Shown here: positions 1 to 39,957 of the stretch, in pieces
Layout: each line of letters opens with the position of its first letter
How positions within the stretch are numbered: position 1 is the stretch's first letter
Assembly (NCBI GenBank): GCA_012031225.1
Contig: JAAUTZ010000026.1
Coordinates: 1-39,957, forward strand
Source of the DNA: Chloroflexaceae bacterium
Lineage (GTDB): Bacteria; Chloroflexota; Chloroflexia; Chloroflexales; Chloroflexaceae
Direction: 5' to 3'
DNA: 39,957 bases
Translations under genes and position numbers: made by a program
Notes under the pieces: model-generated
Databases searched by the model: none
What the model was told of the DNA's origin: nothing
Seen by the model: the letters and a program-made list of their open reading frames with translations, nothing else

Positions 1-154
1 GTTCGGTGGGCATGGGTTCCGGCGGGCGGCTCCAATCAATGGCGTTGGCGACGGTGGGGAACAGGAAGGTCAGGAAGTCGCGGAAATAGTGTTCGAGAAT
101 GAGCTTCCACGGCTCATCGAAGGTATCGGGCGGGGTTGGGATGGGCTGCGCCAT
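1..154 (-). CDS. Rpn-family nuclease/putative transposase, N-terminal fragment
   Basis: The minus strand opens with an ATG at 154 and reads 51 codons to the window edge without a stop. The peptide has the sequence style of the N-terminus of Rpn-type proteins (PD-(D/E)XK nucleases once annotated as putative transposases): a WKLILEHYF stretch, then FLTFLFP, then an AIDWSRP stretch. Family knowledge: the catalytic D-ExK core lies further downstream, outside the window, so activity cannot be judged. The start is supported by an AAAGGAG ribosome site at 161-167 with a 6-base spacer and by a good promoter just upstream. Rpn genes are often found in mobile or decaying neighbourhoods, which fits the broken genes to the right. 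Confidence 0.75.
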   Translation of the reverse strand, partial: MAQPIPTPPDTFDEPWKLILEHYFRDFLTFLFPTVANAIDWSRPPEPMPTE

Positions 155-188
155 CGGCTGCTCCTTTCGGCATCGGCTCGCTAGCACA

Positions 189-218
189 AGTATACGGGAT
201 GATCGGGGCGGCTGTCAA
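189..218 (-). promoter_or_regulatory. sigma70-type promoter of the Rpn gene
   Basis: On the minus strand a perfect -35 TTGACA (213-218) is followed after 18 bases by TATACT (189-194). The predicted transcript starts about 28 bases before the ATG at 154, leaving room for the AAAGGAG ribosome site. Confidence 0.7.
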
Positions 219-297
219 GCGGGTGCGGGGACGCGGCGAAGTCAGGTAGGCGCAAGCGTGGGGCAAAACGGGCGGGCGGGTGTGAGGGCTTAAGCGG

Positions 298-471
298 CTA
301 CTGCGCCTCGCCTGCCTTGTGCCGCGCTACCCAGCGGCACATCAAGGGCACGGTGAAGCGGTAGCAGTCGGGGGCGGGGGTGTCGCTGGGGGTGATGACA
401 TCGTGCTGCACGAGGGTGGCAAGGGCCGACTCCAGTACATCGTTGGGTAGCCCGGTGGCGGCAGCCAGCGC
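298..471 (-). pseudogene. out-of-frame tail of a lost AAA/ATPase-type protein
   Basis: In the frame one base away from the 342-1478 gene, the minus strand encodes about 57 residues starting ALAAATGLPNDVLESALATL, then VQHDVI, and later YRFTVPLMCRWVARHK before a TAG at 298-300. This is the style of a C-terminal winged helix following an AAA/STAND-type ATPase module. By contrast, the overlapping end of the 342 frame is a low-complexity Pro/Ser/Thr string that looks like noise. I infer that the last part of a different gene was joined to the ATP-binding gene by a deletion, or that a single frameshift separates the two halves of one protein. Nothing upstream of about 471 in this frame is convincing. 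Confidence 0.5.
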
Positions 472-1478
472 GGGCCGCCTATGGTCTCGATGAGGCCATC
501 ATCTACCATGCCCTTCAGGTCGCGCTGCACCGAACGTTCGGCGCGTTGTGGGAAGAGGGCCCGCAGCTCACGTGGGCTGGCTTCGCCGTGCGTCCGTAGG
601 AAGTTCAGGATCACCCGCTGCGGCTCGTTCAAGCCCAGATCGTCGCCGTTGAGGTAGGCATCCATCGCTCGCCCAAACACGGTGACAATAAAGGATGCAC
701 CGGTGTCGTAGAAGCGCGGCGGCGGGAGATCCTCGCGCTTGAGCACCGCCACGACGGTGTCCAAGCCCTGCCCGAACGCCTCCACGTAGCCGGCTTCGTA
801 GAGGATGGACTGGATCACTGGATTGCGCGACACCTGCTCGGCGAGGATGTTATCTACCGTTACGCCCGGCGGCAACCCGCCCGGACTGACCCACTCGATG
901 CGGTCGCGGAAGATCTGCACCCGTGCCGCCGACAGGAAGTTGGCGTAATCGCGGTGGGCGAGCATATTGACGCACAGTTCGCGGATCACGGCACGCGGGT
1001 ATTCGTGGACTTCGATGCGCTGGAAGCCGCTATCGCTGAGGGTCATGCCGTGGCGGGTATGTTCCCAGAGATATTCTTCGACGCGCCCTAGCTGATCGAA
1101 CAGGGTACCGCCGATGTCTTTGCGGAGATCGAGTACGTCAGTGGAGATTGGTTCTAGCCCGCGGTAGTGCCCGATGTCTATGACGGCACGCGGAAAGACG
1201 GCTTGCGGTTCGCGGGCAAAGCACATCATGCCGCCCAGTGTGACATAGGGCGTATCGCCGACGCGCACGAGGCAATGTTTGTGCAGCAGATACTCCAGCG
1301 GGTCGGTTGGGCCACGGTAGCGGCCACGCTCGACAGCTTGCACGATGTGCTGCTCGACGCGCTGCATATCGAGTACGTCAGGCGTAGTCGAGCGCACCGG
1401 CAGGCTGTCGGGGCTGCGGTGGATCGGCGGATCAATAAAGGTGAGTTGTTCGATACGCGACGGGTGCGTTTCATGCAT
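342..1478 (-). CDS. ATP-binding HTH regulator (HATPase_c_4 / AlbA_2 type), 3' end aberrant
   Basis: The 378-residue reading frame contains a divergent histidine-kinase-like ATPase fold (HATPase_c_4). The N-box is RELCVNMLAHRDY around residues 160-175, followed by DRIEWVSPGGLPPGVT, SRNPVI and EAFGQGLDTV. A winged-helix HTH follows near the C-terminus (EPQRVILNFLRTHG ... RSVQRDLKGMVDDGLIE). Related proteins usually begin with an AlbA_2/Schlafen-like domain containing an E-F-K motif; I do not see it clearly, so the N-terminus may be divergent or lost. After GLIETIGG the frame becomes Pro/Ser-rich and probably is not native. The ATG at 1478 is preferred over the longer one at 1547, which would lie upstream of the -10 box at 1511-1516. 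Function in this family is unproven; several members regulate transcription or belong to defence loci. Confidence 0.65.
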   Translation of the reverse strand: MHETHPSRIEQLTFIDPPIHRSPDSLPVRSTTPDVLDMQRVEQHIVQAVERGRYRGPTDPLEYLLHKHCLVRVGDTPYVTLGGMMCFAREPQAVFPRAVIDIGHYRGLEPISTDVLDLRKDIGGTLFDQLGRVEEYLWEHTRHGMTLSDSGFQRIEVHEYPRAVIRELCVNMLAHRDYANFLSAARVQIFRDRIEWVSPGGLPPGVTVDNILAEQVSRNPVIQSILYEAGYVEAFGQGLDTVVAVLKREDLPPPRFYDTGASFIVTVFGRAMDAYLNGDDLGLNEPQRVILNFLRTHGEASPRELRALFPQRAERSVQRDLKGMVDDGLIETIGGPRWLPPPGYPTMYWSRPLPPSCSTMSSPPATPPPPTATASPCP

Positions 1479-1510
1479 GGCGATGCTACCCCGAATGCTA
1501 CATTGTAGGT

Positions 1511-1540
1511 ATTGTAGCACAGGTAGCGCGGGGGTGTCAG
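1511..1540 (-). promoter_or_regulatory. extended -10 promoter of the ATP-binding regulator
   Basis: Minus-strand CTGACA (1535-1540), an 18-base spacer, and TGC-TACAAT (1511-1519). A start near 1503 leaves a leader of about 25 bases. The leader contains TAGCAT twice, which could be an operator, but this is weak. Confidence 0.55.
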
Positions 1541-1576
1541 CCCGCACCGCGCCCTGCCGCGCTTTCCCCTTCTTCT

Positions 1577-1584
1577 GCTATACT
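1577..1584 (+). promoter_or_regulatory. extended -10 element before the STAND-derived chimera
   Basis: TGC-TATACT at 1576-1584 with no good -35. Initiation near 1592 would exclude the ATG at 1593 and favours the ATG at 1617, which has GAAGGG (1605-1610) six bases before it. Confidence 0.5.
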
Positions 1585-1616
1585 AGCATTGGATGCACGA
1601 AATCGAAGGGCTACCG

Positions 1617-3362
1617 ATGCGCCATTCTATCAAAATTGCTTTAAATGGCATTGCCGCCATCACCCTGCTGGTATCGCTGGTGTGGCTTGTGGTTGCGCCC
1701 GATTTCGAGCCGCTGCTGGCCTTGCTCGGTGCGTTGGGCATGTTGCTAGGGGCGTTCTTCATCAAGGATGAGGCGCGTACTCCACCTGCCACCGCCGTTC
1801 CGGCTCCACCGCCCCCACCGCCACTTGATCCGCGCCGTGCCCTCGAACAGCAGCTTGCCGAGCTTACCAGTAATCTCCACCTGATTGAGCAGCGCATCGC
1901 CACGTTTGTGTCATCAACTGACGTACCCTTGCAGTTGGAGAAGGATCGGCAGAGGTGTCAGGAGCAGATTGCGGCGTTAGAGCAGCGGTTGCAAGGGCTA
2001 GTCCCGCAAGATCATGCAGCTCTTCCCATCCCCGCGCCCGTGGGCGACTTCACCGGGCGCGAGCAGGAGCTGGACGTGGGTACTGCCGCCAGCCAGCGCA
2101 CAGCGGCACTACCCGCCCCGCCAAGCAACGAGCAGGGGCAGCAGAATGTTTCGCCCCCCTTTACTGAGCAACCCCGTCGTATGATTGCTGCGATGCCAGC
2201 CCAGTCTCGCATACACGTACCGACAGAAATCTGGGTTCAAATATGTATTAAGGGAAGTTATGGTTTTAAGAGTGAACTCCCAAAATCCACTGACTTTGGC
2301 GATGAGATTACGAAAGACGATGTAAAAAAGGAATGCCTAGCAGTTAGGTTCCCAAACGACCCGAAGAGCGGCCAACCACAATCCGCTGATGTACTTATTT
2401 TTGTTCGTGCAATTGGATTCAAGATCATCGATTCGCCCGATCAAACACTCCGTGTCCCATTTGGAGAGAACTCAGGGAAATTGGTGATTCGCCTTCAACC
2501 GGAAGGACATGATGGACGTGTATACATTGATGCAAGACAACAATTAACGCCTCAAGGCGAGATCGTTCATCTAGGCACTATTTCTTTGAAAGCCCGCATG
2601 GTGGCACAAAATGCTACCCCCCCAATCCAGTTTCAATTTGATGAATTAGAACTCTTCAAACTCACTCCAGATGTTCTGCCGCAGATCAGGGGCATCGCCA
2701 CCGTCACCGGCGATAACTCCGGCGTGAATGTTGGGGTGAATACGGGCACCAACTATGGGCAAAGTGTCGGGGTGAATACAGGCACGGTCAGCCAGAATCC
2801 CCAGAACATCAACAACAATGCGCCCAATCAAGGCGCACAAGGCACGTTTGGCGGGCCGGTCAGCTTCAGTCAAGGCGGCACCACCTTCAACCAGCAGGGG
2901 CAGAACGTCGGCACGCAGCACAATGCGGGGCGGGATATGAACATCCAGAACCAGCAGGCGGGCGGCAACATCAGCAATTCGCCCCAGATCAGCGGCAGTG
3001 GCAATAACTACGTAGGCGGCAACGTGGGCGGAAACGTGGGTGGTGACAATATCACCGGTGGGGTGAATATCACCACGTCAGGGACGGGCAATATTGTTGG
3101 TGGGTATAAATCGAATGTGCAGGTGCAGCAGGGCAGTAGTGCCAATGATCTCGCCCAAGCATTTGCCCAAGTGTATGCTGCGATTGATGCTCGCCGTGTG
3201 GATCCGAATGTAGACAAGGCGGAACTAGCTGAGACTGTCCAGAAGATTGAGGCAGAGGCCCAGATGGCGACGAAGCGAACGAAACCAAGCTCACGCGCTG
3301 GTTCACGATCTTGGCAGGCATGGCCGAAGACATCGTGGAGGTCACTGCTGCGGCCCTGCTGA
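1617..3362 (+). CDS. membrane-anchored chimeric conflict-type protein with STAND stub and Gly/Asn-rich repeats (frameshifted end)
   Basis: This 581-residue frame starts with two hydrophobic segments (about residues 8-25 and 30-50), then a proline run and a coiled coil (about 70-135). Next comes PAPVGDFTGREQEL, the signature that normally introduces a NACHT/NB-ARC (STAND) NTPase, but no Walker A or B motif follows. Instead there is a beta-rich segment (about 200-345, from WVQICIKG to TISLKARMV) in a patch visibly poorer in G+C than its surroundings. After it comes a Gly/Asn/Thr repeat region (about 365-505) with units such as GVNTGT and GGNVGG. The frame then ends in a basic tail after a frameshift at 3264-3265. 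I infer a chimera left by loss of the NTPase core. It sits between two other conflict-type genes. Function unknown; probably not fully functional. Confidence 0.6.
   Translation: MRHSIKIALNGIAAITLLVSLVWLVVAPDFEPLLALLGALGMLLGAFFIKDEARTPPATAVPAPPPPPPLDPRRALEQQLAELTSNLHLIEQRIATFVSSTDVPLQLEKDRQRCQEQIAALEQRLQGLVPQDHAALPIPAPVGDFTGREQELDVGTAASQRTAALPAPPSNEQGQQNVSPPFTEQPRRMIAAMPAQSRIHVPTEIWVQICIKGSYGFKSELPKSTDFGDEITKDDVKKECLAVRFPNDPKSGQPQSADVLIFVRAIGFKIIDSPDQTLRVPFGENSGKLVIRLQPEGHDGRVYIDARQQLTPQGEIVHLGTISLKARMVAQNATPPIQFQFDELELFKLTPDVLPQIRGIATVTGDNSGVNVGVNTGTNYGQSVGVNTGTVSQNPQNINNNAPNQGAQGTFGGPVSFSQGGTTFNQQGQNVGTQHNAGRDMNIQNQQAGGNISNSPQISGSGNNYVGGNVGGNVGGDNITGGVNITTSGTGNIVGGYKSNVQVQQGSSANDLAQAFAQVYAAIDARRVDPNVDKAELAETVQKIEAEAQMATKRTKPSSRAGSRSWQAWPKTSWRSLLRPC
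2700..3120 (+). repeat. degenerate Gly/Asn/Thr coding repeats
   Basis: The translated stretch repeats short units (SGVNVGVNTGTNYG, SVGVNTGT, YVGGNVGGNVGGDN), and the DNA shows matching ggcggcaacgtgggcgga-like units. Such runs are typical of extended beta-solenoid or flexible linkers between the effector and sensor parts of bacterial conflict proteins. The units are too degenerate for a satellite call. Confidence 0.6.
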
Positions 3363-3436
3363 GTCCGCAGGCGGCGGTGGCGACTGTGGCCCGCAAGGTC
3401 GCGGAGAAAGCCAAAGCCAAGCAGCTGACTGGCTAG
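3266..3436 (+). pseudogene. frameshifted native C-terminal helical module of the chimera
   Basis: Immediately after CAG at 3261-3263 the other frame reads GDEANETKLTRWFTILAGMA, then EDIVEV and SPQAAVATVARKVAEKAKAK, ending at TAG 3434-3436. It continues the amphipathic helix VDKAELAETVQKIEAEAQ of the upstream frame much better than the in-frame tail (TKRTKPSSRAGSRSW). One base appears to be missing at 3264-3265. The module resembles the C-terminal helical bundle found with similar repeat-containing conflict proteins (recollection, not searched). It may be a real mutation or a sequencing/assembly error. Confidence 0.65.
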
Positions 3437-3457
3437 GTGCTAGGGTGGGGCAAGGCG

Positions 3458-3466
3458 TGGTATACT
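3458..3466 (+). promoter_or_regulatory. extended -10 promoter of the methyltransferase-nuclease gene
   Basis: TGG-TATACT at 3458-3466, followed by a small palindromic tract with TACGTAC around 3477-3483. The ATG at 3506 lies about 33 bases after the expected start. This argues that the gene is transcribed on its own rather than only from the chimera upstream. Confidence 0.5.
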
Positions 3467-3505
3467 TTTACGAATGTACGTACTTGTAACGGAAAAGATC
3501 ACGCC

Positions 3506-5173
3506 ATGCCCCAACTCCCGCCACAGAATGCCCTCTACTACGGCGATAATCTGGAGATTATCCGCCAGTATCTGCCCGACGAATGCGTAGACCTGATCTA
3601 CCTCGACCCGCCCTTCAATAGTAGCCGCAACTACAATGTGCTGTTCAAGGATGAAGGGGGAAAGGAATCCGAAGCACAGGTGGTGGCTTTTCAGGATACG
3701 TGGCACTGGACCCCAGCGGCGGCGCGGGCCTATGAGGAGTTGGTGACGCAGGTCGGCGGCAATGTCGGCGAACTGATCGCGGCCCTGCGCGTCTACCTGC
3801 GTACCTCGCCCATGATGGCCTATCTGGTGATGATGGGCATTCGCCTTGTCGAGCTATACCGCGTGCTCAAGCCAAATGGCAGTATCTACTTGCACTGCGA
3901 TCCGACGGCCAGCCACTATCTGAAACTGGTGATGGATACCATCTTTGGGGTGGAGCAGTTCCGCAACGAGATCGTCTGGAAACGCACCTCGACCCACAGC
4001 GATGCGAAACGCTGGGCCCCCGTGAGTGATACAATCCTGTTTTACACCAAATCCCGCGACTACACATGGAACCCGCTGTACGTGCCCTACGATGAGCAGT
4101 ACATCAAAGAGATGTATCGCCATGACGACCACGACGGGCGGGGCTTGTATCAGCTTGATAACATAACTAGTCCGAACCCGCGCCCGCGTATGACCTATGA
4201 GTGGATGGGCTTTCCGCCCCCAGAAGCAGGGTGGCGGTATCAACGCCGCACGATGCAACGCCTGCATAATGAGGGGCGGATCTATTACCCGACGAATCCC
4301 GATGGGAGCTTCGATACGACTAAACGCCCGCGCCTGAAACGCTACCTAAACGAGATGCCCGGCCGGATTCACGATAACGTCTGGACTGACATCAACCCGA
4401 TTGGCTCGCAAGCCCGCGAACGGCTCGGCTACCCGACGCAGAAGCCGATTGCCTTGTTGCGCCGGATTATTGAAGCAAGTAGCAATGCAGGCGATCTGGT
4501 GCTTGATCCGTTCGCGGGGTGCGGCACGACCATCGCCGCCGCCGAGCAGCTCAAGCGACGCTGGATTGGCGTAGATATTACCCACCTTGCGATTGCGTTG
4601 CTGAAGTATCGCCTGCGCGATATGTACAGTCTGCTGCCCGCCCAGCAGTACCTCGTATTTGGTGAGCCGCGTGATCTTGGCGCAGCCCGCCAACTTGCGA
4701 GCGAGAATCGCTACCAGTTCCAATGGTGGGCGTTGTCGCTGATCGAGGCCCGCCCCACCGGTGGACGCACTGGGAGCAAGGAGGGCAAGCAGGGCGCGGA
4801 TCAGGGCGTGGATGGGGTGATTACATTTCTGGATACGCCCGACGGCAAAGCCAAACGAGCGATTGTCCAAGTCAAGAGTGGCAAAGTTGGGGTGCGCGAC
4901 ATCCGCGATCTGATCGGTACGGTTGAGCGCGAGAAAGCCCAGATCGGCATCTTCATCACGCTCGAAGACCCAACCAAGCCGATGGAAGCCGAAGCCAATG
5001 GCGCGGGCTTCTACCACTCACCCGTAACGCAGCGCAGCTACCCGCGCATCCAGATCCGCACGATTAGCGGGCTGCTCGCGGGGCAAGGCGTGCAGCTGCC
5101 ACGCGATACCACCACCTTCAAGCAGGCTGCGCCGCCCCCACCCGATGTGGATCAGGGGCGGCTGCTGGAGTAG
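3506..5173 (+). CDS. beta-class DNA methyltransferase fused to a PD-(D/E)XK nuclease domain
   Basis: The 555-residue protein has the catalytic motif IV DPPF at residues 34-37 and the SAM-binding motif I DPFAGCGTT around 334-342. IV before I is the beta-class order of amino (N6-adenine or N4-cytosine) methyltransferases. A second domain follows: after QGVDG (D436) comes AIVQVKSG (Q455, K457), the D...QxK core of Mrr-like/PD-(D/E)XK nucleases, and then IGIFITLEDPT. Methylation and cleavage may thus reside in one chain, unlike split type II or III systems; no separate restriction subunit is nearby. The ATG at 3506 was chosen because the sequence from MPQLPPQNALYYGDNLEII is family-like, while the 23 upstream codons contain the promoter. 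All visible key residues are intact, so it is probably active. The sequence specificity cannot be read. Confidence 0.88.
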   Translation: MPQLPPQNALYYGDNLEIIRQYLPDECVDLIYLDPPFNSSRNYNVLFKDEGGKESEAQVVAFQDTWHWTPAAARAYEELVTQVGGNVGELIAALRVYLRTSPMMAYLVMMGIRLVELYRVLKPNGSIYLHCDPTASHYLKLVMDTIFGVEQFRNEIVWKRTSTHSDAKRWAPVSDTILFYTKSRDYTWNPLYVPYDEQYIKEMYRHDDHDGRGLYQLDNITSPNPRPRMTYEWMGFPPPEAGWRYQRRTMQRLHNEGRIYYPTNPDGSFDTTKRPRLKRYLNEMPGRIHDNVWTDINPIGSQARERLGYPTQKPIALLRRIIEASSNAGDLVLDPFAGCGTTIAAAEQLKRRWIGVDITHLAIALLKYRLRDMYSLLPAQQYLVFGEPRDLGAARQLASENRYQFQWWALSLIEARPTGGRTGSKEGKQGADQGVDGVITFLDTPDGKAKRAIVQVKSGKVGVRDIRDLIGTVEREKAQIGIFITLEDPTKPMEAEANGAGFYHSPVTQRSYPRIQIRTISGLLAGQGVQLPRDTTTFKQAAPPPPDVDQGRLLE

Positions 5174-5812
5174 CTACGCGCCCGCTCGCACCTGCGCGAT
5201 CTGGGCTACCGCCGCATCTGGCGCAAGGTAGCCTTTGGCGATTGGGTAGAGCTGCCCGTCGCGCTCGTAGACAAGCGTGGGGTAGGTGCTGAAGCCCTGC
5301 GCCCGAGCCAGTGCAAACTGTTGCCGCGTTGCACTTCGCGCCGCGTCACTATCCCATCGCTTCAAGAATGGCTCCACATCAATGCCTTGCGCCGCCACCA
5401 GTTCGGCTAGCACATCCGCATCATCCAGTGCTAGCCCGCGCACATACAGCGCGTGCGGCAGGCTATCAGCAAAAGCATACACTCGCTCCGGCGCAAGCTG
5501 CCGCACAACCGTAATCGCTCGGCAGGGCGGCTCCGAGTTGCTGATGTATGTGCCCGCTTGCAGTAGCCCATCGTAGTATGCGGTTCCGGCTGCTACACCG
5601 CTCACCCGTTGCACCTCCGCCAAGCCCGCGATCAGGTAGTCCCGATCATGCCTAATCGGACGCACCCGTTCACCCACCACCAAGCCGCCATAGGCCAACA
5701 CAATCGGCACTGTGGGATACTGGGCTACAATCGCCGCCATTGTTGGGCGAAAGGCAAAACACCAGCCACAAAGCGGATCAAAGCCATACAGCAAATGTTC
5801 GGTTGTTGTCAT
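5174..5812 (-). CDS. DsbA/FrnE-type thiol oxidoreductase
   Basis: The 212-residue protein has a thioredoxin fold with helical insertion: CGWC at residues 15-18 (within DPLCGWCFAF) and the cis-proline loop STYPTL near residue 177. No signal peptide is seen, so it is likely cytosolic like FrnE proteins, which oxidise or isomerise disulfides. Length fits the family (about 200-220). The ribosome site GGAGGGA (5822-5828) precedes the ATG by about nine bases. Its stop (5174-5176) directly abuts the stop of the methyltransferase (5171-5173), so the genes converge with no space between them. No function linked to the neighbours is evident. Confidence 0.85.
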   Translation of the reverse strand: MTTTEHLLYGFDPLCGWCFAFRPTMAAIVAQYPTVPIVLAYGGLVVGERVRPIRHDRDYLIAGLAEVQRVSGVAAGTAYYDGLLQAGTYISNSEPPCRAITVVRQLAPERVYAFADSLPHALYVRGLALDDADVLAELVAAQGIDVEPFLKRWDSDAARSATRQQFALARAQGFSTYPTLVYERDGQLYPIAKGYLAPDAAVAQIAQVRAGA

Positions 5813-5903
5813 TGCAGTCGTCCCTCCATGCTCTGGATAGATGTTGCTATTCTTTACGCAACATTGAATCTACCACGTCCCACACCATTCAGCTATGCAC
5901 CTA

Positions 5904-5912
5904 TGGTATGAT
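5904..5912 (+). promoter_or_regulatory. extended -10 promoter of the M1 peptidase gene
   Basis: TGG-TATGAT, about 40 bases before the chosen ATG at 5955. No convincing -35. The longer ATG at 5895 would precede this element. Confidence 0.5.
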
Positions 5913-5954
5913 ATTAGCGGATATTCACCAACACAGCGAAAGCCTGTACCATTT

Positions 5955-7544
5955 ATGCCCCTAACTCGCACCTTGTCCATCCTGCTGTTTGCGCTCCTGC
6001 TAGGGGGCTGTGGCTCACTCCCACCCACCGAGTCATCCCACGCCGCACCACCGCGCCCGACGGCTCCGGCACTGGCAACAATCCGCCCAACCTTTGCTAC
6101 CGTGCGCCCGTCCACCCCCGCACTGCCGCCCACCGCACCACCCGCCCTCCCATCGCCGCCAAACGTGCCGCTGCCCACGCCAGAACGCTCGCCGAGCCAA
6201 GCGGCGGCAATGCGGGCAACGTTTGCAGGCGACCTTGCCACCGTGCCCAACATCCCGCACTACACGCTGCGGCTGGAATTTGCCCCCGATCAGCAACTCC
6301 TCAATGGCGTGATGCGCCTAGTCTACACTAATACCGTCGGGGTGTCGCTTGAGACACTGGCTCTGCGACTCTACCCCAACTTCCCGCAAGACCTGTTTGG
6401 CAGTGGTGGCGATACCCGCATGGAGATTACCGCCGCTACCGTTGCAGGGGGGCCTGTGCCGATCTCCTATGCCGCAGCAGATACGGCGCTGATCCTGCCG
6501 CTTGACCCGCCGCTTGGGCCGGATGCCAGCGTGACGGTAGACCTTGCCTTCAGTGCAACGGTGCAGGCGTGGCAGGACGGGAGCTATCCGCTCACGGGCT
6601 ATTATCCCATGCTGGCGGTGTGGGGCGACGATGGCTGGCGGCTGGATGTCTCCCGCTTCCCCGATCACATCTTCGCCGAGACAGCCCTCTACCGGGTGAC
6701 TGTCACCGCCCCAACTGCGCTTACGGTGGCGGCAACGGGCAGCACCCTGACGACGCGCCCCAATCCCGATGATACGCGCACATGGCAGATCGTGACGGGC
6801 CCGGTGCGTCAATTCGCACTCAGCATCGGCGACTACGTGAGCCTGTCCGAGCAAGTCGGCGAGGTGCAAGTCACAGCGTATACGCAGCGCGGCAATGGGC
6901 TATTCCTGCGCGAATATCTCCGCACTGCGGCAAGTGCGTTGGCGACGTTCGAGCGGCTATTTGGGGCGTACCCCTACCGCGAACTCGATCTGCATCTGCT
7001 GCCGTATACCTTCAATGGCGGCGATGAATATCCGGGCTTGATCTTCGTCTATACCAGTGGTACATTTGGGGCAGGCGCACGCTACGTCACCGCGCACGAA
7101 GTCGCCCATCAGTGGTGGTTTGCCGTCGTCGGTAATGACATCTTCACTGAGGCATGGCTCGATGAAGCCTTCGCGCAGTATAGCGGCATCCTTGCCGTCG
7201 CGGAATTGGCCGGCCCAGAAGCCGCCGCCGCCGATTACGAGCGCGAGGTGCTGTACCGCTATCAGGGCGCACTGGCCGATGGCGATCTGCCGATTGGCTG
7301 GAGCATCACCCGCTACAGCGATTTCAACGTCTACTATCGCACGGTGTATGGCAAAGGTGCGGTGTTTCTCGCAACGCTGCGCGAGCAACTCGGCGACGAG
7401 CTGTTCTTCGCGGCCCTGCAACGCTACTACGCCCGCCACCGCTATGGCGTAGCAACTGGGCGCGATGTGCAAGCGGCATTTGAGCAGGCGAGCGGGCGTG
7501 ATCTGGAGCCGCTCTTTCGGACGTGGGTGTATGGCTGGGAGTAG
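5955..7544 (+). CDS. M1-family zinc metallopeptidase, predicted lipoprotein
   Basis: The 529-residue protein starts with a lipoprotein signal (MPLTRTLSILLFALLLGGC; lipobox LGGC), then a Pro/Ala/Thr-rich linker of about 80 residues. The M1 architecture follows: a beta domain, the exopeptidase-type loop GGDEYPG (355-361, in place of classic GAMEN), zinc motif HEVAH (381-385), and third ligand E404 in WLDEAFA. M1 enzymes cleave N-terminal residues from peptides, and the anchor suggests action on the outer face of the membrane. The start at 5955 puts the lipobox at the right distance; the upstream ATG at 5895 would add 20 residues and precede the -10 box. The C-terminal helical domain is short. 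It is convergent with tRNA-Ser, 11 bases away. Confidence 0.88.
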   Translation: MPLTRTLSILLFALLLGGCGSLPPTESSHAAPPRPTAPALATIRPTFATVRPSTPALPPTAPPALPSPPNVPLPTPERSPSQAAAMRATFAGDLATVPNIPHYTLRLEFAPDQQLLNGVMRLVYTNTVGVSLETLALRLYPNFPQDLFGSGGDTRMEITAATVAGGPVPISYAAADTALILPLDPPLGPDASVTVDLAFSATVQAWQDGSYPLTGYYPMLAVWGDDGWRLDVSRFPDHIFAETALYRVTVTAPTALTVAATGSTLTTRPNPDDTRTWQIVTGPVRQFALSIGDYVSLSEQVGEVQVTAYTQRGNGLFLREYLRTAASALATFERLFGAYPYRELDLHLLPYTFNGGDEYPGLIFVYTSGTFGAGARYVTAHEVAHQWWFAVVGNDIFTEAWLDEAFAQYSGILAVAELAGPEAAAADYEREVLYRYQGALADGDLPIGWSITRYSDFNVYYRTVYGKGAVFLATLREQLGDELFFAALQRYYARHRYGVATGRDVQAAFEQASGRDLEPLFRTWVYGWE

Positions 7545-7555
7545 CAGGGCGAGTG

Positions 7556-7645
7556 TGGCGGGGAGGGAGGGATTCGAACCCTCGAGGGCTTTCAGACCCT
7601 ATTCGTTTTCGAGACGAACACGTTCAACCGCTCCGTCACCTCCCC
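7556..7645 (-). tRNA. tRNA-Ser (anticodon CGA, codon UCG)
   Basis: Read on the minus strand: acceptor stem GGGGAGG (7639-7645) pairs with CCTCCCC (7560-7566), followed by a G discriminator and an encoded CCA (7556-7558). The anticodon arm has stem TTCGT/ACGAA with loop CTCGAAA, giving CGA. A long variable arm (about GGGTCTGAAAGCCC) is diagnostic for serine. The T arm is GAGGG-TTCGAAT-CCCTC. All stems are well paired, so the gene looks intact. Confidence 0.95.
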
Positions 7646-7775
7646 GCAAACTCTGCCCATTATACGCTAGTTTGCGGGCAGTGGCAAGCAATCGGTGGGG
7701 CCCTGCTGCAATGTAAGCCTATGGCTACCGTACACCGACCGTGAGCGTAATTGGCAGAGGATAGGACGAGTTACG

Positions 7776-8150
7776 ATGATGACTACAAACGACGGACGGT
7801 TTGTCATCTCTACGCGCATCTACCTGACGGCGGCCCAGCGTAGCCAGCTTGAGCTACTGCTGCGCCAGCAGCAACACGACCTGCCCGAACTGCTCAGCGA
7901 GCTAGTGGTGTCCCTGCTGGCGCAACAGCCCATCGCTGAACCGGAGCTGGACCCACCGCCCGCCCCTGCCGACCCTGCCGCACTCCAGCAGCAAATCGCC
8001 CAGCGGCGGGCAGAGATGCGCCGCTTGCAGGCGCGGGCGGTGCAGGGCGGTGGAGCCGCCCCCGCGTGGGTGCAGCAATATCTTGCAGAACTGGCGCAGG
8101 AGGTGCAGCAGCTTGAAGATGAGCTACGCCGTGCCGCGCCGAGTGAGTAG
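7776..8150 (+). CDS. small coiled-coil protein upstream of tlyA
   Basis: This 124-residue protein has no domain I recognise. Residues about 8-45 (RFVISTRIYLTAAQRSQLEL onward) alternate beta and helix, with a possible ribbon-helix-helix-like start. A Pro/Ala linker near 55-65 and a Gln/Glu/Ala-rich helix (about 66-124) likely to form a coiled coil follow. The ATG at 7776 was chosen because AGGA (7763-7766) lies 9 bases upstream; an ATG at 7779 is equally possible. Its stop is six bases from the tlyA start, so the two are almost certainly co-translated. Role unknown; a partner in ribosome-related work is only a guess from position. Confidence 0.65.
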   Translation: MMTTNDGRFVISTRIYLTAAQRSQLELLLRQQQHDLPELLSELVVSLLAQQPIAEPELDPPPAPADPAALQQQIAQRRAEMRRLQARAVQGGGAAPAWVQQYLAELAQEVQQLEDELRRAAPSE

Positions 8151-8156
8151 CCCACA

Positions 8157-8981
8157 ATGCCCAAGCAACGCCTCGACCAGCTATTGGTGGCCCGCGGGCT
8201 AGCCGAAACGCGCACCCGCGCCCAAGCCCTGATCCTCGCTGGGGCGGTGCGGGTGAATGCGGCGGTGCAGACCAAAGCGGGTACACCCGTAGACCTCGCC
8301 GCTACCGTCACCGTTGATGCCCCCTTGCCGTATGTCAGTCGCGGGGGCTACAAATTGGCCCACGCGCTGGATGCGTTCGGGCTAGACCCAACCGGCTTGG
8401 TCGCGGTAGATGTGGGAGCTTCGACGGGCGGCTTCACCGATGTGCTGGTGCAGCGTGGTGCGGCGTGGGTGTATGCGGTAGATGTTGCCTATGGTGTGCT
8501 GGATTGGCGCATGCGCCAGCATCCGCAGGTGGTTGTCGTCGAGCGCACCAACATCCGCTACCTCACCCAGCTCCCGCCCCTGCCCGATGCGCCGCCCGAT
8601 GCACCACCACCGCTCGCGCAGTGTGCCAGCATTGATGTGGCGTTCATTTCGCTGCAACTCGTGCTGCCTGCCGTGCAACGCCTGCTCATCCCGACAGCGT
8701 GGCTAGTTGCGCTGATTAAGCCGCAGTTCGAGGCGGGCGCGGAGCAGCTTGGCAGAGGCGGCGTGGTGCGTGATTCGGCGGTGCATCGGCAGGTCCTGAC
8801 AACCACCCTCAATGCAGCAGCGCGGCTCGGCTTGACCCCGCGTGGCGTGACACGCTCGCCGCTCACTGGCCCAGCGGGCAATGTCGAGTTTCTCGCGTGG
8901 CTGCAAGCTGCATCTGCTAGCGATGCTCGCCTACCGACATTGGATCTGCCGCAGGCGATAGCGGCGGCGATGGCGGGCTAG
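8157..8981 (+). CDS. tlyA: TlyA-family rRNA 2'-O-methyltransferase with S4 domain
   Basis: The 274-residue protein has an N-terminal S4 RNA-binding domain ([20 protein letters not shown], then GAVRVNA, about 4-60), the linker YVSRGGYKL, and an FtsJ-like SAM fold: [13 protein letters not shown] (about 84-96), VDVAYG and DVAFISL. The catalytic K-D-K-E set can be matched in part: K64 in GYKL, a D in the DVAF strand, K in LIKPQFE, E in GNVEF. TlyA enzymes methylate 2'-O of cytidines in 16S and/or 23S rRNA and are often annotated as hemolysin A. Length fits. No strong ribosome site is seen; coupling to the preceding small gene probably supplies translation. Confidence 0.92.
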
Positions 8982-9006
8982 CGGCTTTTTAGGTCTCAGG
9001 GGCTGG

Positions 9007-9639
9007 CTATTGCACCACCGCTAGCCACGGCAGCCCCTCTAAGGAGCGTTCCGCACCCCAGCCTCTGCCGGTAGCGTGTTCCAGCTCCCACCAGATGTAG
9101 CCATCGGCTTCGACAGGCCCCCCGATAATCGAGACCAGCGTACCCTCATCGAGGCGCACCACCACATCGGCTTCAAGGCTCGCTGTTTGGCGCAGGCGCA
9201 GGGACGCATCGCCCACATTCATCACGAGTACCTGTATACCCGGCTGCAAGCCGACAGGCACGGGTTGCAATACATCGGCATTGATCGGGGCATCGGCAGG
9301 CGGCACTGGCGGCTCAGGGTTCGGCTCTGCCAGCGGCGGTGCGGCAGGCGGTACCGTAGGCAGGCTCGCGGGAGCAGGCGGCAGGGCGGATTGGGCAACG
9401 GGTGCAGAGGGAGCCGTGTTGCTCCATTGCGGCGCAAGGTACAGCGCAACCGCAAGCACGATCAGCAAGCCGCCAGAGAGCAACCCTAACGGCTTACGGT
9501 GCCACCGTGCTTGGCTGCGGCGTAGCTCGTCGTAGCCCTTGCGGTAGTAGTAGTAGTGCTGATAGTAGAACAAATTCAGGTCGTTGTGGGCGGCATCGGC
9601 TACGCCCCGTTCATATAGCTCACGTTGATCGTTGTCCAT
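9007..9639 (-). CDS. single-pass membrane protein with C-terminal SH3-like domain
   Basis: The 210-residue protein has a short tyrosine-rich cytosolic head (FYYQHYYYYRKGYDELRR, about 24-41), one transmembrane helix (about 51-70, LGLLSGGLLIVLAVALYLAP), a long Pro/Ala linker (about 75-120) and an SH3b-like domain (about 130-205; LRLRQTASLEADVVVRLDEG, then GYIWWELE). Bacterial SH3 domains often bind cell-wall peptides, so an envelope role is plausible. The ATG at 9639 is preferred to the longer one at 9699 because a near-perfect promoter lies between them; GGGGAGG sits about 13 bases upstream. Convergent with tlyA with 25 bases between the stops. Confidence 0.75.
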   Translation of the reverse strand: MDNDQRELYERGVADAAHNDLNLFYYQHYYYYRKGYDELRRSQARWHRKPLGLLSGGLLIVLAVALYLAPQWSNTAPSAPVAQSALPPAPASLPTVPPAAPPLAEPNPEPPVPPADAPINADVLQPVPVGLQPGIQVLVMNVGDASLRLRQTASLEADVVVRLDEGTLVSIIGGPVEADGYIWWELEHATGRGWGAERSLEGLPWLAVVQ

Positions 9640-9666
9640 GATAGTTGAGTGCCTCCCCTTTCCCCT

Positions 9667-9695
9667 ATTATAGTAGGGATGCCCTCGTTTATCAA
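9667..9695 (-). promoter_or_regulatory. consensus sigma70 promoter of the SH3-domain gene
   Basis: Minus-strand TTGATA (9690-9695), exactly 17 bases, then TATAAT (9667-9672). It fixes the start of the SH3 gene at 9639. Confidence 0.75.
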
Positions 9696-9735
9696 GCATG
9701 TTTCAAAAAGTGCAAAATCGCCGCCAATCCCCGTA

Positions 9736-10677
9736 CTATTCTTGGGATGCATCAAATTGCTGGCCGATTGCACTGCGCTGCCCATTGAGCCAAACTGCAC
9801 CATTCATCGGGCGTTTGCCCGCCGGCTGCACCTGCCGCAATTCAAGGACATCCGTGCCAGTTGTCACAAGTGGCTGCCCCGCTTCGCTCCAGAGCGTACC
9901 AACCGGGTGAGTTGGGGGCAAGTCGGGGCGCACACCCACATCGAGCAGCTTGAGTTGCTGCCCCTTCCAGAAGCCAAACGTACCGGGCCACGGATCATAC
10001 GCCCGCACCATACGCTCAATCTGCACGGCAGGCACGCGCCAATCCACCTGCCCATCGTGCTTGCGGATCATCGCCGTGAGCGTAGCGCGGCTGGGGTCTT
10101 GCGACTGCGGGATCAGCCTGCCGTGTACATACGCCGGCAAGACATCGAGCAGGAGTTGGCTGCCAAGCTCAAACATAGCAGTGGTGAAGTTCCCCGCGCG
10201 GGCATCCGGCGGCAGCGGCACAGACTGTTGGGCAAGGATTGGCCCACTATCCATGCCACTTTCGAGGCGCATCACACTCACGCCAGTTTCGGTATCGCCC
10301 GCGAGGATGGCTCCCGTGACGGGCGCGGGCCCCCGATAGCGTGGGAGGAGCGAGGGGTGGATGTTGAGGTAGCCGAGTGGCGGTAGCGCAAGCACGTTCT
10401 TGCGGAGGATCTCGCCATAGGCGGCAACCACGCCGAGATCGGGCTGGAGCGCGGCGAGTTGGGCTACGGCGGCTGGATCACGCAGGCTCTGTGGCTGCAA
10501 CACGGGCAACCCTAGCCGCTCGGCGGCGAGCTTGACCGGCGGCGGCGTGAGCGTGTTGCGTCGTCCGGCGGGGCGATCCGGCTGAGTAACGACAGCAACA
10601 ATCTGATAGCCCGCCTGCACAAGGGCTTCGAGCGGAATAACGGCAATTGCTGGGCTACCAAGAAAGATGATCCGCAT
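9736..10677 (-). CDS. fmt: methionyl-tRNA formyltransferase
   Basis: The 313-residue protein begins MRIIFLGSPAIAVIPLEAL and carries the formyltransferase core: LNIHPSLLPRYRGPAPV with the catalytic Asn and His, then SGMDSGPIL with the Asp. A C-terminal OB-like domain that grips initiator tRNA follows (about 210-313; DGQVDWRVPA, RAYDPWPGTF). It transfers the formyl group of 10-formyl-THF to Met-tRNA(fMet). The ATG at 10677 is preferred over the longer ATG at 10809, which lies inside the upstream gene. GGAG lies nine bases upstream, and the gene follows the glycosyltransferase by 34 bases, probably in one transcript. The usual partner def (peptide deformylase) is not adjacent. Confidence 0.93.
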   Translation of the reverse strand: MRIIFLGSPAIAVIPLEALVQAGYQIVAVVTQPDRPAGRRNTLTPPPVKLAAERLGLPVLQPQSLRDPAAVAQLAALQPDLGVVAAYGEILRKNVLALPPLGYLNIHPSLLPRYRGPAPVTGAILAGDTETGVSVMRLESGMDSGPILAQQSVPLPPDARAGNFTTAMFELGSQLLLDVLPAYVHGRLIPQSQDPSRATLTAMIRKHDGQVDWRVPAVQIERMVRAYDPWPGTFGFWKGQQLKLLDVGVRPDLPPTHPVGTLWSEAGQPLVTTGTDVLELRQVQPAGKRPMNGAVWLNGQRSAIGQQFDASQE

Positions 10678-10711
10678 GGGCTGTGGCTCCGTTCTGCGGC
10701 GTGGGCTAGGG

Positions 10712-11587
10712 CTACTCTTGCACCTCATAGCGGTGTAGCAGGTCCCGGTCGGCATCCGTCCATACGCCGCGCCCCTGTGCAATGCGGAGCCGCTCGCCGA
10801 GCTTGGCATAAATCAGGTATTTGAGGAAGCCGACATGGGCCGCAAAGTGAAAGCCGGCCACCCCGCCGCGCAAGCCCTGCCAGACCAACAGGTGATACAC
10901 GAAGGTGCGGATGCCGCGCAACACTGCCTCCGCCACCGTAATCCGCTTGCGCTTCAGGGTGCGGTGCAGCAAAGCCGCCTCCAGATCGCTGTAGTGGTTG
11001 ATCGCTTCGTAGGCGGCGGAGAGGTTGGTTGTTGAGTAGTGATAGATCACCCCATCTAGCACGCCGCGTGGCTCCGGTACACTGACGACCTCGTGGACGG
11101 CGCGCTCCCAACGAGCCACGCGCCGATTGACGAGCCGCGCCATATCCCGCCGTCGGATTTGGCGGTGCAGGGCTGGCGTAATCCGGCGGCGGGCGGGATC
11201 GGGAAACCACCGCCCCGAATAGAGGTGCAGGCGTTGGATATGGTAGGCCGTGCAGGCATCCAGCGTACCCGCCGCCGCCCGCGCCAGAATCTCGTCGCGC
11301 AGCTCCGGCGATACCCGTTCATCAGCATCAATGAACAGCACCCAGTCGTGCCGCGCAAGATGTTGGGCGACATTGCGCTGGTGGGCAAAGTTGCTGAAGG
11401 GGTGCTGCACCACCCGCGCCCCGTGCTGCTGGGCCAGAGCTACCGTGTCATCGGTGCTGAATGAGTCAACCACGAGTAGCTCATCAGCCCAGTCCAGCGT
11501 GGCAAGGCAGGCGGCAATATGGTGCGCTTCGTTTTTGGTTAGCACCACCGCCGAAAGCGGGGTGGGTTGGGGTTTTTGCGTTTGCAT
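10712..11587 (-). CDS. GT2-family glycosyltransferase, WaaE/KdtX-like
   Basis: The 291-residue protein has the GT-A fold signature: LSAVVLTKNEAHHIAACL (about 10-27), then DELLVVDSFSTDDTV, and the metal-binding FIDADERVSPEL. The middle and C-terminus (HYSTTNLSAAYEAINHYSDL, VYHLLVWQG) match the WaaE-like branch, which adds sugar to surface glycans or lipids. A hydrophobic or amphipathic C-terminal stretch may associate with the membrane. The ATG at 11587 was chosen because the consensus promoter at 11598-11626 overlaps the longer start at 11626; the resulting leader is only about 4-5 bases. It is the first gene of an operon with fmt. Confidence 0.85.
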   Translation of the reverse strand: MQTQKPQPTPLSAVVLTKNEAHHIAACLATLDWADELLVVDSFSTDDTVALAQQHGARVVQHPFSNFAHQRNVAQHLARHDWVLFIDADERVSPELRDEILARAAAGTLDACTAYHIQRLHLYSGRWFPDPARRRITPALHRQIRRRDMARLVNRRVARWERAVHEVVSVPEPRGVLDGVIYHYSTTNLSAAYEAINHYSDLEAALLHRTLKRKRITVAEAVLRGIRTFVYHLLVWQGLRGGVAGFHFAAHVGFLKYLIYAKLGERLRIAQGRGVWTDADRDLLHRYEVQE

Positions 11588-11597
11588 AGCAGGGAGC

Positions 11598-11626
11598 ATT
11601 ATAAAGCGCGGGGTCCGGCGTGTCAA
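11598..11626 (-). promoter_or_regulatory. perfect consensus sigma70 promoter for GT2-fmt operon
   Basis: Minus strand TTGACA (11621-11626), exactly 17 bases, TATAAT (11598-11603). Both hexamers match consensus perfectly. The start would fall near 11591-11592, a few bases before the ATG at 11587. Confidence 0.85.
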
Positions 11627-11674
11627 TGCTGCCCTGCCCCAAGCACTAGGCTAAAGATAGTGCTAGAGTACGGA

Positions 11675-11703
11675 TTGCTTAGGAACCTATCTTTCGGTAT
11701 ACT
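11675..11703 (+). promoter_or_regulatory. promoter of the ABC exporter operon
   Basis: TTGCTT (11675-11680), a 17-base spacer, TATACT (11698-11703). It predicts a leader of about 113 bases to the ATG at 11823; I see no known riboswitch fold in it. Confidence 0.55.
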
Positions 11704-11822
11704 GCCTATAGTGCCTGAAATCATCCGCACGCCCATGTTGGCGTATGTGCCCCGTTGACATGCACCGATTTGCCGCAGTGTTGCGCCGCACACCACAACC
11801 TGCAAACATAAAGGAACAATTG

Positions 11823-12857
11823 ATGATTGAAGCAACCAACCTGTGTAAACAGTATGGCGATTTTCAAGCCGTCCGCAACGTATCGCTCACCGTCCAGCCG
11901 GGCGAAGTGCTCGCGCTATTGGGGCCGAACGGAGCTGGCAAAACCACAACGGTACGTATGCTCGGCGCAATTATTAGCCCGACCAGCGGCCATGCAATGG
12001 TGGCGGGCTATGATGTTGCCCGCGAGCCGCGTATGGTTCGCAGCCGGATTGGGCTGCTCACTGAGTATCCCGGCTTGTACGGACGTATGCACGCATTGGA
12101 GTATTTGCGCTTCTTTGGGAATCTACTTGGCATGGAAGCGCAGCAGAGCCACGCCCGCGCCGAGTACCTGCTGCGCCAATTTGGGCTGTGGGAAGCCCGC
12201 GACAAACGCCTCGATAGTTACTCAAAAGGCATGCGCCAGAAGATTGCGCTAGTGCGGGCTTTGATCCACGATCCACCCGTGCTGTTCCTCGATGAGCCAA
12301 CCACCGCGATGGACCCGCAGAGTGCCCGCACCGTTCGCAATGCGATTGGCGAGCTGCGGGCGGCGGAGCGTTCGATCTTGCTCACCACGCACAATCTAAC
12401 TGAAGCCGAAGAGCTAGCAGATCGCATTGCCATTCTGCGGGGCGGTGAGATTATCGCACGCGGCACCGAAGCCGAATTGACCCAGCAGCTACTGGGTAAG
12501 CCGCTCTGGGAAGTACGGGTTGCCCTCCCCGATCTGCCCCTTGCCACCCTGCTTGCCGATCTGGTGACCGTGGAGCAGGCCACCGCCACCAGTGTGCAAT
12601 ATCGCACGGCTGAACCGCACCGACTCAATCCGCAGATCATCGCCCGCCTTGCTGGGCAAGGTATCGCGCTGGTGGCGCTGGCCGAAGTGCCGCGCAATCT
12701 AGAGCAGGTCTATCTGCGGATTGTGGACGATCAGCAAACGCCCGACCTGCGCTACGAGGCGGCTCTAGCGGCAAGCACGGACGGCAGCAACGGCAGCAAC
12801 GGCAGCAACGATGTTCAGGCCGAGCCGGTCAGCGTGGTGCAGGAGGTGTCATCGTGA
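11823..12857 (+). CDS. ABC transporter ATP-binding protein
   Basis: The 344-residue protein contains Walker A GPNGAGKTTT (about 38-47), Q-loop region SRIGLLTEYPG, signature YSKGMRQKI (an SGGQ variant), Walker B VLFLDEPTTAMD and the switch histidine in LLTTHNLTEAEEL. This is the drug/polysaccharide exporter (DRA/Nod-type) branch that pairs with ABC-2 permeases. After about residue 230 there is an extra beta domain, and near the C-terminus a GSN-GSN-GSN linker encoded by three 9-base repeats. The ATG at 11823 has AAGGA at 11811-11815. Its stop overlaps the GTG start of the permease (GTGA), so the pair is translationally coupled. Confidence 0.93.
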   Translation: MIEATNLCKQYGDFQAVRNVSLTVQPGEVLALLGPNGAGKTTTVRMLGAIISPTSGHAMVAGYDVAREPRMVRSRIGLLTEYPGLYGRMHALEYLRFFGNLLGMEAQQSHARAEYLLRQFGLWEARDKRLDSYSKGMRQKIALVRALIHDPPVLFLDEPTTAMDPQSARTVRNAIGELRAAERSILLTTHNLTEAEELADRIAILRGGEIIARGTEAELTQQLLGKPLWEVRVALPDLPLATLLADLVTVEQATATSVQYRTAEPHRLNPQIIARLAGQGIALVALAEVPRNLEQVYLRIVDDQQTPDLRYEAALAASTDGSNGSNGSNDVQAEPVSVVQEVSS

Positions 12858-15223
12858 GCATTCAGCCCGCCCCAACCAAGCCCGCCGCACCTGCGGTGCC
12901 CGCCGAACTGCCGCCTGTGCCGCCAATCCCAAATGCGATCCCGCTCATCCTGCGGCGCGAGGTGCGCGAGATGGTCGGCGATTGGCGGATCGTTGCGCCC
13001 ATGCTGATCCTCTCGCTGCTCTTGCCATTTATTATGGCGTTTGCCGCGCTGTTCGTGATCCGCTTCATTGATGAGGATGGCTTTGCCCGGTTGCTGTTGC
13101 CCTTCGCCCTCGTGATTACCGGCTTCATTCCCGCCAGCTTCACGATCATCACCGCACTGGAATCATTTGTCGGCGAACGCGAACGCAATACGTTGGAGTC
13201 GTTGCTAGCGATGCCGCTCTCGGATCGGCACCTCTACATCAGCAAATTTATGGCGGCTCTCGTTCCGCCCCTGATCGCTAGCTTCACCTCGATGACGCTG
13301 TTTTGCCTCGCGCTCTGGCTCACCAACGCGCCCGCCTTTGCCGAGATCTTCCCGCTTGGGCGATTGCTGTTGCTCTACAGCCTGATCGTCGTGCTAGCCA
13401 TCACGTTGGTGGCTGGGGCAGTGGTAATCTCCAGCCACACCAGCACCATTCGGGCCGCCAATCTTATGTCCAGCTTTATCCTGCTGCCCGTGATTGCAGT
13501 GCTGAACTTCGTTGCGGTGTGGATCATTGATGGGGCGTGGGGACGCATCCAGATCACGGTGCTGCTGCTTGCTCTGGTAGGCAGCAGCTTGGTGTTGCTA
13601 GGGGTGCGCCTGTTCAGCCGCGAGGAGATCCTCGCCCGCGAAACGCGCCGTGCGCCCCGCCGTTCGCGGAGACCTGCTGCGGCCAGTGCAGGTACGGCGG
13701 CGGCGGAGGCATCCACCGCGCTAGCCACAGCCCCCGTGCAGCAGCAGCTCAGTGAGTACACCACCACGCTGACCATAATGCGCCGCGAGGTGCGCGATAC
13801 CGTCGCTGATTGGCGGGTGCTGTTGCCGATCCTGCTGCTGGCGGTGGCGTTGCCGCTGGGCGGCGTGTGGCTGTTCCCGCTGGTGCTGCAAGTCACCGAT
13901 GAGACGCTGATCTCAATTGGGCAGCTGGTGCCCTTCGGGGTGCTGATTATCGGCTTCGTGCCGGCCAGCTTCGCCCTGATTACCGCGCTTGAGTCGTTCG
14001 TGGGCGAGCGCGAACGCAACAGCCTTGAGCCGCTCCTTGCTAGCCCGATCTCGGATCAGAACCTGTACCTCAGCAAGCTGATGGCGGCATTGATCGTCCC
14101 GCTCTTTACCTGCGTGCTCGCTATGCTGCTCTTCACGAGCGGCATGGCACTGGCCCAGCCTAGTCTCTACAGCGTCGCTATGACTCCGCTGCGGGTGCTG
14201 TTGCTGTTCAGCATCATTGTGATTATCACCATGCTGATGGTGGCGGCGGCGGTGATTATCTCTAGCCACACGAGTAGCCTCCGCGCCGCCAATCTATTGG
14301 CGAGCTTTGTGCTGGTGCCGATTGCAATTGCCATCCAGATTCAAGCGGTCTTCCTGATTGCCAATCGCTGGGACATCGTGCTTGCCACCGCCGTCGCGTT
14401 GGCAGTCGTGATGGTTGCCCTCATCCGCACCGGCTTATCCATCTTCAATCGGGAAGAGATCCTGTCGCGGGCAAACGATCAGTTTAACCCGCAGCGCATC
14501 CGCGAGCTATTCGGACTATACTTCCGCGAGTACCAACCGGCCGGCGTGCCGAGCACCCGCTATCACGGCTTGGGCTTTGCGCCGCTCCGCTTCTACCGCC
14601 ACGAACTGCCCGCCCTGCTGCGCGAACTGCGCCCCGCCTTCGTGCTTGTGGCTCTAGCGGTGTTGACCGGGCTAGTCGTGGGCTGGTATGCCGCATCATT
14701 CCTCCCGCTCACCCGCTTGAAAGCAACCATCATCAGCCAGATCGGTACGCCTGTGACGGCTTCGCTCGCACTGGCCCTCGGCATTGCCCTGAACAATCTG
14801 CGCGTCTCCATCCTCTCCAACGTCTTTTCGCTGGCGAGTGTGGGGCTGTTTGCCTTCCTTGTACCGGCGGCGGTGTTTAGCCAGATTGCCTTTGTGGTGA
14901 CGGTGCTGATGCAGAATGGCGGGGTGTGGTTCTCTGGCGAACGGTATGACCCGTTCCTGTTCCTGATGGTCTACCTCTTGCCGCACGCGATCATCGAGCT
15001 ACCGACGTTTATGCTCAGTGCGGCACTCGGCATCCGCATGGGGGCATCGGTGCTATCGCCGCCGGGCACATTCTCAGTGGGGCACAACATGCTCTGGGCA
15101 AGTGCCAACTTTGCGAAGGTGTGGCTGCTGCTGCTGCTGCCATTGATTATCATAGCCGCGCTGATCGAGGGCTTAGTGACAACGCAGCTCGTGACAGCCG
15201 TGTATGGCAATATGGGCAGCTGA
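12854..15223 (+). CDS. ABC-2 permease: tandem duplicated unit fused to a SpoIIM-like domain
   Basis: The 789-residue membrane protein contains two homologous ABC-2 halves. Half one (about 30-270) has REVREMVGDWRIVAPM and ITALESFVGERERNTLESLL; half two (about 305-545) has REVRDTVADWRVLLPI and ITALESFVGERERNSLEPLL. A charged linker (about 270-300) joins them. From about 585 a third domain with further membrane helices matches the SpoIIM/DUF95 style (FYRHELPALLRELRPAF, later SILSNVFSLASVG, LLPHAIIELP). Two copies in one chain could replace the usual permease dimer. SpoIIM-like proteins are membrane proteins of spore engulfment in Firmicutes and of unknown role elsewhere. Start GTG at 12854 overlaps the stop of the ATPase gene. 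Substrate unknown; efflux or export is likely. Confidence 0.88.
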   Translation: MSIQPAPTKPAAPAVPAELPPVPPIPNAIPLILRREVREMVGDWRIVAPMLILSLLLPFIMAFAALFVIRFIDEDGFARLLLPFALVITGFIPASFTIITALESFVGERERNTLESLLAMPLSDRHLYISKFMAALVPPLIASFTSMTLFCLALWLTNAPAFAEIFPLGRLLLLYSLIVVLAITLVAGAVVISSHTSTIRAANLMSSFILLPVIAVLNFVAVWIIDGAWGRIQITVLLLALVGSSLVLLGVRLFSREEILARETRRAPRRSRRPAAASAGTAAAEASTALATAPVQQQLSEYTTTLTIMRREVRDTVADWRVLLPILLLAVALPLGGVWLFPLVLQVTDETLISIGQLVPFGVLIIGFVPASFALITALESFVGERERNSLEPLLASPISDQNLYLSKLMAALIVPLFTCVLAMLLFTSGMALAQPSLYSVAMTPLRVLLLFSIIVIITMLMVAAAVIISSHTSSLRAANLLASFVLVPIAIAIQIQAVFLIANRWDIVLATAVALAVVMVALIRTGLSIFNREEILSRANDQFNPQRIRELFGLYFREYQPAGVPSTRYHGLGFAPLRFYRHELPALLRELRPAFVLVALAVLTGLVVGWYAASFLPLTRLKATIISQIGTPVTASLALALGIALNNLRVSILSNVFSLASVGLFAFLVPAAVFSQIAFVVTVLMQNGGVWFSGERYDPFLFLMVYLLPHAIIELPTFMLSAALGIRMGASVLSPPGTFSVGHNMLWASANFAKVWLLLLLPLIIIAALIEGLVTTQLVTAVYGNMGS

Positions 15224-15254
15224 GGAGCAAAGCAAGCGAGCCAAGCGAAAACAC

Positions 15255-15283
15255 GGAGCGCGGGGCTTATTCCCCCGCGCTCC
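15255..15283. terminator. bidirectional hairpin between ABC permease and bioY
   Basis: GGAGCGCGGGG and CCCCGCGCTCC form a perfect 11-base-pair stem with a 7-base loop (CTTATTC). It lies between two convergent genes, 31 bases after the permease stop. There is no U-tract on either side, so its mode of termination is uncertain. Confidence 0.65.
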
Positions 15284-15310
15284 CGCCAATCAGCCCAAAC
15301 GGGAACGGGC

Positions 15311-15916
15311 TTACTCCTTGCCGATCAACTTCCAGCCGCCCGGCAGAGCCACGCCCGCCAGTGCCATCTTGATCGCATCGCCAATCAGGAACGGCAACAC
15401 GCCCAGCGTCAAGGCTTTGCCGAGACCTAGCCCTACTCCAAACGCGAGCCAGCCTGCACCTAGTACATAGATCACCAGATTGCCGAGCAGCATGGCTGCA
15501 ACGGTGGTGCGGAAGCGGCGATCCCAGCCGCGCTCGGCCAGCCAGCCGACGAGTGCCGCCGCGATGGGGAACGCCACAAGGTAGCCGCCAGTTGCCCCAA
15601 AGAGCTGCTCAATCCCACTTGCGCCACCCGTGAAGAAGGGCAAGCCGACAAAGCCCATCAGCAGATACAACAGCAACGCGGCCGCGCCAGAGCGGGTGCC
15701 AAGCAAGCCGCCCACCAGCAACACGCCCAGCGTTTGCCCCGTGATCGGGACGGGCGTGAATGGCAACGGGATCCGGATCTGGGCGGTGAGGGCCACAAAC
15801 AGTGCGCCCCCTACCACCAACAACGTGGTGCGGGCGGCGGGATTGGCGAGCAACCCCTGCTGTCCAACAGCCTTCCATGCGAGGGTCTCGCGCTCAGGAA
15901 CGAGTGAGAATGCCAT
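15311..15916 (-). CDS. bioY: biotin transporter BioY (ECF S-component)
   Basis: The 201-residue protein has six predicted membrane segments and the BioY signature: a conserved stretch PLPFTPVPITGQTLGVLLVG (about 50-69), then GFVGLPFFTGGASG and TGGYLVAFPIAA. BioY captures biotin; it can work with an ECF module (BioM/BioN or shared EcfAT), and neither is in this window. The ATG at 15916 is preceded by AAGGAGGT (15923-15930), a near-perfect ribosome site, so the much longer upstream ATG is rejected. A TGTTACAAT extended -10 lies upstream. It may be transcribed separately from nurA, whose stop is 67 bases away. Confidence 0.93.
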   Translation of the reverse strand: MAFSLVPERETLAWKAVGQQGLLANPAARTTLLVVGGALFVALTAQIRIPLPFTPVPITGQTLGVLLVGGLLGTRSGAAALLLYLLMGFVGLPFFTGGASGIEQLFGATGGYLVAFPIAAALVGWLAERGWDRRFRTTVAAMLLGNLVIYVLGAGWLAFGVGLGLGKALTLGVLPFLIGDAIKMALAGVALPGGWKLIGKE

Positions 15917-15952
15917 AGATTTACCTCCTTGAATTGTAAGCCGATTGGGTCT

Positions 15953-15961
15953 ATTGTAACA
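15953..15961 (-). promoter_or_regulatory. extended -10 promoter of bioY
   Basis: Minus-strand TGT-TACAAT. It would give a leader of roughly 30 bases that includes the AAGGAGGT ribosome site. I looked for a BirA-type operator and found no convincing palindrome. Confidence 0.45.
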
Positions 15962-15983
15962 GGTTTGCAGCGACTGGTTGCAG

Positions 15984-17111
15984 CTAGCGCGGGGTCCGGT
16001 AGGGGCCAAGGTAGCGTTGCACGAGCGCAAGGTCGAATTCGTTTTGCAGTGCGGTGCGTGCGCCTGCGGCAGTGGCTGCGAGGGCGTGTCCCAATTGGCG
16101 GCAGATCGCATCCGCAAGGAATTGCGGCAGTGGCTCCTGCACGCTACTGATCTGCAACGTATTGCGAAAGGTTGCCAATACTGCGCCCAAAGGTTCACGG
16201 GCAATCAAGGCCGCAGGTAGCTCAATCCGGTAGGCTGGCCCAATACTATCGGGGCGATAGTAGATCACGTAGAACTGCCCATAGCCGTGTTCAATCGCAA
16301 GGCGGTGTTCATTGAAGTCAGCAAACGGTAGATTGCGGTAGCCGGTCAGGAGATGGGGGCGATCCTCACGGATCAGCGGCGTGGGCAGGGCATACTCGCC
16401 CGCGTGCAACACACTGCTCCACAGGGCGCGGTCAGTAATTGTACCACTCAGATCGGGGGCAAGCGTGGTGACATCGTGGGCGGCGGTAGCCAGTTTGGAG
16501 TGGGCGATCACGCGCCGACAGGTGAGCACAAGCTGCCAATCTTGATCGGCAAAAAATGCCTCAAGCAAGGGGCGGAAATGATCCCACCAGCGCGGCGGGT
16601 GCAAGCTCCGGTGATCTTGGGCATAGCGCACCAACAGGCGGTTGATCTCGAGCAGCACCGAATAGAATGAGCCATCCAGCACAAACAGCCCGCTGGTCGT
16701 GGCGCGGATGCGCCGCGCCAATAGACGTAGCTCTAGCACGCAGCGCACGCCCCCGATCAGGCTATCGAGATCCTCTAGCGGCGGCAACATCTGCACCAGC
16801 ACCTCTTGATCGGTGAGCGTGGCTTCTTCGACGGCGGCGGCGGCAATTGCGGTGAACGCGGCTCCGGCTGTCGGCAGCGCAGCGTGCGAGCCATCTACCG
16901 CGCACAGGCGGCGCACAGGCCCATCAGGGGCTGCCCGAATGCGTTGATCGAGGCTTGCCCGTAGGTGTTCGTGGTCATCCTCAAGGCGGTGCAGGGTAGC
17001 CCGGCAGGCCGCCGCACAATCCGCAATCGCCGCAAGGACAGCGGCCGGCAAGGCGGCTGTGCCCGAACGTACACTCGGCTCACACACCTCGCGCTGGGGA
17101 GATCTATCCAT
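15984..17111 (-). CDS. nurA: NurA-domain nuclease
   Basis: The 375-residue protein has the NurA landmarks: the metal-binding AVDGSHAAL (about 70-78), a second acidic strand LFVLDGSFYSVL (about 145-156), and a late RIELPA/RNTLQ region. In archaea NurA is a 5'-3' nuclease that works with the HerA helicase in DNA end resection; bacterial homologues occur in Chloroflexota and Thermi. herA is not in the window. The ATG at 17111 was chosen because GGAGGG lies five bases upstream; the longer start at 17207 would overlap the promoter. The N-terminal about 60 residues are helical. Confidence 0.75.
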   Translation of the reverse strand: MDRSPQREVCEPSVRSGTAALPAAVLAAIADCAAACRATLHRLEDDHEHLRASLDQRIRAAPDGPVRRLCAVDGSHAALPTAGAAFTAIAAAAVEEATLTDQEVLVQMLPPLEDLDSLIGGVRCVLELRLLARRIRATTSGLFVLDGSFYSVLLEINRLLVRYAQDHRSLHPPRWWDHFRPLLEAFFADQDWQLVLTCRRVIAHSKLATAAHDVTTLAPDLSGTITDRALWSSVLHAGEYALPTPLIREDRPHLLTGYRNLPFADFNEHRLAIEHGYGQFYVIYYRPDSIGPAYRIELPAALIAREPLGAVLATFRNTLQISSVQEPLPQFLADAICRQLGHALAATAAGARTALQNEFDLALVQRYLGPYRTPR

Positions 17112-17159
17112 AAAGCCCTCCGTGAAGCGTACCGCAACATGGACTGGATAACTGACTGT

Positions 17160-17168
17160 AGTATAGCA
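17160..17168 (-). promoter_or_regulatory. extended -10 promoter of nurA
   Basis: Minus-strand TGC-TATACT, about 50 bases before the ATG. The region just upstream (17172-17208) holds imperfect GTTGCGCT/GCGTTGGGCT repeats of unknown meaning. It is divergent from the DUF937 promoter. Confidence 0.5.
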
Positions 17169-17286
17169 CACAGTTGCGCTAGCGTTGGGCTGGCGTTGCG
17201 CTCGCATAGCTGTGCGTGCGGTAGGGAGCGATCATCTGGCACAGGGGCAGGGGCAGGCCCCGACAATACGCACCAATCGCTTTCAA

Positions 17287-17295
17287 TGGTATAAT
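17287..17295 (+). promoter_or_regulatory. extended -10 promoter of the DUF937 gene
   Basis: TGG-TATAAT, with a weak -35. It predicts a leader of about 85 bases ending in AAAGGAG (17375-17381). Confidence 0.65.
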
Positions 17296-17388
17296 ACAAA
17301 AGCATGTTAAGACAGAACCACAAGTATGAAGCAAGTGTGTGTGTCCTTCGGAGAGTCGGGTTAATCTATGAGGTAAAGGAGCATTGCC

Positions 17389-18399
17389 ATGTCAGGAATT
17401 TTGGACTCGATGAAACTGCTGGTTACGCCTGCGCTCGTTGCCCAAATCGGGCAAAAGCTCGGTATGGAGCCAGTCATGGTGGAGAAGGGTGCCGAATTGG
17501 TGCTACCGATGGTTCTTGGTGGGGTGATCCGCAAGATCGAAAACCCATCTGGGGCGAGTGACATGATGAACTTGCTGGGGGGCGATGATGGGGCAATCAT
17601 GACGAACCTCTCATCCTACGTGGATCAGTTTGCGCCCGGCATGGGCAACGAGCTGATTGAGCGGCTGTTCGGGGATGGCTTCAGCACGATCCAGACGACG
17701 ATTGAGCAGCAGGCTGGGATTGACATTGGGCCGCTCACCGCAGTGATGGCTCCGGCAGTTGTGAGTTTTCTTGGTAACTACATGCGGACGAATAACATGA
17801 ACGTTGCCGCCCTGTCTTCGTCACTGCGGGCAGAGGCAGATAGCTTGGTGGTAAGCGGTGGTGCAAATGCTGAGTTGCTCAAGGCAGCGATGAACAATGC
17901 CAGTGCCGCCCAGACGCTCCGCACCCACTTCACGACAGCCGAGTGGAAGTCGCTCACGCTGGCTCCAGTGGCAGTGGCGATGCTCGTGATCGGCTCCGAT
18001 CCGTCGGGCTTGTCCGGCGTGGAGAAAGAGATCATCGCGATCAACACCACGCTGAATGCGGAAGGCAGCAAAGCCATGCCGGGCGGCTTGGTGAATACGC
18101 TGTACGCAGGTGGGATCTCGACGACTGAGATGGATGCCAAGCTGCTCCATCTGCAAGAGAAGCCCTTTCCCACGCTGGAGCCAACCCTGTTTGCGGAACT
18201 GGAGCAGGCCAAGGCAATTGCCAAAGGCAAAGCCTCTGAAGAGGAGCTAGCCCTTTTCCTCGCTATTCAGATCAAGGTTGCAGATGCTGTTGCAGCGGCA
18301 GCCAAAGAAGGCGGGTTTCTCGGCTTCGGTGGCAAGCTGGTATCCGAGAAGGAAGCCACGATGATTTCGCGCATCACCGATACACTTAACGCAGCCTAA
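17389..18399 (+). CDS. DUF937-family protein
   Basis: The 336-residue protein has a DUF937-like first half (about 1-150), with helices such as LVTPALVAQIGQKLGMEPVM and VLGGVIRKI, and a patch rich in small residues (APAVVSFLGNYM). The second half (about 160-336) is helical, with SEEELALFLAIQIKVADAVA and the glycine-rich EGGFLGFGGKLVS, and resembles nothing I can name. No signal peptide or membrane helix is seen. DUF937 (YidB-like) proteins are of unknown function. The start is firm (AAAGGAG with a seven-base spacer). It is followed by a strong hairpin. Confidence 0.8.
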   Translation: MSGILDSMKLLVTPALVAQIGQKLGMEPVMVEKGAELVLPMVLGGVIRKIENPSGASDMMNLLGGDDGAIMTNLSSYVDQFAPGMGNELIERLFGDGFSTIQTTIEQQAGIDIGPLTAVMAPAVVSFLGNYMRTNNMNVAALSSSLRAEADSLVVSGGANAELLKAAMNNASAAQTLRTHFTTAEWKSLTLAPVAVAMLVIGSDPSGLSGVEKEIIAINTTLNAEGSKAMPGGLVNTLYAGGISTTEMDAKLLHLQEKPFPTLEPTLFAELEQAKAIAKGKASEEELALFLAIQIKVADAVAAAAKEGGFLGFGGKLVSEKEATMISRITDTLNAA

Positions 18400-18417
18400 C
18401 CAACAGGCTCGAGTCGG

Positions 18418-18453
18418 CACGGCACGCGGGGATTCAACGCCTCGCGTGCTGTG
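18418..18453 (+). terminator. hairpin terminator after the DUF937 gene
   Basis: CACGGCACGCGGGG pairs with CCTCGCGTGCTGTG (14 pairs with two G-U) around a loop of 8 bases, followed by TGTTT. It lies between the convergent DUF937 gene and the glycan operon and can serve both. Confidence 0.65.
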
Positions 18454-18506
18454 TGTTTGCTGGCTGCCCGCGCTGTGCCCATGCCGCACCATACATCCCA
18501 CGCTCC

Positions 18507-19514
18507 CTACTCTCCCGTGCCACGCACCACTAGTGGCAATAGCACCCGCTGCCCAACAAGTGGCGCAGGCGGATCGCCAGCGATCCAGTTCAGCGGCTCG
18601 ACTCGGATTGCCGTGCCATTGCCGACGATATACGACACGAGCCATGTACCGTCCTCCATGCGCCAGAAGTCGTGCGCCCAGCCGTGCGCCAGTGTGCCGC
18701 CCGCCTGCCACGGCCCGAAGGGCGAAATCGCCCAGTGCCACCGCACCGCCCCCGCCCCAGCTGCATTGTAGACGAGATAGTAGTAGCCCGCCTGCTCTAA
18801 CACAAACGGCGACTCTGGGATCACGCCGGGCTGTTCGCGCAGCACGGCACCGAGATCGCGCCACGTTCCAGCGGGGGTGTGGCTATCCGCTACGCCAACA
18901 ATACCGCCGCTAGTATCTACGCCGGTGTAGTAGAGCAGGTAACGATCTTGGTAGGGGAGTACCATCGGATCACGCGCATCCGACCACGTATCCGCGCCAC
19001 CGTAGATCATACCGGCGTGGTTGGGCTGGAACAGCATGGGCTGGCGGGTCCAGTTACCCCATTGCGTCGGGTCGGGGTTGGTCGCCAGCATAATGCTCTG
19101 GGCGATGTTGCGATTTACGCCGGTGTAGTACATATACCACGTCTCCCCAAAGCGCAAGACGTGCGGGGCCCAGAGGTAGCTTTCATCCGGTGTGCCCGCC
19201 GCGCCGTGCGTGAGAGCCGTGCCCATCACTTCCCATGTACAGCGATCTGCACTACGGGCAACCAAGAGCGCATCTTCGCCGCGCCCATTGGGTGGTTCGG
19301 GCAGCACAATGCGAATGCTGATCAGGTAGTAGAAGCCCGCGTGGTAAAACAGGCTATGGTCTTTGAGCTTCACCCCTGCCACACGCAAGCCGCATATGGG
19401 CGGGGTGGGGGGGGCTGCTTGGGCCGGAGTGGGCAGCGTGTACAGCAGCACCGCTACGCACAGCAACCACCCCGCACCGAGCCGGATGAGCGGCGTGCGC
19501 CCGGCCCTACTCAC
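18507..19514 (-). CDS. secreted GH43-like (five-bladed beta-propeller) protein with LPLV tail
   Basis: The 335-residue product begins at a GTG (19512-19514) eight bases inside the end of the GH78-like gene. A signal peptide follows (about 1-32, RLGAGWLLCVAVLLYTLP ending AQA). The body resembles GH43/GH32-type propellers: KDHSLFYHAGFYYLISI, then ESYLWAPHVLRFGETWYMYY, DARDPMVLPYQDRYLLYYTG and GVIPESPFVLEQAGYYYLVY. Acidic residues in these blades could form the active site, but I cannot assign all three catalytic residues. Such proteins act on arabinans, xylans or fructans. It ends QRVLLPLVVRGTGE, a tail shared with other secreted proteins here. The ATG at 19661 is rejected because it would lie deep in the upstream gene. 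Confidence 0.78.
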   Translation of the reverse strand: MSRAGRTPLIRLGAGWLLCVAVLLYTLPTPAQAAPPTPPICGLRVAGVKLKDHSLFYHAGFYYLISIRIVLPEPPNGRGEDALLVARSADRCTWEVMGTALTHGAAGTPDESYLWAPHVLRFGETWYMYYTGVNRNIAQSIMLATNPDPTQWGNWTRQPMLFQPNHAGMIYGGADTWSDARDPMVLPYQDRYLLYYTGVDTSGGIVGVADSHTPAGTWRDLGAVLREQPGVIPESPFVLEQAGYYYLVYNAAGAGAVRWHWAISPFGPWQAGGTLAHGWAHDFWRMEDGTWLVSYIVGNGTAIRVEPLNWIAGDPPAPLVGQRVLLPLVVRGTGE

Positions 19515-22500
19515 GTACCACCAGCGGCACCCACACCGCTTGGCACGGCGACTCGCGGGTGATGCGGTAGCTGCTAGCTCCTTGCACCGCCAGTGCGATG
19601 CCGTGCGGTGTGGCGGTGGCGATGGCTGCTGACCCATCCGGCGACCAGACCACCTGCCCATTCAGCGTGATCGTGCTGCGGCTCTGGAGGCTAGGCGCGA
19701 GCGGCACAACCAGCGTGCCCGGCTGCGCGGCGGGAGCCTGCACCTGCATCGTAAATATGCCACACGCCGGCTGCGCCCACTCCACGCTGATCTGGTTGCC
19801 GTTGACTAGGGGCATCCGCCCATTAGCCCGGCGCAGGCTGCTTGGCTGCGGCGCAACCTGCCACTGCTGCGGTGTGTCAATCTGGATGCCCAACACGTAG
19901 CGCGAGAGATACCACGTTGGCGCACCGCCCCACCCATGCGAGAGGGCCGAGTCCTGATGTGCGATGCTCGTGAAACCTTCCCACCATGTTGTTGCACCTT
20001 GATCGAGCAAGCCGCCGTAGTGGGTGCGGATCAGGTCCAGCGCGGCATCGCTGCGCCCCTGCTGCCCAAGCGCATCGAGCAGCCACACAAAGCCGTAAAT
20101 CTCCACCACCGTGAAGCGGAAGCCGTAATCATCGCGGATGAAGGGGGTCATCTCATCCAGCAATACATCCGTAGCAATGGCTTGGCGGGCGGGCGGAACC
20201 ATGCCATAGCGCAACGCCCACGCTTGGGCTTGCGGTGTCGGCGGAAACAGCGTGCCCTCAAAACGGGTCGCGGCATAGCCACCTTCATCGCGCCACAGCC
20301 GCGCATTGATCGCCCGCTGCACAGCGAGGCTACGCTGGGTGTAGGCCTGCCCGTTGCGTCCGGTCGCCTCAGCCAGCTCGCTCATCCAGCGCAGGTTGGC
20401 TGCATACAGCGCATTCAGCGGAGTCGATTCGCCGATAATGCTAAGGAAGCCGCTCCAGTCAATCAATGCCCAGCGGGACAGTTCTGGCTCGTCTAGGCGC
20501 GGCGCACGGAGGGGCGGGGCGGCACTTAATGCTGCAATCGGTTGGCTGCCGATAGGCAGATCAAGCAAGCCGTGCGTATTCTCAAATTGGCGCAGGGCTT
20601 GGAGTTGGCGTTCGGCGGCTGGGTACAGTTCGCGCACCAGTGCCGTATCGCCGGTGAGTTGCCAATAGCGGTACAGGCTTTCGAGCCAGAGCATGCTATA
20701 GTCGAGCAGGACGGTTGGCTCGCCGTGACGTGGCGCAAACGGCGGCATGATCCCATCAGGGCGCGGATCGTCTGCCATTTGGCGCAAGCCGCGCCGCCAC
20801 AACGCCACGTCGCCGACACTCACGCGGTTGACGTGCTGGGCGGCGTAGGCATCGCCCCACCACTGCCCGCGCTCGCGCCACGGATCAGCGTAGGCATCGG
20901 TCATATTCGGGATCAGGGTATCCACCCCAACTTGCCAGATGCGATTAAGCTGGGCATCATCAGAGCTGAATTGCCCCACCACCTGCTGCACGAGTGTCTC
21001 CTCAAAGGCGTGCAGGTCAGTCAATGTGACTGGCGCGTTGCCTTGTATTACCAGCAGCAGGTAGCGTCCGGTGCGGGTATCGAGCGTAGTTAGGCGGCGC
21101 GGCTGATCATCCAGCACCCACGCATCGGCGTGGCTCCACACGTTTTTATGCAGTATGCCGGGCGCGGGCAACGGATGTCCACTGACGAGCCGTTCATCCC
21201 AACCGGCGGCAATGATTGTACCTGCCGCCCCCTGCGCCACTAGCTCAAGGCGGGCGTGAATGCTGCGCCCGAAATCGAGGACCACAAAACGCGGTGCAGG
21301 ATTGGCACGCGGTGCTGGGTGGGCGGGAATGCTGATCTGGGCCCGCCCATTGGCAAGGGTGACACGCGGCGCACCTTCTGCCCCAAGCACTGGCTCACCG
21401 ATCTGCATCAGCCGTCCGGCATCGTGGCTCAGGTGCGGGGTGTAATTCGTGGTGAGCGTGACGGGTAGCCCAATCGCTGTACCAAGCGGTGGCACGGCCA
21501 CGCTCAGGCGGTGATCGCCAGCCGGCACACTAGTGGCGAGGGTGTATACATCAGGGCGACGCGGATCGTTGCTGCTCTGCCACGTTGCCGTGATCGGACT
21601 ATCGTTCAGCAGCAGCGTCGGCGTATTGATCGCAGTGATTGGCAGCGAGATCGGCGCACTCGTGCTGAACTTGATCGGCAGTTGGGGGGTGGTAGGATCG
21701 AGTTCCAGCAGCTGCTGCTCAGGCGAGAGCAGTCCACTGCTCACCACCGCCACCGGTGGGCGCGGTACATCCGCGAGCAGCGGAATGCTGCGCGGGTGCA
21801 GATGGGGGTAGGTGTTCGCGGGCATGGCAAACGCAAACGGCAAGCCTACATCGGCAAAGGCGGGCTGGTTCCAGTCGGGCGGGAGCTGGCGCAGGTCAAG
21901 CAACTCCTGCTTGCCGAGCAACCCCCAGCCGTGAACATCCCGCGCATCGGGGTTCCACGCCGGACTGATCCACGCCCGCCAGCGATTGCTGGTGTGCAAC
22001 AGAGCTTGGGCTTGCCCCTGCACTGTGCCCAGCAAGGCCGCTTGCAGCCCAGTCTGGATCGCCTCGGAGCGGCGCAGGTTGGGGTTATCGTGAACAAGCA
22101 CCGCCAGCGTCTGTGGTCCCGCAGGCAGATCAGTAAGGGTGTAGGTATCGTACTCTTGGCGTTGGCGCGAGAAACGCGCTGGCCCGCGCCCGACCCACAC
22201 GCCATTCAGCCAGACTTCGTAGCGCGTGTCGGCAAAGATTTCGAGGCGCACCGTAGTGGCGGGCTGCGTGAGTGTAGCCTGCCCGCGAAAGAGGGTCACG
22301 TTACCGGCGCGGCTCTGCTGAGCGGCACGGATCGGGGCGGCGTGGTGAATGCTGGGTGGGGCGAGCGATGGTTGTGCGCTGGCGACAGGGGCGGGCTGGA
22401 TACAGGGTAGCAGTGGCAATCCCAGCAATCCTACCAACCCCACCAACCATAACCACCGCATCAGGATCAGGCGGATGTTCCGGCGAATAGTCAGGCGCAG

Positions 22501-22515
22501 ATGGGTTACTTCCAC
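19507..22515 (-). CDS. secreted GH78-like alpha-L-rhamnosidase with LPLV tail
   Basis: The 1002-residue protein has a signal peptide with a long basic start (about 1-47, ending VASAQ). An N-terminal beta domain (about 70-160, with TRYEVWLNGVWVGRGPARF) follows, then further beta modules and an (alpha/alpha)6 barrel (about 530-870). Barrel landmarks are DPWRERGQWWGDAY (compare the GH78 D-C-P-R-DE-R-W-GD motif), WLESLYRYWQLTGD, and ALSHGWGGAPTWYLSRYVLG. The acid and base residues are probably the Asp/Glu of these motifs. GH78 enzymes remove terminal alpha-L-rhamnose from polysaccharides. The C-terminus reads VWVPLVVRE. The GTG start overlaps the glycosyltransferase stop by 10 bases, so the pair is coupled. 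Confidence 0.8.
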   Translation of the reverse strand: MEVTHLRLTIRRNIRLILMRWLWLVGLVGLLGLPLLPCIQPAPVASAQPSLAPPSIHHAAPIRAAQQSRAGNVTLFRGQATLTQPATTVRLEIFADTRYEVWLNGVWVGRGPARFSRQRQEYDTYTLTDLPAGPQTLAVLVHDNPNLRRSEAIQTGLQAALLGTVQGQAQALLHTSNRWRAWISPAWNPDARDVHGWGLLGKQELLDLRQLPPDWNQPAFADVGLPFAFAMPANTYPHLHPRSIPLLADVPRPPVAVVSSGLLSPEQQLLELDPTTPQLPIKFSTSAPISLPITAINTPTLLLNDSPITATWQSSNDPRRPDVYTLATSVPAGDHRLSVAVPPLGTAIGLPVTLTTNYTPHLSHDAGRLMQIGEPVLGAEGAPRVTLANGRAQISIPAHPAPRANPAPRFVVLDFGRSIHARLELVAQGAAGTIIAAGWDERLVSGHPLPAPGILHKNVWSHADAWVLDDQPRRLTTLDTRTGRYLLLVIQGNAPVTLTDLHAFEETLVQQVVGQFSSDDAQLNRIWQVGVDTLIPNMTDAYADPWRERGQWWGDAYAAQHVNRVSVGDVALWRRGLRQMADDPRPDGIMPPFAPRHGEPTVLLDYSMLWLESLYRYWQLTGDTALVRELYPAAERQLQALRQFENTHGLLDLPIGSQPIAALSAAPPLRAPRLDEPELSRWALIDWSGFLSIIGESTPLNALYAANLRWMSELAEATGRNGQAYTQRSLAVQRAINARLWRDEGGYAATRFEGTLFPPTPQAQAWALRYGMVPPARQAIATDVLLDEMTPFIRDDYGFRFTVVEIYGFVWLLDALGQQGRSDAALDLIRTHYGGLLDQGATTWWEGFTSIAHQDSALSHGWGGAPTWYLSRYVLGIQIDTPQQWQVAPQPSSLRRANGRMPLVNGNQISVEWAQPACGIFTMQVQAPAAQPGTLVVPLAPSLQSRSTITLNGQVVWSPDGSAAIATATPHGIALAVQGASSYRITRESPCQAVWVPLVVRE

Positions 22516-23303
22516 AGGCGGTAGCGCAACAGGGCGAAAATGGCGTACACGCCCTGTATCGGGTGCATCTTCTTGCCCTCTTCATAGGTGCGCCCAAGAT
22601 AGCTTACGGGCACTTCATACACACGGTGGCCCTGCCGCAGCACCTTTGCGGTGATCTCTGGCTCCAGCCGGAAGTCGTTGCTTTCCAGATCAAGGCCCCG
22701 CATAATGTCAATCCGCATGGCTTTGTAGCAGGTCTCCATATCGGAGATCCAGCTATTGAAGAGAAAGTTGGTGAAGAACGTCAGGCAGATGTTGCCCAGC
22801 GCATTCCAGAAGTACATGCCCGTGTGCCGCCCCATAAAGCGGCTGCCAAAGACAACATCCACGCGCCCATCCACAATCGGCAGCAGCACTTCGTAGTAAT
22901 CTCGCGGGTCATACTCCAGATCAGCATCCTGAATAATCACAATCTCGCCGCGTGCGTGCGCCAGCGCACTGCGGATCGCTGCCCCTTTGCCCCGATTCTG
23001 GGGGTGGCGGATGACCTTGATGCGCGGGTCGTTCGTTGCCTCGTGGTGCAGAATGGCATAGGTCGCATCGCGGGAGTGATCATCTACAGCGATGATCTCC
23101 ATATCAATATTGATCGCCCGCACCCGCCGCAGAATCTCCGGCAAAGTCGTTTCTTCGTTATAGCAGGGCATCAGGATCGAGAGCAGGGGGCGATCCGGGT
23201 GGGTCCCATCAAGGCGCGGCATGGGTGATGCGCCGATTTGGGGCGGTGTTGCAAACGGATACATCATACTATTCATAAGGTCTAGAACCACACGTATATT
23301 CAT
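22506..23303 (-). CDS. GT2-family glycosyltransferase (DPM1/dolichol-P-mannose synthase-like)
   Basis: The 265-residue protein carries the DPM1-like GT-A core: LSILMPCYNEETTLPEIL (about 41-58), IIAVDDHSRDATY, HPQNRGKGAAIRSAL, VIIQDADLEYDPRDY and the late SYLGRTYEEGKK. It lacks the C-terminal membrane anchors of some homologues. It probably loads a sugar onto a polyprenyl phosphate or another lipid for export. It is the first gene of a three-gene operon with two secreted glycoside hydrolases. The start is uncertain: the ATG at 23303 has no clear ribosome site, and ATGs at 23276, 23267 and 23222 are alternatives that keep the core. Confidence 0.85.
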   Translation of the reverse strand: MNIRVVLDLMNSMMYPFATPPQIGASPMPRLDGTHPDRPLLSILMPCYNEETTLPEILRRVRAINIDMEIIAVDDHSRDATYAILHHEATNDPRIKVIRHPQNRGKGAAIRSALAHARGEIVIIQDADLEYDPRDYYEVLLPIVDGRVDVVFGSRFMGRHTGMYFWNALGNICLTFFTNFLFNSWISDMETCYKAMRIDIMRGLDLESNDFRLEPEITAKVLRQGHRVYEVPVSYLGRTYEEGKKMHPIQGVYAIFALLRYRLWK

Positions 23304-23332
23304 TCAGGAGGACTTCAGCAAAACCGCCACTA

Positions 23333-23341
23333 AGTGTAGCA
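23333..23341 (-). promoter_or_regulatory. extended -10 promoter of the glycan operon
   Basis: Minus-strand TGC-TACACT, about 30 bases before the ATG at 23303. It is divergent from the nrdR promoter. Confidence 0.45.
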
Positions 23342-23403
23342 TATCCAACAGGGATGGGCAAATCTGATGTGGGCAACGCGCCGTAGCGGCCCAACGGGCC
23401 CAC

Positions 23404-23447
23404 CTGATCTATCTGATCCACCTGATCCGGCGGGGGTATGCTATAAT
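23404..23447 (+). promoter_or_regulatory. nrdR promoter with three CTGATC repeats
   Basis: TGC-TATAAT at 23439-23447 is a strong extended -10 element. Just upstream, CTGATC occurs three times at exact 9-base spacing (23404, 23413, 23422), covering the -35 region. The order suggests a regulator binding site; it does not look like the published NrdR box. The leader to the ATG at 23531 is about 77 bases. Confidence 0.6.
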
Positions 23448-23530
23448 GCCAGAAGTGGAGACAACAATACAAGCCTAACAACTGCGCGTGCCGCCGGTGC
23501 TGATCGTGTGTGGCCCGCTCCCGTATGTGT

Positions 23531-24031
23531 ATGCGCTGTCCCTTTTGTCAGAATATGGATACCGATGTGATGGATACGCGCAGGCTGAACGATGGGGATA
23601 GCACCCGTCGGCGGCGCAAATGCCGTGCGTGCCAGCGGCGGTTTACCACCTACGAGCGCATGGAGTTGGGCTTGATGGTGGTGAAGAAAAGCGGCGAGCG
23701 CGAGCCGTATGACCGCGAGAAGATTGTGCGTGGGGTGTACACCGCCTGCTATCGTCGCCCCGTCTCGACCCAGCGCATTGAGCAACTGGTCAATGAAGTG
23801 GAGATGCTCTTGCGCTCCCACGAAAGCCGCGAAGTCTCCTCATCGGAGATTGGCGATCTGGTGATGCAACACCTGCGCGAATTGGATGAAGTCGCTTACA
23901 TTCGCTTTGCGTCGGTCTATCTTTCGTTTGAGGATATTGGGCGGCTACGCGAAGCCGTCGAGGAATTGATGCAGCAGAAGCAGAAACAGAATAGTGGAGT
24001 ACTCACGCATGAGCGTAGACATACAGAATGA
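23531..24031 (+). CDS. nrdR: transcriptional repressor NrdR
   Basis: The 166-residue protein starts [20 protein letters not shown], a zinc ribbon with Cys pairs CPFC and CRAC, followed by [10 protein letters not shown] and an ATP-cone (about 46-140; [20 protein letters not shown]). NrdR binds ATP/dATP through the cone and represses ribonucleotide reductase genes. Starts at 23510 (GTG) and 23525 (ATG) are possible; 23531 gives the family's usual N-terminus. The C-terminal about 20 residues, rich in Gln/Lys, overlap the next gene by 23 bases. RNR genes are not in the window. Confidence 0.95.
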
Positions 24032-24923
24032 AACCGCCCCGAACGAAACCGCCGCGCCGCCCACTGAGCCGCGCCTGTCGTTCATTGCCCGCGTGCAACA
24101 TGGGCTGCCGGAGATTGATTGGCGGTGGACACTGCTTACGGCCTTGGTGATGGCGGTGCTGTGGTGTCTGCTGTTCCTGATGCAGAATGTCTTGCAGATT
24201 CTGGCCGGCATCATCCCCGTCACGGCGGGGCTGTTTCTGGGGCGCAAGGTGAAACGCCAGCTGGCCTTGCACGGGGTGCTCTTGGGCTTGATCGGCTACA
24301 CCTTTGGGGCGATCATCGTGGGCACGTATGGCCTGCTAGGTGCGCTTGGTATCGTGCCCTTGCCAATGGTGCAAAGCCCCGAAACAGGCAACATCTTGCA
24401 AGTCGGGGCAACCGATCTGGTGCTCTTCTACTTGTCCTTCTCGGCCCTTGCGATGATCCCGTTTCCCGCATTCGGGGCGATTATGGGCGGGCGGGCCGAG
24501 CAACGCCAACGCGCAATGCGCGAACAGATTGAGGTGCGCGGGGGGCAGCTCGAACGCCACGCGCCCGTGCGCCTGTTCGATGATTTGCAGGGGCTATCGT
24601 TGCCGCAGTTTGGCACGTATGTCAGCGATCTCTACCGCAAGTATGGCTTTACCCTCACCGATTATAAGTTCTTGCACAAAGATAAGCACCTTGATCTGGA
24701 GCTAGAGTATCAAGGCGAAACCTATCTAGCGCGGCTCTCGGTGGAAGATAAGGTGCGCCCCGGCATCGTCCAATCCCTCGTGCAAGATATGCAGCGACGC
24801 GGGATCAAGAAGGGGATCGTGCTGACCTCCACCGAGTTTATGCCGGATGTGCGCAAAGCCATTAAGGGCGGCGCACAAATCCTCTTGGTGGACGGCAAGA
24901 CCTTGTTTGAGATAGCGCAGTAG
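24009..24923 (+). CDS. membrane protein with degenerate Mrr-like restriction endonuclease fold
   Basis: The 304-residue protein has about four membrane helices (about 40-165, e.g. [20 protein letters not shown]) and a C-terminal cytosolic domain (about 195-304) shaped like Mrr/PD-(D/E)XK nucleases: [40 protein letters not shown], then [19 protein letters not shown] and [12 protein letters not shown]. Where the family has Q-x-K, this protein reads R-L-S, so the catalytic lysine seems lost. It may bind DNA or act as a scaffold rather than cut. It overlaps nrdR by 23 bases and precedes fabG by 19, so all three are likely one operon. No link to nucleotide metabolism is known to me. Confidence 0.72.
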
Positions 24924-24942
24924 CCACACGGAGCGACGCACG

Positions 24943-25695
24943 ATGCAGCTTGACCTGAGCAACCAGATTGCGCTGGTTACAGGCGGCGGGCGCGGGATTG
25001 GGCAGGCGATTGCCACCACGCTGGCTGCCGCCGGTGCAACTGTCGTGATCAACTATCGTGGCAATGCCGAAGCCGCCACGGCAACTGTGGAAACGATCAC
25101 GGCGCAGGGTGGGCAGGCGCAGGCGATCCAAGCCGACGTGAGTGGTCCCGCCGATGTGGAACGGCTATTTGCCGCCCTCCTCGCGCAGTACGGGCAGCTC
25201 GACATTCTCGTGAACAATGCGGGCATCACCCGCGACATGCTGTTGCTCCGGATGAGCGATGAGGATTTCGACGCGGTGCTGCACACCAATCTGCGCGGGG
25301 TGTTCCTCTGTACCCGGGCCGCCCTCCGCACCATGACCCGCCGCCGCAGCGGGCGCATCATCAACATCGCCTCTGTGGTGGGCATTATGGGCAATGCTGG
25401 GCAAGCCAACTATGCCGCCGCCAAAGCGGGGATCCTCGGCTTCACCCGCGCCACCGCCCGCGAGATTGGCAGCCGCAATATCACTGTGAATGCGATTGCC
25501 CCCGGCTACATCGAAACTGAGATGACCGCCGCCATTCGCCCCGAAGCACGGCAGGCGTTACTTGCCTCAATCCCGTTGGGGCGGCTTGGCACACCCGCCG
25601 ATGTGGCCGCGCTGGTCTGCTTCCTCGCCGCGCCTGCCGCCAGCTACATCACCGGCCAGACGTTTGTGGTGGATGGCGGGCTGGTGATGAGCTAG
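24943..25695 (+). CDS. fabG: 3-oxoacyl-[ACP] reductase (SDR family)
   Basis: The 250-residue protein is a classical SDR: cofactor loop [12 protein letters not shown] (about 14-25), [14 protein letters not shown] (about 89-102), the catalytic Ser (IINIASVVG) and YAAAK motif (about 152-156), [10 protein letters not shown] and [10 protein letters not shown] at the end. The match to FabG is strong, including the NAGITRD segment. It reduces 3-oxoacyl-ACP with NADPH in fatty acid synthesis. The rest of the fab cluster is not here, so a role in another SDR pathway cannot be excluded. The start is preceded by GGAGCG about 10 bases upstream. Its stop overlaps the stop of the convergent DUF2237 gene. 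Confidence 0.9.
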
Positions 25696-26120
25696 ACGAC
25701 TTCGCCTTGATCTTGGGCGTGCGCCTGCAAATCCGCGAGACGGACGATCTGGAGCGCGGCGGCGTGCGTGGCTGCAAGGATCACCGGCGGTGCAACCCCC
25801 GCTTCGAGGGCTTCTTGCCAGCGTGCGGCACACACGCACCAGCGATCCCCCGGCCGCAAGCCGGGAAAGTTGTACTCTGGGCGCGGCGTGCTGAGATCGT
25901 TGCCGCGCTGCCGCGTGAATGCGAGAAACTCTGCCGTCACTTCCGCACAGATGACGTGTCGCCCGCGATCTTGGGGTCCCGTCTCGCAGCAGCCGTCGCG
26001 GTAAAAGCCGGTCATCGGTGCGGTGCCGCACACCTCAAGCGGCGTGCCAAGTACATTCGGTGCGGCGCGTTGCAGGTCGCTTGTGCCATTGCTCGTATTG
26101 CTGCCGTTGTTGCCTGCCAT
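25692..26120 (-). CDS. DUF2237 family protein
   Basis: The 142-residue protein matches the DUF2237 pattern: [72 protein letters not shown] and [16 protein letters not shown]. Several conserved cysteines (VCG, GCC, WCVC) suggest metal or redox chemistry, but no function is established. A Gly/Asn/Ser-rich N-terminal tail (about 20 residues) is extra. The ATG at 26120 is backed by GAGGAG upstream. The stop shares CTAG with fabG. Confidence 0.88.
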
Positions 26121-26219
26121 TGTCTGCTCCTCGTCTCTGGTATTGCGATCCGTTCCGGTTTGCGAAAAAACCACGCGTGCGTATCATGAAAGTAATCCTG
26201 ATTCATACTGTAGCACAAA

Positions 26220-26234
26220 CCCCGCCGTGCGGGG
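26220..26234 (+). other. small GC-rich hairpin in the leader of the Ig-like gene
   Basis: CCCCGC-CGT-GCGGGG: six pairs with a three-base loop, 77 bases before the GTG at 26311. Possibly a leader structure; no function assigned. A weak CATACT at 26204-26209 could be the -10. Confidence 0.35.
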
Positions 26235-26310
26235 GGATGTGTCATTAAGTCAACCGTGCGCGTGGATAACACCGCAGCATACCGACAACCCAACGGATGG
26301 AGATAACCCC

Positions 26311-27552
26311 GTGAGATCTACCGACCCATATTGCCCCCTGCAACGCCGCCGGTGGCAGCTGCGCTATCCGCTGGCTTTTGCCGCCGTGGTTGGGCTGCTG
26401 CTCTGGATGATTGCAGTCGGGCAAGCCCAAAGCCCAAGCCGAGTATATCTGCCGCTTGTGATCCGCACCGCCCCCCCAGTGCAGCTTGATCTGAGCAGTG
26501 CTGACCCGCGCCTGCCCGCCAACGGGGTCAGCACGACGGCGATCTCGGTGACAGTGCGGGATGGCTACAACCAGCCGCGAGTAGGCATTCCCGTGCGCCT
26601 GTCCACCACCCGCGGCCTATTCGCCAACCAAGATACCACACTGGAGCAGCATAGCGATGCAACCGGCACAGTTAGCACGACGTTGCAGGCGAGTCTCGAA
26701 ATTACCCCCGATGCTGCGTTTGTCACCGCGCACGTCGAATTTGAGGAGCAGGTCTTTAGCGAGCAGACACGAGTGCAACTGCTTGTGCCAGAGCGTGTCA
26801 CCATCACCGGTCTGCCAGTTGAGCTACCCGCCGATGTGCGCCGCCAAAGCCTGCTGGTGGTGCAAGTGCAAGATGCGAGCGGGGCCCCGATAGGGTCATA
26901 TCCGGTGGTGCTAAGTACCGTATTGGGGCGGTTTGCCACTGGCGAGAAATTTGCCGAAGCGACCACCAACGCCACTGGACGGGCAACGTTGCCCCTCTAT
27001 GCCACGCCCGATCTGGGCATGGCGCAGGTGCAGGCGCAAGCCGGGCAGACGCTCGGTACAGGGGCGATACAGTTGGTGCTGGCACAGTGCAATGACTTTG
27101 AGGATAACGATGTGCCCAACCAAGCCAACGAGCAGCCGTCTGCGTATTGTCTCGGCAGCTTCGAGGATGATGAGATCATTGATCCCAATGAGGGCGAGGA
27201 TGACTACTACTTGATCTACCTCGATCCTAATCAGGCGGTGCAGGTCAATCTCGGGGCGATCCCCGCCGAAGCCGATTACGACCTGATCCTCTACAACAGC
27301 CGCCTTCAAATCGTGGAGTTTTCGAATCAGGCGGGGCAAACGCCAGAGCAACTGAAACACACCCACACTGCCGCCGAGCGAGAATTCTATTACTTGCGCG
27401 TAAATATGTACCGCAAATCGAGCACTGCCGAAAACCTCTATCACTTGCGCGTTGCCTTGAACCCGCTTGAACAGCCCGGTAGCGTGATCCAGCGCAGCAT
27501 TGATGTGAATGCGCTGTCGGCTGACGATCCCGCCTTGCCGCCGAAGGAATGA
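26311..27552 (+). CDS. secreted surface protein with two Ig-like domains and a PPC-like domain; N-terminal LPLV motif
   Basis: The 413-residue product starts at GTG 26311, with GGATGGAG (26295-26302) upstream. A signal peptide (about 1-40, YPLAFAAVVGLLLWMIAVGQ, ending AQ) is followed at once by SRVYLPLVIR (43-52). Then come two invasin/Big_1-like repeats (about 56-160 and 165-265; ISVTVRDGYNQPRVGIPVRL and VVQVQDASGAPIGSYPVVL). A PPC-like domain (about 270-400) contains CNDFEDNDVPNQA and EDDYYLIYL, as in bacterial prepeptidase C-terminal folds. A surface or adhesin role is likely. It is first in a row of five secreted or secretion-linked genes. The longer ATG at 26023 is rejected because it overlaps the divergent DUF2237 gene. 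Confidence 0.75.
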   Translation: MRSTDPYCPLQRRRWQLRYPLAFAAVVGLLLWMIAVGQAQSPSRVYLPLVIRTAPPVQLDLSSADPRLPANGVSTTAISVTVRDGYNQPRVGIPVRLSTTRGLFANQDTTLEQHSDATGTVSTTLQASLEITPDAAFVTAHVEFEEQVFSEQTRVQLLVPERVTITGLPVELPADVRRQSLLVVQVQDASGAPIGSYPVVLSTVLGRFATGEKFAEATTNATGRATLPLYATPDLGMAQVQAQAGQTLGTGAIQLVLAQCNDFEDNDVPNQANEQPSAYCLGSFEDDEIIDPNEGEDDYYLIYLDPNQAVQVNLGAIPAEADYDLILYNSRLQIVEFSNQAGQTPEQLKHTHTAAEREFYYLRVNMYRKSSTAENLYHLRVALNPLEQPGSVIQRSIDVNALSADDPALPPKE

Positions 27553-27604
27553 GATAAGGCATAATGCTAGGTAGATTGGGGCTAGATCAATTTGCGAGAT
27601 GTAT

Positions 27605-27610
27605 TATAAT
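27605..27610 (+). promoter_or_regulatory. -10 TATAAT before the small RiPP-like peptide gene
   Basis: TATAAT with a poor -35, about 53 bases after the stop of the Ig-like gene. It predicts a leader of about 134 bases before the ATG at 27751, which holds the hairpin at 27704-27730. This suggests that the peptide and C25 genes can be transcribed independently. Confidence 0.45.
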
Positions 27611-27703
27611 ATGAAGGACACCACTTGCATCCTGCCCTAATCTCTACCGCAATCATCGTTTGTTGCTGTACGGAGGAGCAAGGCTGTGTCGCTCTCAGCA
27701 GTC

Positions 27704-27730
27704 TGCGTTTCGGAGGGGGATTGAAACGCA
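27704..27730 (+). other. hairpin in the leader of the small peptide gene
   Basis: TGCGTTTC and GAAACGCA form a perfect eight-pair stem with an 11-base loop (GGAGGGGGATT), 20 bases before the ATG. The unpaired GGAGGGGG resembles a ribosome-binding sequence and could be exposed or sequestered. A CRISPR repeat was considered and rejected. Confidence 0.5.
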
Positions 27731-27750
27731 TCGTGACGAAAGAACAGAGT

Positions 27751-27987
27751 ATGTCCAACTTACGCATAGCCTATACACCACCCGCCATCTTGTACGAAGG
27801 ACGCTTGCAAACCAATGCGGGCACGCCCGGCAGTATCATCATTGATGATGAGGTTGACCCAGAATTGCCAGATAAGCCAGTTGGTGAGCCAAGTGGCGGG
27901 GGCGATCCGCCGCGCCCGCCCAAGCCTGCCCCCGATCCGGGTAGTGGCGGTGGTGGGGGAGACCCACCGCGTCCGCCCAAGCCGTAG
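27751..27987 (+). CDS. 78-residue RiPP/lasso-leader-like precursor peptide with Pro-rich repeats
   Basis: No signal peptide. The N-terminus IAYTPPAILYEGRLQTNAGT has the Y-x-x-P-x-I-x-x-x-G pattern (Y8, P11, I13, G17) known from leaders recognised by RRE/PqqD-type domains, as in lasso peptides. T25-P26-G27 would be a plausible cleavage point: a Thr two before and a Gly first in the core, with D33 and E34 at core positions 7 and 8, where lasso rings close. The rest is acidic and then Pro/Gly-rich, with GGDPPRPPKP twice (50-59, 69-78). No lasso maturase, protease or ABC exporter is nearby, and a core of 52 residues would be unusually long. The stop is nine bases before the C25 gene. Possibly a substrate of, or partner for, that peptidase. 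Function unproven. Confidence 0.6.
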   Translation: MSNLRIAYTPPAILYEGRLQTNAGTPGSIIIDDEVDPELPDKPVGEPSGGGDPPRPPKPAPDPGSGGGGGDPPRPPKP

Positions 27988-27996
27988 GGCAATGCC

Positions 27997-30900
27997 ATGC
28001 AGTGCGCTGTACGGTACACAACCTATCGCCTGCACCGTTGGTGTGGGCTGGTGTTGGTTGTCTGGCTCCTGAGCGGTAGTTGGGTGGCATCGCCTGCGCT
28101 GGTGCAGGGGGCAACCGGGCCTGATCCGGCGGTCGTCCACCTCGTCCAGAGTGACGCATATGGCGCACACCTGCGCCTCAGCACGCCGCCCTTCGAGATC
28201 GGCACCCATGCCCGTGCGCCCGCGACCCAGCGCGAACGGCAGCAGATCGGGCTGGCTGGAGCCGCCCAAAGCGGCAGCATCGGCACACCCGCCTTGCCCA
28301 CCTTTGCGGTGCTACTGGCGGTGCCTGCCGATGCCACCCCCACCCTGAAGATCGCCACTGGCTCGCGCCACACCTACCCGGCTCCCGTCTGGCTTGCGCC
28401 TGTGCCTACGCCGCAGCCGGTGGCTGAGCCACTTCAGCCGGGCGTAGATGCGTACCTCCCCGATCCGCTCGCGTATGCTAGCTCCGCTCCGCTTCCGCCA
28501 ACACCGGCTCGCATCACCGCCGATCTGTGGCAGCGCGATCAGCGCATCGTGCGAATTGAGCTTACGCCCTTTGTGTATACCCCTGCAACCGGCAGCCTCG
28601 CGTGGTATCATCAGCTAGAGGTGCGGGTGGATTTCGGCCCCACTGGCGCACCACCCGCCACCTCGCCCACGCCCGATCCGTATGCGCCCGCGCTCGATCT
28701 GCTCAACGCGCAGCAGGCGCAGGCGTGGCGCACCCCCGCCCCCACCCTCGCCCAAGTTGCTGCACCTGATCCGACTCCGCGCTATCGCATCGAGATAACG
28801 GCGGATGGAGTCTATCAGATCACTGGCGCAGAACTCGCCGCGCTCGGCTTGAACCTCGCTAGCACCCGTCCGCCACAGCTGCACCTGACCTGCGGCGGAC
28901 AGCCTACCGCCCTGCTGATTGAGCGGGTGGCAGGCAGCCCCACCCAACAGCTGACCGCCCAAGATACGCTGCTCTTTTATGCCACGCAGTTTCGCGGCTC
29001 CGTGATGGAAGAGAAATACACCCAGACCAATGTCTGCTGGCTGGCAGTGCGCGATACCGACGGGATCCGGATAGCAACCCGCCCGGCCACGCCAGATGCC
29101 AACCTGCCCCTTCAGACCACCTTCTCCGAGACGGTGCGGGCGGAACGTTCGTTGACATGGTTCCCGGCGCACTTTACCAGCGAAGAGACGTGGTTCTGGC
29201 AACGGATCCAGACCGATGGCACAGAACCAGCCCGCCGCACCTACAGCATCGCCCTCCCTGATCCGGCGACCAGCCCCTATAGTGCAACCGTGCGCGGCGA
29301 ATTGGTAGCCCGCGCCTATGCCGCACGCGGCCAGCCCAACTATCACACTCGTGCCGAACTGAATGGCGCACTCGTGGCCGATGCCTTCTGGGGTAAAGGC
29401 GGAGCCGCCGATGTGTGGCAGTTTGCGGGCCCGCTGCCGCATACTGCTGTGCGCGATGGCAACAACCAGCTTGCGCTCACGATCTTCAATGATGCCGCCG
29501 TCACATTCAACGATATGCTCTTCGATTGGTTTGAGGTCAGCTACCTGCGCCGCCTGATCGCCCGCGACAATCAGCTTACCTTTCCGGCGGCTAGCACGGC
29601 GGCGAGCCAAATCCAGCTCGCGGGCTTCCTCAGCGATGAACTGCTGCTGCTCGACATCAGCGATCCGGCGGCTCCCGTCCTGCTCACCGATGCCCAGTTG
29701 GATACCGATGCCCAAGGCTTCCGCCTGACGTTCGCTACAGGCAACACCCCGCCCACGCAGCCCCCCGCCCGCTTCATTGCGCTGGCCCGCGCGGCCGTGC
29801 GTGCGCCTGCGGCCATCAGCCGCTACACCCCGCCCGATCTCGGCTCGGCACGCGGTGCAGACTACATCATCATCACCCACGCCGCCTTCCGCACGGCAGT
29901 GCAACGCCTCGCCGACTATCGGGCGGCGCAGGGCTTGCGCGTGGCGGTGGTAGAGATTGCCGATCTGTACAACCAATTCAACAATGGCATTGTGCATCCG
30001 CGTGCGATCCGTAGCTTCCTCGCCTACACCATGCAGGCGTGGCAACCACCCGCCCCCGCGATGGTGCTGCTAGTCGGCGATGGGCACTGGAATATGCTCA
30101 ACCACGCCCCCGCCACCTATGGCGGCGGCACGGTGTATATCCCGCCTTACCTCGCATGGGTAGATCCGTATCAGGGCGAAACGGACGCAACCAGCCGCCT
30201 CGCTATGCTGACTAATGACGTATTGCCGGATATGGCGATTGGGCGGCTGCCCGTCAACAGCGTGGCTGAACTCAACACGATCATTGACGCGACGCTCCAA
30301 TTTGAGCAGTTGGGCACCCTGCCGCCTGCCGAGCAGCCGCGCAACGTCGTGATGGTTGCCGATAACATCCCCGATCCGGCGGGCGATTTTGTCGCCCAGA
30401 GTGAGCAGATCATTGCGCGTTCCTTCACCGCCGATGTGCCCTATGCGCGGCTCTACCTGAATGACTTCTGCCCGCGTGGGGGCGCGTGCCCTGCCTTGAA
30501 TACCGCAATCACGGCCGCGATCAACAACCCGCAGACGTTGTTTCTGGGGTATAATGGACACGCCGCCATTGAACGTTGGGCGGCTGAAGGCATCTGGCAA
30601 GCACGCGATCTGGCAGGCCTCACCAATCAGAACCGCCGCCCGCTCATGATAGCGATGACCTGTCTGGAAGGCTATTGGCACTACCCGGCGCGGCCCGGCT
30701 TGTCCGAAAGTGCGTTGCGGCAGGCCCGCGGCGGGATTGTCGCCGCCTACACCCCGACCGGGCTAGGCGTGGCAACGGGGCACGATTGGCTGCAACACGG
30801 CTTCTTCACGGCGGTGTACAAGCAGCGTGTACCATCCTTGGGGGCGGCAGTGCATGCCAGCAAAGTGGCATTGTATCTGGCGGGGGTGCATGCCGATTTA

Positions 30901-31017
30901 CTGGATACGTTTGGGATTCTGGGCGATCCGGCGTTGCGCTTACCAACCGCCGCTGTGCTGCCGGAGCCGCCAGAGCCAATCCAACGGGTGTATCTGCCAC
31001 TGGTACGGGCTGAGTGA
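27997..31017 (+). CDS. PorU/gingipain-like C25 cysteine peptidase with LPLV tail
   Basis: The 1006-residue protein has a signal peptide (about 1-38), a prodomain-like region, then a PorU-like start RYRIEITADGVYQITGAELA (about 264-283) and the C25 domain from about 618. Key parts are ADYIIITHAAFRTAVQ, MVLLVGDGHWN, DMAIGRLPV, catalytic His855 in LGYNGHA and Cys889 in AMTCLEGYW. Their 34-residue spacing agrees with gingipains. Gingipains cleave after Arg or Lys; PorU acts as the sortase of the type IX system in Bacteroidota. No T9SS genes are here and Chloroflexota are not known for T9SS. The C-terminus is IQRVYLPLVRAE. It is nine bases after the small peptide gene and 38 bases before the Fn3-like gene. 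Probably secreted and active. Confidence 0.85.
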   Translation: MQCAVRYTTYRLHRWCGLVLVVWLLSGSWVASPALVQGATGPDPAVVHLVQSDAYGAHLRLSTPPFEIGTHARAPATQRERQQIGLAGAAQSGSIGTPALPTFAVLLAVPADATPTLKIATGSRHTYPAPVWLAPVPTPQPVAEPLQPGVDAYLPDPLAYASSAPLPPTPARITADLWQRDQRIVRIELTPFVYTPATGSLAWYHQLEVRVDFGPTGAPPATSPTPDPYAPALDLLNAQQAQAWRTPAPTLAQVAAPDPTPRYRIEITADGVYQITGAELAALGLNLASTRPPQLHLTCGGQPTALLIERVAGSPTQQLTAQDTLLFYATQFRGSVMEEKYTQTNVCWLAVRDTDGIRIATRPATPDANLPLQTTFSETVRAERSLTWFPAHFTSEETWFWQRIQTDGTEPARRTYSIALPDPATSPYSATVRGELVARAYAARGQPNYHTRAELNGALVADAFWGKGGAADVWQFAGPLPHTAVRDGNNQLALTIFNDAAVTFNDMLFDWFEVSYLRRLIARDNQLTFPAASTAASQIQLAGFLSDELLLLDISDPAAPVLLTDAQLDTDAQGFRLTFATGNTPPTQPPARFIALARAAVRAPAAISRYTPPDLGSARGADYIIITHAAFRTAVQRLADYRAAQGLRVAVVEIADLYNQFNNGIVHPRAIRSFLAYTMQAWQPPAPAMVLLVGDGHWNMLNHAPATYGGGTVYIPPYLAWVDPYQGETDATSRLAMLTNDVLPDMAIGRLPVNSVAELNTIIDATLQFEQLGTLPPAEQPRNVVMVADNIPDPAGDFVAQSEQIIARSFTADVPYARLYLNDFCPRGGACPALNTAITAAINNPQTLFLGYNGHAAIERWAAEGIWQARDLAGLTNQNRRPLMIAMTCLEGYWHYPARPGLSESALRQARGGIVAAYTPTGLGVATGHDWLQHGFFTAVYKQRVPSLGAAVHASKVALYLAGVHADLLDTFGILGDPALRLPTAAVLPEPPEPIQRVYLPLVRAE

Positions 31018-31055
31018 ATGCTCACCAATGGCATCAAGAAGGGGAGTGTACTTAC

Positions 31056-31505
31056 ATGATTGCAACAACCACAACATCGCCGCGTCGCAGGCTCGTGCTG
31101 TCGGCATTCGCGCTGTTCGCTGCTGCTGTGCTTGCGCTGCTCGTCAGCTTGTCGGTTGCCTATGCCAGCGTCACCTTCATCGGCTTTGCGGCAACCCGCA
31201 GCAGTACAGGGGTGCTGATAACGTGGTCTACCGCTACTGAGATCAAGACGGCCGGCTTTCGGGTGCTAGCAAGCACCGCTCCGAATGTGCCGCCTACTCC
31301 GCTCAGTAGGCTGATTCCGGCGCAGGGCGATAGCTTCATGGGCGCGGACTACAGCTTCACCGACCGCACCGGCACAGCCACGACGCGCTATTTCATCGAG
31401 GTGGTGATGCTCGACCAGAGCACCGAGTTAATCGGGCCCCTGCTCCCGCTCAGTGACGAGCCGGCCACGCGCCTTTTCCTGCCGCTCGTGGTAGTGGGGC
31501 GATAG
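31056..31505 (+). CDS. small secreted Fn3-like protein with LPLV tail
   Basis: The 149-residue product has a signal peptide (about 8-36, VLSAFALFAAAVLALLVSLS), then one Fn3-like domain (about 40-133) with the recurring TGVLITWSTATEIKTAGFRV, YSFTDRTGTATTRYFIEVVM pattern, known next to C25 peptidases in other bacteria. It ends ATRLFLPLVVVGR. The ATG at 31056 has GGGGAG (31041-31046) nine bases upstream; an earlier GTG at 31014 overlapping the C25 stop lacks this. Position suggests a non-catalytic partner or a substrate of the two flanking peptidases. Could also be a cell-surface binding module. Confidence 0.72.
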   Translation: MIATTTTSPRRRLVLSAFALFAAAVLALLVSLSVAYASVTFIGFAATRSSTGVLITWSTATEIKTAGFRVLASTAPNVPPTPLSRLIPAQGDSFMGADYSFTDRTGTATTRYFIEVVMLDQSTELIGPLLPLSDEPATRLFLPLVVVGR

Positions 31506-31515
31506 CACGGGCATT

Positions 31516-33663
31516 GTGCGGCAACGTTACGGGGAGCGGCAGCGTGCGTTCGCCGATCCCTACCTAGTGCCTACCTACGCGCTAGTCCTGTTGCTGGCTG
31601 CGGTGCTAGCGGCGTGTGCGGCTCCTGTCTCACCGCCTGCCGCGCCTGCGCCATCGCCGGTTGCGCTTCGCCTGCACACCAACCAAGCGGGCGTGCAACG
31701 GCTCAGTGCCGCCGAATTAGCCGCGCACGGCATGCCCGCCCCGCAGGATCCGGCGGCGCAGTGGCACTTGCACTGGCGCGGCAAGCCCCACCCGCTCCTG
31801 ATCGCGGCTGATGCGCTGTATTGGTATGTGCCTGCCCACGCCCTGCCCGATGCGATCTACCTGCTTGAAGCGCAACCACCACCCGTAATTGTCACGCTGC
31901 CGCCGCTTGCGCTGCCCGTGCCCGATCCGCGCCACACCCGCCCGCTGCCCACGCTGCCGCCGGATGCCGCCCATGCCACGGTTGAATATGCCCCCGCCGC
32001 CGTGTACGATTCGCTCGTGCCACTTGGGGTAGGCGATGCGTGGCTGGGGCAGCGCATGCTCGCGCCACACACCGAAGCAATCCCGCTAACATTGGCTGAG
32101 CCATTGCCCGCATCCGCCCAGCTTGCGCTAGGAGTGTGGGGCAATAGCAGGGCCCCGATCTCGCCCGCCCATCTCTTGCAAGTGCGCCTGAATGGGCAAG
32201 CACTCGGCACGCTGGCGTGGGATGGGCAAGCCTACTATACCGCCACGCTCGCCATTCCGGCAGGGGGGCTACGCGACGGCGTGAATCAACTGGAGCTAGA
32301 GCTACCCGCAGATCGCCCGCTCGATGTGCAGCAGCTTGATTGGCTCGTGCTCGATTATGCCCGCCCCCTGCGCCCCATCGCCGAACAGCTAACATGGTCT
32401 GCCTACCTTGCCCCGCAGCCCAGCGATGGCTGGCACTCGGCGCAGGTGCAGGTGTTTGCGCTAGAGCCTACCAGCGCGTTCCTCACCGCCACCGCCACCC
32501 TCACCCCGACGCAGGGGCGCATCACCCTGAGCAGCACCGCCGCGCCGCGCCATGTGGCGATTGGCAGCGATGGCTGGCAGCCGGTGCAGATCACCCCGAT
32601 CACCGCCGCCCAGCGCAGTATCGGCCCGCAAGCTGGAGCCGACTATCTCGTGATCGGTGCCGAGCCGCTCCTCGCCGAACTCACGCCCCTGCTTGATCTG
32701 CACCGCGCTCACGGCTTGCAGGTGCAGACCCTCACGACGGCGCAGGTCTTCAATCAGATTGCTTCCGGCACGCCCGATCCGGCGGCCGTGCGGGCCCTGC
32801 TGCAACACGCCGCCGCGACATGGCAACCACCGCCGCGCTACGTGCTGCTGGTCGGCGATGCCACCTACGATCCGGTGGGCTACACCGCCCCTCCGCCCGC
32901 TTTTGCCCTGCCGGGCGCAGACGTGTACACGCGCTACGGCGGGCGGACCATTAGCGACGTGCCGCTTGCCGATCTGAATGGGGATCGCCGCCCCGATCTG
33001 GCAATCGGGCGCATCCCCGCCACTACCCCGCAACAGGTGCAGGTGTGGCTCGCCAAGCTGCTCGCCCATGCCGCCCAGCCTGCCGCGCTGCAATCGGCGT
33101 TGCTGGTAGTGGATGGGCAAGAGCCGCGTTTCGAGCGGGATGCCCTGCTATTTGCCGCGCCTTTTGCCGCCACTCCCGCTGTGCCGCGTTTTGTTGTGGC
33201 TCGTTCGCCCGCCGATGCCACCACCGTGCAAGTAGACCTCAGCACCCAGCCCCAGCTTGTTGCCTACTTTGGGCACGGCAGCGTAACCCAGTGGGGGCAG
33301 GCGGGCTTGCTCACCACCGCCACCGCTGCCGCGCTCCCCGCTCCGCCCGCCCACCTAATGCTGCACTTCACCTGCCTAACCGGACTGTTCCACCACCCCC
33401 AACAGGAGACCCTCGCCGAAGTGTTGCTGTGGCATCCCGCTGGCGGCAGCCTTGCCCTGCTTGCCCCCACTAGCCTAACATTGCCTGATGATCAGGCGTG
33501 GCTGGCGGGCACCCTCGCTCGCACCCTGACAAGCGATCCAGAGGTGCGGGTTGGCGATGCGTTGCTCAGTGCGTGGCGGCAACTCTCGCCCCAACAGGCT
33601 GGTACACTTGAAGTGTTAGAGACCTTCGTCCTGCTCGGCGATCCAGCCATGCGGGTGTGGTAG
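31516..33663 (+). CDS. second C25 cysteine peptidase, predicted lipoprotein
   Basis: The 715-residue product begins at GTG 31516, with a hydrophobic segment and lipobox (LLLAAVLAAC, Cys about 34), so it is predicted to be lipid-anchored. A region with beta-sandwich-like pieces precedes the C25 domain (from about 375). That domain has ADYLVIGAEPLLAELTPL, YVLLVGDATYDPVGY and DLAIGRIPATTP, His587 in YFGHGSV and Cys620 in HFTCLTGLF. Their spacing, 33, matches the family. It ends LLGDPAMRVW and lacks the LPLV tail, unlike its secreted neighbours. An anchored C25 enzyme beside tailed proteins could be a processing enzyme (hypothesis). A GTG at 31567 is an alternative start. It follows the Fn3 gene by 10 bases. 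Confidence 0.78.
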   Translation: MRQRYGERQRAFADPYLVPTYALVLLLAAVLAACAAPVSPPAAPAPSPVALRLHTNQAGVQRLSAAELAAHGMPAPQDPAAQWHLHWRGKPHPLLIAADALYWYVPAHALPDAIYLLEAQPPPVIVTLPPLALPVPDPRHTRPLPTLPPDAAHATVEYAPAAVYDSLVPLGVGDAWLGQRMLAPHTEAIPLTLAEPLPASAQLALGVWGNSRAPISPAHLLQVRLNGQALGTLAWDGQAYYTATLAIPAGGLRDGVNQLELELPADRPLDVQQLDWLVLDYARPLRPIAEQLTWSAYLAPQPSDGWHSAQVQVFALEPTSAFLTATATLTPTQGRITLSSTAAPRHVAIGSDGWQPVQITPITAAQRSIGPQAGADYLVIGAEPLLAELTPLLDLHRAHGLQVQTLTTAQVFNQIASGTPDPAAVRALLQHAAATWQPPPRYVLLVGDATYDPVGYTAPPPAFALPGADVYTRYGGRTISDVPLADLNGDRRPDLAIGRIPATTPQQVQVWLAKLLAHAAQPAALQSALLVVDGQEPRFERDALLFAAPFAATPAVPRFVVARSPADATTVQVDLSTQPQLVAYFGHGSVTQWGQAGLLTTATAAALPAPPAHLMLHFTCLTGLFHHPQQETLAEVLLWHPAGGSLALLAPTSLTLPDDQAWLAGTLARTLTSDPEVRVGDALLSAWRQLSPQQAGTLEVLETFVLLGDPAMRVW

Positions 33664-33841
33664 GTAGGCGATTACACACTGTCACTGTTGCACAGGAGTA
33701 GCAGCTATTGTTTTGTGTATATAATCCAGATAAAACCGATAGCCGTTGCTAGATTTTATCCATAATCTATGGTATGGTATCTATATCATACATATAGTCG
33801 CATTCTAATGGTTATGATAACGTATTCGTGGAGTATGCCCC
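33664..33841 (+). promoter_or_regulatory. AT-rich regulatory region before the c-di-GMP sensor gene
   Basis: This 178-base gap is markedly richer in A+T than its surroundings. It holds TATAAT at 33720-33725 and an alternative TATGAT at 33813-33818. Inverted repeats are GATAAAA/TTTTATC (33729-33735 with 33754-33760), GTATG/CATAC (33772-33776 with 33787-33791), and the palindrome GTTAT-G-ATAAC (33811-33821). GGAG at 33830-33833 precedes the GTG at 33842. Several operators or one complex switch are possible. No gene is seen in it. Confidence 0.55.
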
Positions 33842-36800
33842 GTGCAATCACCCGATGATCCTCAGAGCGGCATGCCGTCACTCCCAACCCATCCTATGGC
33901 GGCGCAATCACTCCCAGCCGTGAATCCTGCCGATCCACGGCTTACAAGCCTCATACGCCTGACAGAACAGCTCGCGGATGCGGTGCTGCTGGCCGATCTG
34001 CACGGCACAATTCTCTACGCCAATGCTGCCTGTCATACCCTACTCGGCTGTGAAGGCTCGCTTGTGGGCATCATGTTGCAGCAGCTCCACGCAGATCCAC
34101 CTGAGCTGATTGAGCAGATGGTTCGCCATGTGCAGCAACACCAAACGTGGCACGGCTCCTGCACCTATCGCTGCAAGGCGGGCAAGCTCATTCACGCACA
34201 CGCCGCCGTGACATTGCTCTCCACGAGCGCGGACACCCCGCCCGTGCTGGGCTATCACATCAGCAATACCAGCGAACGACTGCGCGTAGATGAAGCCTTG
34301 CGCGAAGCGCATGCCGCACTTGCCCAACGGGTGCAAGAACGCGAGCGTGCTACGACCCGCACTGCTACCCTGCTGCAATCCAAAATTGACGAACTGCGCC
34401 ACACGCAGCACGAATTGCGGAGTAGCGAGAACCGCCAACGTACCCTGCTCAATGCGCTGCCGGACGCACTGTTTATGCTCACGGCAGAAGGGCAAATCGA
34501 GGATGCCCACATCCCCCCCGAATATGCGCTACCGCCCGCCCACACCCTCGTTGGGCAGCCGCTCACGGCCTTGATCGCTGATCCGGCTACGGCAACCCAA
34601 CTGCGCCAGTGTTTCCAGCAGGTTCTTTATATGGGCCAGATCGGCTTGTTTGAATACCGCACGACGATGCTAACCAGCGAACACTTCTATGAGGCGCGGA
34701 TTGTGCCCGCTAGCCCAACCCATGTGCTGATGCTGATCCGGGATATTACGGGGCAACGGGCGGTCGAGAAAGACCTCGCCCGCTTCTTTGTACTCTCCCC
34801 CGACCTGCTGATCGTGGTTGGCGATGATGCCGAGATTAAGCACTGCAATGCCGCTTGGCACGACTTGATGGGCTACCCAGAAGCCTTTCTGATCGGGAAA
34901 CGCACCCTCGATTTCATCCATCCCGAAGATACGGTGGCCGCACTTCAGATGGCCCACATGATCCGCGATGGCAACGTTGCCAATGGCATCGAATACCGCT
35001 TTCGGCACGCCGATGGCAGCTATCGCTGGCTGCGCTGGAGTGCGATCAGTGATTCCGATACGTACCTGATCCACGCTATCGCCCGCGATATTACGCTTGA
35101 GAAACAGGCTACGCTCCTCAGCGATGTGCTCTCGGAGGCGATCCAGCAAACCACTGACGCGGTGCTGATTATCAAAGTCACCCACATTCCCTCCGCCCCG
35201 CCGCGCCTGACGATGCAGTTTGCCAATGTGCTGTTCCAGCAGCTCACGGGCTACGCCCCCAAAACACTCCACCACGAAGCCTTGCACGCCCTGCAAAGCC
35301 TGTGGGGGGCAGACTTTGAGGCGCAGCTTGAAGCTCTCTGCACCCAACTCAACCCGACCGAACAGCAGGGCACGCTCACCATGCAGATTGACATGGCGAT
35401 CCGCTACTTCGTAGATTGGCGGTGTGTGCCCCTGCTCGACTATCAAGGCGTGGTGCAACACATGATCCTGCGCCTGCACAACGTTACCCCCTACATCCGC
35501 GCCCACCGCTTGGCAGTCGAGCAACTCGAAGTCCTCGAAGCTCTTGTGCGCGGCGACGAACTGACGCTCGTCTTGAGCCGCATCGCTACCCTGATCGAGC
35601 GGCACATTCCCCAATCGCGCACCGTCTTGCAGATCATTGCCAGTGGCAAGGTGGTGCAACGGGCCGCCCCGCGCCTGCCGCAAGCCTACTCAAATGAAAT
35701 CCGGCAACACTTCCCCATGCTTTATCACGACGTTGAGCGTCAGCCCGTGCCCGGTACGCCGTGTGCCGCCGCCCTCGCCCAACGCCAAACCGTGCTGGTG
35801 GAGAATATTGTTGAGAGCCACGCTTGGCCCATCTGGCGCAAAGTTGCCCTGCGCTATGACCTTCATGCCTGCTGGACGGCTCCAATCCTGCATGCCGATG
35901 GCTCGGCAGTTGGGGTAATTGTTGTCTACAGTACCAGTCCCGGCCAGCCTGATTCTGATGATCTGGCGTTGCTCGCAACTGCCCGCTACCTCACAACGCT
36001 GGCCGTAGATCGGCTCTTCCTGAATGAGCAGATTTCGTACCAGAGCCACCACGATAGCCTAACCGGATTGCTCAATCGGGCTGGCTTTGAGCAGGCGGTA
36101 CAGCATGTGCTTGAACACAACCGCGCCCGCCAACACGCCGTAGTGTTGGGCATCATCAACCTTGATCGCTTCAAGCAGATCAACAGTGTGCTTGGGCATC
36201 AAGCGGGCGATATGCTGATCAATCTGGTTGCCCAACGCCTGCGCGCGATTACCGAGCCACGCGGGATCCTTGCCCGCCTGAGCGGGGATGAATTCGCGCT
36301 GCTGTTGCCACAGGCATCTAATCCAGCCGATGCCCTGCGGATTGCCCAGCATCTGCTCGACGCGCTGCGTAGCCCGTTTACCCTCGATGCGTTTGAACTC
36401 ATCATCACCGCCAGCATTGGCTTGAGCTTTGCGCCCAGCGATGCCGATACCGTGAGTGGACTGTTGCAATGTGCAGATCGGGCAATGACCCGTGCCAAAG
36501 CCAATGGCGCGAATCAGGTGGTGCAGTTTACGCCGGAGATGAGTGCCCTAGCCCGCGAACGGCTAGAGCTAGAGCAGCAACTGCATATCGCCTTGCAGAA
36601 CAACGAGTTGCTGCTTTACTATCAGCCCCAGTGGGATATGCAGAGCGGTGCGCTGTATGGCGTGGAAGCCCTGATCCGCTGGCAACATCCGGTACGTGGG
36701 CTACTCGCGGCGGGGCAGTTCCTGCCCGTCGCTGAAGCGGGCGGGCTAACCTTTGCCATTGGCTCGTGGGTGCTACAGGAGGCCCTGCGCCAAGCGGCGG

Positions 36801-37402
36801 CGTGGTATGCATCTGGGTATCCGTTGCGGATGGGGGTGAACGTCTCGGCGGCGCAACTGCTCCACCCCAATTTCATTCAGAGCCTTGAGGAGATGCTCAA
36901 CCGCTATCGCCTGCCCGCCGAGCTGATTGAACTGGAGCTGATCGAAAGCACCGCCCTGCAAGATCACGCGACGGGCGCACAACGCCTGCGCGACGTGCGT
37001 GCGCTGGGCATCCGCATTGCCATTGACGATTTCGGCACGGGCTACTCCTCCCTTGCCTACCTACAACGCTTGCATGTAGATAGCCTCAAGATTGACCGCT
37101 CCTTCGTAGATGCGCTTGGCAGTCCGAGTGCTACCCCTAGCGATACCGTGCCGCTGGTGCAGACGATCATCTCGCTCGCGCACAACTTCCGCCTGACGGT
37201 AGTGGCCGAAGGCGTAGAGACCAAGCACCAACTCGACTTCTTGCAGCGTGCGGGCTGCGAAGTGGTACAGGGCTTCCTCACGGGCAAGCCCATGCCCACC
37301 CATGCCCTCACCGCCATGCTGCACCAATCGCCGTGTATGCCCCACTACCATACCACTACCAACGGTAACAATGGGCATGCTGGCGCGAACGTCAACCGCT
37401 GA
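33842..37402 (+). CDS. multi-PAS/GAF GGDEF-EAL c-di-GMP protein (SGDEF variant)
   Basis: The 1186-residue cytosolic protein has PAS-like domains (about 35-145, 195-300, 310-425, 430-560), a coiled coil (about 150-195) and a GAF-like domain (about 575-740). A GGDEF domain (about 755-905) carries the site SGDEF (814-818) in place of GGDEF. An EAL domain (about 920-1165) has EAL (942-944), NVSAAQL, ELIEST, DDFGTGYSSL (D1062, D1063) and AEGVET. The EAL residues look complete, so c-di-GMP hydrolysis is likely; the S for G swap leaves cyclase activity uncertain, and no RxxD inhibitory site is seen. No membrane segment. The GTG start and AT-rich leader suggest regulated expression. c-di-GMP could control surface or biofilm genes, which abound nearby, but this link is inference. 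Confidence 0.92.
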   Translation: MQSPDDPQSGMPSLPTHPMAAQSLPAVNPADPRLTSLIRLTEQLADAVLLADLHGTILYANAACHTLLGCEGSLVGIMLQQLHADPPELIEQMVRHVQQHQTWHGSCTYRCKAGKLIHAHAAVTLLSTSADTPPVLGYHISNTSERLRVDEALREAHAALAQRVQERERATTRTATLLQSKIDELRHTQHELRSSENRQRTLLNALPDALFMLTAEGQIEDAHIPPEYALPPAHTLVGQPLTALIADPATATQLRQCFQQVLYMGQIGLFEYRTTMLTSEHFYEARIVPASPTHVLMLIRDITGQRAVEKDLARFFVLSPDLLIVVGDDAEIKHCNAAWHDLMGYPEAFLIGKRTLDFIHPEDTVAALQMAHMIRDGNVANGIEYRFRHADGSYRWLRWSAISDSDTYLIHAIARDITLEKQATLLSDVLSEAIQQTTDAVLIIKVTHIPSAPPRLTMQFANVLFQQLTGYAPKTLHHEALHALQSLWGADFEAQLEALCTQLNPTEQQGTLTMQIDMAIRYFVDWRCVPLLDYQGVVQHMILRLHNVTPYIRAHRLAVEQLEVLEALVRGDELTLVLSRIATLIERHIPQSRTVLQIIASGKVVQRAAPRLPQAYSNEIRQHFPMLYHDVERQPVPGTPCAAALAQRQTVLVENIVESHAWPIWRKVALRYDLHACWTAPILHADGSAVGVIVVYSTSPGQPDSDDLALLATARYLTTLAVDRLFLNEQISYQSHHDSLTGLLNRAGFEQAVQHVLEHNRARQHAVVLGIINLDRFKQINSVLGHQAGDMLINLVAQRLRAITEPRGILARLSGDEFALLLPQASNPADALRIAQHLLDALRSPFTLDAFELIITASIGLSFAPSDADTVSGLLQCADRAMTRAKANGANQVVQFTPEMSALARERLELEQQLHIALQNNELLLYYQPQWDMQSGALYGVEALIRWQHPVRGLLAAGQFLPVAEAGGLTFAIGSWVLQEALRQAAAWYASGYPLRMGVNVSAAQLLHPNFIQSLEEMLNRYRLPAELIELELIESTALQDHATGAQRLRDVRALGIRIAIDDFGTGYSSLAYLQRLHVDSLKIDRSFVDALGSPSATPSDTVPLVQTIISLAHNFRLTVVAEGVETKHQLDFLQRAGCEVVQGFLTGKPMPTHALTAMLHQSPCMPHYHTTTNGNNGHAGANVNR

Positions 37403-37426
37403 GCCTGTACTGAATACCTGATGATC

Positions 37427-37435
37427 TGCTACACT
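37427..37435 (+). promoter_or_regulatory. extended -10 promoter of the unknown 161-residue gene
   Basis: TGC-TACACT about 52 bases before the ATG at 37487. No good -35. Confidence 0.45.
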
Positions 37436-37486
37436 AGATCCAACTCAAGCACATCGCTATCACACGTTATACGGGCGGAGGCAACA

Positions 37487-37972
37487 ATGGCAGCAGTTCG
37501 GTATGTGATCCGGCGTTGGTCAGACGGCTCTGGTGATACCGCCCCTGAGAATCGTATTGTCCACATCTGTGAGACGCTCAGCCGGAGCGAGGCGTGGATG
37601 CAAGCCCACGATTTCCACTACAACGGCAACGAGTATGTCCACGCCAACAGGGGGCAACGGGCAATGTTTTTTCCTGTGCCCGAAGCCCGGGTGCAACTGC
37701 TTGAGCGGGCCATCGGCAAGTATATCACGCTCGTTGCCGAAGTGCCCCTGCTCGATGCCGAAGGGATCCTCGACTATGATCCAGAGTACTACCGCTACGC
37801 GCTCGGTGGGCGGCAGTATGATCCCCACGGCACAGTGGTGGCGGGCTTCCACCTGCGTTTCACCGTGTTGGATGTGGTGACAATTACCGAGGAGCTAGGC
37901 ACATTCACCATCGGCTTGCTGCAACCAGCTCGGCGCACATGGTTCTGTGCGCCCGGCGCACCCACCGCTTAA
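37487..37972 (+). CDS. unknown 161-residue protein
   Basis: I do not recognise this protein. It has no signal peptide or membrane segment and is mixed alpha/beta with many aromatics: AVRYVIRRWSDGSG, AHDFHYNGNEYVHANRG, LERAIGKYITLVAEVPLL, DYDPEYYRYALGGRQYDPHG and AGFHLRFTVLDVVTITEEL. The ATG at 37487 has GGAGG (37477-37481) five bases before it, and an extended -10 lies upstream, so it is probably a real, separately transcribed gene. The upstream ATG at 37421 lies before the promoter and is rejected. A conserved lineage-specific family is possible. Confidence 0.65.
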   Translation: MAAVRYVIRRWSDGSGDTAPENRIVHICETLSRSEAWMQAHDFHYNGNEYVHANRGQRAMFFPVPEARVQLLERAIGKYITLVAEVPLLDAEGILDYDPEYYRYALGGRQYDPHGTVVAGFHLRFTVLDVVTITEELGTFTIGLLQPARRTWFCAPGAPTA

Positions 37973-37982
37973 TGCCGAGCGT

Positions 37983-37996
37983 GGGCGATGTCGCCC
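37983..37996. terminator. short palindromic hairpin after the 161-residue gene
   Basis: GGGCGA-TG-TCGCCC directly after the stop. No U-tract, so weak as a terminator by itself. Confidence 0.35.
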
Positions 37997-38023
37997 GGCA
38001 GCACCTCATAATGTAATCTTTTG

Positions 38024-38063
38024 TAACGTGCCCGCTCCGAATTGGGTGGGGCAGCGGGCGTTA
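38024..38063. terminator. imperfect hairpin upstream of the clan-A hydrolase gene
   Basis: TAACG-CCCGCT pairs with AGCGGGCGTTA across a 16-base loop, with a 2-base bulge (TG) on the left. It lies 52 bases after the previous stop and 92 bases before the next start. It could be a terminator or part of the hydrolase leader. Confidence 0.4.
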
Positions 38064-38154
38064 TATACGGCAGTGACTGGGCCGAACGGATGCGGCACAG
38101 TGACGATCCTCATCAAGCCACGGATTCGTATTGGAGACAGGCGAAGGAGACATT

Positions 38155-39957
38155 ATGAAGTTCTATCGTTCTACAGTTTGGCTACTCGGATTGTTTGTGC
38201 TTGCCACCCTGCTGCCCGTGCTGGGCACCCTGCCGAGCGTGCCGCCAGTTGCGGCCCAAGCGGGGCAATCAGCCTTTGGGGTGAATAGCCATATTGCGAC
38301 GCGGCACGGCGACTATGACCGCATGCATACCGCGTTGCAAGTTCTCGGCGATACGAACCTCGGCTGGGCTCGTGAGGAGTTCCAGTGGGGGCAGGTGAGC
38401 CGCAACCGCGACGGTACGTATGATTGGGGGATGCTGGATCGGGTCATCAACGATCTGCATAATCGCGGCATCAATATCATTGGGCTGCTCAACGATGATC
38501 CGGCGGCAGGCCCGCCACGCGGCGAGCGGCTGCTCGGCTTCGTCAACTTTGCCGAAGCTGCCGCCACCCGCTACAAAGGCAAAGTGCGCCATTGGGAGAT
38601 TTGGAATGAGCCGGAGAACCCGCTCTACTGGGGTGGAGTGCCCAATGCGGGGGAGTATACGCAACTGCTGGTTGCCACCTCGCGCCGCATCAGGGCCGTT
38701 GATCCCACCGCCCAAATCCTGAGTGCCGGCATCGTTCCGGTCAATTTCGGCTTCCTGCGCGACATCCACGCCAATGGTGGCTGGGATGCGTTTGACATTC
38801 TGGCGGTGCATCCGTATGTAGACCCCTTCACGCCCGAAACCGGACAGATCGGCGATGGCGGTGATCTGGCGAAGGTGCAGCTACTCAATGCCCAATTCGG
38901 CGCAAAGCCGATCTGGGCGACGGAGTACGGCTGGTCTACGGGCCATGCAGATCGCACGCCGAACACGGTCAACCCTGATACGCAAGCGGCCTACCTGATT
39001 CGGGGAGCCGCGCTGCTGCAAGCGGCTGGTGTAGAGAAGGTCATATGGTACAAGTTTAAGGATGAAAACCCGCGCAACAATGAGTATGGCTTGATCGGGC
39101 ACGGCTCTGGGCGCACCGATATGTTTGCCCAGAAGGTGGCCTACAGTGCCTTTCGCACCCTGAACCAGCAGCTTGCCAATACGGGCAACGCCACTGCCCT
39201 CACGATTGGCAGCGAGGGGGTGGTGCTGGATTTTGAGCAAGCCCGCGAGTGGGCCTCCTCCGATCCGCGTCGCGGCACGCTCGGCGCAAGCACCGCACGG
39301 GCGTATGCCGGGCGATCCGCAGGCGAGTTGCGCTACGACTTTTTCGATCCGGGCGGCAACGATTTCGTGGGCTTGAACCTGCGCCAGCCGATCCGCATTA
39401 CCGGCAGCCCGGCCCAGCTCGGTGTGTGGGTCTCTGGCAATGGCAGCGGGCACGAGCTGTTGATTGCGCTGCGTGATGCACAGGGCGAGATCCTCAAATT
39501 CCGGCTCGGCGTGGTTGGCGTGGGCGACGAGTGGCGGTTCCTCTCTACGCCAATCAATGGCACGGTAGAGGGTTGGCGGTGCGAGAGCGGCTGTGCCAAC
39601 TTGCGCCTCGACTTCCCGGCCGAGATTGTCGCCTTCTTGCTCGATGACAACCCCAACTCCGAGACGGGTTCAGGCGTATTCTACCTAGATAACCTAACCG
39701 CCATGAACAGCGCACAAGGGGTACGCTTTGGGCAAGGCGACGAGGTGGTAGATGTGCTCTGGGCGTTGCAAGAGGGACAGGTGGTGCGCCTACCCACCAA
39801 TTCAGACGCGGCGCAGGTTGCCAATCTCTACAACGATCAGCGCACGGTGCAAGCCGAAAACAACCAAGTTGCCCTGACGCTCGGTAATGCGCCAATCTTT
39901 GTGCGCCACACGCCGCGCCCGCTTGCGGCGGAACCAGCCCCGCCCGCCCCGCCTGCG
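38155..39957 (+). CDS. secreted clan-A glycoside hydrolase (GH39/GH5-like), truncated by the window edge
   Basis: The reading frame is open from ATG 38155 to the last base (601 codons) without a stop, so the gene continues beyond the window. GAAGGAGA lies four bases before the ATG. A signal peptide (about 1-35, LLGLFVLATLLPVLGTLPSV, ending AAQA) is followed by a TIM-barrel domain (about 40-330). Its catalytic Glu residues are probably E152 in WEIWNEPE (acid/base) and E257 in ATEYGWST (nucleophile), and VIWYKFKDE marks a later strand. A beta-sandwich-like region and a Pro/Ala-rich stretch follow to the edge. Family members cut xylosides, mannosides or related glycans. An LPLV tail could lie outside the window. 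Confidence 0.85.
   Translation, partial: MKFYRSTVWLLGLFVLATLLPVLGTLPSVPPVAAQAGQSAFGVNSHIATRHGDYDRMHTALQVLGDTNLGWAREEFQWGQVSRNRDGTYDWGMLDRVINDLHNRGINIIGLLNDDPAAGPPRGERLLGFVNFAEAAATRYKGKVRHWEIWNEPENPLYWGGVPNAGEYTQLLVATSRRIRAVDPTAQILSAGIVPVNFGFLRDIHANGGWDAFDILAVHPYVDPFTPETGQIGDGGDLAKVQLLNAQFGAKPIWATEYGWSTGHADRTPNTVNPDTQAAYLIRGAALLQAAGVEKVIWYKFKDENPRNNEYGLIGHGSGRTDMFAQKVAYSAFRTLNQQLANTGNATALTIGSEGVVLDFEQAREWASSDPRRGTLGASTARAYAGRSAGELRYDFFDPGGNDFVGLNLRQPIRITGSPAQLGVWVSGNGSGHELLIALRDAQGEILKFRLGVVGVGDEWRFLSTPINGTVEGWRCESGCANLRLDFPAEIVAFLLDDNPNSETGSGVFYLDNLTAMNSAQGVRFGQGDEVVDVLWALQEGQVVRLPTNSDAAQVANLYNDQRTVQAENNQVALTLGNAPIFVRHTPRPLAAEPAPPAPPA

Follow-up and report, generated by a model that had tools for sequence, protein, structure and literature searches.

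A small gene of a Chloroflexaceae bacterium very likely encodes the raw peptide of a modified natural product, made through an undescribed gene set that occurs in several Chloroflexota lineages. The gene lies in a stretch of 39,957 nucleotides that was analysed at its full length (the window). We give a probability of about 0.72 to the reading that its 78-residue product is an RRE-guided, RiPP-like precursor that would be exported after probable phosphorylation and perhaps glycosylation, with a secreted C25 peptidase completing it outside the cell. Of the three options in the first-pass annotation of this DNA, that of a new RiPP class relying on a gingipain-like protease came closest and was essentially right. 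Such a system would link the RRE-guided maturation of peptides in Chloroflexota to C25 (gingipain/PorU), a protease family known chiefly for its part in virulence and type IX secretion, and would offer a testable substrate, outside lasso peptides, for two poorly understood accessory enzymes, the PF14907 nucleotidyltransferase (NTase) and the HprK-like kinase.

The peptide and its leader

The open reading frame (ORF) at 27751-27987 on the forward strand translates to MSNLRIAYTPPAILYEGRLQTNAGTPGSIIIDDEVDPELPDKPVGEPSGGGDPPRPPKPAPDPGSGGGGGDPPRPPKP. Y8, P11, I13, G17 and the T25-P26-G27 junction stand in the translation where they had been reported, the two GGDPPRPPKP copies were found at residues 50-59 and 69-78, and the spacing of nine bases (27988-27996) between the peptide stop codon and the ATG of the C25 gene was likewise confirmed. 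The features of the locus are:

27751-27987, forward strand: 78-residue RiPP-like precursor peptide (translation, homology, selection)
27751-27822, forward strand: leader, residues 1-24, with invariant R5, Y8, P11, I13, L19 and A23 (ungapped 21-column match, seven members)
27772-27789, forward strand: Y-x-x-P-x-I, predicted RRE-type recognition motif, residues 8-13 (family alignment; YxxPxL in lasso precursors)
27823-27825, forward strand: Thr25, the Ser/Thr kept at the leader/core junction and a proposed phospho-acceptor (T/T/T/S/S/S/S in seven members)
27856-27984, forward strand: Pro/Gly-rich tail, DPELPDKP plus two GGDPPRPPKP, three repeat-like units (family-specific core part)
27997-31017, forward strand: C25 (PorU/gingipain-like) peptidase 1, with N-terminal hydrophobic segment, propeptide, His855/Cys889 and C-terminal RVYLPLVRAE (domain models, alignment, tree)
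31056-31505, forward strand: secreted FN3-like protein with C-terminal RLFLPLVVVGR, start ambiguous (GTG 31014 or ATG 31056; relatives in G236, on contig C90 and in G011)
31516-33663, forward strand: divergent C25 peptidase 2, with the second C25 of the G236 cassette as its nearest match (domain, tree)

The same-genus homologue is 86% identical across residues 1-49, and the codon comparison gave 16 synonymous against 9 nonsynonymous changes (dN 0.056, dS 0.355), indicating purifying selection on the peptide frame. Judged from these alignments, the 78-residue ORF is real and conserved. Its start at ATG 27751 is not certain; an alternative in-frame GTG lies at 27733, and the ATG has no strong Shine-Dalgarno sequence. 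No Pfam or NCBIfam model matched the 78-mer. The Y..P.[ILVM] motif by itself is weak evidence, with 2.5 occurrences expected by chance in shuffled small ORFs of the window and 0.11 for the stricter Y..P.[ILVM]...G near the N-terminus. Taken singly the motif would not suffice, but chance was ruled out by homology, since the conservation of the leader (86% identity, dN/dS), the hits of a 25-column leader profile and the kept gene context lift it above that background.

The profile search recovered a few strong relatives within the class and more in the phylum; weak matches (G060, G003 and others) were rejected as chance, falling in other reading frames or in long ORFs. The seven best family members align over 21 ungapped columns with the consensus R-x-x-Y-x-x-P-x-I-x-x-x-x-x-L-x-x-x-A-[GS]-[ST], and identity among them is 53% in the leader against 26% in the core. 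The peptides thus have the short, conserved leader and variable core of a RiPP precursor, and the lack of such a split, which had been named beforehand as grounds for giving up the idea, was not what the alignment gave. G17, taken earlier as part of the leader signature, is not conserved in it. Many RREs, including the PqqD group, read W/Y/LxxP/L/I motifs (PMC12710340), YxxPxL is kept in those lasso precursors on which PqqD-type B1 proteins act (PMC10368454), and the B1 protein of paeninodin binds its own leader at about 5 nM (PMC5067487).

Past the A-[GS]-[ST] junction, the seven cores (16-54 residues) diverge. Within the window's family they have 53-54 residues with Pro/Gly repeats; outside it they have 16-21 residues without such repeats, one of them with two Cys, and the Pro/Gly tail was seen in the window's own family only. 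In an eighth relative, that of G016, YxxPxI and the DPELP repeats are retained but the junction is divergent, and three DPxxPxKP-like units are present likewise in the G011 and G016 peptides. Of the 43 residues in the window's tail, 16 are Pro and 10 are Gly; the tail is low-complexity and unlike a typical RiPP core, which counts against a RiPP.

Gene cassettes and their split in the window's genome

In G052, genes for a PF14907 NTase, an HprK-like kinase, the peptide, a C25 peptidase, an S24/S26-like peptidase (S26) and PqqD stand in a row. The order is identical in G040, where the kinase and NTase were confirmed. G265 has NTase, HprK, PqqD, radical SAM/SPASM, peptide, C25 and S26, and in G236, which belongs elsewhere in the phylum, the peptide, C25, S26, PqqD, an FN3-like gene and a second C25 stand behind two ABC half-transporters. 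PqqD therefore lies within the peptide's cassette at all four loci. A third family of the order carries PqqD, radical SAM, a Cys-containing peptide, HprK, S26 and C25 in seven genomes; its peptide can be linked to the others by context, as the leader resembles YxxPxI and the full alignment fails.

One locus of this third family (L091 2479-9448, G053, with equivalents in six other genomes) encodes radical SAM/SPASM, PqqD, HprK, S26 and C25, with an adjoining sortase, and its Cys-containing peptide is near-identical among the genomes (...DDVLAVCRT / EDVLAVCRTTSSATSGANCKITPCF[ST]). On a 9-kb contig of G087 (L102 3378-6649), PqqD, radical SAM, a Cys-containing peptide, HprK and S26 are consecutive, with no visible C25.

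Where a cassette includes a radical SAM/SPASM enzyme (G265, G087 and the seven one-family genomes), the cores have at least two Cys; where it does not (window, G001, G011, G016, G040, G052 and G236), they are Cys-free (p about 0.01). Because Cys come and go with the enzyme, the peptide cores track the enzymes, and no other indirect evidence speaks as strongly for the peptides being cassette substrates. With three lineages on one side and about six loci on the other, this match is suggestive.

In the window's genome, the same six kinds of gene occur as three adjacent pairs on three contigs: peptide and C25 in the window, S26 and PqqD on C8, and NTase and HprK on C90, followed by an FN3-like gene. 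The same-genus genome G001 shows the same split, and in G011 the NTase-HprK and S26-PqqD pairs are on separate contigs. An assembly break was rejected as the cause, because all three pairs lie well inside their contigs. The proposal that the precursor is matured elsewhere in the genome was essentially right, and the search for a PqqD/RRE protein that had been recommended found one on C8, beside S26. The separation of the machinery from the peptide in this genome does count against the RiPP reading, and no transporter gene stands beside the peptide at the locus. Since the second C25 of the window groups with that of G236 and their FN3-like proteins are relatives, the window locus can be read as the same cassette minus S26-PqqD. 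A cassette split across the genome in this lineage would be missed by cluster-based RiPP mining.

Across the order, PqqD, the HprK subfamily and NTase were each found in 6/6 peptide genomes, while PqqD occurs in 26/82 genomes overall and the HprK subfamily scores strongly in 7/82. The absence of any RRE-type protein from carrier genomes, which would have spoken against a leader, was thus not observed. Fisher tests over the 82 genomes, which ignore phylogeny, gave 7e-4 for peptide with PqqD, and about 2e-8 by genome and about 2e-5 by genus for peptide with HprK, the two HprK figures being flattered by a profile that was built from peptide-bearing genomes.

The NTase and HprK matches of G011 (L146 1017-2990, contig C255) are broken across frames, through sequencing errors or decay. 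G018, in which no peptide was detected, encodes a cassette-subfamily HprK (L143 9308-11560, contig C93) followed directly by a protein ending in RVHLPLIIRHE, a YLP-like tail; a leader-like ORF was sought near this HprK and none was found, and such a kinase in a genome with no peptide detected speaks against the RiPP reading.

The peptide gene adjoins a C25 gene in G001, G011, G040, G052, G236 and G265, and this adjacency, the short gap in the window and the Pro/Gly-rich tail would also suit a Pro-rich peptide with a role in secretion or as a linker, or else a peptide that chaperones or inhibits the C25 next to it, in either case with no more than a likeness to a RiPP leader. We consider this unlikely. 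Four relatives hold the peptide-C25 pair inside a PqqD cassette, the G016 peptide has no adjoining C25 (the only C25 found in that genome is an ordinary one), and the conserved part is the RRE-type leader and not the tail. The linker suggested in the first-pass annotation is disfavoured, though the tail is indeed confined to the window's family. The G016 peptide, with no cassette-type C25, also weighs against the RiPP reading; together with the PqqD, HprK and S26 genes of the short G087 contig, it indicates that C25 is not universal in these gene sets.

Enzymes and a proposed pathway

The HprK-like kinases share invariant H130, G145, G148, G150, K151, T152, D166 and D167 (A3 numbering), which matches the His, Walker-A G-x-x-G-x-G-K-[ST] and Asp-Asp signature; an H...G..GxGK[ST]...DD pattern was reported for lasso precursor kinases, one of which acts on core Ser3 with the aid of a PqqD-like B1 protein (PMC10368454). 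The family scores behind the HprK assignment are weak, which counts against the RiPP reading, and the AlphaFold2 prediction of the fold was poor (pLDDT 52). In pseudomycoidin, a nucleotidyltransferase adds hexoses to the phosphate (PMC8498205). The S26-like proteins keep Ser and His, lack a strong hydrophobic segment and have a model resembling LexA and SipA; the cassette peptidase is a LexA/SipW-like S24/S26 enzyme.

C25 peptidase 1 scored 232.6 bits against PF01364 (cut-off 23), which places it in the C25 family, and its His855 and Cys889 align with PorU (6za2) and gingipain R (4ief). Against the T9SS_sortase PorU equivalog it reached 221 bits, short of the cut-off of 420. The alignment gave no support for Arg-specific cleavage, as by our reading the gingipain S1 Asp has no aligned Asp in the window protein. 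In the C25 tree, peptidase 1 groups with the C25s of G001, G011, G040, G052 and G236 (support 100/100), a split with 100/99 support sets fifteen ordinary C25s of the order apart, and peptidase 2 groups with the second C25 of G236 (100/100). All cassette C25s lie on one side of a branch whose support, 85/75, is not firm.

Under the RiPP reading, the RxxYxxPxI leader would dock on the stand-alone PqqD-type RRE encoded on the other contig, which would pass the peptide on to the HprK-like kinase and the PF14907 NTase. These enzymes would add a phosphate, and possibly sugar, to a hydroxyl residue, likeliest the junction Ser/Thr (T25). The S24/S26-type Ser-His peptidase encoded beside PqqD, with no evident membrane segment, could trim the leader in the cell; alternatively, the C25 might remove it. 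The product would be exported and then met outside by the co-encoded, secreted and propeptide-bearing C25, which would cleave it one last time or link it to the surface.

RVYLPLVRAE at the end of C25 peptidase 1 (30985-31014; YLP-box score below cut-off) and RLFLPLVVVGR at the end of the FN3-like protein (31470-31502) resemble the putative YLP-box sorting motif NF050076 of NCBIfam. Upstream, a Big_1/Invasin_D3 surface protein (26023-27552) has a YLP-box match of 15.1 bits against a cut-off of 15, which adjoins its N-terminal hydrophobic segment and not its C-terminus. In G011, too, a protein resembling this one comes before the peptide.

The last step could also take another form, in which a PorU-like C25 ligates the phospho- or glycopeptide to surface polymers or YLP-type proteins, making it a building block for surface anchoring and not a free product. 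The match of these C25s to PorU/PorU2 models, the YLP-like C-termini of peptidase 1 and the FN3-like protein, the position of FN3-like genes beside C25 (window, G011, G236) and beside HprK (G000, G001, G011) and the sortase next to one radical-SAM-type cassette are consistent with it. However, the model matches fall below cut-off, the YLP-like tails score weakly, and the cassette is missing from most of the order's genomes that have a C25; we judge the proposal improbable. A fuller version is distinctly unlikely: a Chloroflexota RiPP class in which RRE, kinase and NTase would build a phospho-glycosylated peptide, to be cut at A-[GS]-[ST] and transferred to a surface acceptor by the secreted PorU-like C25. 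If true, this would be a PorU-type transpeptidase acting on a RiPP.

Comparison with known systems

That the peptide is a lasso precursor, cut after T25-P26 by a PqqD-like B1 and B2 pair and closed into a G27-D33/E34 ring by an asparagine-synthetase-like cyclase, is highly improbable, as its three defining features were tested and none was borne out, despite the YxxPxI spacing and T-P-G junction of the 78-mer and PqqD scores against lasso B1 models that stay below cut-offs. The transglutaminase-like B2 (PF13471), which the first-pass annotation had advised looking for, is missing from the window's own genome and from five of the six peptide genomes of the order in all (G000, G001, G011, G016 and G040), and that of G052 sits on another contig with PqqD, an Asn_synthase match and a lasso-type precursor. 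No asparagine-synthetase-like cyclase was found in or beside the cassettes read, and G040 is without any Asn_synthase match genome-wide. The cores do not consistently combine Gly/Ala/Ser/Cys at residue 1 with Asp/Glu at 7-9: Gly1 and the acidic residues occur partly, in the window's family only. D33 and E34 do fall at positions 7-8 if the core starts at G27, as had been remarked, but they are unconserved in relatives, and the Thr belongs to A-[GS]-[ST] and is not a lasso (-2) Thr. Separate lasso-type precursors (YxxPxLxxxG...LTxG) beside PqqD were seen at other loci of the class (L087, L090, L093, L094, L095 and L096).

The literature searched, in which most subscription journals are missing, contained no paper joining RiPP with C25 or gingipain and precursor or leader peptide. 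The RiPP-like system proposed here comes near the phosphorylated or glycosylated lasso peptides paeninodin, pseudomycoidin and BsfA, with which it shares the YxxPx[IL] leader, a discrete PqqD-type B1/RRE, an HprK-like kinase with the H-G-G-GK-DD motif and a nucleotidyltransferase (PMC8498205, PMC10368454, PMC5067487). Unlike them, it has no B2 transglutaminase-like peptidase, cyclase or lasso ring residues, and it carries C25 and S24/S26-type peptidases instead. HprK-like and PqqD-like proteins, with radical SAM/SPASM in some relatives, are also shared with the SynChlorMet (Scm) and HprK-related A/B systems (NCBIfam TIGR04248-04251, TIGR04352, TIGR04355). The partial matches to ScmC, ScmD, ScmE, HprK_rel_A and HprK_rel_B all fall far below curated cut-offs (best bits: ScmD 42.5 of 100, ScmC 30 of 125, HprK_rel_B 29.7 of 200), and the cassette counts as related to those families and not as a member; in contrast to Scm, it has C25, S24/S26 and NTase genes, and the window form lacks radical SAM at the loci read. 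With PorU and the gingipains, the window C25 shares full-length Peptidase_C25 and Propeptide_C25 domains and the aligned catalytic His and Cys, but it scores below the PorU equivalog cut-off and is genetically tied to an RRE cassette. Finally, the gene sets of G265, G087 and the seven one-family genomes share PqqD, radical SAM/SPASM and Cys cores with radical SAM RiPPs of the sactipeptide/ranthipeptide type, whereas the window version has no cassette radical SAM gene and a peptide without Cys.
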